Origin: Sphingobacteriales bacterium
Lineage (GTDB): Bacteria > Bacteroidota > Bacteroidia > Sphingobacteriales > Sphingobacteriaceae
NCBI GenBank assembly: GCA_004293485.1
Contig: RDYW01000035.1
Location: 1 to 64,000, forward strand
Direction: 5' to 3'
DNA length: 64,000 nucleotides
Below the pieces are notes generated by a model. The model had not been told where the DNA came from. It was given only the letters and a program-made list of their open reading frames with translations, and did no database searches. Shown in pieces: positions 1-64,000 of this stretch. How positions within the stretch are numbered: the first letter of the stretch is position 1; every line of letters begins with the position of its first letter. Both the position numbers and the translations under genes were made by a program.

Positions 1-5
1 TGTCA

Positions 6-66
6 GCATAAATCCTATGGGAACTTCGTTTCGCTACGCTCAACTTTGTTCCCATAGGATTTATGC
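6..66. repeat. Long perfect hairpin downstream of iscA
   Basis: A 19-bp arm at 6-24 is repeated exactly in inverted orientation at 48-66, enclosing a 23-base loop. It lies about 60 bases beyond the stop of the minus-strand iscA gene, so its transcript would form a very stable stem at the end of the isc operon. There is no clean T-run after the stem, so it is not a textbook intrinsic terminator. The G/C-rich end of the arm and the loop resemble dispersed hairpin repeats, but no second copy is in this window. Confidence 0.7.
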
Positions 67-125
67 CTGTTGCACTTATCAATTGAACTTACATTTTTTT
101 AAAGACGAGATAAATATTAAATAAA

Positions 126-452
126 CTACACCGAAAAACTTTCGCCACAACCGCAGGTACGTGTGGCATTAGGGTTAATAAAGTTAAATCCTTTACCGTT
201 TAGCCCGTCTGAAAAATCTAGTTCGGTGCCAGCTAGGTATAAAAACGATTTCATATCTAAAATAATTTTTACTCCATTATTTTCAAAGGCTTGGTCGCCT
301 TTGCGAAGTTCGTTATCAAAATCCATATTGTACGATAAGCCTGAGCAGCCACCGCCTTGTACAGAAACTCTTAAAAAATAGCTTTCGTCTAAGCCTCCAT
401 CGCTCATTAATTCGGCTACTTTTGTTTTAGCTTTTTCGGTAATAGTTACCAT
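126..452 (-). CDS. iscA: Iron-sulfur cluster assembly protein, IscA/HesB family
   Basis: A-type carrier of 108 residues, the usual size, that binds iron or an Fe-S cluster and passes it to target proteins in the cytoplasm. The three ligand cysteines of the family are present: Cys36 in GGGCSGLSY and Cys100 and Cys102 in TCGCGESF near the C-terminus. It is the last gene of an iscS-iscU-iscA cluster on the minus strand, 70 bases after iscU, with a hairpin (490-515) in the gap that may lower its expression. SufA and ErpA belong to the same family; the isc neighbours favour the IscA name. Confidence 0.93.
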   Translation of the reverse strand: MVTITEKAKTKVAELMSDGGLDESYFLRVSVQGGGCSGLSYNMDFDNELRKGDQAFENNGVKIILDMKSFLYLAGTELDFSDGLNGKGFNFINPNATRTCGCGESFSV

Positions 453-489
453 AATTTTCTGTATTTTAAATTTTCAAGAATGTAAAAAT

Positions 490-515
490 TACGCTTGGTT
501 TTAAGGCCAAGCGTA
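490..515 (-). terminator. Hairpin between iscU and iscA (possible attenuator)
   Basis: Nine perfect base pairs (490-498 with 507-515) with an 8-base loop. Read on the minus strand, the stem is followed within two bases by five Ts, so it looks like a weak intrinsic terminator or an mRNA 3'-end stabiliser. It sits just after the iscU stop and before iscA, so it could let scaffold and carrier proteins be made in different amounts. Confidence 0.6.
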
Positions 516-522
516 GTATATT

Positions 523-936
523 TTAATGGTGCGATTTTTCAAGCTCAAAAAGTGGTAAACCATTTTTTGCTCTGTAATCGTTAATAGCCGATTTTATGGC
601 ATCCTCGGCCAAAACCGAGCAGTGAATTTTTACTGGTGGCAAAGCCAATTCTTCTACAATATCCATGTTATCAATTTCTAAAGCATTATCTATAGATTTT
701 CCTTTTAACCACTCGGTAGCTAATGATGAAGAAGCAATGGCCGACCCGCAACCAAAGGTTTTAAACTTTGCGTCGGTAATTACATGGTTTTCATCAACCT
801 CTATTTGTAAGCGCATTACATCGCCACACTCGGGTGCACCTACCAAACCTGTACCTACGCTCTTTTTTGATTTATCTAATGTACCCACATTTCGTGGATT
901 GCTGTAATGATCAATTACTTTATCTGAATATGCCAT
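523..936 (-). CDS. iscU: Fe-S cluster scaffold protein IscU
   Basis: Scaffold on which IscS-derived sulfur and iron are assembled into [2Fe-2S] clusters. It has 137 residues, close to the IscU norm. The assembly residues are Cys37 and Asp39 (ECGD), Cys63 (GCGSAIASSS) and Cys106. The LPPVK motif at 99-103 is the recognised HscA-binding sequence, which links this gene to the hscA gene 16 kb away. It lies 40 bases downstream of iscS in the same operon. The C-terminus is short, so this is IscU rather than a full NifU. Confidence 0.96.
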   Translation of the reverse strand: MAYSDKVIDHYSNPRNVGTLDKSKKSVGTGLVGAPECGDVMRLQIEVDENHVITDAKFKTFGCGSAIASSSLATEWLKGKSIDNALEIDNMDIVEELALPPVKIHCSVLAEDAIKSAINDYRAKNGLPLFELEKSHH

Positions 937-976
937 TTTTTTAATTTTTTATGGTTAATATATACTATTTAATAAG

Positions 977-2191
977 TTAATGTGCAGCCCAAGCTATCGA
1001 ATCTAAGTCAATTCCTTCTTTAAACATTTCCCAAAGGGGTGATAATTCGCGTAAATGTAATACTGCTTTTTTGGTATTTTCAATCGCAAAATCAACTTCT
1101 TCTTCGGTAGTAAACCTACCTAAGCCAAACCGGATAGATGAATGTGCCAAATCATCAGATAGGCCCAAGCTTTTTAAAACGTACGATGGTTCTAACGATG
1201 CCGATGTACATGCCGAACCCGAGGAAACTGCCATATCTTTCATAGCCATCATTAAGCCTTCGCCTTCAACATATTTAAACGAAATATTGGCGGTATGCGG
1301 CAAGCGGTGGTTTATGTTTCCGTTAACATATGATTCTTCAAGCTCGTTTAAGCTGTTTTCTAATTTATCTCTCAAAACAGATAGGCGTTTAGCTTCGGTT
1401 TCCATTTCATCAATACATAATTCGCATGCTTTACCCAATCCAACTATGCCGGGTACATTTAAAGTACCCGAACGCATACCACGTTCGTGGCCACCGCCAT
1501 CCATTTGTGAAGTTACTTTTACTCTTGGGTTTTTGCGCCTAACGTATAATGCTCCCACGCCTTTAGGCCCATACATTTTATGGCCCGATAAGGCAAGCAA
1601 ATCTATACCATCTTCAATTACATTTACTGGTATTTTGCCTACCGCTTGTACGGCATCGGTAAAAAACAATGCTCCAAATTTATGGGCTATGGCCGATATT
1701 TGTTTAACAGGTTGTATTACACCAATTTCGTTATTGGCATACATAATGGCTACCAAAATGGTTTCGGGCGTCATAGCGGCTTCTAGTTTTTTTAAATCAA
1801 CAAGGCCATCGCTTTCAACGTCTAAATAAGTAACATTTGCACCTAGTTTTTCTATATGTTTACATGCATCTAATACTGCTTTATGTTCGGTGGTAAGGGT
1901 AATAATATGGTTACCTTTGTCTTTATACATTTCGTAAACGCCTTTTATAGCCAAATTATCCGATTCGGTAGCTCCCGAAGTAAAAATAATTTCTTTTTCG
2001 TTGGCACCAATTAGTTTGGCTACTTGCTCGCGGGCGTAATCTACTCCTTCTTCGGCTACCCAACCATAAGGATGGTTTCGGCTGGCAGCATTACCAAATT
2101 TTTCGGTAAAGTAAGGTAACATAGCTTCTAGTACGCGAGGATCCATTTGCGTAGTAGCGTTATTATCTAGGTATATAGGCGTTTTTATCAT
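977..2191 (-). CDS. iscS: Cysteine desulfurase IscS
   Basis: PLP enzyme that converts cysteine to alanine and hands the sulfane sulfur to IscU and other acceptors. Its 404 residues match group I desulfurases. The PLP lysine is Lys205 in [10 protein letters not shown], the cofactor-stacking histidine is in TEHKAVLD near residue 103, and the catalytic-loop cysteine is Cys328 in SSGSACTS, the same numbering as E. coli IscS. It is the first gene of the isc operon. No iscR, hscB or fdx gene adjoins it. A -7 box at 2219-2226 supports the first ATG as the start. Confidence 0.96.
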
Positions 2192-2218
2192 GTTAATTTA
2201 CAATTATAAAATTTAAAA

Positions 2219-2226
2219 CAAATGTA
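2219..2226 (-). promoter_or_regulatory. Predicted -7 box of the isc operon promoter
   Basis: The minus strand reads TACATTTG, an exact match to the Bacteroidota -7 consensus TAnnTTTG, 28 bases upstream of the iscS ATG. I see no clear TTTG -33 element at the expected distance. The position would give a leader of about 20 bases. Confidence 0.5.
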
Positions 2227-2393
2227 CATAATCTTACAACAATTGATACTTAAATCAGTTTTTTATGCGTCATTAAATTGCAATGAATATTTTTTATTGT
2301 TGAGGTAGGATAAAGGCTAGATGGCTACGATGATGATTTAATAGTAAATAAAATAAAGTATTATACTTTATGGTATACGTATTTTTATATAGT

Positions 2394-2428
2394 AAAAGTC
2401 CTTATCAATAGTAGATAAGGACTTTTAA
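2394..2428 (-). terminator. Intrinsic terminator of rnpB
   Basis: A 13-bp perfect stem (GATAAGGAC core) with a 7-base loop. The flanking A and T runs make it work in either direction. It lies directly after the 3' end of the minus-strand RNase P RNA. Confidence 0.8.
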
Positions 2429-2434
2429 AAAAAT

Positions 2435-2804
2435 GCAAATCTATAAGCCGGGTTCTGTTAATCCGCATAAAGCGAAAATCACTATCATTTATCTGGCTAT
2501 ACTGTTACCAGCATAATCTATCGACCTACCCGTTACAAAAGCGTTGTACTACACATTGGTTCGAGCCAAACCAGATTTGTAACATATTTGGTCTTTCAAC
2601 TCCTGAGGTTTACCACAATGTATGTCGCCATACAAAGTCGTGAGCTCTTACCTCACGTTTTCACCCTTACCCTGTAAAGGGCGGTTTGTTTTCTGTAGCA
2701 CTTGCTGTACCCTGTGTTTCAAGGGGCCTTCCTGTTAGGAAGCAGGATGCTCTGTGTTGCCCGGACTTTCCTCTGTATTTTGTTACAGCGATAGTGCAAT
2801 TTGC
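2435..2804 (-). ncRNA. rnpB: RNase P RNA component, class A
   Basis: Catalytic RNA that trims the 5' leader of tRNA precursors. The minus strand carries both diagnostic ends: GAGGAAAGTCCGGGC near the 5' end and the 3' ACAGAACCCGGCTTAT block. The first bases GCAAAT pair with ATTTGC at the 3' end (helix P1), which sets the limits of about 370 nt. A -7 box five bases upstream and a terminator directly downstream frame it as a single-gene transcript. End positions may be off by a few bases. Confidence 0.95.
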
Positions 2805-2808
2805 TTTA

Positions 2809-2816
2809 CAAAGTTA
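2809..2816 (-). promoter_or_regulatory. Predicted -7 box of the rnpB promoter
   Basis: The minus strand reads TAACTTTG, an exact TAnnTTTG match. It ends five bases before the predicted 5' end of RNase P RNA, the right distance for initiation at that end. A clear -33 TTTG is not seen. It lies just inside the intergenic DNA and the very end of the upstream cytochrome gene. Confidence 0.6.
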
Positions 2817-2823
2817 ATTTATT

Positions 2824-3249
2824 TTACCTGCAATTTTTTAAGTTATTTTCAACTTCTGCTATATCGTACAAACCTTGTTGGTTGCCAAACGAGTTGGTTA
2901 CAAAGGTTAATAATTTAGCCAAATCAATTGGGGCTAAATTTTGGTTTGAGGGCATTTTAAAATGATAAATTTTGTTGTGTATGGTAATGCTATCGGCCAA
3001 GCCGTATTGTACAATACAAGCTAGTTGGGTTCGGTTTTTTCTTAAAAATACTGTATCGGTTAATGGTGGTATTAATTGCGCTAAACCTTCTCCTTTGCTA
3101 CTGTGACAGTTTTGGCAATTGTTTGTATAAAGTTGAGCTCCATCGGTAAAGTAGCGGGTGTATTTTACCGATTGTTCGTTTACACAAGCGTTAAACAATA
3201 GTGCTATTAGGGTAGCTAAAAAACAAAACCTAACGAGATTTTTTCTCAT
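2824..3249 (-). CDS. Cytochrome c family lipoprotein
   Basis: Small c-type cytochrome of 141 residues anchored as a lipoprotein. The N-terminal hydrophobic segment ends in a lipobox with Cys22 (LLFNAC). The covalent heme motif is CQNCH at 45-49, and Met99 in HFKMPS is a plausible sixth ligand. It follows the SCO-like gene by 4 bases, so both are likely cotranscribed. This points to electron transfer in the periplasm, possibly to or near a copper-containing terminal oxidase. The exact partner cannot be read from the sequence. Confidence 0.85.
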   Translation of the reverse strand: MRKNLVRFCFLATLIALLFNACVNEQSVKYTRYFTDGAQLYTNNCQNCHSSKGEGLAQLIPPLTDTVFLRKNRTQLACIVQYGLADSITIHNKIYHFKMPSNQNLAPIDLAKLLTFVTNSFGNQQGLYDIAEVENNLKNCR

Positions 3250-3253
3250 TTTT

Positions 3254-3904
3254 TTATTTGGTTTGATATTCGTTTAATAATGCTTGCATATCTTCAATCA
3301 TTTGGCTTACTTGTTCTTCATTGGTGCCGTCATAAGCTCCTCTTATACGTTTGTTTTTATCAACCAATATAAAATAACCGCTATGTACGATGCCTCCGGG
3401 TGCAGCTCGATCTTCAAAAGTAGATGACATATAGCTATTTTTGGCCAAATTATACACCGTATTTTTATCTCCGTAAAGGAAATACCATTGTTTGGGGTTT
3501 ACTCCTAATTTATCTGAAAATTTTTTTAATACAGCAATGCTATCGTGTTTAGGGTCGATGGTGTGGGATAAAAATTTTACTTCATTATTATTTTTAAATT
3601 TTTGGTAAGCCCGTAACATTTGGCTTTTCATTATAGGGCAAATAGAAGGGCATGAAGTAAAAAAGAAATCGGCAACGTAAATTTTATTTTTTAAACTATC
3701 GCTATTTATAAGGATGCTATCTTGGTTTAAAAAACTAAAATTTGGTATTGTTTGGTAAACGGTATCAACGGTTTCAAGCCCATTTATTATTTTTTTTACA
3801 GCTTCTCGCTCGCCATATATAGGTAATTTTTTAGGTGTTGATGTGCATTGGCTTAGGTACATACCCATTGCACAAAGGCAACAAATTTTAAAAAAGTATT
3901 TCAT
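3254..3904 (-). CDS. SCO1/SenC-type copper chaperone lipoprotein
   Basis: Thioredoxin-fold protein of the SCO1/SenC/PrrC family (216 residues), which delivers copper to the CuA site of cytochrome c oxidase or acts as a thiol reductant. A lipobox ends at Cys20. The copper site is visible: Cys85 and Cys89 in CPSICP and His174 in GIVHSGY. Its ATG shares one base with the TAA stop of the upstream lipoprotein gene, and the cytochrome c gene follows after 4 bases, so the three form an operon. Confidence 0.9.
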   Translation of the reverse strand: MKYFFKICCLCAMGMYLSQCTSTPKKLPIYGEREAVKKIINGLETVDTVYQTIPNFSFLNQDSILINSDSLKNKIYVADFFFTSCPSICPIMKSQMLRAYQKFKNNNEVKFLSHTIDPKHDSIAVLKKFSDKLGVNPKQWYFLYGDKNTVYNLAKNSYMSSTFEDRAAPGGIVHSGYFILVDKNKRIRGAYDGTNEEQVSQMIEDMQALLNEYQTK

Positions 3905-4341
3905 TATTTTTTGTATTGTTTAATAAAGATGTCGCTGTTTTTTAAAGCTTTTTCGGTTATGGTCTCTACCTTATCAATTTCGGCTTTTTGCTTGTTTAAA
4001 TATTCCATTATTTGGGTATGATTTTTCCCTGCAAAATCGGGGTTAAAATTATTCATCCAAGCCATCATGGCTTCATCTGCCTTGGTTAAATCGGTATTCA
4101 AAGTATTTGCTTGTTTATAAAACGCTTCGGTATCTAAGCCTTCGTATGCATTATTTGTACCAGCAACATTTGCCAAAATTTTGTTTATACTTTCTTTATT
4201 GGCCATAATGGTTTCGCCTTTTTGCATTAAAACATCGTGGGTTTCAATAATTTTAGCTTGCAATATTTCTTCTTGTTCTTTGGTATCGTTACATGCTGCA
4301 AACAAAATAATAGCGATAAGTAGTAAAATTATTTTTTTCAT
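3904..4341 (-). CDS. Lipoprotein of unknown function, first gene of SCO operon
   Basis: 145-residue protein with a lipoprotein signal peptide (LFAAC, Cys17) followed by a mostly helical, Lys/Glu-rich chain that may form a coiled coil. No catalytic motif is visible. Similar Bacteroidota lipoproteins are often labelled viral A-type inclusion proteins, a name without functional meaning. Its stop overlaps the start of the SCO gene, so a role near copper delivery or oxidase assembly is possible but inferred from position only. Confidence 0.75.
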   Translation of the reverse strand: MKKIILLLIAIILFAACNDTKEQEEILQAKIIETHDVLMQKGETIMANKESINKILANVAGTNNAYEGLDTEAFYKQANTLNTDLTKADEAMMAWMNNFNPDFAGKNHTQIMEYLNKQKAEIDKVETITEKALKNSDIFIKQYKK

Positions 4342-4519
4342 TTTTTTTTTGTTTAGTGATGTAAATTTAGCTGATTTTTTAAAAATAATATTGCTGCGTT
4401 AAAAAATAGTTTACTTCAAATTTTTTATAAAAAATTTATTGTTAAAGCCAAAATTAATTATCATAAATATGGTTTGCTTTTAAATATTATTTCTTAATAA
4501 CTAACAGCTAACAAATGGT

Positions 4520-7500
4520 TTATTTTTTTGATTTAAATACATATCCATCCAAAAAACTATCCAAGGGCTTTAGCAATAACTCGGCACATTTTTTATACTT
4601 TTCTAAAGCGTTAGGTGTATCAAAAAAAACTGCTTGGTATTCGTTAATTAGGTATTGGTCATCGCAAGCGAATTTATCATTATTAAATATTTTATCCACA
4701 GCACTTAAAAAAGTTGTTTCCAACAAACCATTTACTTTGCTAGGTAAAATTTCTAAACTAGGGTAAAATACCAATATTTCTTCGTGTCCTTGTTTGTATA
4801 GTTCAATAAGTTGGCATAGCCTAATTTCGGCCTCTTGTTGGCTTAGTTTTATTTCATTAAAAACCGTATTTTGTACTGCACTTATAAAATATAAACCTAA
4901 ATTTAACCCTGCTGCCCTTGCTACTAAATATTTTATGTAAGCACTTAATAAATATTTATTCTCGTTCTTACTCCAACAAATTTCTACTAGTTTTTCGCCA
5001 TATATACCTTTTAATTCGGTTTTAATAGTTGTTTGGCCAATGGTAACTTCAATAAGTTTAGTTTGTTCATCGGCATTAGCCACTACATTAAACAGTAAAT
5101 TTTTAACTGGAGATACTTCATTTAAAATAAGTTGCAAATTTAACTCTGCCATATTTTTTAGAGGCAACTTCCCTTTTTTTACCCATTGGTTTTGAGCGTC
5201 TAAAATTTCAGCTTCGTTCATTCTTAACAAATTGTTTTTAAATGACCATTTTTGTAGATCATCAAGTTCAAACAGCTCGGTTTCGGGTAGCAAAGCATTT
5301 TTATCGGAGTAGCGAATATCTAACACATTTTTGTAATATCCTTTAATCGGGTTTTGAAAAAAACTTATCATTTTATCCAAATCAATGGTACTAAAATCGA
5401 ATGTTTGGCTGCTTTTATTGGCGGTAAGCGAAACAGTACATGGGGGTTTTAAATCGTGTATATAATTACCTATCCTTGGGGTTAAATAGTTGTATTTTTG
5501 GCTAAAGCTATGTAAAGGGTGCTTGGTAACCAATTGTTTACTAATATTTTGAGTGCTAATACAAGCGTCTTGTATATAGTTAATAAGTTCATCCACTAGT
5601 ACAGATGGCGGAATAGCTGAGTTGTCTTTAACGCTTTGCCCTAAATAACTGATGTATAAATATTGCTGTGCCGATAACAGGGTTTCTAAAAATAAATGTT
5701 TATCGTTTTCTTTTACATTGCGGTCGCCAGCTTGCTTTTTATCCATTAAATTAAAGCTAATAGGTTTTTCTTTACGTGGAAAACTATCAAAATTTAACCC
5801 CAGCAACGCTACTATTTTAAACGGAATACTGCGCATAGGTATTAACGAGCAAAAAGTTATACCACCTGTAGCAAAAGCACTACTTCGGGTGCTAGTACAT
5901 AAGTTTTTTACAAAGTTGTAAGTAAATACATCGTAGCTAATTTGTTCGGTTAAAATGCCGTTTAACTCGTTATATTTAGCTAATTGATGAATTAAAATAT
6001 CGTAATCTTCATCGGTTTCTTCTATAGGTTCAAATACCAAATGGTGAAGCACATTATGGATATATAAAATCCAGTTTGCCAAATCACGGTTTTTATCACG
6101 CTGGGTAATGCTACTTATTAAAACTTGTACAAAATGGCAGAAATTAATAATTGGGTTTGCCGCTAATCCTTCTACAGCATCCAATGGGAAAATACTGGGA
6201 TTAGTGCCAAAATATTCTTCTTCGCCACGCATACATAAACCGTATATAATGCGTTGTAAACCATAATGCCAGCTTACATAAATGCTTTCGTTGGCAAGGT
6301 TACCAGTAATGCCAAACCTAATATTTGCTTGGGCAACAATGTTTCTAATAGGGTTTACATCTGCTATACCAAAACGATTTTTTATGTAGCTATTGTCTAA
6401 TAACTGCAATACGTTTTCGGCTGTTAAGTTATCAGCATTTAGGGTTAAAATGCTTTTTAAAGCTCCAGATAGGGTATTTTCGGTAGCCAAGCTTTCGTCG
6501 GCAATGGTAAACGGAAATTTATATGGCGCATTGTTAAACACGGCTTTTATATATGGCGCATAAGCATCAATATCGCTTACCATAACTACTATATCCCTAG
6601 CCGATAAACTTACATTATCATGATTATTAACTAAATGCACCAAATAGCTATACAAAACTTCTACCTCGCGTACAGGCGTAAAACAACTGTTAATGCTAAT
6701 ACTGCCATCTAAAACTTGTTTTATATTTATGGTATTTTTATCGCCTGCCAAAGCATTGTTAAAAATATCTTGCTGTATGCAGTGCAATAAAGTATCGGCC
6801 TTTGGCTCTTCTACGCCAATGGGTTCATAAGCATTTAAAAGGTCTTCGTTTTTAAATAATAAACCAAAAGTATCTTTAATAATACTACCCCAATTGGTTA
6901 AAAGTGCATTTCCTTGGTTTAGTATATCGTTTTTAAAACTTTTATGCTTTAACATAGCTAACTGTTTTTCGCTTTTATCTTCGAACCAATAGACCACCGG
7001 TGCTGGATTGATAATATGAAACCAAACAGGAATATACTGCCCAATGATGTTAAATAATTCGAGATGGTAACCAGTAATTATAGATAAACCAAATAGGTGT
7101 ACAGCGGGCATATTTTGTTTTAGCTTACGCTGATTTTGTGGGTTTTTAAGGGCTTCGATAATAACATCGGCAAGTAGTGTTTTATCTAATAATTGCTTGT
7201 TTAACAGTTTTTTGGTTTTTAACCAAAGGTATTTTTGCCAATCGTAAGGCGTATCAGTAGTTTCCTTATTGGCATTCCAATCTCTAATTAATTGTGGCCT
7301 ATAAATTTGGTACTGGTCGAACAGGTCGGCTATTTTTTGAGCCAAAGCCAAGCGTTTAATTTCTTTATCTGGACCTTTAATTTGGTAATAATTAGCTACT
7401 GTTTTAAAGCGTTGTATAAATTCGGCTTCGGCCAATAATGTATATAAAAGCCACGTTTGGTTTTCGGCCGATAGTGCTTTGCTATCGCCCCACGAGGCGC

Positions 7501-7726
7501 ATAAATGATACACTTGTTGTATTAAATCGTTTGGTTTTAAAAACTTGTAATTAGCTGCTATGCCTAAGTTTTGTACCATTTGTTGTTTAAGCCAATTGTT
7601 CATACCCTCGGTTTGGGTTACCAAAATATGGGGTGTAAAAACCGATTGGTTTTGTTGCTGCAAGTTTGTACACAAGCCTTTAGCCAGCTGTGTTAATGAA
7701 TTAGAAACTTGTAGATTTATTGCCAT
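4520..7726 (-). CDS. recC: Exodeoxyribonuclease V subunit gamma (RecC)
   Basis: RecC holds the RecBCD complex together and reads the Chi-type sequence while DNA ends are processed for homologous repair. The protein has 1068 residues, slightly shorter than E. coli RecC (1122). The N-terminal region around residues 30-70 (LVTQTEGMNNWLKQQM, then LGIAANYKFLKPNDLIQQVY) matches the degenerate helicase domain of RecC, and the whole length is open. It starts 23 bases after recD. The nuclease/helicase gene recB is neither between nor beside them in this window. Confidence 0.92.
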   Translation of the reverse strand: MAINLQVSNSLTQLAKGLCTNLQQQNQSVFTPHILVTQTEGMNNWLKQQMVQNLGIAANYKFLKPNDLIQQVYHLCASWGDSKALSAENQTWLLYTLLAEAEFIQRFKTVANYYQIKGPDKEIKRLALAQKIADLFDQYQIYRPQLIRDWNANKETTDTPYDWQKYLWLKTKKLLNKQLLDKTLLADVIIEALKNPQNQRKLKQNMPAVHLFGLSIITGYHLELFNIIGQYIPVWFHIINPAPVVYWFEDKSEKQLAMLKHKSFKNDILNQGNALLTNWGSIIKDTFGLLFKNEDLLNAYEPIGVEEPKADTLLHCIQQDIFNNALAGDKNTINIKQVLDGSISINSCFTPVREVEVLYSYLVHLVNNHDNVSLSARDIVVMVSDIDAYAPYIKAVFNNAPYKFPFTIADESLATENTLSGALKSILTLNADNLTAENVLQLLDNSYIKNRFGIADVNPIRNIVAQANIRFGITGNLANESIYVSWHYGLQRIIYGLCMRGEEEYFGTNPSIFPLDAVEGLAANPIINFCHFVQVLISSITQRDKNRDLANWILYIHNVLHHLVFEPIEETDEDYDILIHQLAKYNELNGILTEQISYDVFTYNFVKNLCTSTRSSAFATGGITFCSLIPMRSIPFKIVALLGLNFDSFPRKEKPISFNLMDKKQAGDRNVKENDKHLFLETLLSAQQYLYISYLGQSVKDNSAIPPSVLVDELINYIQDACISTQNISKQLVTKHPLHSFSQKYNYLTPRIGNYIHDLKPPCTVSLTANKSSQTFDFSTIDLDKMISFFQNPIKGYYKNVLDIRYSDKNALLPETELFELDDLQKWSFKNNLLRMNEAEILDAQNQWVKKGKLPLKNMAELNLQLILNEVSPVKNLLFNVVANADEQTKLIEVTIGQTTIKTELKGIYGEKLVEICWSKNENKYLLSAYIKYLVARAAGLNLGLYFISAVQNTVFNEIKLSQQEAEIRLCQLIELYKQGHEEILVFYPSLEILPSKVNGLLETTFLSAVDKIFNNDKFACDDQYLINEYQAVFFDTPNALEKYKKCAELLLKPLDSFLDGYVFKSKK

Positions 7727-7749
7727 TTGGTATATTATTTATATATAAT

Positions 7750-9606
7750 TTACGCATTGTTTTCCAAAAAACGAAAAGCAATGCCCGAACTACGCATTAC
7801 CTGCGACTGTGCAGCATGTAAAATTACTTCGTGGCTAGCTTGTAAAAAAATTTTATTTTTTGCCCTTGTAAGGCCAGTGTATAGCAGTTCGCGGGTTAAA
7901 ATAGCCATGTTTTGTTGCTGAGGCAATACTACCATCACTTTATCATATTCGCTACCCTGGCTTTTATGTATGCTCATAGCAAAAACAGTTTCGGCATGGT
8001 TAATTAAGCCTGTTAAAATACCTGTAAGTTTACCATCTTCGCCCTCAAACCAAACTTTTAATTCGCCATTTTCATCGGGGCGTACTAGGCCAATATCGCC
8101 ATTAAAAATATTTAAAACATAGTTGTTACGTGTAATCATTACAGGGCGATGGATGTAAAATTGGCTGTGGGTATCTATCAGGTTTTTGTGGCTCAAATAT
8201 CTTTCAACTATTTTGTTTAAGGCATATACTCCTTGGTTGCTTTCGCGTATAGCACATAAAATACGCAGTTTATTAAATTTATGTAAAGCTATTTTAATAT
8301 CACTTTCGTGGATATAATCTTTGTACCCTGCTATAAAATTTTCTAAAAATGTTGGCGAATATTGCGTATCAATAACTACTTGGTCATCGGCATTAGCCAA
8401 CAAAAAGTTTTTTAGAAAACTTACGTTATTTTGGATGATAGCTTTGCTAAACTGGCCAATACCTTCGTTATTTTTAAAGCGGTGGCTAAATTTTAACTCT
8501 ATAATATGCTGAAATAAAGGATGGCTTGGCGTTTGTTTTGTATTGTGGTTGGTGCTAATTTTTTCTTCTTCGTGGGTGATAAAGTGGTTAATAAAAGTTT
8601 GGGTGTGGGCATTAAGTATATTCAAATTTTGCTGGGCTTGGCACAAATCTCCAAACAAGCTACCAGCTTCAACCGATGCTAATTGGTTTTTGTCGCCCAA
8701 TAAAATAATACGGCTATTTGGGCCAATAGCGTTTAGTAACTTGGCAAAAAGTGCTACATCAATCATCGAAGCCTCGTCGATAATTATTACATCGTAATTA
8801 AGCGGATTGGTTTCGTGATGTTTAAAATGTAGCGAATTTGGTATAAACCCCAATAACCTTTGTATGGTTAAAGGCTGTAAAAGGGCAAATTTTGAAGCTA
8901 TATTTGTTGGAATATTAGAGTCTGGCGATAATGATGTAGCCTTTAAACTTTCACCCATTCGGGCAGCCGCTTTGCCCGTAGGTGCAGCTAAGGCTACTTT
9001 TAAAAAGGGGTTTATTTTAAATAAAATAGCTAAAATTTTAGCTACCGTAGTTGTTTTACCCGTTCCTGGGCCTCCAGTAATTATGGTAAAATTTTGTAAT
9101 GCACCCATAAGGGTAGCCACCAATTGCCAGTTGGGTTGTTTCGTATTAATTCCTGTTTCGAAAATATTTTTAATAAAAGTACTTTCTAAACGTAGTGCTT
9201 CCATCCGCTTAGTTATCTGCTCAATATTATTACTGCCCCAAGCAACTATCTGAGCTAAAATATCACTTTCATAACTAAAGTATCGTTGCAAGTATAGCCT
9301 GTTATTATGCCATATAAAGGGTTGTTTTGTGCCATTTTGTAGGGCTACTAAAGGTTCTTTAAGTAATGTAGCTATATCAAAAAAACTGTTTTTAAAATAC
9401 GTTGGTAATTTTTCACGCTCATTTTCAATGTCTGTTATATCTATGCAAATATGCCCTTCGCTTAATTTTTTTGAAAGCATGTAGGCGTATGGTTGCAGTG
9501 TTTTACTTTCGAAAAACGAAGCAAATTGATGGTGGGTATCGCTTAGGGTTTTCATAGGTTGGGGTTGGGATATTATTTTTGCATTTACAAAAGTGTAATT
9601 TTTCAA
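7750..9606 (-). CDS. recD: Exodeoxyribonuclease V subunit alpha (RecD helicase)
   Basis: SF1B 5'-to-3' helicase of the RecBCD complex, 618 residues. Walker A is GGPGTGKTT at 178-186, Walker B is IIDEAS at 275-280, motif III is LLGDKNQLASVEAG at about 302-315, and the C-terminal motifs SIHKSQGSEYD and YTGLTRAK are intact. The N-terminal region (FASFFESKTLQPY and GHICIDITDIE) resembles the RecB-contacting part of E. coli RecD, so this is RecD proper rather than RecD2. Met1 is used; Met18 is an alternative start. Confidence 0.93.
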   Translation of the reverse strand: MKNYTFVNAKIISQPQPMKTLSDTHHQFASFFESKTLQPYAYMLSKKLSEGHICIDITDIENEREKLPTYFKNSFFDIATLLKEPLVALQNGTKQPFIWHNNRLYLQRYFSYESDILAQIVAWGSNNIEQITKRMEALRLESTFIKNIFETGINTKQPNWQLVATLMGALQNFTIITGGPGTGKTTTVAKILAILFKINPFLKVALAAPTGKAAARMGESLKATSLSPDSNIPTNIASKFALLQPLTIQRLLGFIPNSLHFKHHETNPLNYDVIIIDEASMIDVALFAKLLNAIGPNSRIILLGDKNQLASVEAGSLFGDLCQAQQNLNILNAHTQTFINHFITHEEEKISTNHNTKQTPSHPLFQHIIELKFSHRFKNNEGIGQFSKAIIQNNVSFLKNFLLANADDQVVIDTQYSPTFLENFIAGYKDYIHESDIKIALHKFNKLRILCAIRESNQGVYALNKIVERYLSHKNLIDTHSQFYIHRPVMITRNNYVLNIFNGDIGLVRPDENGELKVWFEGEDGKLTGILTGLINHAETVFAMSIHKSQGSEYDKVMVVLPQQQNMAILTRELLYTGLTRAKNKIFLQASHEVILHAAQSQVMRSSGIAFRFLENNA

Positions 9607-9788
9607 AAAATTAATTCTTGGCGAGTAAAGTTTGAGATTAAACTTTTTAAACCAAAGTAAACAAATATTTTTTTTCAGATAATTTCACAAATACAATCAA
9701 AGTTTTGTTTGCTTGTAAAATTGGTTTGTTAGTGGCAAAAAAAGCAAGGATTATATGTTATTTTATACTTTTTTTTTCATTAGGCAAC

Positions 9789-10091
9789 CTAATCTTTATT
9801 CTTTTTTTGCTCAACAATTACAAAAATGTCTTCATTGTTTTTTTTCATTAGGTATTTTTCGCGAGCAAATTTTTCTAATTTCTGCTGGTTAGTGGTTAAT
9901 GCAATAAGGTCTTTTTGTACTTTTGAAATTTCTTGTATGTAAAATTCTTTTTCGTTTTTAAGTTTCTCTAAATCAGCTCTATAATCAAACTGAGCTATTA
10001 AATCGTTACGGTCGAAAAAAAACATCCATACCAAAAAAGCTAGGCTTGCTATAAAATACTTATTTTTTATTAAATTTAAAAGTCGTACCAT
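9789..10091 (-). CDS. Septum formation initiator family protein (FtsB/DivIC-like)
   Basis: 100-residue bitopic membrane protein: a short cytoplasmic N-terminus, one membrane helix at about 12-27 (FIASLAFLVWMFFF), then a coiled coil to about residue 75. This is the layout of FtsB/DivIC, which joins FtsL and FtsQ in the divisome. The C-terminal FAREKYLMKKNNEDIFVI segment fits the family signature. It lies alone between recD and the Nudix regulator gene, all on the minus strand. Confidence 0.85.
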   Translation of the reverse strand: MVRLLNLIKNKYFIASLAFLVWMFFFDRNDLIAQFDYRADLEKLKNEKEFYIQEISKVQKDLIALTTNQQKLEKFAREKYLMKKNNEDIFVIVEQKKNKD

Positions 10092-10158
10092 TTTTAATTA
10101 ATTTATGATTTAAAAGTAGATGTTTTTTGTATTAAAATTTTATTTTTTTAATTTGGTT

Positions 10159-10857
10159 TTAATCTTTACCAAACGATAATTCTTTTTGAAAAAACTTATC
10201 GTACTTATGCTTATCAAAGCTGTATAGTTTTGCAGCTCTAAACGATACACCTTCTTGCTTTTCGTTTAGTTCATTTAAAATATTGTAGGCCAACATTTTT
10301 TTTCTAAAGTTTCGTTTATCTAGCTCCTTGTTTAAAATTACCTCGTATAAATTTTGAAGCTGGCTAAGGGTAAATTTTTCGGGTAATAATTCAAAAACTA
10401 TAGGTTCGAAGCTTATTTTGCTTCGTATTTTTTCAAATCCTTTATTAAAAATTTGGGTATGGTCAAAAGCTAATTCAGGCATATCTTTCACAGGCATCCA
10501 AAATGCTTTACTTGCATAATTGGTTACAGGTTTTAATTCTTTAGCACTATCTAACCGTATCATAGCATTATAAGCCACCGTAATTACTCTGCCCGATGGG
10601 TGCCTTTTTACAGCGCCAAACGTATAAAACTGTTCCATGTATATATCTTTAAGCCCAGTAAGTTCGTATAAAATACGTTGAGCCGCATCGTCAATACTTT
10701 CGTTTTGTTCTACAATATTACCTGGCAAAGCGTACCAGCTTTTATAGGGATCTTCGTTACGTTCGATAAGCAAAATTTTAAGTTCACCTTCGTTAAGCCC
10801 AAAAATTATACAGTCAATAGAAAATATAGAGTCAAAGTTTTGTAACAGTTTTTCCAT
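10159..10857 (-). CDS. Nudix-type transcriptional regulator (NrtR/AraR-like)
   Basis: 232 residues: an N-terminal Nudix fold (about 10-145) and a C-terminal winged-helix region (about 155-225). In the Nudix box the glutamates are mostly lost: position 47 is Asn instead of Gly and the REUXEE core reads RILYEL (61-66), keeping only Arg61 and Glu65. This is typical of Nudix domains that act as ligand sensors in sugar or NAD regulators. It is divergent from pfkA with a 15-bp palindrome between them, so control of the glycolytic genes, of itself, or both is likely. The ligand is unknown. Confidence 0.85.
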   Translation of the reverse strand: MEKLLQNFDSIFSIDCIIFGLNEGELKILLIERNEDPYKSWYALPGNIVEQNESIDDAAQRILYELTGLKDIYMEQFYTFGAVKRHPSGRVITVAYNAMIRLDSAKELKPVTNYASKAFWMPVKDMPELAFDHTQIFNKGFEKIRSKISFEPIVFELLPEKFTLSQLQNLYEVILNKELDKRNFRKKMLAYNILNELNEKQEGVSFRAAKLYSFDKHKYDKFFQKELSFGKD

Positions 10858-10925
10858 ACATTAAATTAGCGGTTTATAATCACAAAATAATACTAAACTA
10901 TAAAAATAGTAAAAAATATTACTTA

Positions 10926-10940
10926 GTGTAAAATTTACAC
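10926..10940. promoter_or_regulatory. Palindromic operator candidate between Nudix regulator and pfkA
   Basis: GTGTAAAATTTACAC is a perfect 7+1+7 palindrome in the 125-base gap between two divergent genes, 43 bases before the pfkA ATG and 69 before the regulator ATG. Its size and position suit a dimeric winged-helix regulator such as the neighbouring Nudix-type protein. No other full copy was noticed in the window. Confidence 0.6.
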
Positions 10941-10982
10941 CCTATATTAGTGTTTCTTTTTTAACGAAAGCAAATTATATCA

Positions 10983-11963
10983 ATGACAAAAATAAAAAAA
11001 ATAGCAGTATTTACTTCTGGGGGCGATGCACCAGGCATGAATGCTTGCATAAGGGCAGTTGTTCGCACAGGCTTGCATCATAAACTACAAATGGTGGGTA
11101 TAATGCAAGGCTACCAAGGGATGATTGATAATAATTTTAAAACAATGACGGCATATTCGGTAAGTAATATTTTGCAGTTAGGAGGTACTATTTTAAAAAC
11201 TGCCCGATGTTTAGATTTTAAAACCGATGCAGGCATGGAAATAGCCTATCAAAATGTGAAAAAACAAGGTATTGATGCTTTGGTAGCTATAGGTGGCGAT
11301 GGTACATTTACTGGTGCTGAGCGATTTTCGTTAAAATATAATATACCCATTATATGCGTACCCGGTACTATTGATAATGATTTATATGGGTCGGATTATA
11401 CCTTAGGGTTTGATACCGCAACCAATACCGTGATAGAAGCTATTGATAAAATACGTGATACTGCAGCCTCACACGATCGTTTGTTTTTTATTGAAGTTAT
11501 GGGGCGTGATGCAGGGTGTATAGCATTAAGAGCGGGTATATCATGTGGTGCTGAAGCGATAATGTTGCCCGAGGTAGATACCGCAATTGATGAGCTAATT
11601 AGCAAAATAGAAAACGGTGCTTTAAATAATAAATCATCGAGCATAGTTATTGTTGCCGAGGGCGATAAAAATGGCGGCGCCTACAATGTAGCCAAATTGG
11701 TTAAAGAAAAAATGAACTTTTACGATACCAAGGTTACCATACTAGGGCATTTACAACGAGGCGGAAGCCCAAGTGCTTTTGATAGAATATTGGGTAGCCG
11801 CATGGGGTATGCCGCTGTAAAAGCTTTATTAAAAGGCGAAACGCATAAAATGGTAGGTTTAAAAGGTAACAATATAAGCCTAACCAGTTTAAGCGAAGCT
11901 ATCCATTTTCATGATTTTAAGCTCGAAGATGATTTAATGGAAATGTCGGTGGTGTTAGCCTAA
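10983..11963 (+). CDS. pfkA: ATP-dependent 6-phosphofructokinase
   Basis: Phosphorylates fructose 6-phosphate to fructose 1,6-bisphosphate in glycolysis. 326 residues, the normal bacterial length. Motifs: SGGDAPGMN at 12-20, GGDGT at 104-108 and PGTIDND at 127-133. Gly at the GGDG position and before TIDND marks the ATP form rather than the pyrophosphate form. It is first of a tight three-gene operon with the BadF-type kinase-like gene (11-base gap) and gapA (5-base gap). Confidence 0.96.
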   Translation: MTKIKKIAVFTSGGDAPGMNACIRAVVRTGLHHKLQMVGIMQGYQGMIDNNFKTMTAYSVSNILQLGGTILKTARCLDFKTDAGMEIAYQNVKKQGIDALVAIGGDGTFTGAERFSLKYNIPIICVPGTIDNDLYGSDYTLGFDTATNTVIEAIDKIRDTAASHDRLFFIEVMGRDAGCIALRAGISCGAEAIMLPEVDTAIDELISKIENGALNNKSSSIVIVAEGDKNGGAYNVAKLVKEKMNFYDTKVTILGHLQRGGSPSAFDRILGSRMGYAAVKALLKGETHKMVGLKGNNISLTSLSEAIHFHDFKLEDDLMEMSVVLA

Positions 11964-11974
11964 TACAGTACCAA

Positions 11975-13827
<1,853 letters not shown>

Positions 13828-13841
13828 GTTGATTTAACTAC

Positions 13842-13883
13842 AAAAAAAGCCTTTCTTGTGTAAACACGAAAGGCTTTTTTTTT
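13842..13883 (+). terminator. Bidirectional intrinsic terminator after gapA
   Basis: GCCTTTC pairs with GAAAGGC, extended by an inner TGTGT/ACAC pairing, followed by nine Ts on the plus strand and preceded by seven As, which serve as the T-run for the convergent peptide transporter gene on the minus strand. Confidence 0.92.
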
Positions 13884-14023
13884 GGTTTAAAGTTTGATAA
13901 ACAGCCCAGTTTTAGTAAAGATATTGATACATTAAATAAACTACAGACAAGTATAAAGCAGCCTAAAAATAATTAAAAAAACATTTTTTACACATCTAAA
14001 AACTATGTTTAGTAATTCAAATT

Positions 14024-15433
14024 TTAATCGTTTACATAACTGCTTTCTTTTATTTTGGGCGATACAAAAAGGTAAATAACAATAAAAGCCGAAATTAAGG
14101 CTACAAAAAACCAATAATAATTTGCGCCTTTTAGCTGGGCAAAAAAACCATTATTGGCAATGCTATTGTTTACCATACTTACAAATAGGTTTCCTATGGT
14201 TACGGTTAATAAAAATAATGCGTTCATGGTGCTTTTCATTGATTTTGGTGATTGTGTGTAGGCATATTCTAAACCAGTAAGATATACTAAAACTTCGCCA
14301 GTGGATAAAACGGCATAAGCTAGTATTTGCCACCATACGCTGGGTTGGTTGCCGGTGTCGATAGCTGTTTGTATTAACGCAATAATTACAAACGATAGGG
14401 CGGTTAAAATTAAACCTGCCCCTATTTTACGTAAGGGGGTAAAATTGATACCTATTTTTTCACAAAATGGATAAACGAAATAGCTAAAAATAGGGATGAA
14501 CGAAAGCAAGAAAAACGGGTTTACGGTTTGTATTTGCTCGGGTAAAAAGTTTATTCCAAAAATATGGCGGTCTAGTTTGGTGGCTTGCAACACCCATTCT
14601 GATAGGCATTGGTCCCATAGTGCCCAAAAAATGGGGATAAAAGCAAAAACTGCCATTACTCGCCAAACCGATTTTATGGCTTCTACCTTTTCGGGATTAA
14701 ACTTTTGTTTGGCAATATCTAGTAAAGATTCGCCTTTTTTCTTTTCGCTGATATTTATGAGTGCATACAATGAGATAGAAATAAAGTTATCTTTTTTGAT
14801 GCCAAAAGGCGGTATTTTAATATATTTTTTGCGCCCTGAAAAAAATATTACAGTTGCAATAGTCATTAAAATACCTGGTACGCCAAACGCCCACTTTGCA
14901 CCATATTGTGCATATATATAAGGTATAGCCATGGTTGATAGTACCGAACCTGCATTGATACTAAAATAAAACCAGCTGTATGCTTTGGTCATTAAATGTT
15001 GGTTATGTGCGGTAAATTGGTCGCCTACGTTGGCCGTTGTGCAAGATTTTATACCTCCTGCTCCCATGGCTATCAATAGCAATCCAACTTTAAAATAGTC
15101 TAAATTAGTATCGTAAACCGATAGCACCAAATGCCCAATGCAATAAATTATAGATACATAGAGTATAACTTTATACTTCCCAAAAAACCAATCGGCCAGG
15201 ATAGCACCTAATACAGGCATTGCATAAGCTAATGATATAAAAAGATGGGTGCTTTCGTTGGCTTGCGCTTCGGCAACGGTTTGTAAAGCTGGGTTTAAAG
15301 TTGGGTTAAAAAACTGCGCTACTAAAAAAGTGGGTAATATGCTGCGCATACCGTAGTAGCTAAAGCGTTCGGCGGCTTCGTTACCTATAATGTAGGCTAT
15401 GCTGGTGGGGAATTTGTTTTTATTTTCGGTCAT
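14024..15433 (-). CDS. Proton-dependent oligopeptide transporter (POT/PTR family)
   Basis: Major facilitator superfamily importer of di- and tripeptides, 469 residues with about 12 hydrophobic segments. The POT signature is in the first helix: GNEAAERFSYYG at 17-28, containing the ExxERFxYY proton/peptide motif. It is convergent with gapA and shares its terminator. Substrate range cannot be set from sequence alone. Confidence 0.92.
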   Translation of the reverse strand: MTENKNKFPTSIAYIIGNEAAERFSYYGMRSILPTFLVAQFFNPTLNPALQTVAEAQANESTHLFISLAYAMPVLGAILADWFFGKYKVILYVSIIYCIGHLVLSVYDTNLDYFKVGLLLIAMGAGGIKSCTTANVGDQFTAHNQHLMTKAYSWFYFSINAGSVLSTMAIPYIYAQYGAKWAFGVPGILMTIATVIFFSGRKKYIKIPPFGIKKDNFISISLYALINISEKKKGESLLDIAKQKFNPEKVEAIKSVWRVMAVFAFIPIFWALWDQCLSEWVLQATKLDRHIFGINFLPEQIQTVNPFFLLSFIPIFSYFVYPFCEKIGINFTPLRKIGAGLILTALSFVIIALIQTAIDTGNQPSVWWQILAYAVLSTGEVLVYLTGLEYAYTQSPKSMKSTMNALFLLTVTIGNLFVSMVNNSIANNGFFAQLKGANYYWFFVALISAFIVIYLFVSPKIKESSYVND

Positions 15434-15584
15434 ATTTTTTTTGGTAATTTTTTATGTGAATAAAATTATTAAGTAGGGTGGGTGTAAAAAAAATATTTAT
15501 TTGTACACATCTTTATTTTATGTTGCTATTGTTTATTTTTGATGGATTTGGCGACCATAACACAGGTAAATTTGTGTTTAATAT

Positions 15585-16493
15585 TTACTCCCCATTTTGT
15601 AAAACACCTACCGCTTTTTTAGGGTTTACTAAATCTTCATCACTACCAGTGGGTAAGTTTTTTACATCAATATTATCTTGAAAATGCCATTTTCCGTTTT
15701 TAAATTTATATGCATCGTACGTTAAATCGGGTCCCCATAACGAGGGCATATTTTTAACTTCGGCATTGGCGGGGGCTAAATGATCGAACACGATATTGCC
15801 TTTTTCTTTTACATATTTAAGCAACATAGTTGCTTCGCTGGTATAGCTAAAAATTATTCTTTTTCTGGTTTTATCATCGTTTTTATTGCCAATAAAAACG
15901 GGTAAGCCAAAGGTAGGCTTCCCATTATCAAACCATAATACATCAATTATTTTTTTGGTAGATTGGCGTGTGCTGCCTTTCCAGCCTAATAAAGTATAAT
16001 AAGGTACTTGCTTATTTATACTATTTATAGGGATAATATTGTAGTAAACAGCGCCGTACCATTTTTTAGGGTTTAAGGTAGAGTCTTCGGGGCTTTCCAT
16101 TTTGGCAAAACTATCGGTAAATGGGTACAATTCTAAATTTTTAGGATTATTCATCTGCAATGCTCCGTAAAACCTAAAAGTACCATCATCACTCATCAAA
16201 AACCAGGTAAAAATTCTGAATTTATTATCATCAGGTTTTAAAATAGAAACCGTAGTTGAAAGCGAATCGAAAGGATACAAAAACGATTCTTTTTGTTTTA
16301 AAGTGTTTACCAGCGTTTTTATAAACCTATAATTTGCATTTACTCTATTTTGCTCTAAGGTATCGTTGGTAATTATTTTTCCAATTTTTTTTAGCGAATC
16401 TTCGAGCTCCCGAAACGGATTGTTATCTGTTGTTTGGGCTTTAACAAAACCAGTACACAGCAATAACAAAAGCAATAAATTTTTTCTTATCAT
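15585..16493 (-). CDS. Secreted protein of unknown function
   Basis: 302 residues with a clear Sec signal peptide (hydrophobic residues 5-18, cleavage after VKAQ). The mature part is rich in aromatic residues and mixed beta/alpha character, with no motif I can name. Similar proteins seem to occur widely in Bacteroidota as conserved hypotheticals, but this is recollection rather than a search. It is divergent from hscA. Confidence 0.75.
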   Translation of the reverse strand: MIRKNLLLLLLLCTGFVKAQTTDNNPFRELEDSLKKIGKIITNDTLEQNRVNANYRFIKTLVNTLKQKESFLYPFDSLSTTVSILKPDDNKFRIFTWFLMSDDGTFRFYGALQMNNPKNLELYPFTDSFAKMESPEDSTLNPKKWYGAVYYNIIPINSINKQVPYYTLLGWKGSTRQSTKKIIDVLWFDNGKPTFGLPVFIGNKNDDKTRKRIIFSYTSEATMLLKYVKEKGNIVFDHLAPANAEVKNMPSLWGPDLTYDAYKFKNGKWHFQDNIDVKNLPTGSDEDLVNPKKAVGVLQNGE

Positions 16494-16605
16494 TTTAAAT
16501 ATGTAAAAACCTAACGAGGCTTTTGGTGTAAAATATATTAAGCCATAATTATAGCATAAATATCTCTAAATTACAATTGCATAGCATAGCCTCACGCAAA
16601 ACTGT

Positions 16606-16613
16606 TACATTTG
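16606..16613 (+). promoter_or_regulatory. Predicted -7 box of hscA
   Basis: TACATTTG matches the Bacteroidota TAnnTTTG consensus, 14 bases before the hscA ATG. The implied leader is under 10 bases. No good -33 TTTG at 17-20 bases. Confidence 0.5.
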
Positions 16614-16627
16614 CGAAGTAAAAAATT

Positions 16628-18502
16628 ATGGCAAAAATTTCTATAAACCTGGCAACAGGTTCAATCCAAAAACCCGATATTATTGTAGGTATTGATTTAG
16701 GTACTACCAATTCGCTGGTGGCTTTTATTAATCCAGATGGTAATGCACAAGTTATAAACGATTTAGGCAGGGGCGTTTTAGTGCCTTCTATTATCCATTT
16801 TAATGTAAATAACGAAACCATTGTAGGTAACGATGCTAAACAATTTTTAATTACCGACCCACAAAACACCATATTTTCGGTAAAACGTTTATTAGGCCGC
16901 TCGTACCAAGATATTGAAGCACATAAAGATTTTTTTGGTTACCAAATTATTGATGATGGAAATGATGAAAGCCTAGTAAAGATTAAGGTGGGCGAAACCT
17001 TTTATTCACCCATAGATTTATCGGCTATGATACTGCTTGAGCTTAAAAACCGGGCCGAACATGCCCTAAAAACGCCTGTAAAAAAAGCCGTTATTACTGT
17101 ACCCGCCTATTTTAACGATAGCCAACGCCAAGCCACCCGCGATGCTGGTAAACTTGCTGGCTTAGATGTGTTACGCATAGTAAACGAGCCTACCGCTGCC
17201 GCTTTGGCTTATGGTATGGGCTTGCAGCCCGATGATTTAACCCTAGGCGACGAAGGTAAAACCATTGCTGTTTATGATTTAGGTGGCGGTACTTTTGATG
17301 TATCAATCCTAAAAATAAATAACGGTATTTTTGAAGTTTTGGCTACTAATGGCGATACTTTTTTAGGTGGCGATGATTTTGACCAAGCTATTATTGATTA
17401 TTGGATAACCGAAAATAAACTGGATAAACAACTTTTAACCAACAATAAAGAACTTACACAAAGTATCAGGCTTAAAGCCGAAGAAGCAAAAAAAGCACTA
17501 TCTACCCAAAACTTATTTAACCAAAAACTGGGCGATATTTTTTGCACTATTGATAAACAAACTTTCGAAAACCTAATATCACCCAAAGTAGCGCAAACCA
17601 TTTTAGCTTGCCAAAATGCTTTAAACGATGCTGGTTTGGCTGTTGCCGATATTAACGAAGTAATTATGGTAGGCGGTAGCACACGCACTCCATTAGTAAA
17701 ACAAAAAGTAGCTGCCTTTTTTGGCAAAGCGGTTAATGATAGCATAAACCCTGATGCAGTGGTGGCCTTAGGTGCTGCCATACAAGCCGATGTGCTATCG
17801 GGTAACCGTAAAGATATTTTGCTGTTAGATGTTACACCGCTATCATTAGGTATTGAAACTATGGGCGGTTTAATGGATGTAATTATCCCGAGAAACAATA
17901 AAGTACCCACCAAAGCAGGCAGGCAATATACCACATCGGTAGATGGGCAAGTAAACCTTAAAATAGCTGTTTACCAAGGCGAACGAGATTTAGTAAAAGA
18001 AAACCGTAAACTAGCCGAATTTGATTTAAAAGGCATACCCGCTATGCCGGCAGGTTTCCCAAAAATAGATATTAATTTTTTGCTTAACGCTGATGGTATT
18101 TTAACGGTACAGGCCATAGAGCTACGCTCGGGCGTAAAGCAACAGGTGGATGTAAAGCCTATTTACGGTTTAAAAGACGAAGAGGTAGAGCGTATGCTGC
18201 TAGATTCGGTAACCCACGCCCAAGCCGATGTGCAGCAACGTATGGTAATTGAAGCCCAAACCGAAGCCCAGCAAATGATTTATACCTGCGAACGTTTTAT
18301 CCAAAAACACGAAGCCTTACTTAGCCCGCCCGAAATTGCACAAACACAAATTTATATTTCTGATTTAAAACTCGTGGCAAACACCAACGCTAAAGACGAT
18401 ATTTTGAATAAAATAGAAGCCTTAAACAACTACACCCGCCCATTTGCCGAACGGGTAATGGATACCGCCATTGCTACCGCTATGAAGGGAAAAAGTATTT
18501 GA
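16628..18502 (+). CDS. hscA: Fe-S assembly chaperone HscA (Hsp70 family)
   Basis: Hsp70-type ATPase that helps release clusters from IscU. 624 residues. Nucleotide motifs: [10 protein letters not shown] at 21-30, [16 protein letters not shown] near 160, [12 protein letters not shown] near 220 and the GGSTRTP segment near 350. It is shorter than DnaK, begins with an N-terminal extension before the first phosphate loop, and lacks the acidic DnaK tail, all like HscA. The IscU at 523-936 carries the LPPVK motif HscA recognises. It is a single gene here; hscB and fdx are not adjacent. Confidence 0.88.
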
Positions 18503-18606
18503 AACAAAAGGTAATAAAACGATTTTCGCTTTCTAAGTTTTTGATTGCTTTAATAGTAAATTAGGTTTTTTTTGAGCGTATTATTTCTAAATGTTTTGTT
18601 TTAAAA

Positions 18607-19068
18607 TTATTTCAAAAAAAGTCGCTCATCAAAATTAAAAGAAAGTATTGATATGATTTTAATTTTTTTAAAATTTTTGTGCATAGGGTTAATTAGATAA
18701 TTAAATTCACCCTGTACAATTGCCGACGGTACTTTTAATATCAAAAACTTAGCTGCCTTTACAAAGTTGTTCCCAATTTCTTGTGTAGCATACGAATGTG
18801 GAAAACTACGCCAATTGTAAGGTAAGCTACTAATGGTTAATTGTTCTATGTCTGAGTTTTCGGGTATTTCGATACTTATAATTTGGTAATTGGTTGGCAT
18901 AATACCCAAAGGCGTATGTACCGCAATTTCGGCAGTACATAAAGCCCTCGAATCGCTTGTGTAAAGCAAAGCAACGCCTTTACTGTTCCATCTACCACCA
19001 CTTATTTCGGCACCTTTACCCGATAAATCGTATGCAAATTCGGCTTTACTTAACCTAAAAACTATCAT
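18607..19068 (-). CDS. RES domain toxin (NAD+-degrading)
   Basis: 153-residue RES-family toxin. Members deplete cellular NAD+. The expected polar residues are here: Arg26 (GGRWN), Tyr36 (LLYTS), Glu47 (CTAEIAVH) and Ser115 in VPSAIVQGEFNYLINP. Length and N-terminus fit known family members. Its start overlaps the stop of the upstream antitoxin gene by 4 bases. It is convergent with hscA. Confidence 0.92.
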   Translation of the reverse strand: MIVFRLSKAEFAYDLSGKGAEISGGRWNSKGVALLYTSDSRALCTAEIAVHTPLGIMPTNYQIISIEIPENSDIEQLTISSLPYNWRSFPHSYATQEIGNNFVKAAKFLILKVPSAIVQGEFNYLINPMHKNFKKIKIISILSFNFDERLFLK

Positions 19069-19538
19069 GCTAATACACCATGCTCAATTTTTGTTAATTC
19101 ATCTTTTAATAAATTTATGCCAAATGAATTATCTAACATTTCCTTAGGCTTAATTTTACCTAACGCAAAGTTTTGTGTGTTAAGCCATAAGTTAAACTGT
19201 GTACTACTGCCAAATACCTCAGCACCTTTATTTTGTAACAAAGCAATTTCTATAATTTTTTCGGACTGAAGGGTGTCAAAAGTTTTGTCATCTTGTTTAT
19301 ATCTTAACATAGTTCGTTCTGATAAGTGTAAAAAACCTGCCCATTCTAATAGGTTAAATGGCCCATTGTTGGCAAAGCCCAAAAATTTTTTATAGTTAAT
19401 GCCTTTGCGTACCAGCTCTATTAACCACAATATATTATTGTTATCTAGCGTATTGTAGGTTGCAATCGGTTCTTCTACCATGTTTAGCTGGCTTTCTTCA
19501 GTACTAGAGTATGATGTGTAGTTTTTGGTTTCTTTCAT
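19065..19538 (-). CDS. Xre/MbcA/ParS-type antitoxin of RES toxin
   Basis: 157 residues: a variable N-terminus, a helix-turn-helix-like region at about 60-90 (EWAGFLHLSERTMLRYKQ) and the DUF2384 C-terminal toxin-binding domain at about 100-145 (FNLWLNTQNFALGKIKPKEM). It comes first in the operon and overlaps the toxin gene by ATGA, so translation is coupled. Members of this family usually repress their own promoter; the -7 box at 19607-19614 is the likely target region. Confidence 0.92.
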   Translation of the reverse strand: MKETKNYTSYSSTEESQLNMVEEPIATYNTLDNNNILWLIELVRKGINYKKFLGFANNGPFNLLEWAGFLHLSERTMLRYKQDDKTFDTLQSEKIIEIALLQNKGAEVFGSSTQFNLWLNTQNFALGKIKPKEMLDNSFGINLLKDELTKIEHGVLA

Positions 19539-19606
19539 TTGTTTATCGTTTTAGGGTGTTGTATAGCTTTAAAAATTTAATAGGTTTATTATTTTATTGC
19601 TTGCTA

Positions 19607-19614
19607 CAAATATA
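19607..19614 (-). promoter_or_regulatory. Predicted -7 box of the RES/Xre operon
   Basis: The minus strand reads TATATTTG, an exact TAnnTTTG match 69 bases upstream of the antitoxin ATG. No -33 TTTG is obvious. Confidence 0.45.
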
Positions 19615-19760
19615 TGTATTTTGTCTTGTATTTTTCGGCATTTGTCGGTTTTTTATTAAAAAAATATTACTGTAATAAAAATCAATAAAAAAAATGTACA
19701 AACATTAACTTAAACATTATTTCATACATTTACAAATGTATATTTTTTTTAAATTTACGT

Positions 19761-20327
19761 ATGAAAACACTCCACTTTATTGTTTCAATGTTGTTTTTAT
19801 TTGCATCATGTGCCCCAAAAATAAACACCCAAATTACCAAAACTTACCCAACACTAAACTTTAACGACGAAGTAAAAGTTTTTGGTTTAAAAACCGTTTT
19901 ACCAGCAAATATTGAAGTAATTGGCAGCATAAAAATTGGCGATACAGGCTTTACCTTAAACTGTAATTACGAAACAGTTTTAGAAAACGCTAAAATTGAA
20001 GCCCGTAAAATAGGTGGAAATGCTATAAAAATTACCGAACATTTGTTTCCTAGTGTATTCGGAAGTAGTTGCCACCGTATTAAAGCCGTTATTTTAAAAA
20101 TAGATAATGTTAATAAATTAAATATTATTGAAAACATAAATAGCGATGATTTTAATTCAAACAAAAACGAACTTTTAACCCAAATAACTTTAAACGACGG
20201 TAGAGTTTTAAAAGGTTTCATCAAAAACGATATGGATGGTGTAATTTATTTTACACTGGTTAAAAACGGCACAAGCACCGAAACTCAAGTTAATAAATCA
20301 GAAATAAAAGAAATTATAAAACCCTAA
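19761..20327 (+). CDS. Lipoprotein of unknown function
   Basis: 188 residues with a lipoprotein signal (LFASC, Cys17). The middle (about 70-110, NAKIEARKIGGNAIKITEH and following) looks like a small alpha/beta fold, and the C-terminal part (LNDGRVLKGFIKNDMDGVIY) resembles a short beta domain. No named family recognised. Just upstream, TACATTT and AAATGTA form an inverted repeat at 19725-19740 that may be a regulatory site. The next gene starts 5 bases after its stop, so the two are an operon. Confidence 0.75.
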   Translation: MKTLHFIVSMLFLFASCAPKINTQITKTYPTLNFNDEVKVFGLKTVLPANIEVIGSIKIGDTGFTLNCNYETVLENAKIEARKIGGNAIKITEHLFPSVFGSSCHRIKAVILKIDNVNKLNIIENINSDDFNSNKNELLTQITLNDGRVLKGFIKNDMDGVIYFTLVKNGTSTETQVNKSEIKEIIKP

Positions 20328-20332
20328 ATAAT

Positions 20333-21214
20333 ATGAAAAAAACAATTACTTTATTTACATTAATCATTTGCTTTGCAACAGCCAAAGCCCAAGATTTAAT
20401 ACTTACCAACAAAGGCGACTCAATAAATTGTAAAATAACAAAAGTAGAACCCCAAAACGTTTACTTTATTTTTAATAAAGATAACCAAATACGAAGTACA
20501 CTTATAAATACAACAGATTTAAAAGAATATAAATTTAATTTTTACAAAACAACTTTACTGCCAGCAAGCAAAGTATTTAACAACCAAAAATATTCGCATT
20601 GGCGTTATGGAGTTAATGTAGCGTATGGTTACCAAACGGCAAAATCACCATCAAACGTCCCACAATTTTTAATAGATTATAATGATGGTTTACGGTCGGG
20701 CTATAGTTTTGGTGCCGATGTTACTTATTTTTTAAAAGAAAACTATGGCATTGGTTTTAAATACAATAGGTTTTTAACATCAAACAGTTTAAGTAATATT
20801 ATGCTAACTCCAAATTCAGGTGGTCTTACCAAATATGGCAATATGGCCGATGATATTAGTATTGATTTTATTGCCCCATATTTTAGCATTAGGCAAATAT
20901 CAAATAACCAAAAAAATGCATTATTAATGGGTATAGCATTAGGTTACATAGGCTACCAAAACAACGCAATATTAATTGATAAATATACTATTACCAGCAG
21001 TTCGTTTGGTGCAATGTTAGATTTTGGGTACGATGTTGGCTTATCAAAAACCACTGCTTTAGCTTTTCAGCTATCTTATTTAGCATCTACTTTAAGTTAC
21101 CAAGATATAAATGATGGGGTTAAAACGGTTAGGCAAACTTTTGATAAAAATACTTATATAGGTTTAGGTCGTGTTGAGGTTGGTGTTGGTTTAAAGTTTA
21201 GAAGCGGTAAATAA
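20333..21214 (+). CDS. Predicted outer-membrane beta-barrel protein
   Basis: 293 residues. A signal peptide (cleavage after AKAQ) is followed by a short domain of about 50 residues similar in style to the C-terminus of the preceding lipoprotein (TNKGDSINCKITKVEPQNVY), then alternating aromatic/polar strands from about residue 90 to a C-terminal strand ending VGVGLKFRSG, typical of a small outer-membrane barrel. Partner of the preceding lipoprotein gene in an apparent two-gene operon. Function unknown. Confidence 0.75.
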   Translation: MKKTITLFTLIICFATAKAQDLILTNKGDSINCKITKVEPQNVYFIFNKDNQIRSTLINTTDLKEYKFNFYKTTLLPASKVFNNQKYSHWRYGVNVAYGYQTAKSPSNVPQFLIDYNDGLRSGYSFGADVTYFLKENYGIGFKYNRFLTSNSLSNIMLTPNSGGLTKYGNMADDISIDFIAPYFSIRQISNNQKNALLMGIALGYIGYQNNAILIDKYTITSSSFGAMLDFGYDVGLSKTTALAFQLSYLASTLSYQDINDGVKTVRQTFDKNTYIGLGRVEVGVGLKFRSGK

Positions 21215-21276
21215 ATGTGGGCTTAATTACCCTCAATTATATTAAAAATTCTAACTACCCTTTTTTACAATCTTGT

Positions 21277-21284
21277 TAAGTTTG
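21277..21284 (+). promoter_or_regulatory. Predicted -7 box of parE
   Basis: TAAGTTTG, an exact TAnnTTTG match, 24 bases before the parE ATG. Confidence 0.45.
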
Positions 21285-21308
21285 TAAAAAATACCCAAAT
21301 AAAAAAAT

Positions 21309-23225
21309 ATGGCCACACCCGTAAATTATACCGACGATAGCATAAAATCACTCGACTGGAAAGAACACATACGCCTACGCCCAGGTATGTACATAGGCAA
21401 ACTGGGCGATGGTACCGCTTACGACGATGGTATTTATGTGCTTTTAAAAGAGATAATCGATAACTCTATTGATGAATTTGTGATGGGTGCTGGCCGTACC
21501 ATTGATGTAAACGTAAGCGATCATAAGGTTTCTATCCGCGATTATGGCCGTGGCATCCCGCTAGGTAAAGTGATTGATTGTGTATCAAAAATTAATACAG
21601 GTGGCAAGTACGATTCTAGTGCTTTCCAAAAATCGGTAGGCTTAAACGGTGTGGGTACAAAGGCTACCAATGCCCTTTCGGCGAGTTTTACCGTACAATC
21701 GTACCGAGATAACCGCACCAAACGGGCCGAGTTTGAGCTTGGCGTTTTAACTAACGATGTACCCGAAACCGACACCACCCAACGCAACGGCACCAGCATA
21801 ACCTTTATACCCGACGAAACTATTTTCCGTAATTTTAAATACATACCTGAGTTTATTGAAAGTATGATTTGGAATTACGTTTTCCTAAACGCTGGGCTAA
21901 CCATAAATTTTAACAACCAAAAATATTTTTCGGAACGGGGCTTGTTTGATTTGCTTACCCGCAATACCGATGCTGAGGCCAACCGTTACCCCATTATACA
22001 CCTTAAAGGCGACGATATTGAGCTAGCCATTACTCACGGCCAGCAATATGGCGAAGAATATTATTCGTTTGTAAACGGCCAGCACACCACCCAAGGAGGT
22101 ACACACCAGCAAGCCTACCGCGAAGCGGTGGTAAAAACTATACGCGAGTTTTATAAAAAAGAATACGACGCATCGGATATTAGGGCAAGTATGGTAGCTG
22201 CCATTTCGGTACGGGTGCAAGAGCCCGTTTTTGAATCTCAAACCAAAACCAAGCTAGGTTCTATAAATATGGGCCCTACTGGGCCTTCGGTAAAATCGTT
22301 TGTTAACGATTTTATAAAACGTGAACTTGATAACTACCTACACAAACACCCCGAAACTGCCGATGCTTTAATAAAACGCATTTTACAATCGGAGCGAGAA
22401 CGTAAAGATATAGCAGGCATAAAAAAACTGGCCAACGATAGGGCAAAAAAAGCATCGCTACACAACCGCAAACTTAGAGATTGTAAAGCACATTTAGACG
22501 ATGATAAAAAAGACGAAGAAACCCGTAAAAACACCACACTGTTTATTACCGAGGGCGATTCGGCTTCGGGTTCGATAACCAAAGCCCGAAACGTTCAAAC
22601 ACAAGCCGTATTTAGCCTAAAAGGCAAACCCTTAAACGCCTTTGGCTTAACCAAAAAAATAGTGTACGAAAACGAGGAGTTTAACCTTTTGCAACACGCC
22701 TTAAATATCGAAGATGGATTAGATGGTTTGCGCTATAATAATATTGTAATAGCCACAGATGCCGATGTAGATGGAATGCACATACGCTTGTTACTTATGA
22801 CTTTTTTTCTTCAATTTTTTCCCGACTTGGTAAAAACTGGTCATGTATTTATTTTACAAACCCCACTATTTAGGGTGCGTAATAAAAAAGAAACCATTTA
22901 CTGTTATAGCGATGAAGAGCGTGTGTTGGCTATTGATAAACTAGGTGCAAAGCCCGAAATAACAAGGTTTAAAGGTTTAGGTGAGATTTCGCCCGATGAG
23001 TTCGAAAATTTTATAGGTAAAGATATTAGGCTCGACCCTGTAATTCTATCAACCGATATAAAAATAAAAAACCTGCTCGAATATTATATGGGCAAAAATA
23101 CGCCCGATAGGCAAAAACATATTGTACAAAACCTTAGGATAGAGAAAGACGATGCCGAAGTTATTGCCAACGCAAAAGAAATAGCCGAAGCTAAAATGGC
23201 ATTACGGGCAATTAATGCCTTATAA
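21309..23225 (+). CDS. parE: DNA topoisomerase IV subunit B
   Basis: ATPase subunit of the type IIA topoisomerase that unlinks daughter chromosomes. 638 residues. GHKL ATP site: [10 protein letters not shown] at 48-57 with Asn52, DYGRGIPLG, and [20 protein letters not shown] motifs: [10 protein letters not shown] near residue 417 and DADVDG near 485. The opening [15 protein letters not shown] is the form usual for Bacteroidota ParE; GyrB is the main alternative. parC does not follow; the next gene is on the other strand. Confidence 0.88.
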
Positions 23226-23417
23226 AATATTTTGTTTACCTAATTTACCTATACCCGATAGCTAGCTTTTAAAATTTGGGTATATTTTTAAAAAACTAAA
23301 ATACAAACAAATACGCTTTAAAATTTACCGTTTTGCATGTATTGCTATCAGGCTTCGTATTTTTAAGTTATAAAATTGTATTTACACAATTTTAAGGCCA
23401 GTACCAGTAAAAACACT

Positions 23418-24365
23418 TTATTTTACCAAATGCCCTATAAGTAAATTAGCCAATTCTTCTCCTATGCGTTCTTGTGCTTCGTTTGTGGCTGCGCCAATAT
23501 GTGGGGTTAAAGATACTTTTGGGTGTTGTAACAAATCAAGTCTTGGGTTAGGTTCGTTATCAAACACATCTAAACCGGCAAAGCCAACTTTCCCGCTATT
23601 TAGGGCTTCTATTAAATCAACTTCGTTAATGGTACCGCCTCGGCTACAGTTTACAATACCTACACCTGGTTTTACTTTGGCAAATTCGGCAGCAGCCAAC
23701 ACTGGTTTTTCGGTGAACGGAATGTGTAGGCTTATAAAATCTGATTTGGCTAATAAATCGTCGATACTTACTTTTGTAACAGGTACATCCACATTAATAC
23801 CACCCGAAAAAGTTAAAGTTAAGGTGCTAGGTATATCAAAAAGGTCGAAAGCTACCACATCCATACCTAAACCTAAAGCTAGTTTTGCGGTTTCGCGTCC
23901 TATCCTGCCAAAGCCAATAATGCCAATGGTTTTGCCTTTAAGTTCAATACCTGCGGCGTATTTTTTCTTTAAATCGTTAAATTTTGTGGCTCCTATTACA
24001 GGCATAGTGCGGTTGGCATCATATACAAAACGTACTCCGTTAAATAAATGAGTAAACACCAGTTCTGCAACCGATTGTGAAGATGCAGCTGGGGTATTTT
24101 CAACCGCTACACCTTTACTTTTAGCGTATGCTACATCAATATTATCCATACCTACACCACCACGGCCTATTACTTTTAGGTTAGGGCAGGCATCAATTAA
24201 ATCTTTACGCACCTTGGTTGCACTACGTACTGTTATACCATCGTAAGCGTTAAGTTTTGCCATTAATTCATCTTGTGGTATGTTTACCGTATCTACTTCA
24301 ATTCCGGCTTGTTCCAATAATTTTTTACCTATCGGGTCTATGCCATCATTCGCTAAAATTCTCAT
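23418..24365 (-). CDS. serA: D-3-phosphoglycerate dehydrogenase (short form)
   Basis: Oxidises 3-phosphoglycerate to 3-phosphohydroxypyruvate, the first step of serine synthesis. 315 residues, so it lacks the C-terminal ACT domain of the long serine-inhibited enzymes. Rossmann motif GIIGFGRIGRETA at 148-160; catalytic Arg242 (NCSRGG), Glu271 (DNEPNP) and His289 (TPHIGAAT). It follows serC by 24 bases on the same strand. A general 2-hydroxyacid dehydrogenase would look similar; the serC neighbour decides. Confidence 0.93.
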   Translation of the reverse strand: MRILANDGIDPIGKKLLEQAGIEVDTVNIPQDELMAKLNAYDGITVRSATKVRKDLIDACPNLKVIGRGGVGMDNIDVAYAKSKGVAVENTPAASSQSVAELVFTHLFNGVRFVYDANRTMPVIGATKFNDLKKKYAAGIELKGKTIGIIGFGRIGRETAKLALGLGMDVVAFDLFDIPSTLTLTFSGGINVDVPVTKVSIDDLLAKSDFISLHIPFTEKPVLAAAEFAKVKPGVGIVNCSRGGTINEVDLIEALNSGKVGFAGLDVFDNEPNPRLDLLQHPKVSLTPHIGAATNEAQERIGEELANLLIGHLVK

Positions 24366-24389
24366 TTATTGTATTTTATAAATTTATTG

Positions 24390-25454
24390 TTAATTTTTTT
24401 CTTCAAATTCTTGCATGGCCTCTACCAAAGCATGTACGCTAGTAATTGGTAATGCATTGTATAACGATGCTCTAAAACCACCTACGCTACGGTGCCCCTT
24501 AATACCTACACAACCTTTATCTTCGGCAAGTTTTAAAAATGCTTTTTCGTGATCGGGGTTTTCCATTACAAAACATACGCTCATGTTCGATCTATCTTCA
24601 ATAGCTGTGGTGCCTTTAAAAAATGGGTTACGATCAATCTCGGTGTATAAAGCTTTGGCTTTTGCTTCGTTTTCTTTTTGTATTTGTGCTACGCCACCTT
24701 TAGATTTTAACCACCGTAGGTTTAACATCGATACAAAAACCGAAAATACGGGTGGCGTATTGTACATAGATTCGCCCTCGATTTGGGTTTTATAATTTAG
24801 CATAGATGGAATTTTACGGCTTACTTTACCAAGTATTTCGTTTTTAACAATAACTAAAGTTGCGCCTGCGGGGCCTATATTTTTTTGTGCTCCAGCGTAT
24901 ATCAAACCAAAATCGGCCACATTAAACTCTCTACTAAAAATATCTGAAGACATATCACTTACCATAGTAACTGCCGATACCGGAAAGTTATGCATTTGTG
25001 TACCAAAAATGGTATTGTTTGATGTGATGTGGAAATAAGCACTATCTGCAGGAATGCTGTAATTTTTAGGGATATAGTTAAAATTAGCTTCTTTTGAGGA
25101 GGCTATTACATTTACATTACCAAATATTTTGGCTTCGGCCAATGCTTTTTTAGCCCAAACGCCTGTTTCGAGGTAAGCAGCGGTTTGCCCTTCTTCGAGC
25201 AAATTCATGGCTACCATCGCAAACTGCAGGCTTGCTCCACCTTGTAAAAATAGTACCGAATAGCCTTCTGGAACGTTTAATAACTCTTTTACTAGGCTAA
25301 CTGCTTCATCCATTACGGCGATAAACTCGGGTGCTCTGTGCGATATTTCAAGGATAGATAATCCTGTGTTATTAAAATTTAAAACTCCTTGCGAAGCTTG
25401 TTTAAAAACTTCTTGTGGTAAAATACAGGGCCCTGCACCAAAATTATGTTTCAT
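24390..25454 (-). CDS. serC: Phosphoserine aminotransferase
   Basis: PLP enzyme that converts 3-phosphohydroxypyruvate and glutamate to phosphoserine and 2-oxoglutarate (also used in vitamin B6 synthesis in some bacteria). 354 residues. N-terminal [12 protein letters not shown] lysine Lys191 in [12 protein letters not shown], and [10 protein letters not shown] near the C-terminus. First gene of serC-serA; serB is not in the window. Confidence 0.96.
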
Positions 25455-25474
25455 GTTGTTTTATTTATTTTGCG

Positions 25475-25482
25475 CAAAAATA
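25475..25482 (-). promoter_or_regulatory. Predicted -7 box of serC-serA
   Basis: The minus strand reads TATTTTTG, matching TAnnTTTG, 21 bases upstream of the serC ATG. Confidence 0.4.
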
Positions 25483-25513
25483 TAACAATTTTTGTATATT
25501 TTTACGTTTATTT

Positions 25514-27952
25514 TTAAAATTTTGCAATTAATCTAACATTTAGTTGCCTAGCTGTTAAAAAATTAGGTATGGCATATTGGGTATTATCTACATCGGTTAT
25601 CCATAAGTAGGATACTGTATTGTTTATATTTAAAAGATTAAATACTTCGGCATAAATAATAAAAGAATCTAAGTATTTTTTAAATAGCCTGGGCTGATGA
25701 CGGGCATTGGGGTCTAGTATATTTTTAGAGAAGCCTATATCCAACCTTCGGTAAGCTGGTATTTTATACACATCTTGGTAACGTGGTGCTTTGGGTGGTC
25801 CTACGGGTAAGCCAGAGCCGTAAAGTAAGTTAAGGTGTACTTTGTAAGTGGGGCTTTTTAATAACCTATCTTGAAAAAATGCCGAAAAATTAATCCTTTG
25901 ATCGGTTGGCCTATTTATATAGCCAGGATAAATGGTGCTTATATTACCGTTGGCATCTTTTATATTACGGCTATCGCCCACAATATCTTCGGCAGTTTTC
26001 ATTAAAGATAACCGAAAAGTAGACTCTAAACCGTCGATAAACTCGCCATTAATACGCATATCTAAACCTGTGGCATAACCTGTGGCTAGCTGGTTGGCAT
26101 AGTAGCGTATGCGTAAATTTTCTATTTTGTAAGGTACTAAGTCCATCAATATTTTATAGTAGGCTTCTACCGAAAATTTTAAATTGGTGCCTAAACCTCT
26201 AAATTTATAATCAGATGAAGCTACAATATGCACCGATTTTTGAGATTTAGTTTGCTGATACACCTTTCCATCAAATAAGCGCATCTCGCGGTAAAAAGGT
26301 TGTTGGGTATATAAGCCCGATGCTAGGCGGTAAATTAAATCTTTGTTAGCATGAGGCTTAAATGTTAATATTGCCCTTGGGCTGGGGATAAATTCGTTGG
26401 TAAAATTATTATAATAAGCCCGCAAACCCGATGTAAGGTTAAACTTACCAAATTCGTAATTGTTTTCTAAAAAGCCCGATAACCTGGTAGTACTTACTTG
26501 GTTTTTAGCTTCTACACTTTCGGATAGTACAAATTGGTTTGCATTATTGGGCAGTATAAAACCTGCCGAATCGGCCAGCGAAAATTCTTTTACCTTATCA
26601 TTTATAACATCTTTTTGTGCCTTAAAACCTGCTTCCCAAAGCATTTTTTTCCGGCTGTATAGCATCCTTACTTCCGAAGAATATACATCAGCTTCTAGCT
26701 GGTTGCGCCCATAGTTTTGGTAGGCACCTATGCCTCGGTTGGTTTTTATTGTGCCTATATTTGGCCCTCCAAAGTCGTTGTTTACTTCTTCAAAAACATA
26801 ACTTCCATAAATATCAAAGGTTTCTTTTTCGGTAATAAAAAATGCAGCATTTATCCATTTAAAATTTAGTTTGTGGTTTGGTTTGTAATTTAACGTAAGT
26901 GCACCCACCACATTGTTGTAGCTATCAACCTCTTGCCCTTCGTAATCTACCTTTAGCCTAAAGGCTTGCTGTAAAGTACCAAATTCGGTAGTTTGCGATA
27001 GGGGTATAATGCCAAACCTGCTGGTATTATACACGCCAAGTGCTTGTAAAGTAACTTTTTTATTTATGTCGTAGCTTAACAGCGATTGAAAATCGTAAAA
27101 TTGTGGGTCGTAACTACCTACCAAAGGTTGGCTATTTAGTATAAATTTATTTTGTTTTTGGCGAAAGCCAAAGGCATATTTTAACTTGCCAGGAAGTGAA
27201 AATGCAGTTGCCGACACACCATTAGTACCCAGCCCAATTTGAAAACGGCTAGTATCGCTATTTTTGTATTGAACATCTAATACCGAGGATAGCTTATCTC
27301 CATACCTGCTACTAAAACCACCTGCCGAAAATTTAACGCTATTTACCAAATCGGGGTTTATTAAACTAAGCCCTTCTTGCTGACCATTGCGTATCAAAAA
27401 AGGTTTATATATTTCAATATCGTTAATATAAATTAGGTTTTCATCAAAATTACCTCCCCGAACCGAGTATTGCGAGCTTAACTCGTTATTTACCGATACG
27501 CCCGGCAATTGCTTTAGTATTGATTCGAAATTACCCGATACGCTAGGTAATTGATTTATTAATGCAGGATTTAGGCGTACCATATTTTGGTTACGGCTTG
27601 TTTTATCTTCTACCTTTACTTCGGCAAGTAATTTTAAATTACGACGCAAAGTAGTGGTAATATTAAAATCTTGCCCGGTTATTAATTTTACCTGCACCGT
27701 TTTTGTAGTGTAACCCAACAGTTTAAAATATAAAATCTTACTGCCTGGTGCAAGTTGCAAAGTAAATTTTCCTAAGCTATCGGTTTGGGCTGCACTGCCC
27801 GAACTTTGTACTGTTATAATTACATTACTTATAGGTTTTAGGTTTTCGTCTATCACAATGCCCTCTACTTTAACTCTATTTTGGGCATGCAACAATAAGG
27901 GTATAGCAAGTAAAAAAAGAAATATTTTGGTGAATATGTTTTTCAAAATCAA
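25514..27952 (-). CDS. TonB-dependent receptor with carboxypeptidase-like regulatory domain
   Basis: 812-residue outer-membrane receptor. Signal peptide 1-23, a carboxypeptidase-regulatory-like beta domain at about 28-110 (VKVEGIVIDENLKPISNV and TDSLGKFTLQL), a plug from about 125-230 (GVSVNNELSSQYSVRGGNFDENL), then a beta-barrel to the C-terminus. Its barrel is shorter than that of SusC proteins and no susD gene is near, so it is a general transporter. The ATG overlaps the rpe stop by 4 bases, so it is translated with an enzyme of sugar metabolism. Substrate unknown. Confidence 0.9.
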   Translation of the reverse strand: MILKNIFTKIFLFLLAIPLLLHAQNRVKVEGIVIDENLKPISNVIITVQSSGSAAQTDSLGKFTLQLAPGSKILYFKLLGYTTKTVQVKLITGQDFNITTTLRRNLKLLAEVKVEDKTSRNQNMVRLNPALINQLPSVSGNFESILKQLPGVSVNNELSSQYSVRGGNFDENLIYINDIEIYKPFLIRNGQQEGLSLINPDLVNSVKFSAGGFSSRYGDKLSSVLDVQYKNSDTSRFQIGLGTNGVSATAFSLPGKLKYAFGFRQKQNKFILNSQPLVGSYDPQFYDFQSLLSYDINKKVTLQALGVYNTSRFGIIPLSQTTEFGTLQQAFRLKVDYEGQEVDSYNNVVGALTLNYKPNHKLNFKWINAAFFITEKETFDIYGSYVFEEVNNDFGGPNIGTIKTNRGIGAYQNYGRNQLEADVYSSEVRMLYSRKKMLWEAGFKAQKDVINDKVKEFSLADSAGFILPNNANQFVLSESVEAKNQVSTTRLSGFLENNYEFGKFNLTSGLRAYYNNFTNEFIPSPRAILTFKPHANKDLIYRLASGLYTQQPFYREMRLFDGKVYQQTKSQKSVHIVASSDYKFRGLGTNLKFSVEAYYKILMDLVPYKIENLRIRYYANQLATGYATGLDMRINGEFIDGLESTFRLSLMKTAEDIVGDSRNIKDANGNISTIYPGYINRPTDQRINFSAFFQDRLLKSPTYKVHLNLLYGSGLPVGPPKAPRYQDVYKIPAYRRLDIGFSKNILDPNARHQPRLFKKYLDSFIIYAEVFNLLNINNTVSYLWITDVDNTQYAIPNFLTARQLNVRLIAKF

Positions 27953-28620
27953 GCTGATTGTGTATTAGGATTTAAGTTTTTGAGGGTTGATATAATTGAT
28001 TTTGGCTGCGCATGGCTAAAAATAGCGTTTCCAGCTACCAGTACATCGGCACCGGCCTGTAACAATGCTAGTGCGTTAGCTACGTTTACGCCTCCATCTA
28101 TTTCAATATGTAAATTTGGGTTACGTTGGTTTGCTATAGCCCTTAATTGTTGTATTTTTTTGTAGGTGTTGGGTATAAAAGTTTGGCCACCAAAGCCTGG
28201 GTTTACCGACATAATTAATACCATATCTACCTCTTCAACAATATCATCGAGTACCGAGATAGGGGTATGCGGGTTTAATGCAACGCCCGCTTTGCAACCT
28301 AAGGCTTTAATTTTTTGTACAGTGCAGTGTAAATGAGGGCAAGCTTCGTAGTGTACGGTAAGCATATAGGCTCCATTAGCAGCAAATTCGGCCAAATATT
28401 TATCGGGCTCTATAATCATTAAATGCACATCTAATGGTTTGGTAGCTATTTTTTTTACAGCACTTAATACAGGAAAACCAAAAGAAATATTGGGTACAAA
28501 TACGCCATCCATTACATCTATATGTACCCAATCCGCCTCGCTTTGGTTAAGCATTAAAATATCATCATTAAGGTTGGCAAAATTAGCTGCAAGTACAGAT
28601 GGTGAAATAAGTTGGTTCAT
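27949..28620 (-). CDS. rpe: Ribulose-phosphate 3-epimerase
   Basis: Interconverts ribulose 5-phosphate and xylulose 5-phosphate in the pentose phosphate pathway. 223 residues forming a TIM barrel. Metal ligands are visible: His33 and Asp35 in VHIDVMDG, His66 in LDVHLMI and Asp in EIDGGVN. MSVNPGFGGQ binds phosphate. The stop overlaps the TonB-receptor start (ATGA). A -7 box ends only 5 bases before the ATG, so the mRNA may have almost no leader. Confidence 0.96.
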   Translation of the reverse strand: MNQLISPSVLAANFANLNDDILMLNQSEADWVHIDVMDGVFVPNISFGFPVLSAVKKIATKPLDVHLMIIEPDKYLAEFAANGAYMLTVHYEACPHLHCTVQKIKALGCKAGVALNPHTPISVLDDIVEEVDMVLIMSVNPGFGGQTFIPNTYKKIQQLRAIANQRNPNLHIEIDGGVNVANALALLQAGADVLVAGNAIFSHAQPKSIISTLKNLNPNTQSA

Positions 28621-28624
28621 ACGC

Positions 28625-28632
28625 CAAATATA
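28625..28632 (-). promoter_or_regulatory. Predicted -7 box of rpe, giving a leaderless transcript
   Basis: The minus strand reads TATATTTG (TAnnTTTG), with its last base 5 bases from the A of the rpe ATG. The expected start of transcription falls on or next to the start codon. No -33 TTTG seen at the usual spacing. Confidence 0.45.
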
Positions 28633-28762
28633 AAAATTTAGAAGAATATGCTAGAGGCTAAAATTTAAAGGTAAAATAAATACAAATGGTTAAAAAATAG
28701 ATTTCTACTTTTTGTTCATCACGAAATTATAAAGGTAAAAATTGGGGTATTTACAAATATAT

Positions 28763-28880
28763 TTTGGGCGTTCGGGCAGGCTTTCCGCTTATAGTCCTCA
28801 AAAAGCTACGTTGTACTTCGCTTTTTTGCGGGCTAACCGCTACAATCCTTAACGCAACAATACCTTGTATTTTTGTACAT
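28763..28880. repeat. Candidate dispersed repeat in the rpe-rpoC gap
   Basis: GC-richer block inside an otherwise very AT-rich 955-base gap. It holds two imperfect copies of one 20-base unit (28779-28798 and 28831-28850, beginning GGCTTTCCGCT and GGCTAACCGCT) and a stem between them (AAAAAGC at 28800 with GCTTTTT at 28820). This look is typical of short non-coding elements scattered in Bacteroidota genomes. The plus-strand reading frame through it (83 codons) has no family features and I treat it as spurious. Copy number cannot be judged from one window. Confidence 0.5.
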
Positions 28881-29503
28881 ATAGTTTGCATACAAATTTT
28901 AAAGCCAAAAAATAAATTTATGATGCCTAGCAGTATGCGAAATTTTAACAAGTTTAAACCCAAAAAAACTATAAAAGCCATACAATCTAACAAGTATAAA
29001 TCAAAAAAAGAATAGATGATTGCTATTTATAAATCTAGCGGTTAGTATAATTATAAAAATAAAAACTACCAGTTTTGGCGGCAAGATAATAAGCCAATCA
29101 AACTTTTAAGTTGTGATAAGATTCATTAAAATTAGATTAAAACTATAACATAATGTAACAGTAATAAATTTGCTAATAAAGTAGCGATGGCACAACCTTA
29201 AGAAATTAACTTTTATTTAGCCAAGCCTAACCACTATTAAAAAGAAGCCCCAACTAAAATTTAAATGGTTTAATTATTAAATACTCCCTCACCAACCCCC
29301 TAAAAAATTAAACATTAACTCCATTACAAATGCACAAAAATAAAAAGTAATTATTATTACATACAACAAATCTTAGAAAAGATACGGTTATAAAACAGCC
29401 AATTAAATTTTTGCTCGTAAACCAAAAAATTTGAACAACGTTTCATATATCTTTTTTATCCAACACCACAAATACACATTAAGCTGAAAATAAATTATTA
29501 AAA
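28881..29503. other. AT-rich intergenic DNA upstream of the rpoC terminator, no gene seen
   Basis: About 620 bases with many stops in all frames, no tRNA-like or other recognisable RNA signature, and no clear -7/-33 promoter pair. It separates the rpe and rpoC transcription units, both of which run on the minus strand. Confidence 0.5.
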
Positions 29504-29531
29504 CAAAAAAAGCCTGTTATTGCTAACAGGC
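29504..29531 (-). terminator. Intrinsic terminator of the rpoB-rpoC operon
   Basis: GCCTGTTA pairs with TAACAGGC around a 4-base loop (29512-29531). On the minus strand it is followed by seven Ts. It sits 44 bases after the rpoC stop. Confidence 0.92.
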
Positions 29532-29575
29532 TTATATTTTAATTTTGAAATGGTTAAATCCGGATTAGCGAAAAA

Positions 29576-32500
29576 CTACGCTTCTACTTCTTCTTCCTCT
29601 TTTGAGGCTTTTAATTTATCATACTCTTCTTGCGAACCTACAATAATACGATCGTAATTACGTAAGCCAGTACCTGAGGGTATTAAATGGCCTACAATTA
29701 CGTTCTCTTTCAAGCCTAATAAATAATCACGCTTACCTGCAATGGCGGCTTCGTTTAGTACTTTGGTAGTTTCTTGGAACGAAGCTGCCGACATAAACGA
29801 TTTGGTACCTAACGAAGCCCTTGTAATACCTTGCAGCATTGGGCTTGCCGTTGCTGGCCTTGCATCTCTAGCGGTAACTAATTTTAAATCTTTACGTTTA
29901 AGTTGCGAATTTTCATCACGCAAACGGCGTACAGTTATAATTTGACCAGGTTTTAGTACGTTAGAATCTCCGGCATCTTCAACCACCATTTTATCATATA
30001 CATCATCGTTTTCGATAGAGAAATCGAACCTATCTACAGCTTCTTTTTCTAAAAATTTTGTATCACCAGCATCTTCAATCATTACTTTCTGCATCATTTG
30101 GTGTACAATGGTTTCAAAGTGCTTATCGTTAATTTTCACACCTTGTAAGCGGTAAACTTCTTGGATACCATTCACAATATACTCTTGTACCGCTGCTGGG
30201 CCTTTTATTGAAAGTATATCTCCGGGAGAGATAGCACCGTCTGATAATGGCATACCTGCTTTAATAAAATCGTTATCTTGTACTAAAATATGTTTTGATA
30301 AAGGCACCAAGTATTTTTTAATTTGGCCATCACGTGATTCGATAGTAATTTCTCTGTTACCTCGTTTGATACCTCCTAAAGTTACCACACCATCAATTTC
30401 GGTAACTACCGCAGGGTTTGATGGGTTTCGGGCTTCAAATAGCTCGGTTACACGAGGTAAACCACCAGTAATATCTCGGGTTTTACCCGTAGTACGAGGT
30501 ATTTTTACCAAAATTTCGCCCATGCCTACTTTTTGTCCTTCTTCTACAACAATATGTGCCCCTACTGGTATATTGTATTCTCTAAGGCTTTCGCCCGATT
30601 TATTAACAATTTTTACTACAGGATTTTTAGTTTTATCTCGAGTATCGATAATTACTTTTTCTTTGTGGCCAGTTTGCTCGTCTGATTCTTCACGGAAGGT
30701 AACACCTTCTATAACCGATTCGTAAACAACTTTACCAGCAAATTCGGAAATCATTACGGCATTATAAGGATCCCAAGAGCAAATTTTATCGCCTTTAACC
30801 ACTTTATCGCCTTCTTTAACAAATAAGAATGAGCCATAAGGTATATTATTGGTCATAATTACACGGCCAGTAGTGGCATCGGTAATTTTAAACTCACCCG
30901 AACGACCTAAAACAATATCGGTAGTTTCGCCTTCTTCGGTGGTATAAACCACGGTACGTAAGTTTTCGAACTCAATAACACCATCAAATTTGGCATTAAT
31001 TTGCGACTCGGCAGCAATGTTTGACGCCGTACCACCCACGTGGAAAGTACGTAAAGTTAACTGTGTACCTGGCTCGCCAATTGATTGTGCTGCAATAACA
31101 CCTACGGCTTCGCCCATTTGTACACGCTTGCCCGATGCCAAGTTACGTCCGTAGCACAGCGCACACACACCACGTGGTGCTTCGCAAGTTAATACCGAAC
31201 GAATTTCGATTCCTTCTAAAGGAGAGTCTTCAATGGTTTTAGCTATTTCTTCGGTAATATCTTGGTTGGCATATACCAATATTTCGTTGGTTAAAGGATG
31301 GTAAACATCGTGTAACGAAGTACGACCTAAAATTCTATCGTATAATGGCTCTACCACATCTTCGTTATCTTTTAACGCAGTAGTAAACATACCCCTAAGC
31401 GTTCCACAATCGGTATATTTAATTACCATATCTTGAGCTACATCATGCAATCTACGGGTTAAATAACCCGCATCGGCAGTTTTTAACGCTGTATCGGCCA
31501 AACCTTTACGAGCTCCGTGTGTAGATATAAAATATTCTAATACCGATAATCCTTCTTTAAAATTAGATAATATTGGGTTTTCGATAATTTCACCACCCGA
31601 ACCCGATTTTTGCGGTTTCGCCATTAAGCCCCTCATACCGCATAACTGACGGATTTGTTCCTTAGAACCACGAGCTCCAGAATCAAGCATCATATAAACC
31701 GAGTTAAAGCCTTGGTTATCATTTATCAATACATCCATTACGTGTGCTGTAAGGCGGTTGTTGATACGTGTCCAAATATCAATAATTTGGTTGTAGCGTT
31801 CGTTATTGGTTATAAAGCCCATGTTGTAATTGTTCATTACATCTGCTACTTCGTTACGAGCGGTATCAAGTAGGGTAATTTTTTCGGCTGGGATGTTTAA
31901 ATCTTTAAGGTTAAACGACAAACCACCTTTAAATGCCGATTGGAAACCCATTGTTTTGATCTCATCTAAAAACTGGGCTGCCCTAGCCATACCTGTATTT
32001 TTTACTACTTCGCCAATAATATCTCGGAGCGATTTTTTAGTAAGTAGTTCATTAATATAACCTACTTCATGGGGTACAACTTCGTTAAATAAAATACGCC
32101 CAACAGTAGTATCAATTATCTTACTTACCAATTCCCCATTTTCTTCTTTTACAAAAGCCCTCACTTTTACAAAAGCGTGTAAATCTATTTTCCCTTCGTT
32201 GTAAGCAATAATTACTTCTTGTGATGAGTAAAATGTAGCCCCTTGGCCTTTTATAATATGTCCTTCTTCGGTTTTACGGCCTTTGGTCATATAATATAAG
32301 CCCAAAACCATATCTTGTGATGGTACGGTTACGGGTGTTCCGTTGGCTGGGTTTAGGATATTGTGCGATGCCAGCATTAATATTTGGGCTTCTAATATTG
32401 CCGCATTACCTAGTGGTACGTGTACAGCCATTTGGTCACCATCAAAATCGGCGTTAAATGCAGTACACACCAGTGGATGTAATTGTATGGCTTTACCTTC

Positions 32501-33868
32501 AATTAATTTTGGTTGAAAAGCCTGGATACCTAAACGGTGTAAGGTAGGTGCCCTGTTTAATAAAACTGGGTGGCCTTTTAGTACGTTTTCTAAAATATCC
32601 CATACCAATGGGTCTTTTCGGTCCACAATTTTTTTGGCTGATTTTACCGTTTTTACCACGCCACGTTCTATCATCTTGCGAATGATAAATGGTTTGAAAA
32701 GCTCGGCAGCCATATCTTTAGGAATACCACATTCGTGAAGTTTTAACGTAGGCCCAACTACAATTACCGAACGGCCAGAGTAATCAACGCGTTTACCTAG
32801 TAAGTTTTGACGGAAACGACCTTGTTTACCTTTTAAAATATCGGATAGTGATTTTAATGCTCTATTGCCCTCGGTTTTTACTGCATTTACTTTACGTGAG
32901 TTATCAAATAACGAATCTACAGCTTCTTGTAGCATACGTTTTTCGTTACGCAAAATTACTTCGGGAGCTTTAATTTCCATCAATCGTTTTAAACGATTGT
33001 TACGTATAATTACACGGCGGTATAAATCGTTTAAATCCGAAGTTGCAAACCTACCACCTTCTAAAGGTACTAATGGGCGCAATTCTGGTGGTATAACAGG
33101 AACAATTTTTACAATCATCCATTCGGGATTGTTCTCTATCCTTGTTTTTGCATCGCGAAAAGCTTCTACAACTTGTAAGCGTTTTAAGGCTTCGTTTTTA
33201 CGCTGTTGCGATGTTTCGTTAGCCGCTTGGTGACGTAAATCGTACGATTGCTGGTCTAAATCTAGTCGTTTTAATAAATCTTCCAAAGCTTCGGCACCCA
33301 TTTTAGCTACAAATTTATTAGGGTCTTTATCGTCTAGGTATTGGTTTTCTTTTGGTAATTTATCCAAAATATCCAAATACTCTTCTTCGGTTAAAAAATC
33401 CATGTAGCTTATGCCATGGTCGGCCATGCTACCAGCTTGTATTACCACATAGCGTTCGTAATAGATAATCAGATCTAAACGCTTAGTGGGTAAACCCAAA
33501 AGGTAGCCTATTTTGTTAGGTAATGAACGGAAATACCAAATATGTGCAACCGGAACAACCAAGTTAATGTGTCCCATACGCTCTCTACGTACTTTTTTCT
33601 CGGTAACTTCAACTCCACAACGGTCGCAAACGATGCCTTTGTAACGTATGCGTTTGTACTTGCCGCAATGGCACTCGTAATCTTTAACTGGGCCAAAAAT
33701 GCGCTCGCAAAATAAACCATCACGTTCGGGCTTATAGGTACGGTAGTTAATGGTTTCGGGTTTTAAAATTTCTCCGCTCGAGCGTTCAAGTATCGCTTCT
33801 GGCGACGATAAGCTAACGGTAATCGAGGTAAAATTGCTTTTTATTTTACTATCTTTTTTGTAAGACAT
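29576..33868 (-). CDS. rpoC: DNA-directed RNA polymerase subunit beta'
   Basis: Largest subunit of RNA polymerase, 1430 residues. The N-terminal zinc ligands are Cys66, Cys68, Cys81 and Cys84; the second zinc site is in [15 protein letters not shown] near residue 890. The catalytic magnesium loop NADFDGD is near residue 473. The C-terminal region ends in an acidic tail. It follows rpoB by 80 bases, a gap almost filled by a perfect hairpin, and ends with a strong terminator. Confidence 0.98.
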
Positions 33869-33897
33869 TTTCTCTTTGTATTATGCGTAAGTAGTAA

Positions 33898-33945
33898 TTA
33901 TAAAGCAGTTAAAAAATGTAAATACATTTTTTAACTGCTTTATAA
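33898..33945 (-). other. Perfect 23-bp hairpin between rpoB and rpoC
   Basis: Arms 33898-33920 and 33923-33945 are exact inverted repeats with a 2-base centre, starting 3 bases after the rpoB stop. Central pairs are mainly A/T with a GCAGTT block in each arm. No T-run follows on the minus strand, so termination is unlikely to be complete; an RNase III type processing site or an mRNA-stabilising stem is more likely. A DNA-level palindrome of this size could also be a protein-binding or cruciform site. Confidence 0.75.
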
Positions 33946-33948
33946 AAT

Positions 33949-36900
33949 TTAATCTAAGGTAATATCTAATCCTAAACCACGTAATTCGTGAACCAATACA
34001 TTAAATGATTCGGGTACACCTGGTGTTGGTAAGTTTTCGCCTTTTACTATAGCTTCGTAAGTTTTGGCTCGGCCCACTACATCATCTGATTTTACGGTTA
34101 ATATTTCTTGTAAAATATTAGCTGCACCAAATGCTTCGAGTGCCCATACTTCCATCTCACCAAAACGCTGACCACCAAACTGGGCTTTACCACCCAAAGG
34201 TTGCTGTGTAATTAGCGAGTAAGGTCCAATGGATCTTGCATGCATTTTATCATCAACCATGTGCCCCAGTTTAAGCATATAAATAATACCTACTGTGGTT
34301 GGTTGGTCGAAGCGTTCGCCGGTTAATCCGTTGTATAAGTAAGTACGACCTGATTCGGGTACATTAGCATCTTTAATGTATTGTTCTACTTGGTCGTGAG
34401 ATGCACCATCAAAAATTGGGGTTGCAAATTTTAGTCCTAGTTCTTTACCTGCCCATCCTAAAACGGTTTCGTAAATTTGGCCTAGGTTCATACGCGATGG
34501 TACACCTAGTGGGTTTAAAACTATATCTACTGGCGTACCGTCGGATAAAAAAGGCATATCTTCATCTCGCACTATTCGGGCTACAATACCCTTATTACCG
34601 TGTCGGCCTGCCATTTTATCGCCCACTTTTAGCTTACGTTTTTTAGCTACATATACTTTGGCCATTTGTACAATGCCCGATGGTAACTCGTCGCCTACGC
34701 TAATAGCAAATTTATCACGGCGGTAAACACCCAATTCTTCGTTGGTTTTAATACCAAAGTTATGAAGGAGAGTTTTTATTAAATCATTTTTCTCATCATC
34801 GGTAGTCCACTTAGTTGGGTTAATGTGATTAAAATCTAATTCAAATAAAATTTTCTGAGTAAACTTAACACCTTTTGCAATTAATAATTCTTTATAAATA
34901 TTGTACACACCTTGCGATGTTTTTCCGTTAACAATGGTAAAAAGTTTATCTACTAAGCTTTCGCGAAGTTCTTTTACAGCCCTCTCGTGTTTAATATCTA
35001 ATTTTTCTAACTGCGATTTTTCTTCGGCTTTTGAAGTTTTTTTGGCTCTCGAAAATAATTTGGTATCAATAACTACTCCATTAATAGAAGGCGGGGTTTT
35101 TAATGATGCATCTTTAACATCGCCAGCTTTATCACCAAAAATTGCTCTTAGTAATTTTTCTTCGGGCGATGGGTCTGATTCGCCTTTTGGTGTAATTTTA
35201 CCTATTAAAATATCACCTTCTTTTACATCGGCACCTACCCTAATAATACCATGTTCATCCAAATCTTTGGTTGCTTCTTCGGATACGTTAGGGATATCGG
35301 GTGTTAATTCCTCTTCACCACGTTTGGTATCACGCACCTCAAGTTCAAACTCTTCGATGTGTAACGATGTAAATATATCTTGCGATACTACACGTTCCGA
35401 TATTACAATCGCATCTTCAAAATTATATCCCTGCCAAGGCATAAAAGCAACTTTTAGGTTTCTACCCAAAGCTAGTTCGCCATCTTGTGTGGCATATCCT
35501 TCGCATAAAACCTGTCCTTTTTCTACTCTTTGGCCTTTTTTAACAATCGGCTTTAAGTTGATGCAAGTACTTTGATTGGTTTTTTTGAATTTTATTAAGT
35601 TGTACGATTTAGATTCACCATCAAAAGATACTAGCCTATCGTCATCGTTTCTATCGTAGGTAATAGTAATTTTATTGGCATCTACATATTCTACAATACC
35701 GTTTCCTTCGGCGTTAATTAAGGTACGCGAATCTCGGGCTACACGGCCTTCTAAACCTGTACCTACAATTGGTGCTTCGGGGCGCAATAATGGTACTGCT
35801 TGGCGTTGCATGTTTGAACCCATTAAAGCCCTATTGGCATCATCGTGTTCTAAGAAAGGAATTAACGATGCCGCAATGGAGGTAATTTGATTTGGTGAAA
35901 CATCCATATAATCTAACTTTTCGGGTTCGATAATAGGGAAATCGCCTTGATAACGGGCTTTTACTTTAGGGTCGGCAAAGTTACCTTTATCATCGTACAA
36001 TGCGTTAGCTTGTGCAATAGTGGTATCGTCTTCGTCTTCGGCTGATAAGTAAACAACTGGCTGATTTACCGCTACCACACCATCAATTACTTTACGGTAT
36101 GGGGTTTCGATAAACCCTAAATTGTTAATTTTAGCATGTACACAAAGTGATGAAATTAAACCAATATTGGGGCCTTCGGGAGTTTCAATAGTACATAACC
36201 TACCATAGTGGGTATAGTGTACATCTCGCACCTCGAAGCCTGCTCGCTCACGTGATAAACCACCTGGTCCTAAGGCGGATAAACGTCGCTTGTGCGTAAT
36301 TTCGGCCAATGGATTGGTTTGATCCATAAACTGCGATAGTTGGTTGGTACCAAAAAACGAATTAATTACCGACGATAAAGTACGGGCATTAATTAAATCG
36401 GTGGGGGTAAATACTTCGTTATCACGTATATTCATACGCTCGCGGATAGTACGAGACATACGAGCCAAACCTACGCCAAACTGAGCGTATAATTGCTCGC
36501 CCACAGTACGTACCCTACGGTTTGATAAGTGATCTATATCATCAACATCTTCTTTAGAGTTGATAAGTTTTATTAAGTATTTTACAATCGCAATGATATC
36601 CATTTTGGTTAAAACTTTGGTTTCAACTGGGGTATCTAATTTTAATTTACGATTGATGCGGTAACGGCCTACATCGCCCAAATCGTAACGTTTATCCGAA
36701 AAGAACAAACGGTCGATAATACCACGAGCGGTTTCCTCATCAGGTGGTTCGGCGTTACGCAGTTGCCTATAAATATGCTCAACGGCTTCTTTTGCCGAGT
36801 TAGACGTATCTTTTTGTAATGTATTGTAAATGATGGTATAGTCGCCAGTATTTACACCATCTTCTTTAGATAAGATAATGGTTTTAACACCTGCATCAAC

Positions 36901-37752
36901 TATAATATCAATATGGTCATCTTCTAAAATGGTTTCACGTTCCATAATGATTTCGTTTCTATCAATAGAAACTACCTCACCTGTATCTTCATCAACAAAA
37001 TCTTCGACCCATTTTTTTAGAACTCTAGCAGCAAGCTTACGACCAATAAATTTCTTTAAGCCCGATTTGCTAACTTTAACCTCATCGGCTAGGCCAAAAA
37101 GTTCTAATATATCTTTGTCCGAATCGTATCCAATAGCCCGCAAAAGGGTAGTAACTGGAAACTTTTTCTTACGGTCGATATAGGCGTACATCACGTTGTT
37201 TACATCGGTTGCAAACTCTATCCAAGATCCTTTAAAAGGAATTACACGGGCCGAGTATAATTTGCTGCCATTGGTATGGCGGCTTACGCCAAAAAACACA
37301 CCTGGCGAACGGTGTAATTGCGATACTATTACACGTTCGGCACCGTTGATAACGAAAGTACCTTTAGGTGTCATGTATGGGATTGTACCCAAATACACAT
37401 CTTGAACGATGGTTTCGAAATCTTCGTGTTCGGCATCGTTGCAAGAAAGGCGAAGCTTTGCTTTTAACGGTACACTGTGGGTTAAACCACGTTCGATACA
37501 CTCTTGTATGCTGTAACGTGGAGGATCAATAAAATAATCTAAAAACTCTAAAACAAAAATGTTTCGAGAATCAGAGATGGGAAAGTTTTCAGAAAAAACC
37601 TGGAAAAGACCTTCTGTATAACGGTTATCAGAAGTGGTTTCTAACTGAAAGAATTCCTTGAACGACTGGATTTGAACGTCCAGAAAATCAGGATAATCGA
37701 TAACATGCCTACTTTGGGCAAAGTTTATCCTTTGATTGTTGTTGTTAGCCAA
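33949..37752 (-). CDS. rpoB: DNA-directed RNA polymerase subunit beta
   Basis: Second largest RNA polymerase subunit, 1267 residues. The rifampicin-pocket region starts near residue 465 ([20 protein letters not shown]) and is followed by [20 protein letters not shown]. Other conserved blocks include the [14 protein letters not shown] segment of the active site near residue 1045. I see no obvious substitution at the commonly mutated pocket positions, but this is not a resistance call. Preceded by rplL with a hairpin in the gap, followed by rpoC. Confidence 0.98.
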
Positions 37753-37846
37753 GGGTGTAAAATTTTAATAAAAAAACCGAAAATTCGATAAAACCTAAAC
37801 TACTGTTTAGGGGTAATTGTTTTATGAAATAATGCTATACAGCAAA

Positions 37847-37892
37847 AACCATAGCACCTAATCCAACTTTATTAGATTAGGTTTCTATGGTT
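37847..37892 (-). terminator. Attenuator-like hairpin between rplL and rpoB
   Basis: Two stacked helices (AACCATAG with CTATGGTT, and CCTAATC with GATTAGG) around an 11-base loop and a small internal mismatch, followed on the minus strand by five Ts. It lies 20 bases after the rplL stop and 95 before rpoB. E. coli also has a partial terminator between rplL and rpoB, which lowers polymerase synthesis relative to L7/L12; this looks like the same layout. Confidence 0.75.
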
Positions 37893-37911
37893 AAAATATT
37901 GAAACTAGAGA

Positions 37912-38289
37912 TTATTTAATCTCAACAACCGCCCCAGCTTCTTCTAATTGTTTTTTCAAAGATTCTGCTTCGTCTTTGGTTACACCTGCTTTTAATTCTT
38001 TAGGTGCGCCATCTACAAGGTCTTTAGCTTCTTTTAGTCCTAAACCTGTTAAATCTTTTACTAATTTAACTACGGCTAGTTTAGCACCACCAGCTTCTTT
38101 CAAAATTACATCAAATGATGTTTTTTCTTCAACAGCTGCAGGGGCATCGCCACTTGCCGCTGGGCCAGCTACTGCAACTGCAGCAGCTGGTTCAATACCA
38201 TACTCATCTTTTAAGATTTGAGCTAATTCGTTTACTTCTTTAACTGATAAGTTTACTAACTGCTCAGCAAACGCTTTTAAATCCGCCAT
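37912..38289 (-). CDS. rplL: 50S ribosomal protein L7/L12
   Basis: Stalk protein of the large subunit that recruits translation GTPases. 125 residues. An N-terminal dimerisation helix, an Ala/Gly-rich hinge at about 36-55 and the C-terminal factor-binding domain ([20 protein letters not shown]). Last ribosomal gene before rpoB; 56 bases after rplJ. Confidence 0.98.
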
Positions 38290-38345
38290 TGTATTTAATT
38301 TTTTAATTTGTTACTAATTTAATTGTTTCAAACTTGAGGTGTTTG

Positions 38346-38867
38346 TTAACCTTGTTTTTCTTGTAAAGTTTTGACAATTCCTGCCAATTTGTTTCCGCCA
38401 GATTGTAATGCTGAAATAACATTTTTTGCTGGAGATTGTAATAAACCGATGATATCGCCTATTAATTCTTCTCTTGTTTTTAAGTTTACTAAAGAATCTA
38501 ATAGTTGGTCACCAATAAATACAGTTGAATCAATGTACGCTGCTTTTAAAACGGGTTTATCGCCTGATTTTCTTAGTTGTTTAATAAGTTTTGCGGGTGC
38601 ATTACCTAAAACCGAGAACATGATGGCTGAAGAACCTTTTAAAACTTCGTGTAATTCTGTAGTGTCACCATCAAGTTGCAATAAAGCTTTCTTGATAAGG
38701 GTGTTTTTTACCACTTGAAGTCCAATTTCGTTTTCAAAACATTTGCGGCGAATACTATTGATTTTTGCAACCGATAAACTAGAGGTATCGGTAATATAAA
38801 AATTACCGTAAGCTTTCATTTTTTCGGTTAAAGCAGAAACAACTTCGTGTTTTTCTTCTTTTCTCAT
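38346..38867 (-). CDS. rplJ: 50S ribosomal protein L10
   Basis: Base of the L7/L12 stalk, 173 residues. N-terminal MRKEEKHEVVSALTEKM and the RRKCFENEIGLQVVKNTL segment are typical; the C-terminal helix that carries L7/L12 dimers is present. It starts 5 bases after the rplA stop, so there is no room for the long L10 leader that controls rplJL in Proteobacteria. Confidence 0.97.
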   Translation of the reverse strand: MRKEEKHEVVSALTEKMKAYGNFYITDTSSLSVAKINSIRRKCFENEIGLQVVKNTLIKKALLQLDGDTTELHEVLKGSSAIMFSVLGNAPAKLIKQLRKSGDKPVLKAAYIDSTVFIGDQLLDSLVNLKTREELIGDIIGLLQSPAKNVISALQSGGNKLAGIVKTLQEKQG

Positions 38868-38872
38868 AATCT

Positions 38873-39571
38873 TTAAATTCCCGCTACTGATTTAGTTTCA
38901 ATCTCGATACCAGGCGACATGGTTGAAGAGATATGAATACTCTTAAAATATGTACCTTTTGCAGCCGATGGTTTTAATTTAGATATGATTTGAAGCACCT
39001 CCAAAGCGTTATCATAAATTTTATCGGCAGTAAATGAAACTTTGCCTATTGAGCAATGAATAATTCCTGTTTTATCAACTTTAAAGTCGATTTTACCAGC
39101 CTTAACATCAGTAACTGCTTGGCCTACATTAGGCGTTACCGTTCCCGATTTAGGATTAGGCATTAAATTGCGTGGTCCTAAAATACGACCTAACTTTCCT
39201 ACCTTAGCCATACAACTAGGTGTAGTAATAATGATGTCGATATCTGTCCAGCCGCTTTCAATTTTGGCTATATACTCATCTAAACCTACAAAATCAGCTC
39301 CAGCTGCTTTAGCTTCTTCTTCCTTATCGGGAGTTACTAGGGCTAAAACCCGAACTGTTTTACCAGTGCCGTGAGGTAAAGCTGCAATACCACGAACCAT
39401 TTGATTCGCTTTACGCGGATCAACACCTAATCGAACATCAATATCTACTGATGAATCGAATTTTACGGTTGTAATATCCTTTACCAAGGCTGCTGCATCT
39501 TTTAAAGAATAAGCTTTACCTGCATTAAGTTTAGAAAGTGCCGTTTTTTGATTTTTTGTTAATCTTGCCAC
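38873..39571 (-). CDS. rplA: 50S ribosomal protein L1
   Basis: Mobile L1 stalk protein, 232 residues, binds 23S rRNA and moves deacylated tRNA out of the ribosome. Family segments include [11 protein letters not shown] and [20 protein letters not shown]. In other bacteria L1 represses the rplKA mRNA. It lies 20 bases downstream of rplK. Confidence 0.98.
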
Positions 39572-39591
39572 TGTCTTTTAAATTTTGTTAA

Positions 39592-40035
39592 TTAATTGTT
39601 CCAAGGAGCGTTGCCTGTAACTGTTATTCCCATACTACGGGCTGTGCCAGCAACCATTTTCATTGCTGATTCTTCTGTAAATGCGTTTAAATCGGGCATT
39701 TTATCTTTGGCTATTACCTCTACCTGTTCCCAAGTAATTTTGGCAACTTTTTTACGGTTTGATTCGGCCGATCCACTTTTTAAGCCTGTGATTTCCAATA
39801 ATTGGATTGGCACTGGTGGATTTTTAATGATAAATTCGAACGACTTATCGGCATATACAGTAATTACAACAGGTAAAATTTTACCAGCTTTATCCTGAGT
39901 ACGGGCATTAAATTGCTTACAAAACTCCATAATATTAACACCTTTAGCACCCAACGCTGGGCCTACAGGTGGTGATGGATTTGCTGCACCGCCTTTTATT
40001 TGTAATTTGATTAACGCACTGACTTGTTTTGCCAT
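39592..40035 (-). CDS. rplK: 50S ribosomal protein L11
   Basis: 147 residues; binds the GTPase-associated centre of 23S rRNA. N-terminal [20 protein letters not shown] is the proline-rich family hallmark, and the C-terminal RNA-binding domain ends in [10 protein letters not shown]. Starts the ribosomal-protein part of the operon, 109 bases after nusG. Confidence 0.98.
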
Positions 40036-40144
40036 TTTTTATTTATTTACTAAACGTTAATAATGTGGAAGCATTTGTAACATTTAAGATTTTTATAGTT
40101 TATATTTTTATGAAGATAAAATCTCAATAAAAAAATAATTAAAT

Positions 40145-40687
40145 TTACTCTTTTTCTACCTGCATGTAATTTAATTCGAGTGGTGTACGGCGTCCAAATA
40201 TTTTTACCATTACCTTAAGCTTCTTTTTATCTTCGTTAATTTCTTCGATGATGCCTGTAAAGCCGTTAAATGGACCGTCCATCACTTTGATATTTTCGCC
40301 TACATAGTAAGGTACATTTATCATTTCACCTTGTTGTGCCATCTCATCAACCTTACCTAAAATACGGTTAACTTCGATTTGCCTAAGCGGAACCGCATTA
40401 CCTGCTTTGTCGCCTAAAAAACCTATTACGCTGTTTAAGCTTTTAATAATTTGTTCTAATTCGGCATTAAGTGCTATTTCGATAAGTACATACCCTGGAT
40501 AAAAGTTTCGTTCTTTGGCAATTTTTTTACCATCTTTCATTTGGTAGTATTTTTCCAAGGGTATTAATACTTGGGGTACCAAATGATTTAATTCTAAACG
40601 ACTTATCTCAGCTTCAATATATTCTTTAACTTTTCGTTCCTTGCCACTTACAGCCCTTACTACATACCATTTCAATTGATCGCTCAT
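40145..40687 (-). CDS. nusG: Transcription termination/antitermination factor NusG
   Basis: Binds RNA polymerase and links transcription with Rho and the ribosome. N-terminal NGN domain starts WYVVRAVSGKERKVKEYIE; the C-terminal KOW domain carries VMDGPFNGFTGIIEEI. I place the start at the ATG at 40687 (MSDQLKWYVV), giving 180 residues, because the in-frame ATG at 40705 overlaps the end of secE and adds residues foreign to the family. Confidence 0.96.
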   Translation of the reverse strand: MSDQLKWYVVRAVSGKERKVKEYIEAEISRLELNHLVPQVLIPLEKYYQMKDGKKIAKERNFYPGYVLIEIALNAELEQIIKSLNSVIGFLGDKAGNAVPLRQIEVNRILGKVDEMAQQGEMINVPYYVGENIKVMDGPFNGFTGIIEEINEDKKKLKVMVKIFGRRTPLELNYMQVEKE

Positions 40688-40697
40688 TATTTGTATT

Positions 40698-40892
40698 TTA
40701 TGCAAAGGTTTTGTAAATGTATTTTAATAAATTACCCGCCGATTCGTCCATCAAAAATACTAATAAGGCAATAATAAGCGATGCCACCAAGGTGATTACT
40801 GCACTATTTTGCAGTTCGTTCCAAGTTGGCCAAGTCATTTTATCGGTTAATTCGAGGAATGATTCCTTTATATATGCTGTAATATTTGCCAT
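40698..40892 (-). CDS. secE: Preprotein translocase subunit SecE
   Basis: 64-residue membrane protein that clamps SecY in the Sec translocon. Amphipathic N-terminal helix with the conserved EMTWPT-like segment (DKMTWPTWNELQNS), then one membrane span at about 32-50. Lies between tRNA-Trp and nusG, the usual place. Confidence 0.95.
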   Translation of the reverse strand: MANITAYIKESFLELTDKMTWPTWNELQNSAVITLVASLIIALLVFLMDESAGNLLKYIYKTFA

Positions 40893-40909
40893 TATTATGT
40901 TTGAGTAAG

Positions 40910-40980
40910 CACGGGAACAAGGATTCGAACCCTGATCAAAGGTTTTGGAGACCTCTATTCTACCGTTGAACTATTCCCGT
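40910..40980 (-). tRNA. tRNA-Trp(CCA)
   Basis: The 7-bp acceptor stem ACGGGAA/TTCCCGT, the anticodon loop CTCCAAA with anticodon CCA, and the T-arm GGGTTCGAATCC are all present. 71 bases, no encoded CCA. It lies between tuf and secE on the same strand, a conserved Bacteroidota arrangement. Confidence 0.95.
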
Positions 40981-41019
40981 TTATTTAATTATTTAAAAAC
41001 CAAACGCTTATTTATTAGA

Positions 41020-41057
41020 AAACATAAGTCCGCTAAATTTAAAGCAGACTTATGTTT
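41020..41057 (-). terminator. Hairpin downstream of tuf
   Basis: AAACATAAGTC pairs with GACTTATGTTT (11 bp) with three more inner pairs. On the minus strand only four Ts follow, then mixed bases. It lies 20 bases after the tuf stop and before tRNA-Trp, so it may end part of the transcripts or mark a processing point that frees the tRNA. Confidence 0.65.
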
Positions 41058-41076
41058 AAAACAATAATTGTATATA

Positions 41077-42264
41077 CTATTTTACTACTTCGGTAACTTG
41101 GCCTGCACCAACTGTTCTACCACCTTCGCGGATAGCAAAACGTAAGCCTTTTTCCATAGCTATAGCGTTGATTAATTTTACATTAATGGTTACGTTATCG
41201 CCTGGCATTACCATTTCAACACCTTCTTGTAAGGTAATTTCACCAGTTACATCGGTTGTACGGAAGTAAAACTGAGGGCGGTATTTATTAAAAAATGGAG
41301 TATGACGACCACCTTCGGCTTTTGATAATACATAAACTTCGGCTTTGAAATCGGTATGTGGTGTTACCGAACCTGGTTTACAAATTACCATACCACGTTT
41401 GATATCGGTTTTTTCGATACCACGTAATAATAAGCCAACGTTATCTCCAGCCTCGCCTCTATCTAGTATTTTACGGAACATCTCAACCCCTGTAACAACA
41501 GATTTTAAGTTTTCGGCACCCATACCTAATATATCAACTGGCTCGGATGAGTTAATTACCCCTCTTTCGATACGGCCAGTTGCTACAGTACCACGACCAG
41601 TAATAGAGAATACGTCTTCAACAGGCATTAAGAAAGGCAAATCAGTTAAACGCGGAGGAATTGGTATATAGTTATCAACAGCTTCCATTAGTTCAAGAAT
41701 TTTACCTACCCATTTAGGATCGCCGTTTAAGCCTCCTAGTGCTGAACCTTGAATAACTGGAATATCATCGCCAGGGAAATCGTAGAATGATAATAATTCG
41801 CGAACTTCCATTTCAACAAGTTCTAATAACTCTGGATCATCTACCATATCTACTTTGTTCATGAAGACCACTAAACTAGGTACACCAACTTGGCGAGCTA
41901 ATAAAATGTGTTCGCGGGTTTGAGGCATTGGACCATCTGTGGATGCAACAACGATGATAGCACCATCCATTTGCGCAGCACCTGTTACCATGTTTTTTAC
42001 ATAATCGGCGTGACCTGGACAGTCAACATGGGCGTAATGACGGTTCGCTGTAGAGTATTCTACGTGTGCAGTGTTAATTGTGATACCTCTTTCTTTTTCT
42101 TCTGGAGCTGAATCGATAGAATCGAATGAACGAGCTTCAGAAAGTCCAGCATCTGCTAATACTTTAGTTATAGCTGCTGTTAATGTAGTTTTACCGTGGT
42201 CAACGTGACCGATTGTTCCGATGTTTAGATGTGGCTTACTACGGTCAAATTTTTCTTTTGCCAT
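41077..42264 (-). CDS. tuf: Elongation factor Tu
   Basis: GTPase that brings aminoacyl-tRNA to the ribosome. 395 residues. G1 GHVDHGKTT at 18-26, G3 DCPGHADY near 80, G4 NKVDM near 136; domains 2 and 3 follow, with the C-terminal [13 protein letters not shown]. Sits between tRNA-Thr(GGU) and tRNA-Trp. Confidence 0.98.
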
Positions 42265-42330
42265 GATTTATACTTATTAATTGATTAATTTTTATTTTGT
42301 TTATTATCTATTTAATTTCAAAAAAAAGAG

Positions 42331-42402
<72 letters not shown>

Positions 42403-42482
42403 TTGTGTTATATTTAGCTACTTAAATTAATTTGTTTTACATGAAAACAACGAAATAAAGCCGACTATGTTCATATAAAATG

Positions 42483-42555
42483 AGCGAAAGACGAGGTTCG
42501 AACTCGCGACCTATAGCTTGGAAGGCTATCGCTCTACCAACTGAGCTACTTTCGC
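42483..42555 (-). tRNA. tRNA-Gly(UCC)
   Basis: Acceptor GCGAAAG/CTTTCGC, anticodon arm ATAGC-CTTCCAA-GCTAT (anticodon TCC), T-arm GAGTTCGAACCTC. 73 bases. Confidence 0.95.
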
Positions 42556-42574
42556 TTATTTATCCCTAAAATGG

Positions 42575-42655
42575 TGGGGGGGGAAGGATTCGAACCTTCG
42601 AAACCGAAGTAACGGATTTACAGTCCGTCCCATTTGACCGCTCTGGAACCCCCCC
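42575..42655 (-). tRNA. tRNA-Tyr(GUA)
   Basis: Acceptor stem of seven G-C pairs, anticodon arm ACGGA-CTGTAAA-TCCGT (anticodon GTA), a long variable arm of the class II type, and T-arm GAAGGTTCGAATCCTTC. 81 bases. Confidence 0.95.
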
Positions 42656-42676
42656 AAAATTCTTTCATTTTTTAAG

Positions 42677-42749
<73 letters not shown>

Positions 42750-42809
42750 ATTTTATAATAATTTAAAAGAACTTATTCCCTTTTTAGATACTCTTTATTT
42801 TAGGGACTG

Positions 42810-42839
42810 CAAAACTACAAAAATTACGATTTGAACAAA
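42810..42839 (-). promoter_or_regulatory. Promoter of the tRNA-tuf-secE-nusG cluster
   Basis: On the minus strand a -33 TTTG (42836-42839) and a -7 box TAGTTTTG (42810-42817) are separated by 18 bases, matching the Bacteroidota housekeeping promoter. It lies 60 bases before tRNA-Thr(UGU). The rest of the 380-base gap up to the ArsC-like gene is AT-rich with no other feature seen. Confidence 0.75.
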
Positions 42840-43113
42840 ATTTATTTTGAAAATATTTTTTTTTATTTTAAATGTGCACTTATTAGCTATGAATTAATGT
42901 TTTGGTATTTTTTTAACGTAATCAAGTACAAAAATAGTTGTAAAAATCAAAAATAATCTTAAAAAGATAGTTTCGGCATTATTGTTAAAAATATTTTAAG
43001 CGAAAGAATTACTACAAAACGTTAGAGTTTAGTAAAACAATTGGGCTATGCTTTTGGTAATCTTTAGTTACAACTTCTTAAAATTAAATTAATTTTAACG
43101 TTTATATTGGTTG

Positions 43114-43121
43114 TATATTTG
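43114..43121 (+). promoter_or_regulatory. Predicted -7 box of the ArsC/Spx-like gene
   Basis: TATATTTG, an exact TAnnTTTG match ending 10 bases before the chosen ATG. It lies inside the 5' end of the longest possible frame, which argues against the TTG start at 43111. Confidence 0.5.
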
Positions 43122-43131
43122 CATTAAAAAA

Positions 43132-43479
43132 ATGGTTACACTATACGGTATATCAAATTGTGATACAGTAAAAAAAGCTAAATCATGGTTGATGCTACAT
43201 GGCATTGATTTTATTTTTCACGATTATAAAAGAATGGGTATTACTGCCAAAAAATTACAAGATTGGTGCAAAAAATTTGGATGGGACAAGGTGTTAAATA
43301 AAAATGACATGACTTACAAAAAGTTACAAGAGGGAGAGAAGCAGGTAATACTAAACCAAGCTAGCGCCATAACGTATATGCTAAAAGCTACGAGCAGTAT
43401 AAAACGCCCCATAGTTGAAACTAGCAATGGTTTATTATTAGGTTTTGTGCCTAATGATTATGAAAACATGTTTTTGTAA
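43132..43479 (+). CDS. ArsC/Spx-family thioredoxin-fold protein
   Basis: 115 residues, the size of the YffB/Spx branch of the arsenate reductase family. The N-terminus has MVTLYGISNCDTVKKAKSWL; Cys10 stands where the family has its active cysteine, without a CxxC pair. Later segments (RPIVETSNGLLLGF) fit the RPI/V motif that places the conserved Arg. Members are glutathione- or thiol-dependent reductases or, in Firmicutes, polymerase-binding regulators; the role here is not known. The ATG at 43132 is preferred over the upstream TTG because of the promoter overlap. Confidence 0.85.
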   Translation: MVTLYGISNCDTVKKAKSWLMLHGIDFIFHDYKRMGITAKKLQDWCKKFGWDKVLNKNDMTYKKLQEGEKQVILNQASAITYMLKATSSIKRPIVETSNGLLLGFVPNDYENMFL

Positions 43480-43558
43480 GCCATAAAGTTACTGTTGTTG
43501 TGCGTTAAATTTGGTTAATTATTTAAATTATAAAGATAAATATTGGATTTTTACAACG

Positions 43559-44272
43559 ATGAAAAATATTTTAATTATTTTTTTATTGAGTATTGGTAGT
43601 ATAACTGCGCATGCGCAAACACAATTGCGTGGCGTGGCTTATGATGCAGACACCCGCAATAAAATGAAATTGGTATTTGTAAATAACCTTACCCAAAAAG
43701 AAGTTGACCATACAGGGCAACGAGGTGATTTTGCTGTAAAAGCCGAAATGGGTGATTTAATAGTGTTTACTTGCCCAGGTTACAAAAGCGATACATTGGT
43801 TGTAGAAAGTTTATCGAGTGTGGTGGTGGTTTTAAAACCACGCTTAATTGTTTTAGATGAAGTAATTGTAAAGGCTAATAGCTACAAAAAGAAAGAAGAT
43901 ACCAAAAGAGATTATGCAGCTGCTTACTCGGTTGCAAATACAAGTGTTTTAACTAAAGATGGAAGTTTAAGTTTAACAAATTTGTTTAGCAAACAATCGC
44001 AACAAAAAAGAGCTTTTAGAAAGTTTATTGATTTAGAATTAAACGAAAAAACTATTGATAGGAGATTTAATAGGGCATTAGTAAGCGATTTAACCAATAT
44101 TCGTGGACAGGTTTTAGAGGATTATATGTCGTTTTTTAGGCCTACTTATTCCGAAATATCAAAGCTTGATGATGCACAACTAAGAGATTACATCATAAAA
44201 TCGTACAATGAGTATATACAAATGCCTGCAGAATCTAGGATTTATCCTCCTTTGTTGAAAACTACTTATTGA
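43559..44272 (+). CDS. Secreted protein with carboxypeptidase-like regulatory domain
   Basis: 237 residues from the ATG at 43559, which begins a good signal peptide (hydrophobic 5-13, cleavage after AHAQ); an upstream in-frame GTG/ATG-type extension adds non-secretory residues and is rejected. Residues about 22-95 resemble a CarboxypepD_reg beta domain (LRGVAYDADTRNKMKLVFV). The C-terminal half is helical and charged with no recognised motif. Such proteins are periplasmic or surface-exposed in Bacteroidota; function unknown. Confidence 0.75.
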   Translation: MKNILIIFLLSIGSITAHAQTQLRGVAYDADTRNKMKLVFVNNLTQKEVDHTGQRGDFAVKAEMGDLIVFTCPGYKSDTLVVESLSSVVVVLKPRLIVLDEVIVKANSYKKKEDTKRDYAAAYSVANTSVLTKDGSLSLTNLFSKQSQQKRAFRKFIDLELNEKTIDRRFNRALVSDLTNIRGQVLEDYMSFFRPTYSEISKLDDAQLRDYIIKSYNEYIQMPAESRIYPPLLKTTY

Positions 44273-44422
44273 TGTGTTACTATTCGGCTTACACTATCTT
44301 TTTAAGTGTGTAAGTTAAAAAGTTGGCTTAATGCACATTTGTGGTGTTTTTTGGGTAGTCGTTTGTTCTATGTAGACAAAAATGAAGGCCTATATTTTGT
44401 AGAGTTTTGCAGGTTAAAAAAT

Positions 44423-44602
44423 TTAATCCCATTTGTTTTTGAGTATATACTCGGTTGCCATAGCATCAATTTCATCGGTTGATGATTGTTGGTTACCCCG
44501 TAAGCATTTATCTAACTCGGAACGCTTATAGAGTTTTTTACCTTGTGGGCAAAAACAAGGAGTACTCTCTGTAACATGTAAGTTTGTACAAATATGAAAG
44601 GC
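44423..44602 (-). pseudogene. Remnant of a helix-turn-helix (excisionase-like) gene
   Basis: An open frame of about 60 codons on the minus strand with no start codon. It ends in KKLYKRSELDKCLRG then STDEIDAMATEYILKNKW and a TAA. That is the usual C-terminus of small Bacteroidota HTH_17/MerR-like DNA-binding proteins, which typically have a complete N-terminal helix-turn-helix of about 40 more residues. Here the N-terminal part is missing or scrambled and a TAA precedes the fragment. It is the only coding trace in the 494-base gap 44273-44766. Confidence 0.5.
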
Positions 44603-44766
44603 TTACAACATGGTATTTGCAAGCCTAGTAGAAGTGTTATACTGTATTTTGCAGTAAATTTTGCACATTTAATGGCTTTAAAATAAACTTTGATAAAGTG
44701 TATTTTAAAGCCTATGCATATAAAAACAAACAAAAAAATTAGGTTTAAACCAATAAAATTGAGGTT

Positions 44767-45375
44767 TTAGTAGCTACGCACAAAACTAATACCCATAGCC
44801 TCGACCACTGATTGTTTTGACCTTGAATTACCTACCATAATAATATCCTTTGGGTTTAAATTATGTTGGGTTAATAAATAATTTAAGGCCTCTGATAAAG
44901 GCTCATCTTTAAATTCATCTTCAAAATACACTTTTAAAAATGTTTCGATACCATTCCACTCGGTTTGTTTTATTTTATTTAGTTGCCTTTCGGAGATGCC
45001 AGCAGTAAGTATAAAAACCGACTTGTGGTTTACAATTATTTGTTTTAGCAAAGTTAATGCATCGTTAAATAGCAATAGTTTTAAAGGTAATTTAGCTTTG
45101 TTAAAAAGTTGGTTCAAATTATTTTGGTAATTAATATCAATGGCAAATGTTTTGTGTAAAGCCTCAAACATTTTATTATTGCCATGTGATTGATACCGTT
45201 GCTTTGCATATTCAATAATTTCGGTGGCTATAAATTGTGGTTTTTCATAAGCTAAAAAATGAGCAAATAAGTAATATACCTGCAAATCGTAATCTTTTGT
45301 AGGAAACAATACATCATCAAGCTCAAAAATAAAAGCTTTGTATTGTTCATCAAAATTTGAATATTTTAAACGCAT
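44767..45375 (-). CDS. HAD-superfamily-like protein with altered active site
   Basis: 202 residues with the length and fold pattern of a HAD hydrolase with a helical cap. Motif I reads FELDDVLFP (17-25): the usual nucleophile Asp is Glu, while the +2 Asp is kept. Motif II (FILTAG) is present, but motif IV reads MVGNSRSKQ instead of GDxxxD. Phosphatase activity is therefore doubtful. The gene overlaps the ATP-grasp-like gene by 10 bases and ends an operon with lolD. Confidence 0.75.
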   Translation of the reverse strand: MRLKYSNFDEQYKAFIFELDDVLFPTKDYDLQVYYLFAHFLAYEKPQFIATEIIEYAKQRYQSHGNNKMFEALHKTFAIDINYQNNLNQLFNKAKLPLKLLLFNDALTLLKQIIVNHKSVFILTAGISERQLNKIKQTEWNGIETFLKVYFEDEFKDEPLSEALNYLLTQHNLNPKDIIMVGNSRSKQSVVEAMGISFVRSY

Positions 45376-46100
45376 ACTGTTAGTGTTTTAATAGATAATA
45401 ATTGGCCGTTTAGTACCATTAATTTAAAAAAACCTTTTAAGTTATGTTGGGCTTGTAATTTTTTAAATTGTAAGTTGAGGATTTCATCTATCTTATTATC
45501 ATAAAATATATTAGCATTTACACATAAGGCCTTTACTTGTTTAGGTTTGTGCCTATAAATATATAAAGGCACAAAATTAGCTTGTTGTAATAACCTGCTA
45601 CACTGCAAAAACGACAGTATGCCTTCTTCGTTCCATAGTATATTTGGGTTGGCTAGGGCATCGTTTATGTGGTACAATTGCCCGCTTAAATCGGCTTTGC
45701 CAAAATAAACACTTTTGTTAGGATAGCCCAAAGTTAAAACCGCTGCCGAAAATTCTTTAAAATTACTCGCTTTAATAATAGTATTACTGTGTATAAATGA
45801 AGTAACATTATCAACCATTATAGGTTGTGTTATCATTAAATTGATACCAAACTCTGTAAATAAAATTTCACACTCGGCCAAAGCAACTACTTCTTGCAAC
45901 TGTAAAGGGAAAACCCAATCAATATTGTGCTGTAAACAATACTTTAAAAACTGGTGGGCATAAGCATTTTCGGAGGGTGCGGGCACAATATTCACGTGTG
46001 TTTGGGTATCGCAAAAGTGTATATCATGATTTTTAAAATGCCAGGCTAACTGGTAAGCAAGCGCATTATTGGCAGCAGTAATTAAAATTTTTTTCGGCAT
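45366..46100 (-). CDS. ATP-grasp-like protein (carbamoyl-phosphate synthase/PylC-like fold), possibly degenerate
   Basis: 244 residues. The N-terminus is a pre-ATP-grasp Rossmann-like domain (KKILITAANNALAYQLAWHF, then NIDWVFPLQLQEVVALAEC). The rest is shorter than a full ATP-grasp domain (about 200 residues after the first 100 are usual) and I cannot find the metal-binding Glu/Asn pair. It lies 2 bases after lolD and overlaps the HAD-like gene. Substrate and activity unknown. Confidence 0.65.
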   Translation of the reverse strand: MPKKILITAANNALAYQLAWHFKNHDIHFCDTQTHVNIVPAPSENAYAHQFLKYCLQHNIDWVFPLQLQEVVALAECEILFTEFGINLMITQPIMVDNVTSFIHSNTIIKASNFKEFSAAVLTLGYPNKSVYFGKADLSGQLYHINDALANPNILWNEEGILSFLQCSRLLQQANFVPLYIYRHKPKQVKALCVNANIFYDNKIDEILNLQFKKLQAQHNLKGFFKLMVLNGQLLSIKTLTVCV

Positions 46101-46102
46101 TA

Positions 46103-46756
46103 TTAGCTTTGAATTTGACCATCAAGAATGGTAATTTTACGGTCGGCCATGTTGGCTAATTCGTTATTATGGGTAACTATCACAAAAGTTTGGTTTAATT
46201 GTAGGCGCAAATCAAAAAATAATTGATGCAATTCTTTAGCTGTTGCCGAGTCTAAATTACCCGATGGCTCATCGGCTAATACCAATGCTGGGTTATTTAC
46301 CAATGCCCTAGCTACGGCTACACGTTGCTGTTCGCCACCCGATAAGTTATTGGGTTTATGCTTGGCTCTATCTTTTAAACCCAATATATCCAATAAAAAT
46401 AAAGCCCTTTTTTCGGCTTCTGCTTTCTTTTTTTTAGCTATAAAAGCGGGTATACACACGTTTTCTAAGGCTGTAAACTCGGGCAATAAATGGTGAAACT
46501 GAAAAATAAATCCTAAGTTAAGGTTTCTAAAAGCACTTAATTTATTGGCATTTAAAGCTGTAACATCTACTTTGTTTATAAATACTTTGCCTGTTGTGGG
46601 TTTATCTAAAGTGCCAATAATATGTAACAAAGTGCTTTTACCAGCACCTGATGCACCTACAATACTCACTATTTCGCCTGTATGAACGCTAAGGTTTACA
46701 CCTTTAAGTATTGGCAAGGTATTATAGTTTTTATAAATGTTAAGTGCTTGTAGCAT
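46103..46756 (-). CDS. lolD: ABC transporter ATP-binding protein, LolD-like
   Basis: 217-residue ATPase of the MacB/LolD family. Walker [10 protein letters not shown] near 34-42, signature LSGGEQQR near 138, Walker [13 protein letters not shown] near 158, H-loop VTHN. LolD with LolCE moves lipoproteins from the inner membrane toward the outer membrane. No membrane permease gene is adjacent, so the assignment rests on sequence class; MacB-type or FtsE-like roles remain possible. First gene of the operon with the ATP-grasp-like and HAD-like genes. Confidence 0.8.
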
Positions 46757-46842
46757 CTTGCGAAAATAATAAAAAAATTATCGCCATAAAGTAGCAATTT
46801 TAAGGCTTATGTATAAAATTTGATAAAAAAATAAAAAAATAT

Positions 46843-46872
46843 TTTGTTTATGTCTTTTGATTGGTAATTTCA
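46843..46872 (+). promoter_or_regulatory. Predicted sucC promoter
   Basis: TTTG at 46843-46846 and TAATTTCA at 46865-46872, 18 bases apart, approximate the Bacteroidota -33/-7 pair with two mismatches in the -7 box. It lies 21 bases before the sucC ATG. Confidence 0.4.
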
Positions 46873-46892
46873 CATCAAAATATTTAATAAAA

Positions 46893-48083
46893 ATGAACAT
46901 TCACGAGTATCAAGGAAAACAAATATTAAAGAGTTTTGGTGTACGCATTCAAGAAGGCATTTTGGCAAATACGCCCGAAGAAGCCGTAGAAGCTGCCATA
47001 AAAATGAAAGAAGATTATAACTCGAGCTGGGTAGTTATAAAAGCACAAATTCATGCTGGTGGACGAGGTAAAGGTGGCGGCGTAAAGCTAGCCAAAAATC
47101 ACGAACAAGTAAAACAAATAGCTACCGATATTATTGGTATGCAATTGGTTACACCTCAAACAGGCCCCGAAGGCAAACTCGTAAGTAAAGTACTGGTAGC
47201 ACAAGATGTATATTACCCCGGGCCTAGCGAAACCAAAGAATTTTATGTTTCGGTATTGCTAAACCGAGCTACTGGGCGCAATACCATTATGTACAGTACC
47301 GAAGGCGGTATGGATATTGAAGAAGTAGCCGAGCATACACCACACTTAATTTTTAAAGAAGATATAGACCCTAAAGTAGGTTTACAAGGTTTTCAAACTC
47401 GTAAAATTGCTTTTAACCTAGGCTTATCGGGCAATGCTTTTAAAGAGATGACTAAATTTATAGCCGCACTTTACAAAGCCTACGAAGCTACGGACTCGGC
47501 CATGTTCGAAATTAATCCTGTTTTAAAAACATCCGATGATTTAATTTTAGCAGTTGATGCCAAAGTAAATATTGATGATAACGCATTATTTCGGCATGCC
47601 GATTTTGCCGCCATGCGTGATACTGCCGAAGAAGATGCTACCGAGGTAGAGGCCAGCGAATCGAACCTAAATTATGTAAAACTTGATGGTAATGTAGGCT
47701 GTATGGTTAATGGCGCAGGCCTAGCCATGGCCACCATGGATATTATTAAAATAGCTGGTGGCGAACCTGCCAACTTTTTAGATGTAGGCGGTACGGCCAA
47801 TGCTACTACAGTAAAAGCTGCTTTCCACATTATTTTAAAAGACCCCAAGGTAGAAGCCATACTTATTAATATTTTTGGTGGGATTGTACGTTGCGACCGA
47901 GTAGCCCAAGGTGTTATTGATGCATACAAAGAAATGGGAAACATACGTGTACCTATTATTGTACGTTTGCAAGGCACCAATGCTGTTGAAGCCAAAAAAT
48001 TAATCGACGAATCGGGCTTAAAAGTTTTCTCGGCCATATTGCTTAAAGAAGCCGCCGATTTAGTATCCGAAGTATTGGCATAA
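46893..48083 (+). CDS. sucC: Succinate-CoA ligase (ADP-forming), beta subunit
   Basis: TCA-cycle enzyme that makes ATP (or GTP) while converting succinyl-CoA to succinate. 396 residues from the ATG at 46893 (MNIHEYQGKQILKSFGV), the canonical N-terminus; the upstream TTG adds foreign residues. ATP-grasp domain in the N-terminal part (VIKAQIHAGGRGKGGGVKLA), and the CoA-ligase segment LINIFGGIVRCDRVAQGVI near residue 325-343. sucD is not adjacent. Divergent from lolD. Confidence 0.95.
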   Translation: MNIHEYQGKQILKSFGVRIQEGILANTPEEAVEAAIKMKEDYNSSWVVIKAQIHAGGRGKGGGVKLAKNHEQVKQIATDIIGMQLVTPQTGPEGKLVSKVLVAQDVYYPGPSETKEFYVSVLLNRATGRNTIMYSTEGGMDIEEVAEHTPHLIFKEDIDPKVGLQGFQTRKIAFNLGLSGNAFKEMTKFIAALYKAYEATDSAMFEINPVLKTSDDLILAVDAKVNIDDNALFRHADFAAMRDTAEEDATEVEASESNLNYVKLDGNVGCMVNGAGLAMATMDIIKIAGGEPANFLDVGGTANATTVKAAFHIILKDPKVEAILINIFGGIVRCDRVAQGVIDAYKEMGNIRVPIIVRLQGTNAVEAKKLIDESGLKVFSAILLKEAADLVSEVLA

Positions 48084-48098
48084 TTTTTCTTTATCTGT

Positions 48099-48141
48099 AA
48101 AAAAGAGAGGCTTTCGGTAATTTGGAAGCCTCTCTTTTTTT
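48099..48141. terminator. Bidirectional terminator between sucC and aroC
   Basis: AAAAAAGAGAGGCTT pairs with AAGCCTCTCTTTTTT around a short loop; T-runs flank both sides. It serves sucC on the plus strand and can serve aroC on the minus strand. A second stem (48145-48165, AAGCACA/TGTGCTT) and a third (48171-48222, AAAAAGCCA/TGGCTTTTT) follow in the same gap. Confidence 0.88.
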
Positions 48142-48170
48142 GCTAAGCACAAAAAAACTGTGCTTAAATT

Positions 48171-48222
48171 AAAAAGCCATACAACATAGCTGTTTTGGCA
48201 CAATATGTTTTTTTGGCTTTTT
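48171..48222 (-). terminator. Second terminator-like stem downstream of aroC
   Basis: AAAAAGCCA at 48171-48179 pairs with TGGCTTTTT at 48214-48222; an extended partial pairing continues inward. It lies 9 bases after the aroC stop, with T-rich flank on the minus strand. Confidence 0.55.
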
Positions 48223-48230
48223 ATAGCTAG

Positions 48231-49319
48231 CTATTGATAAACCTTATGCCTCAACAAATGGTCGGCAATTACTAAAGCAGCCATAGCCTCAACAATGGCA
48301 ACAGCCCTAGGTACTACACAAGGATCGTGGCGGCCTTTACCCTTTATTTCTGATACTTCGCCAGCTGTATTTACTGTTTGCTGGGTACTCATTATAGTGG
48401 CAACGGGTTTAAAAGCCACCCTAAAATTAATATCCATACCGCTTGAAATACCCCCCAATATCCCACCTGCATAATTGCTATTGGTGCTTATTGTACCGTT
48501 TTCATTTGAAATAAAAGTATCGTTATGCTGCGAACCTAGCATTTGCGAACCGTCAAAACCCGAACCATACTCGAAACCATGCACTGCATTAATACTCAAC
48601 ATGGCTTTACCTAGGTCGGCATGTAACTTATCAAAAACAGGCTCACCCAAGCCTACAGGGCAGTTTTTAACGCTACATGATATTTTACCACCAATGGTAT
48701 CACCATCTTTGCGTACCTTATCTATAAGCGCAATCATGTGTAAAGCCATGTTTTCATCGGCACAGCGTACAATATTGTTTTCACGTTTTTGTATAAAATC
48801 TTGGGCAGTTGTAAATGGGATTTCGGCTGCATTTAGTTTACCCACGCTACTTACATGCGCCAGTATATCAATGTCTTGTTGGTTTAAGTAAAGTTTAGCA
48901 ACTGCCCCTGCGGCTACCCTCGCCGCTGTTTCGCGAGCCGAAGAACGCCCACCCCCACGATGGTCCCGAATACCATATTTGGCCTGGTAGGTGTAATCGG
49001 CATGCGAGGGCCTAAAAATATCTTTATTATGGTCGTAATCTTTCGATTTTTGGTCTTCGTTAGGTATCACTATGGCAATAGGTGTACCCGTGGTTTTGCC
49101 CTCAAAAATCCCTGAAAGAATTTTGCAAGTATCCGACTCTTTACGTTGCGTAGTAATTTTTGATTGCCCAGGTTTACGTTTATCAAGCTCGTTTTGTATA
49201 AAATCAATATCAATGGGTACATTGGGAGGGCAACCATCTATAATAACACCAATAGCCACCCCATGTGATTCGCCAAAAGTGCTAATTTTAAATACTTCGC
49301 CAAATGAGTTTCCTGCCAT
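48231..49319 (-). CDS. aroC: Chorismate synthase
   Basis: Last step of the shikimate pathway: converts EPSP to chorismate using reduced FMN. 362 residues, normal length. Signature segments are [15 protein letters not shown] near the start, [20 protein letters not shown] near 116-135, and [15 protein letters not shown] near the C-terminus. Single gene here. Confidence 0.97.
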
Positions 49320-49445
49320 ATATTTATTGCTTAAAAATTATATTTTGCGAATTTAAAAAAAGAAAAGCTAAATAATTTTATTTGTAAATATTTATGTTGC
49401 TTTTCTAATAAAAAATTTTATTTAAACTACCCTACATACTTTTGC

Positions 49446-49504
49446 CCATGGTTGGTGATACACCAAACGCCAAAAGAATGTTGTTGGTGTGCCACCAACC
49501 ATGG
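49446..49504. repeat. REPIN-like double palindrome
   Basis: Left arm 49446-49466 (CCATGGTTGGTGATACACCAA) and right arm 49484-49504 pair as inverted repeats with two mismatches. Each arm is itself a small hairpin: TTGGTG-ATA-CACCAA on the left and GTTGGTG-TGC-CACCAAC on the right. Two facing REP-type hairpins form the REPIN architecture spread by REP-associated tyrosine transposases. No transposase gene is in the window. It sits in the 323-base gap between aroC and the barrel gene; the rest of the gap shows nothing further. Confidence 0.6.
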
Positions 49505-49642
49505 AAATAGACAGAAAATATAGTAAACATGAAGATTATTTTTTTGTAAAAAAAATACTAGCATTTCAATCGGGTTTGACTGGCGTTACTTTTTTTACGT
49601 GAAACGACAAGCATTGTGGCGTTGTGTAAAATACAAGTAATT

Positions 49643-50332
49643 TTAATACACAAAACCAAAGGAAAAGAATAACGTACTGGTACGATGCGCCGAAATATCT
49701 AGGGTAGGATTATTTACAAATTTTAATTTGCTTACGCTTCGGTTCCAATTTATGTAACTATAGGATACTCCAAATCTAAAACCAAGTTTTTTTGGGTTTC
49801 TATACTCTAAGCCAATTTCTGGTTGGGCAGCCCAGTAAAATACGCTTTTACTTTGTTCGATGGTAGCTATTTGCTGTAAATTATTATTTAATGAGTAGCT
49901 AGTGTAGGTAGCATTACTAAATAGTTGTTGAAAATTAAAGCCTGCTGCGGCAAAAAAAAATATATTATCATCGGCACTTATATCGCTACGCCAAAGCGGC
50001 CTAAACTGAAATGCCAAAGCACTGTTTTCTATATTTAAAACATTATCATTAAGTTTTGAATTTGGGTTTTTAAAGTAATTTTCTCCTCGCCTGTTTACAA
50101 GTAAATAATCAACGCCGGTTTCTAAATAAAAATTTGGCTTCAGTTTAAACGCGTATCCGGTGTTTATAAAAACACCCGAAACCGGCTCGCCTACTGGGCC
50201 TGGGGTATTGTCGTTATTTATAAGTAAACCAATATATTCTACAAATGGTATTTTGGCGTAAGTGTAACCGTAATTTTGACCATACAAAAAGTTGATTTGT
50301 AAACAAAAAGCAATCAAAAAAAAAGACTTCAT
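49643..50332 (-). CDS. Predicted outer-membrane beta-barrel protein
   Basis: 229 residues with a signal peptide (cleavage after FLYGQ) and repeated beta-strand patterns such as FYLETGVDYLLVNR, FFFAAAGFNFQQLF, GFRFGVSYSYINW, ending in a strand with aromatic residues (LFFSFGFVY). This is the layout of small porin-like or opacity-type barrels of Bacteroidota. Function unknown. Its 5' end overlaps the tail of the decayed lipoprotein frame upstream. Confidence 0.75.
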   Translation of the reverse strand: MKSFFLIAFCLQINFLYGQNYGYTYAKIPFVEYIGLLINNDNTPGPVGEPVSGVFINTGYAFKLKPNFYLETGVDYLLVNRRGENYFKNPNSKLNDNVLNIENSALAFQFRPLWRSDISADDNIFFFAAAGFNFQQLFSNATYTSYSLNNNLQQIATIEQSKSVFYWAAQPEIGLEYRNPKKLGFRFGVSYSYINWNRSVSKLKFVNNPTLDISAHRTSTLFFSFGFVY

Positions 50333-50603
50333 AAAAAAAATGAAAGTGTAAAATGTGTGCTATGTGTTTTTGTATTTTCCTTTTTTTTTTAAGAATTTTA
50401 AGGGTTTCTTTAAACTTTTTTGTGGATAATACCAACCTGTCGGAGTTAAAATCAATAACTTCAGCCTGTTCGGTTTGTGTATCAAATTGTTTTTTACAAC
50501 TTGATATTACAGCAAGAGTAAGGCCTAAAATTAATAGTCGAGCGAGTGAGTGAGTCTTTTCATTTTTTTTAGGGTTTAGCTTAAATTTAATACAATGTAA
50601 CAT
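50214..50603 (-). pseudogene. Decayed lipoprotein gene, start out of frame by one tetranucleotide
   Basis: The frame encodes a lipoprotein signal (LLILGLTLAVISSC) and a short mature part (KQFDTQTEQAEVIDFNSDRL) and then runs into sequence that overlaps the next gene. The natural-looking start ATG AAA AGA at 50563-50555 is out of frame with it by exactly one unit of an adjacent GAGT repeat (50540-50555). One more copy would give a classic start, MKRLTHSLARLLILG. A run of about ten As at the end of the recognisable part suggests a second defect. The ATG at 50603 that keeps the frame open has no signal-like N-terminus. Confidence 0.5.
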
Positions 50604-50804
50604 TTTTTTATAAAAAATACTTTATGCTACTTTTTTTAAGAAAAAAGCATGTGTAAAAACATCATCTGACGCAATGGTGATGTGGCATCAATTACAACCT
50701 AATCTATTTAAACAAAACCAGCTGATTTTAAAAATAAAATAATAAGATTGAATAACAAAATAGTAAATCCTCAATAATAACCTTGTAAAACTTGACACTT
50801 AAAG

Positions 50805-51821
50805 CTAAAAACTCATTCGAGGAAGTGGACTTATGTTTTGCCCCACAAAATCGTGGTTTAGGTATTTGAAATATCCTGCAATAGCAATCATGGCGGCATT
50901 ATCAGTACAATAATTTAAATCGGGGATATATACTTTCCAATTATTATTTTGTGCTTCGATGTGTAATGCTTGGCGCAAGCCCGAGTTAGCCGATACACCA
51001 CCAGCTATGGCAATATGGTTAATTTGATACAGTTGGGCAGCTTTTTTAAGTTTATTTAAAAGAATGCTAACAATGCGCCCTTGCACCGATGCGCAAATAT
51101 TGTGGATATTTTGTTTTAAAAAATCAGGGTTTTTTTTAATATTATCATTTATAAAATATAGTATAGCAGTTTTTAGGCCACTAAAGCTAAAGTTTAATTC
51201 GGGTATATTGGGTTCGGTAAAAGCGTAGGTTTGCTGGCCCATTTGTGCATATTTATCAATTAAAGGTCCACCAGGGTAGGGTAGTCCCAATATTTTTGCG
51301 GTTTTATCAAAAGCTTCGCCAGCAGCATCATCTAACGTTTGGCCAATAATTTGCATATCGAAGTGGTTTTTTACCAACACTATTTGTGTATGCCCCCCCG
51401 ATACCGTAAGGCATAAAAAAGGGAAAGGGGGAGGGGTATAATTTGGCATATTTTTAGGGGCAATAAAATGCGCTAACACATGCGCCTGTATGTGGTTAAC
51501 TTCTATTAGTGGGATATTTAGCCCCAGCGCAAACGATTTAGCAAACGATACGCCTACCAGCAACGACCCCAATAAACCAGGCCCGCGTGTAAAAGCTATG
51601 GCGTGTAACTGATTTTTGTTTACATTAGCTTCGTTTAAGGCATGGTGTACCGTAGGAATAATGTTTTGCTGGTGTACACGCGAGGCTAATTCGGGTACTA
51701 CACCGCCGTAATTTTGGTGTATAGTTTGGTTGGCAATAATATTTGATACAATTTTACCGTCGATACAAACGGATGCCGAGGTTTCGTCGCATGATGACTC
51801 GATAGCTAAAATAATTGCCAT
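50805..51821 (-). CDS. tsaD: tRNA N6-adenosine threonylcarbamoyltransferase
   Basis: Transfers the threonylcarbamoyl group to A37 of tRNAs that read ANN codons, in the t6A pathway with TsaB and TsaE. 338 residues. Metal ligands His110 and His114 in NHIQAHVLAH; nucleotide motif SGGHTQIVLV near 138. The starting LAIESSCDETSASV is diagnostic. Divergent from the tamB-like gene with 62 bases between them. Confidence 0.97.
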   Translation of the reverse strand: MAIILAIESSCDETSASVCIDGKIVSNIIANQTIHQNYGGVVPELASRVHQQNIIPTVHHALNEANVNKNQLHAIAFTRGPGLLGSLLVGVSFAKSFALGLNIPLIEVNHIQAHVLAHFIAPKNMPNYTPPPFPFLCLTVSGGHTQIVLVKNHFDMQIIGQTLDDAAGEAFDKTAKILGLPYPGGPLIDKYAQMGQQTYAFTEPNIPELNFSFSGLKTAILYFINDNIKKNPDFLKQNIHNICASVQGRIVSILLNKLKKAAQLYQINHIAIAGGVSANSGLRQALHIEAQNNNWKVYIPDLNYCTDNAAMIAIAGYFKYLNHDFVGQNISPLPRMSF

Positions 51822-51883
51822 AGTAAAAATTTTAATTTTTAAATTGTAAACGTATTAAAAAAGTATTAAAAATAGGTGTTTGG

Positions 51884-54800
51884 TTGTTGCTGTTTTTATT
51901 AATAACGGCTGGTGTGCTTACTTTTGTATCGCAACTGCCTCAAGTACAAACATGGGCTGCTAATAAAGCCGCTAATTATTTATCTGAGGAGCTTAAAACC
52001 AAAGTTGAAGTTAAAAACTTGTTTTTTAAACCTTTTACATCTTTGATTATAGAGGGTTTGTATGTGCAAGATTTACAAAAAGATACCCTACTACTAGTGC
52101 CTAAACTTGTGGTAGATATAAGTGAATTTTCGCCATTTAAACGCAGAAAAATCGACTTAAATAATATCGAATTGTACGATGGTAAATGTTATTTAAAAAA
52201 ATTTAAAAATGATTCGAGCAATGTAAGTTTTATTATTAACTATTTTGCTTCGGGTAAGCCCGATACTACCAAAAGTAGGCCTTTCGACCTTTCTTTTGAT
52301 AAAATAACCCTTAAAAATTTCGACTTTAGGTACAAAAATTATTTGTTTAAAAATACTTATAGCCACCAAGTAAATTATGAGGATGTGCATCTTAAACACT
52401 TAAATGTAGGCTTGCTAGGGGTAGATATTAAACATCATTTGTTTAAAGCCCAAATAAATAAACTAAGCTTTTACGAAAAATGTGGCTTTGTATTAAACGA
52501 TTTAAGTGCACATGCTGTAGTAGATAGCAACCAAATTGTACTTAACAGTTTACAATTAATTACACCAAAATCAAATTTGCATAATTTTTTTAGTATGAAG
52601 TTTAAAAGTTATGATGACTTTAACGATTTTGAAAACAAGGTAATGATGGAGGGTAACTTTAAAAATGCTACAATTGCATCAACCGATGTGGCTTATTTTT
52701 CATCCGCTTTGCGTAAAATAAATTTATCTATAAATGTTAATGGCAAAATAAAAGGTAGGGTAAATAACTTAAAAGCCAAAAACCTGCAAATAATGGCAGG
52801 TAAAGCTACCTACGTAAAAGGGGATTTTTACGTTAAAGGATTGCCCGATATTAAAAACACTTTTTTAAACTTAAATTTTAGTCAAGTTGCCACCAATAAA
52901 ACCGATTTAGATGCGATTATTGCAGGTGTTACAGGTAAAAAAAAATCAATCATACCAGGTATGGTTAATAAGTTTGGACATGTAAACTTTAAAGGCAATT
53001 TTACCGGGTTTACAAATAATTTTGTGGCTTATAGCGAGTTTAAAACCAAGCTAGGTAGCTTAAAATCAAACATACATGTAAACTTTGATAAGGCAAACAT
53101 ACCTAGTTATGTAGGCAAAATACAAACATTAAATTTTGATATTGGGCAATTACTAAACCAAAAATCGTTAGGTAAAACTAGCCTTAAAATGGATGTAAAT
53201 GGATATGGCACCGATGTTAAAAAACTATCCGAAACTTTATTGGCTACTATTGATTATATTGATTTTAACCATTACAGATACCATAACGTTAGGCTAAACG
53301 GAAAGTTTAATAAACAACTTTTTAAAGGTAATGCAACCATAAACGATAAAAACCTAGATTTAGCTTTTAAAGGAAATATTAACTTTAGCCAAGCATTACC
53401 CGAGTATAAATTTTACGCCAATATTGGCCATGCCAACCTTCGTAATTTAAAATTTATAGAAGATAGTATCAGTATTTCAACCAATTTTAATGCCGATTTT
53501 AGCGGTAATAGCTTAGATAATATACAGGGTAATGCAGCATTAAATAAAATAAAATTACGTACAGCACAAAAAACTTTTACCATAGATACGGTAAATGTAA
53601 ATGCCGATGGTATGGGAACCAGTAGGTTACTACAAGTTACATCCGATATTGGCGATGCTAGCATACGTGGGTTGTACGATTTAGCTACCCTGCCATCGGC
53701 TTTTAAGCTAATTGTAAAAAAATATATACCTTCGTGGCAAACGGTTATTGTAAAATCCAAAAAACAAAATTTTCAGTTTAATTTTGATTTAAAAAATTTA
53801 GATGCCCTTACATCTTTATTATTACCTACACTTAGCATCCCCGAAAGGGGAAGCTTTAGTGGTAAATTTAATTCCGACTCGGGCCGGGTATCGCTTAGCG
53901 GTTTTGTAAAAACAATAAAGTACGATAAAATTGTGTACCGCAATTTAATTATCGACCAAAATACATCGCCCAAAAGCCTCGAGGCTATTATTTCTTTAGA
54001 TAAGATAAATCTTACCGATAGCGTTGCAGTTCAAAACATAATTATTCAAAACAGTTTAAAAAACGATAGCTTATCGTTTAACGTAAAATTATCGGATAAA
54101 AGTGCTGTTAACCAGCTCGATTTGTACGGATTGGTAGAGTTTGGTAAAGATACAACAGCCAAGTTAAGCATACTTCCATCGGATATTGTGATAGATAACC
54201 AAGTGTGGAAGGTACAAGACAAAGCCCGTATAAAATTTGAGAACCAAAAAACCAAAATAGAGGGCATTTATTTAACTAATAACCAACAATTGATAGCCGT
54301 AAACGGTATAGTTTCGACCAAACCCAATGATGTATTGGCGGTAGTGATGGAAAATGTAAGCCTTAAATCGCTAAGTATGTTATCTAAAGGTTCGGGCATT
54401 AACCTATCGGGGACAATAAATGGTAACATAAACTTAGCTTCTATATTGGCTAACCCCGATATAAAATCCGATATTAAAGTAGATTCGTTGCAGTACAATA
54501 CCACCTTTATCGGGGATTTACGGTTAGTATCAGCCTTTAACGAACAAACCCAAAAAATTGATGTAAACGCCGTTATTGATAACCGTGGGCAAAAAACTAT
54601 GGATATAAATGGCAGTATCAATATTAAAAACGAAACCAATAATTTAGATTTAAACGTATTGCTTGATAAAACCGAATTAATTATTTTTTCTCCTTTTATA
54701 AACGAGCTCGTATCTAACTTATCGGGCCATATATCATCGAAACTAAAAGTTACAGGGCCATTTAGTAACCCCAAAATAAACGGTACCGCAGGCTTTAAAA

Positions 54801-56296
54801 ATGCTGGCTTAACCGTAAATTATTTGAACACCGCTTACATTATTAACGATGAAGTAGAAGTAGAAAATAGTATTATTAAAATTAATAACCTAGGTATAAA
54901 AGATATACGAAATAATATAGCCCGTGTAAATGGTACCGTAGATTTAAAAAATCCTGATAACCCCGATATTGAAATTAACCTAAATGCCAGTAATTTTATG
55001 GCATTAAATACCACTGCCAAAAATGGGCAAGCCTACTATGGCGTAGCTTACGCCACAGGCGATTTTAACTTTAACGGCCCTACCGATGCCATGCGCATAG
55101 TTATAAACGCCAAAACCGAACGTGGTACTATATTTACGATCCCACTTAATGGTGCATCAACCGTAGGCGCCAACGATTTTATATTTTATGTTTCAAAAGA
55201 TACCCTAAAAAATAAAAGAGGCGATGAAAACTTTTTTAAGGGTTTAGTGATGGAGTTTGAATTGAGGGTGGATGAAGCCTCGCAAGTAAATATACTTACC
55301 GATGTAGGTAATTTAACAGGGGCTGGTAATGGCGATTTTAGGCTTTTAATTACTTCGCTAGGCGATTTTGAAATGTATGGCGATTATGTGATTGATAAAG
55401 GAAAGTTTGATTTTACGGCCAATAACGTAATAAATAAAACTTTCGAAATACAAAAAGGTGGCGATATACGTTGGACAGGCGACCCATCAAATGCAAACAT
55501 TAATTTAAACGCCATATACGCTACCCGTACTCCGCTTGCTCCACTTTATTTGGCCGCAGGGCAAACCCAAACCGACGACCGACGTAACGAAACCGTATTG
55601 GCACAAGCACTTATGTTTTTAAGTGGTTCGCTGCTATCGCCCGATATTAAATTTAAGTTAGATTTTCCTAACAATACCGAAATTAAAACACGCTTAGGCG
55701 GTTATTTAAATAATCAAGATAACGAAAACCAACAAGTTATTAACCTTGTAGTTCGTAATAGCTTTAGCGGTAGTGCCAGCGGTGGTATTGGTTTTCAAAA
55801 TAGCGATATTATAAGCTCGGCATCTGAACTCGCTTTTAGCAAACTCAATAATATAATTTCACAATCGTTAAAAGTAAAAAACTTAGACTTTAACATACGC
55901 TCAGGCAACGAATTTGGGGGTAGTTATCGTTTTTTTAACGATAGATTTACAGTAAGAGGTAATTTTTCGAACAATAGGTACAGTGCACTAAATAATAAGA
56001 GTTTAATAAGTAATAACCTATTTAACACCCCATTAACAGATGTTACCCGCGATTTGGAGTTTAACTATAACCTTAAAAAAGATGCCACCTTTGTAGCAAA
56101 AGGTTTTCAACGACCTGCCAACCGAGATTTTTTTAACCTAAACAGAGATATTTACATTAACGGACTAGGTTTGGTATATATGCAAGAATATGATACTTTT
56201 GCCGAATTTTTGCGCAACACTTTTAGGGGTAAAAATAAAACAACTAAAACTAAGGCTACCAATACCCGTAACGCTCCAGTTAATAAAAACAAATAG
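51884..56296 (+). CDS. Translocation and assembly module TamB-like protein (DUF490)
   Basis: Very large (about 1470 residues) envelope protein that spans the periplasm and moves lipids or outer-membrane proteins. An N-terminal membrane segment (LLFLLITAGVLTF) is followed by repetitive beta-rich sequence and the DUF490/TamB C-terminal domain at about 1050-1470. Start uncertain: no ATG or GTG lies in frame upstream. The longest plausible frame begins near ATT at 51854 and would add KKVLKIGVWL, giving the positive N-terminus expected of a membrane anchor; TTG at 51884 lacks it. No tamA/bamA gene is adjacent. Confidence 0.85.
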   Translation: MLLFLLITAGVLTFVSQLPQVQTWAANKAANYLSEELKTKVEVKNLFFKPFTSLIIEGLYVQDLQKDTLLLVPKLVVDISEFSPFKRRKIDLNNIELYDGKCYLKKFKNDSSNVSFIINYFASGKPDTTKSRPFDLSFDKITLKNFDFRYKNYLFKNTYSHQVNYEDVHLKHLNVGLLGVDIKHHLFKAQINKLSFYEKCGFVLNDLSAHAVVDSNQIVLNSLQLITPKSNLHNFFSMKFKSYDDFNDFENKVMMEGNFKNATIASTDVAYFSSALRKINLSINVNGKIKGRVNNLKAKNLQIMAGKATYVKGDFYVKGLPDIKNTFLNLNFSQVATNKTDLDAIIAGVTGKKKSIIPGMVNKFGHVNFKGNFTGFTNNFVAYSEFKTKLGSLKSNIHVNFDKANIPSYVGKIQTLNFDIGQLLNQKSLGKTSLKMDVNGYGTDVKKLSETLLATIDYIDFNHYRYHNVRLNGKFNKQLFKGNATINDKNLDLAFKGNINFSQALPEYKFYANIGHANLRNLKFIEDSISISTNFNADFSGNSLDNIQGNAALNKIKLRTAQKTFTIDTVNVNADGMGTSRLLQVTSDIGDASIRGLYDLATLPSAFKLIVKKYIPSWQTVIVKSKKQNFQFNFDLKNLDALTSLLLPTLSIPERGSFSGKFNSDSGRVSLSGFVKTIKYDKIVYRNLIIDQNTSPKSLEAIISLDKINLTDSVAVQNIIIQNSLKNDSLSFNVKLSDKSAVNQLDLYGLVEFGKDTTAKLSILPSDIVIDNQVWKVQDKARIKFENQKTKIEGIYLTNNQQLIAVNGIVSTKPNDVLAVVMENVSLKSLSMLSKGSGINLSGTINGNINLASILANPDIKSDIKVDSLQYNTTFIGDLRLVSAFNEQTQKIDVNAVIDNRGQKTMDINGSINIKNETNNLDLNVLLDKTELIIFSPFINELVSNLSGHISSKLKVTGPFSNPKINGTAGFKNAGLTVNYLNTAYIINDEVEVENSIIKINNLGIKDIRNNIARVNGTVDLKNPDNPDIEINLNASNFMALNTTAKNGQAYYGVAYATGDFNFNGPTDAMRIVINAKTERGTIFTIPLNGASTVGANDFIFYVSKDTLKNKRGDENFFKGLVMEFELRVDEASQVNILTDVGNLTGAGNGDFRLLITSLGDFEMYGDYVIDKGKFDFTANNVINKTFEIQKGGDIRWTGDPSNANINLNAIYATRTPLAPLYLAAGQTQTDDRRNETVLAQALMFLSGSLLSPDIKFKLDFPNNTEIKTRLGGYLNNQDNENQQVINLVVRNSFSGSASGGIGFQNSDIISSASELAFSKLNNIISQSLKVKNLDFNIRSGNEFGGSYRFFNDRFTVRGNFSNNRYSALNNKSLISNNLFNTPLTDVTRDLEFNYNLKKDATFVAKGFQRPANRDFFNLNRDIYINGLGLVYMQEYDTFAEFLRNTFRGKNKTTKTKATNTRNAPVNKNK

Positions 56297-56376
56297 TACT
56301 ATTAATGTAGCTAATTTCGGGGCTTGGTTTAAAATTATATAAGTTATTAATCTTTTCGTTATTTTAATTCCCAATA

Positions 56377-59310
56377 CTAATACCCAAATATTTCTTTTAG
56401 TGAAAGTTTTTTTACTTCTCCAAGTTTTGCTATATCGCTTTCGCTGATTTTATTTTCGGATGCTAAGATGCAATACGTATAAGGCTTATTGGCTATATTT
56501 TGTTGGTAAAACTGCTTTATTTGCTCAAAATTTATTTTATTAACCCTGGCGTAGGTTTGCTGGCGTATATCGGTTTTTACGCCTTTGCGCTGTGCCGCTA
56601 AGTAGTTAAATATGATATTATCTTGTGTAATACGCTCGGTTTCAATATCTTTTTTAATACCTATACGGGCATTGTTTAGGTTTTCGTTTAGCTTTGGTAA
56701 GGTGGTTAAAAGCTCGTTCATGGCGGTTACGGCTTCGTTAAATTTATCGGCTTGGCAACCTACGTAAGCTAAGGCAACAAATGGATCGTTTTTTTTATCG
56801 GGCGTAATGTAATAAGCGTAGGTATTGTAGGCCAACGCTTTAGATTCGCGTATGGTTTGAAACACAATAGCACTCATACCATAACCAAAATAATTGTTAA
56901 ACACGCCTATCAAAGGTTCTTCACTTGCATTGTATTTACTGTTATTGCGCAACCACATTATTTCGGCTTGTACCATATCGTAATCGGCATATAGTACTTG
57001 GTTTTTATTTTGTACGCTTGGTGTAAATAGGGTTGAAGGTGCTGCCTGTGTAAATTTAAGAGGTAAAGGGTGTAATTTTTGTATGGTGGGTTTAAAGTTG
57101 ATAAGGCTTTGTGGGCCGTAGTAAATTATTTTATGGCTGTGTTTACTAAGGTTGTGTAACAGGTTTACCAATTCGGTTGCGATAATATTTGCCATTTCGG
57201 TATCTGATAGTACATAATTAAATGGGTTTTTTGCGCCATAGCGGGCATAATTGGTTAAACCTTGCATAATGGCTCCTTTGCTGGCTTTTGCATCGGTTCG
57301 GGATTTCATTATTCTAGCTTTTAAGGCTATTAGTGCATTTTGGTTAGCTTTACAGTTTTTTAATAGGTACTCGAACAGCGAAACTGCTTGCACAAAGTTT
57401 TCTTGTAGCCCTTCTATTTTTATGGTGGTAAATTCTCGGCCGGTACTCACATTAAAGCTACAAGCTATTTTATAAAAAGCTTTTGTAATATCTTCGGCAG
57501 TTGTTTTATTAGTTGATAAAAACTGAAGGTATTGGGCCGCTATATCTAATTTTTTATTATTCCAGCTGCCTATATCAAAGCGGTATTGTAATCTAAATAT
57601 TTGGTTTTCTTTATTTTGTATATATAATAATTGTGCTGGGCCAATATTGCTTTTTACAAAATCTTTATCATAATTTAAAAAAACTGGTTTTACGGGTATG
57701 GCGGGCATTTGGTTTACGGCTTTAACAAATTCTGATTGTGCATCTCTATTTGTTTCGACCGCCGTAATACTTGGTTTTACAACTTTTACCACGTTTTTAT
57801 CTTCGCCCATGCGTTTATAAATAGCCACATAATTATCGGCAAAGTATTTGTTTGCGAAAGCAACAATATCTTTTTTGGTAATTTTAGATAGCTGGTCGGT
57901 ATAGGCTACTTGGTTTTTCCAATCAATTTCTGATGTAAAAGCATCCATCAAGTTTTCGGCTCTTGAGCTATACGATTCCAAGGCTAAAATTTTATTTTTC
58001 TTTTGGTTATTTACAATCGAAGTAATCAGGTTATTATCAAAATTTCCTTTTTTTAAGTTTTCTATTTCGCCCAGCATCAATGTTTTAACATCCTCTAGCG
58101 ATTGCCCTTGCGTAGCGTTTCCTTGCATGTATAACACGCCATAATCTATAAGGGTATATGCCGATGCCGAAGCCCGCAATAGCTTTTGTTTTTTTACCAA
58201 GTTTAAATCCATTAAACCCGCCTTGCCATTGGTAAGTATTTGCCCTACTAGGTCGGCAAGCAATACATCTTTATCTTTATTGCCAGGCAGGCGGAAGCCA
58301 ATGGTTACGTTTTCGGCATCGGGGCCTATTACTTCTTCAATAATAGGTTGGTTAATAGGTAGTTCGGCATCAAACGTATAGGCAGGTATAGGATTGCTTT
58401 GCATAAACGAAAAAGCGTTATCTACTTTTTTAATCATCGCATTAGCATCAAAATCACCAGCCATAATTATACCCATATTATTGGGCACATAGTAATTGTT
58501 ATAATATTGGCGTATAGCTACTAGCGATGGATTTTTTAAATGTTCAACGGTACCAATGGTAGTTTGCCTGCCGTAATTATTGTTTTTAAATAAGCTGGCA
58601 AACAGCTTTTCGAACACCTTACGGCTATCGCTATCCATACCTATATTTTTTTCTTCGTAAACGGCTTCAAGTTCGGTATGGAAAATTCTAAAAACTGGGT
58701 TTCTAAATCGCTCGGCCTGTACAGCTAAATATTTATCGGTAGCATTAGCGGGCACATCATCGGTATATACTGTTTGTTCAAATGATGTAAAAGCATTGGT
58801 TCCTTGTGCGCCCATGGCCGCTAACATTTTATCATACTCATTAGCAATGGCATATTTTGCTGCAATGCCCGATACCGAATCTATTTGCTGGTAAATAGCT
58901 TTACGTTTTAGGGTATCGGTGGTGTGGTTATAGGTTTCGTAAAGGGTATCAATTTTATCTAACTCGGGTTTTTCTTTTGCCCAGTTTAAGCTACCATATT
59001 TATCAGTTCCTTTAAATAGCATGTGTTCTAAATAGTGTGCAAGGCCAGTGTGCGAGGCTGGGTCGGTTTTACTACCTGCTTTTGTAGCTATATAACACTG
59101 TATGCGAGGGCTTTTATTGCTGGTACTTAAAATAACAGTTAAACCATTTTTAAGGGTATAAAACCTTGCTTTTGTAGGGTCGTTTACTACATATTTATAG
59201 GTATATCCGCCAGATGTAGCCGTTGCCCATTGCGTAGGTTTTTGTTGTGCAAATAGGTTACTAGCAAGTAAAAGTAGGGGTAATAAAAGTTTGGTTTTAA
59301 AGTTTAACAT
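56377..59310 (-). CDS. M16 family zinc metallopeptidase
   Basis: 977-residue pitrilysin-type protease with a signal peptide (cleavage after LFAQ), hence periplasmic or outer-membrane associated. The inverted zinc motif HYLEH is at 92-96, and a downstream Glu (ELEAVYEEKN near 220) would be the third ligand. Two M16 halves are present, the second without the motif, as in two-domain members. Such enzymes degrade peptides; the substrate here is unknown. Confidence 0.92.
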   Translation of the reverse strand: MLNFKTKLLLPLLLLASNLFAQQKPTQWATATSGGYTYKYVVNDPTKARFYTLKNGLTVILSTSNKSPRIQCYIATKAGSKTDPASHTGLAHYLEHMLFKGTDKYGSLNWAKEKPELDKIDTLYETYNHTTDTLKRKAIYQQIDSVSGIAAKYAIANEYDKMLAAMGAQGTNAFTSFEQTVYTDDVPANATDKYLAVQAERFRNPVFRIFHTELEAVYEEKNIGMDSDSRKVFEKLFASLFKNNNYGRQTTIGTVEHLKNPSLVAIRQYYNNYYVPNNMGIIMAGDFDANAMIKKVDNAFSFMQSNPIPAYTFDAELPINQPIIEEVIGPDAENVTIGFRLPGNKDKDVLLADLVGQILTNGKAGLMDLNLVKKQKLLRASASAYTLIDYGVLYMQGNATQGQSLEDVKTLMLGEIENLKKGNFDNNLITSIVNNQKKNKILALESYSSRAENLMDAFTSEIDWKNQVAYTDQLSKITKKDIVAFANKYFADNYVAIYKRMGEDKNVVKVVKPSITAVETNRDAQSEFVKAVNQMPAIPVKPVFLNYDKDFVKSNIGPAQLLYIQNKENQIFRLQYRFDIGSWNNKKLDIAAQYLQFLSTNKTTAEDITKAFYKIACSFNVSTGREFTTIKIEGLQENFVQAVSLFEYLLKNCKANQNALIALKARIMKSRTDAKASKGAIMQGLTNYARYGAKNPFNYVLSDTEMANIIATELVNLLHNLSKHSHKIIYYGPQSLINFKPTIQKLHPLPLKFTQAAPSTLFTPSVQNKNQVLYADYDMVQAEIMWLRNNSKYNASEEPLIGVFNNYFGYGMSAIVFQTIRESKALAYNTYAYYITPDKKNDPFVALAYVGCQADKFNEAVTAMNELLTTLPKLNENLNNARIGIKKDIETERITQDNIIFNYLAAQRKGVKTDIRQQTYARVNKINFEQIKQFYQQNIANKPYTYCILASENKISESDIAKLGEVKKLSLKEIFGY

Positions 59311-59550
59311 AAAATTATTTTAAATAGTAAACGAGTAAATTAATTTTTCATAAAATTTGTGAAAGCATTTGAATGTAAAGCTTTTTTGTTTTTAAAGTTA
59401 AAATTTTAAAAATTAATTTGGATATTTTTATTGATACTTAAACATTATTTACAGTTAATAAGTATTTTAAGCCAAAATTAGTACTGTAAATTATGAAATA
59501 CTTATTGTTAAGTACAAAATTATTCCATAAATTTTTAAATCTAATATATT

Positions 59551-60210
59551 ATGAGAAAAATTACATTTATTTTTTTGTTAACGTTATTAATTAACTATTC
59601 TAATGCTCAAACTGTTGGTATAGTGTACAATATTAATCCAACAATGGGGTACTCTTTTTGTAAGGGACTGTTTAAATTTGAGGTATTAAACCAACATGAT
59701 TTAAACTATAATGTGGTTAATTATATTGAGAGTTATATGAATATTAAAAAAATACCTAACAAAATTTTTGATGATTTTGATTTTAGTGCTATTGAATACT
59801 TTACTGAAAGAATTAAATTAAAGAAAATGGCCGAGTATGTTGAAAATTTTTGTGAAAAAAATAATTTAGACAGAATTATTATATTAAGAAAAAATAATGC
59901 TTATACGAGTACAGATTTTATGAAAACATTACACAATTTCGAACACGATTTGGGAATTATAACGTTTAATTTGGAAAAGAAAAAAACATTGTTGTATTAT
60001 AACTATGTTATCATAAATTATACCAAAGGTAGTAGAAAATTTGAAGCAGTTTTGCGTTCAAATTATAAATCTCAAAAATTTGAAGAACCAATTTTTGATA
60101 GTGTAAAACTTAATTTGGTTAATAACAATGTTTTTAACTATCATGTAATTGAATATAATAGCATAATTAATAGATTTCTTGATGAAAGTATTCCCTTCGT
60201 CTTGGAATAG
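59551..60210 (+). CDS. Secreted protein of unknown function
   Basis: 219 residues with a signal peptide (cleavage after SNAQ). The body is rich in Asn, Lys, Ile and Phe, more AT-rich than its neighbours, and shows mixed alpha/beta pattern with no recognised motif. Flanked by 240 bases of AT-rich DNA upstream and by convergent priA. Possibly acquired recently, judged from composition only. Confidence 0.65.
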   Translation: MRKITFIFLLTLLINYSNAQTVGIVYNINPTMGYSFCKGLFKFEVLNQHDLNYNVVNYIESYMNIKKIPNKIFDDFDFSAIEYFTERIKLKKMAEYVENFCEKNNLDRIIILRKNNAYTSTDFMKTLHNFEHDLGIITFNLEKKKTLLYYNYVIINYTKGSRKFEAVLRSNYKSQKFEEPIFDSVKLNLVNNNVFNYHVIEYNSIINRFLDESIPFVLE

Positions 60211-60222
60211 TACCTTTTTCTA

Positions 60223-62700
60223 TTAATAAGGATCTACATCAACACTTAAAAAAGCACCTTTATTTAGTTTGTTTTCGTAAAAAGAAATAATTTTAAGATG
60301 AAGTATTTCTTTAACTTTAACTATAGATTGTGTTTGCTTATCTACCTTTATCATAATGGTTTGTATATAATAAGTGCGTATGCGGCCCACCAAGGGTATT
60401 TGTGGGCCTAAAACTTTATCGCCCAAAACTTTGCGAAGTTCGATGGCAAAATAATCGGCAATGGCTTGTAGCTTTAAAAAATCTTTGTGCTTCACATCAA
60501 TTTGTATAATGCGGGTGTAAGGCGGGTAGGCAAACTGTTTGCGTTCGGCAAGTTCATCGCTAAACATCCCATCAAAATCATTATCAACCACTTGTTGTAA
60601 AATGCGGTTTTTAACATCGTAAGCCTGTATAATTACTTTGCCTTGTTTATCCCTTCGGCCTGCCCTACCTGCCACTTGGGCAAGCATTTGGTAGGTACGT
60701 TCGTAAGCCCTAAAATCTGGAAACTTTAGCATCGTATCGGCATTTATAATGCCAATGGTGCTTACATTTCCAAAATCTAAACCCTTGGCTACCATTTGTG
60801 TACCTACCAAAATATCTATTTTACCTTCTTCAAAAGTGCTTAAAATATGTTGGTGGCCGTTTTTGTTTCGGGTGGTATCGTAATCCATCCTACCTACATT
60901 AAAGTTGGGCAAAAGTATTTTAATATCGTCTTCTATTTTTTCGGTTCCGTAGCCTTTTTGTATTATATGGGTGCTTCCGCAGGCTAGGCATTTTACAATG
61001 TTATCTTCTTGGTAGCCACAGTAATGGCAGTGCATTTTATTGCTTGTTTTGTGGTAAGTTAAGCTAACATCGCAGTTAATGCACTTGGGGGTGTTGCCAC
61101 AAGTTTTACAAATTAAAATGGGCACATAGCCACGGCGGTTTTGGAACATTATTACCTGTTCTTTTTTGGCCAAAGCCTGCTCCATCTCGGTTAACAGCAG
61201 GGTGGTAAAGTTTTCTTTAATGAGTTTTTTTTGCGTTTCATCAGCAATGCTGGCCACTTCTATTTTGGGCATTTGCACTCCGCCATAGCGTTTTAATAAT
61301 TTTACCAAGCCATATTTACCAGTTGTGGCATTAAAATAAGTTTCGATAGATGGCGTTGCCGAACCTAGCAATATATGCGCTTTATGCATACCAGCAAGCA
61401 CAATTGCGGTATCGCGAGCGTTGTAACGTGGTGAAGGGTCGTACTGTTTATAACTGGCTTCGTGTTCTTCGTCTACAATTATTAAACCCAAATTTACAAA
61501 CGGCAAAAACACGGCCGACCTTGCACCTAACACCACCTTACATTCGTTTTTAAGTACTTTTTGCCAAACTTCGGCCCGCTCGTTATCGTTAAATTTACTG
61601 TGGTAAACCACAATTTTATCGGCAAAGTATTTTTTTAAGCGTTCGATAATTTGGGTGGTAAGGGCAATTTCGGGCAATAGGTACAATACCTGTTTGCCTT
61701 GCGCAATGGCTTCCTCAATTAAGCGTATATAAATTTGGGTTTTGCCCGATGCCGTTACGCCGTATAACAGCGTTACAGGCAGCGTGTTAAAATAATGCCG
61801 AATGGCTTTTAAGGCCACATCTTGGTAGGCGTTTAGGGTAAAAGTGTGGGTAAGTTCGTCGTCGTATTTGGTTAATCGGCTTACAATTTTATAATCGGCT
61901 ATAAAAATATCTTTGTCAATTAAAGCTTTTATAATAGCTGGCGTTGCGCCGCTGGCATCTGTTAGTTGTGCTTTGGTAATTTCGGGATTTTGTTTGCTTA
62001 ACTGCAAGTAAGCCAGTAAAACATCTAATTGTTTGGGTGCTTTTTCTAACAAAGCAAATAGTTGTTTTAAAGCTTCGGGGTTTTTATACGCTTGGTTTAA
62101 GCCTATTAATGCAATGGTTTTGGGTTTGTATTTTTGGTTTATTTCCTCAAAAATAAAAATAGCTTTTTTATCAAACAACGAGCGAAGTATAGAAAATACA
62201 TTTTTTTGCCCCAATATTTTATTTATATCGCTTACTAGCAGTTCTTTTTGGATTTCTAAAGCTTCAACTACCACAAACTCTTTATCGTTCAACTCCGATT
62301 TATCGTAATCGCCCTCGCTGTTTAAAACTATACGGGTTTCGCTGGCCAGTTTTAATGCAGCTGGTAAGGCGGCTTGCATTACTTCGCCCAAATGGCACAT
62401 ATAATAATTGGCCATCCAATGCCAAAGGTTTAGTTGGGTGGGGTTTACAATAGGTTGGTCGTCGATAATATCTAATAAATATTTGGCTTCGTAACGCTCG
62501 GGCGGATTTTGGCTTACCGATAAAATAATGGCGGTATAAATTTTACTTTTGCCAAACTGTACCACGGTTCGTTTACCAATTTCAGCCTTATTATTTAGCT
62601 CGAAAGGTACACGGTATGTAAACGTATTGGCTACCGCTAAAGGTAAAATTACTTCTACAAATAGGGTTTTTCTACCTATGGCTTCTTCAAAATCTATCAT
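60223..62700 (-). CDS. priA: Primosomal protein N' (PriA helicase)
   Basis: Restarts stalled replication forks by loading DnaB. 825 residues, somewhat longer than E. coli PriA (732). N-terminal 3'-DNA-binding domain (LPLAVANTFTYRVP), Walker A GVTASGKT near 314, DEEH box near 407, and the zinc-binding cysteine set (CKTCGN, CINCDV, CHYCGY, CLACGS) near 530-575. Overlaps the DUF423 gene by 4 bases. Confidence 0.95.
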   Translation of the reverse strand: MIDFEEAIGRKTLFVEVILPLAVANTFTYRVPFELNNKAEIGKRTVVQFGKSKIYTAIILSVSQNPPERYEAKYLLDIIDDQPIVNPTQLNLWHWMANYYMCHLGEVMQAALPAALKLASETRIVLNSEGDYDKSELNDKEFVVVEALEIQKELLVSDINKILGQKNVFSILRSLFDKKAIFIFEEINQKYKPKTIALIGLNQAYKNPEALKQLFALLEKAPKQLDVLLAYLQLSKQNPEITKAQLTDASGATPAIIKALIDKDIFIADYKIVSRLTKYDDELTHTFTLNAYQDVALKAIRHYFNTLPVTLLYGVTASGKTQIYIRLIEEAIAQGKQVLYLLPEIALTTQIIERLKKYFADKIVVYHSKFNDNERAEVWQKVLKNECKVVLGARSAVFLPFVNLGLIIVDEEHEASYKQYDPSPRYNARDTAIVLAGMHKAHILLGSATPSIETYFNATTGKYGLVKLLKRYGGVQMPKIEVASIADETQKKLIKENFTTLLLTEMEQALAKKEQVIMFQNRRGYVPILICKTCGNTPKCINCDVSLTYHKTSNKMHCHYCGYQEDNIVKCLACGSTHIIQKGYGTEKIEDDIKILLPNFNVGRMDYDTTRNKNGHQHILSTFEEGKIDILVGTQMVAKGLDFGNVSTIGIINADTMLKFPDFRAYERTYQMLAQVAGRAGRRDKQGKVIIQAYDVKNRILQQVVDNDFDGMFSDELAERKQFAYPPYTRIIQIDVKHKDFLKLQAIADYFAIELRKVLGDKVLGPQIPLVGRIRTYYIQTIMIKVDKQTQSIVKVKEILHLKIISFYENKLNKGAFLSVDVDPY

Positions 62701-63086
62701 TTATTGGTTTTTAATACGCCAAATAAAAGGCTAAGCCATCCCACTATAAAAAACAAACCACCAATGGGAGTTATTGGGCCTAAATATTTTAACCAAGGTG
62801 CGCCTAAAAAATCTTTTAAAGCCAATACATATAACGAACCCGAAAACAGCAGTATGCCCAGCACAAAACCGTAAAAACTTATTTTTAGGTAATTTAGTTT
62901 TAAATCGCTTAAAGCGGATAAAAAAAGTAAGGCAAAAGTATGGTAAAAATGGTACTGTACGCCTGTTTGCCATACGGTTAGCATATCGGGCGAAACTATT
63001 TTTTTTAAACTATGTGCGCCAAAAGCACCTAAAATTACGGCTATTAAACCTAAAATTGCTGCCCAAATGAGTATTGTTTTTTTCAT
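62697..63086 (-). CDS. DUF423 family membrane protein
   Basis: 129 residues with four membrane spans; the N-terminus LGLIAVILGAFGAHSLKKI and the GVQYHFYHTFALL segment are hallmarks of DUF423 (YgdD-type) proteins, whose function is unknown. Its stop overlaps the priA start by ATGA, so the two are translated together. Confidence 0.9.
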   Translation of the reverse strand: MKKTILIWAAILGLIAVILGAFGAHSLKKIVSPDMLTVWQTGVQYHFYHTFALLFLSALSDLKLNYLKISFYGFVLGILLFSGSLYVLALKDFLGAPWLKYLGPITPIGGLFFIVGWLSLLFGVLKTNK

Positions 63087-63509
63087 TTTATGTTGATGAT
63101 GTTGCTAAGGTAATAAAAGCTGAGTGGGTTTTTAAATAGGATTTTAATTAGAGGGTTGTGAAATTGAAAATTACTTTTTTTTACTCTTCTAAATTACCCC
63201 TTAAAGTTGATATGGCATATATTGGATAAACAAGTGGTAAGCACTATTGTAACAACGATTACATTAAAACCAGGGCTGTAGTACGGTTTGGGTATTGGTG
63301 TTGGTGGGGATTTTTTAGCACTAAACTTCATTAGATGCACAAAGCTTCATATAAGTACTGAAACCGCTTTTGCAAAACGGTAGTGCGTTCTGTTTTCTTT
63401 TTCGGTCGTTTGTTAGCTTTGGCCAAGACATACTCTTAAGCAATTTTTGGTTTGTGAGTTGGATGGTGCAAATTGAAAATGTGTATGGCTTTTAGGGTTG
63501 GCATTTGTA
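63087..63509. other. Intergenic region with a small palindrome, no gene seen
   Basis: 423 bases without a convincing frame. A near-palindrome ACCGCTTTTGCAAAACGGT lies at 63363-63381, and a G/T-rich tract (around 63280-63315) stands out from the AT-rich background. The composition suggests leftover or repeated DNA rather than a gene. The left part holds the expected upstream region of the DUF423-priA unit. Confidence 0.35.
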
Positions 63510-64000
63510 CTATTTTAATTTAATATTCTTTATCAAATGGTTGTATTCGTAATTCACAATGTTTTCATTTAAAATTAATTGGATTGTTTCTTCGATTACC
63601 TCAAAAGGCACTACAAACCATTCTCTTGGATTTAGTCTTTGTCCTTTTTCATTAAACAAGTCAATATCTAAACAAGCATTGGCAAAAAAACGATGTAAAA
63701 GACTTTCTAATTTGTAGGCATTTCTGTTATACACTTTGTAAGTCGCAACTTTTTGAACTTCCGCAAATAAGTAGGTGGCTTCGTGTTTAGCATTTTTTAT
63801 TCTGTCATCTACAGAATTACTGGCAAAACCAACTTTATACAAGTCTTTAATATTTGCTATTTGTGAGTTGGTTGATTTTGTTTTCAATACGTAAATCCAA
63901 CCCGATGGTATATCTTCTTCCTTTACAAGCCCTGTATTCACAAACAAATCTTGTTGAATATTATCATAAGTGTTCGTAATCATTTTACCATTATTGTATA
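63510..64000 (-). CDS. GIY-YIG nuclease (T5orf172 domain), N-terminus outside the window
   Basis: At least 162 codons. The frame stays open past the ATG at 63983 to the window edge, with no stop, so this is probably the C-terminal part of a longer protein. The first GIY-YIG half reads WIYVL and the second YKVGFA; the conserved Arg (DDRIKNA), His and Glu (NAYKLESLLHRFF) of T5orf172 domains follow, then the REWFVVPFEVIEE tail. Such proteins often have an extra N-terminal domain. Likely a nuclease; biological role not determined. Confidence 0.8.
   Translation of the reverse strand, partial: YNNGKMITNTYDNIQQDLFVNTGLVKEEDIPSGWIYVLKTKSTNSQIANIKDLYKVGFASNSVDDRIKNAKHEATYLFAEVQKVATYKVYNRNAYKLESLLHRFFANACLDIDLFNEKGQRLNPREWFVVPFEVIEETIQLILNENIVNYEYNHLIKNIKLK

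Follow-up and report, generated by a model that had tools for sequence, protein, structure and literature searches.

What do two enzyme-like proteins that lack key catalytic residues do in one operon with a lolD-type ATPase? The question arises from the minus strand of the window, as we call the whole 64,000-nucleotide stretch of Sphingobacteriales DNA analyzed here, where three open frames follow one another closely: the gene of a LolD-type ABC ATPase (46103..46756, 217 aa), that of an ATP-grasp-like protein (45366..46100, 244 aa), and that of a HAD-like protein (44767..45375, 202 aa). Two bases separate the first frame from the second, and the second and third overlap by 10 bases (45366..45375). 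A divergent sucC-like gene on the plus strand (46893..48083) provides context and lies outside the module.

Three proteins in one operon

The ATPase carries a recognizable Walker A, signature, Walker B, and H-loop (ABC_tran E 3.2e-34) and matches TIGR02211 with an E value of 2.2e-83. It resembles LolD of the LolCDE system in having all ATPase motifs and in heading the 34 TIGR02211 matches of its genome; it differs in being encoded without LolC/LolE and in scoring 279.1 bits, under the model cut-off of 307.75. This cut-off is strict, since 13 of the 14 control genomes also fall below it and one passes. Judged from its sequence, the window's ATPase is filed as LolD-type, short of a proven LolD. 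The genome's lolCE-model matches lie on other contigs (the best two on C25 and C66, both under the model cut-off), as do its FtsX matches, away from lolD. Little can be read from the lack of LolC/LolE nearby, because no lolCE-like frame was noticed by eye beside lolD in the loci read from other families. A second LolD-like ATPase (G000:C21:2907-3563, 241.8 bits to TIGR02211) stands alone between genes that look by eye like those of an M16 peptidase and a thioesterase.

The second protein combines a putative PylC/PRK12767-type Rossmann-like domain at its N-terminus with a remnant of the ATP-grasp domain. Its N-terminal matches to PylC-like_N (E 1.5e-4, 22.3 bits, cut-off 27) and PRK12767 (E 3.5e-4) are both under the respective cut-offs, and the former cut-off is passed by the relatives L005, L009, and L020. 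A PDB sequence search with this protein gave no matches at E <= 1. An AlphaFold2 model built from the family alignment (pLDDT 88.7) has as its nearest solved fold the carbamoyl-phosphate-synthase-like 2pn1 (E 3.7e-7; Z 11.7, rmsd 4.8, 199 residues aligned). The protein shares its overall fold and probably its N-terminal domain with the PRK12767/ATPgrasp_Ter (PF15632) ligases, and unlike them it lacks the catalytic Lys, the E-x-N-P-R ligands, and the C-terminal part. When 10 long forms from the family were aligned with 5 intact ATP-grasp outgroup proteins, the catalytic Lys and the E-x-N-P-R ligands were missing from all 10, which also end early.

The third protein matches HAD_2 with an E value of 5.1e-9, over the Pfam cut-off, and its AlphaFold2 model from the family alignment (pLDDT 96.5) fits a Rossmann-like core with a C1-type (helical) cap, that is, a HAD fold. 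Structural comparison returned PH1655 (2hoq, Foldseek E 1.2e-7) and YfnB (3i76, Z 14.4, rmsd 3.4, 182 residues aligned), while a PDB sequence search gave no matches at E <= 1. With these HAD_2 phosphatases the window's protein shares the fold with its helical cap, Asp20, and the motif II residue Thr124. It departs from them at the remaining motif positions, all on the minus strand: Glu18 occupies the place of the nucleophilic Asp in motif I (F-E-L-D-D-V, 45310..45327), Glu158 replaces Lys in the motif III region (D-E-P, residues 157-159, 44898..44906), and Lys187 replaces Asp in motif IV (G-N-S-R-S-K-Q, 44812..44832), which is left without any acidic residue.

These readings agree with most of what a first-pass annotation had described for the locus. 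The coordinates confirm the tight packing, a 2-base gap followed by a 10-base overlap; the Glu in place of the HAD nucleophile is there, at residue 18 rather than in its "Glu17-type" numbering; and motif IV is free of acidic residues. The ATP-grasp-like protein is indeed short, at 244 aa, and has neither the E-x-N-P-R metal ligands nor the Lys, and LolC/LolE are not encoded nearby. The structure predictions that it had proposed, carried out here on each single protein, gave the two models above.

Distribution and conservation in Sphingobacteriaceae

We examined the best 80 of 324 named loci, whose titles include Pedobacter, Mucilaginibacter, Daejeonella, and Arcticibacter. Because one of the two peptide patterns used to retrieve them contains the Glu, this sample leans to Glu-type copies; the homology searches of sampled family and order genomes are free of that lean, with the motif read in fetched copies only. 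The co-occurrence with lolD that the first-pass annotation had raised is real: lolD, the ATP-grasp-like gene, and the HAD gene stand together in 70 of these 80 Sphingobacteriaceae-type loci, two more hold lolD and HAD only, and the trio also appears in 25 of 30 loci fetched with HAD from further genomes of the family. In the control, lolD from other families was matched in 48 of 60 genomes and 30 loci were returned; among the 28 examined, neither partner was found at E <= 0.01. With 70/80 against 0/28, the trio is not a chance association, and since none of the other-family lolD loci has either partner, the module belongs to Sphingobacteriaceae. The idea that the trio was unique to the window was discarded on the same count.

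Within 61 sampled genomes of the family, a HAD homologue occurs in 56 and an ATP-grasp-like homologue in 51, some of the weaker matches among the latter being intact enzymes. The order sample gave a HAD match at E <= 1e-6 in 200 of 201 genomes, and among 296 genomes sampled from the phylum, 9 match HAD at E <= 1e-10, eight of them in Sphingobacteriaceae and the ninth being G195. Both partners are absent beside lolD in G032 and G403; the HAD match of G403 (4.9e-7) is probably another HAD, because the lolD locus of this genome has neither partner. G005 and G019 keep the ATP-grasp-like stub beside lolD and have lost HAD, and the stub went undetected in L082 and L092. The two genes are lost independently of each other.

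The ATP-grasp-like gene is the more reduced of the two. In just 12 of the 70 named trio loci does the frame reach 220 aa, and many of the other frames, at 97-200 aa, extend little past the N-terminal domain. By the evidence of its sequences, this protein is a relic.

Conservation of the Glu across relatives, also raised by the first-pass annotation, proved extensive. We compared 113 distinct HAD copies, each 150 aa or longer. The nucleophile position is Glu in 111, Asp in one (G058), and Gly in one (L027). The equivalent of Asp20, the second motif I Asp, is present in 111/113, the motif II Thr (Thr124) in 105/113, the motif III Lys (position 158) in 91/113, and the motif IV Asp (position 187) in 94/113. 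Since 86/113 combine the Glu with all four of these residues, the typical member has lost the nucleophile only. The window's copy is further eroded: Lys158 and Asp187 are lost too, and with them perhaps the ability of its pocket to bind phosphate. In its nearest relatives, L067 and L068, motif II is gone as well. Eleven positions are constant in 113/113 (Phe17, Asp28, Gln32, Tyr34, Tyr35, Phe37, Leu98, Asn133, Lys134, Trp140, and Glu154), and the constant Lys134 may stand in for the motif III Lys.

Three simpler descriptions of these changes were set aside. Decay is not confined to the window's copy, given Glu in 111/113. "Glu in every relative", as the first 30 copies had it, fails on the one Asp, the one Gly, and the Asp of the intact cassettes described below. 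Nor is the family marked by the absence of the first acidic motif IV residue, since G195 has Asn at that position in an Asp-type HAD; the HAD copies of genera g11 and g23 have Asp at this position.

All three genes are under purifying selection of graded strength, strictest on LolD (dN/dS 0-0.09, 9 pairs), next on HAD (0.05-0.17 over 8 pairs; the ninth pair, at dS 0.017, carries no information), and looser on the ATP-grasp-like gene (0.04-0.33 over 8 pairs, with L102/L103 dropped for a mis-called start).

The intact cassette and the origin of the pair

The origin of the pair can be read from related genera. We read the locus in 7 genomes of g11, g23, and g24, which belong to the same family. 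In five of them (L260-L264), a PIG-L-type frame comes first, then an ATP-grasp frame (about 350 aa), then the HAD gene, and lolD lies on the same piece in four of these five (L260, L261, L262, and L264); L265 and L266 offer the HAD piece only, at a contig end. Genes in these loci were named by eye except where Pfam is cited: it identifies PIG-L (2.4e-16) and ATPgrasp_Ter (1.2e-35) in L260 and ATPgrasp_Ter in L262, and the ATP-grasp frames of the intact cassettes carry E-I-N-P-R. Motif I of HAD reads Asp-Leu-Asp or Asp-Phe-Asp in all five of the g11/g23/g24 copies whose N-terminus is present, and the later motifs, where present, are complete in L260, L261, and L264, with motif IV shortened in L262. 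These HADs carry the family stretch EKDYL(F/Y)QVYY, most also have QQLNKI..LEWHGL, and L260 and L261 have the family's NGNPEQQLNKIKHLEWHGL. As these stretches are common to both forms, the intact-cassette HADs are of the same lineage as the Glu-type HADs. The window's operon contains no PIG-L frame.

Between lolD and the intact set sits a membrane-like frame of 491 aa that Pfam does not match, on the strand of lolD in L260, L261, and L264 and on the opposite strand in L262; our guess is a glycosyltransferase.

Comparable sets exist farther out. G195, from another family, encodes PIG-L, ATP-grasp, and a HAD with FDLDDT in a glycan-type locus, amid genes that look by eye deacetylase-like, glycosyltransferase-like, and sulfotransferase-like, and profile comparison relates its two proteins to both family proteins (E 1.6e-13 and 1.1e-21). 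G132 has, as read by eye, an ATP-grasp/HAD pair with overlapping frames. In G120, an ATP-grasp protein (L213 1072-2367) has an apparent C-terminal HAD fusion with a DLDDC motif, in a neighborhood that looks sugar-aminotransferase-like (both by eye).

A quickly built tree of 49 HADs has an unsure root, two ungrouped outgroup rows, and one row (L023) unmasked at the tested column; on it, the D/E/G state of motif I requires 3 changes, compared with 8.6 when labels are shuffled. This count is consistent with a single switch to Glu, plus a reversion to Asp in G058 and a Gly replacement in L027. The G058 copy itself (L267 4467-5072) is a long-form relative with the Asp nucleophile and without the motif IV Asp, and its genus mates have Glu; its sequence suggests either reversion or late survival of the Asp form.

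The sequences thus place the origin of the pair in a biosynthetic cassette. Because the same locus in g11, g23, and g24 holds intact enzymes together with PIG-L, the pair is not a module built for lipoprotein transport. Of the undescribed regulatory or assembly module that the first-pass annotation had suggested, the conserved degenerate pair and its old linkage to lolD stand, and the purpose-built tie to lipoprotein transport falls. Its view that intact homologues in relatives would mark this copy as simply decaying is half borne out: intact forms do occur in g11, g23, and g24, and most relatives keep the Glu form.

For the chemistry of the ancestor, a comparison can be drawn with Campylobacter jejuni, where Cj1435 is a HAD protein. 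In the capsule pathway of this organism, the ATP-grasp domain of Cj1438C is reported to attach serinol-phosphate or ethanolamine-phosphate to glucuronic acid, after which Cj1435 removes the phosphate from the product (PMC11800379). We offer this as a works-like comparison for the ancestral ATP-grasp and phosphatase and claim no membership: Cj1438C has a TupA-like ATP-grasp, both proteins are active enzymes, and they are not known to be linked to PIG-L or lolD. The ancestral cassette probably decorated sugars and may have been of the C. jejuni capsule kind.

Possible roles of the retained HAD protein

The sequences show the descent of the pair from the cassette, its linkage to lolD, the residue changes, and the selection. 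The reading we prefer, and hold to be somewhat more likely than not, is that the pair are worn-down descendants of the cassette and that HAD has been kept, most likely as a pseudophosphatase that only binds, perhaps as a regulator or adaptor with LolD. In a Sphingobacteriaceae ancestor, a PIG-L deacetylase, an ATP-grasp ligase, and a HAD phosphatase would have stood beside lolD, the first presumably deacetylating a sugar, the second coupling something, and the third dephosphorylating. Loss of PIG-L would have left the remaining enzymes without a pathway. The ATP-grasp protein would then have lost its catalytic residues first and most of the domain afterwards, and today's stub may be an optional helper on its way out. 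HAD would have exchanged its nucleophilic Asp for Glu and been retained. Changes of the HAD nucleophile from Asp to Glu usually abolish activity. Because the residues that hold metal and phosphate are mostly kept and the nucleophile is missing, the Glu-type protein should bind a phospho-ligand, or else a protein partner, without turnover; its catalysis has probably been lost, and its role would be one of binding. Co-produced with LolD as a cytoplasmic protein, it could regulate envelope or lipoprotein biogenesis or act there as an adaptor. It might conceivably act on LolD itself, and a role for the pair in LolCDE is possible.

A rival that deserves real weight, though we judge it the less likely, is that the conserved role of HAD has nothing to do with lipoprotein export, that its place was inherited, and that co-transcription gives steady expression and little more. 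The intact cassette already adjoined lolD before the residue change, so the neighborhood needs no new functional link. Local gene order is also generally stable here, since the divergent sucC is kept in 56 of the 80 named loci; the sucC|lolD arrangement occurs in other families of the class as well, in several of the 28 lolD loci examined there. Moreover, HAD needs no linkage to lolD, because it stands away from lolD in 8 of the 80 loci, all of them Mucilaginibacter and Glu-type (L104, L114, L121, L123, L132, L135, L141, and L142), and each time it is followed by the same S41-peptidase-like gene. The sampled genome G014 has its lolD piece and HAD piece about 10 kb apart. Against this rival, the junctions look more like those of a kept operon than of mere neighbors: the lolD/ATP-grasp-like junction is tight in 59 of the 70 named trio loci and the ATP-grasp-like/HAD junction in 60 of 70, where tight means -50 to +60 bases with automatic start choice and the counts are approximate, as ATP-grasp-like starts were mis-called in L073, L102, L109, and L122 (10, 18, 5, and 3 aa). 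The linkage to lolD is tight, but it is older than the Asp-to-Glu change and breaks in one Mucilaginibacter group that keeps HAD.

A bolder form of the binding role can be drawn up, in which a family-wide pseudophosphatase, established through one Asp-to-Glu change within a former glycan-decoration cassette, captures a phospho-metabolite or the head group of a phospho-lipid and signals this to LolCDE, tying lipoprotein export to surface-glycan synthesis; we consider it improbable as it stands. Slighter still is the chance that HAD remains an enzyme, one with another substrate and with Glu18 or some other residue as its nucleophile or general base. The many copies that keep the equivalents of Asp20, Thr124, Lys158, and Asp187 alongside Glu speak for it, as does the Asp at the nucleophile site of G058; the further motif residues lost by the window's copy and by L067 and L068 speak against it, as does the usual effect of the Asp-to-Glu change. 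Functionless decay of the window's copies is very unlikely, for although Glu158 and Lys187 stand where most copies have Lys and Asp, and the S41 gene is missing here (the ~490 bases of 44273-44766 downstream of HAD hold no gene-like frame, and tblastn found no S41 relic in the window), the frames are open, all 11 constant positions are intact in the window's HAD, and the nearest sister pair, L067/L068, has dN/dS values of 0.17 for HAD and 0.20 for the ATP-grasp-like gene.

For the preferred reading, retention of HAD for binding, the STYX and MK-STYX pseudophosphatases offer a parallel: they are described as having a catalytic residue replaced while fold and pocket are kept for binding. They belong to a different fold family and to eukaryotic signaling, and serve as an analogy only. 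In the literature searched (titles and the beginnings of abstracts), we found no description of a lolD/ATP-grasp-like/HAD locus; as far as that search reaches, this is an undescribed, conserved pseudoenzyme pair with a clear enzymatic ancestor. One family displays a near-complete series beside the same lolD, from an intact three-enzyme cassette through the pseudoenzyme pair to stubs and losses. If a single nucleophile change produced a bacterial HAD pseudophosphatase that a whole family retains, this is a rare and testable case of an enzyme becoming a binding protein, and if HAD touches LolCDE, lipoprotein export in Bacteroidota, a pathway poorly known there, would have a cytoplasmic regulator.

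The S41-peptidase-like neighbor is itself a regular companion of the locus. It lies on the HAD strand in 73 of the 80 named loci and within 400 bases behind HAD in 66 of 80. Its product matches Peptidase_S41 (2.2e-16) and begins, by eye, with a lipoprotein-signal-like sequence, as in L104 (4660-6228).
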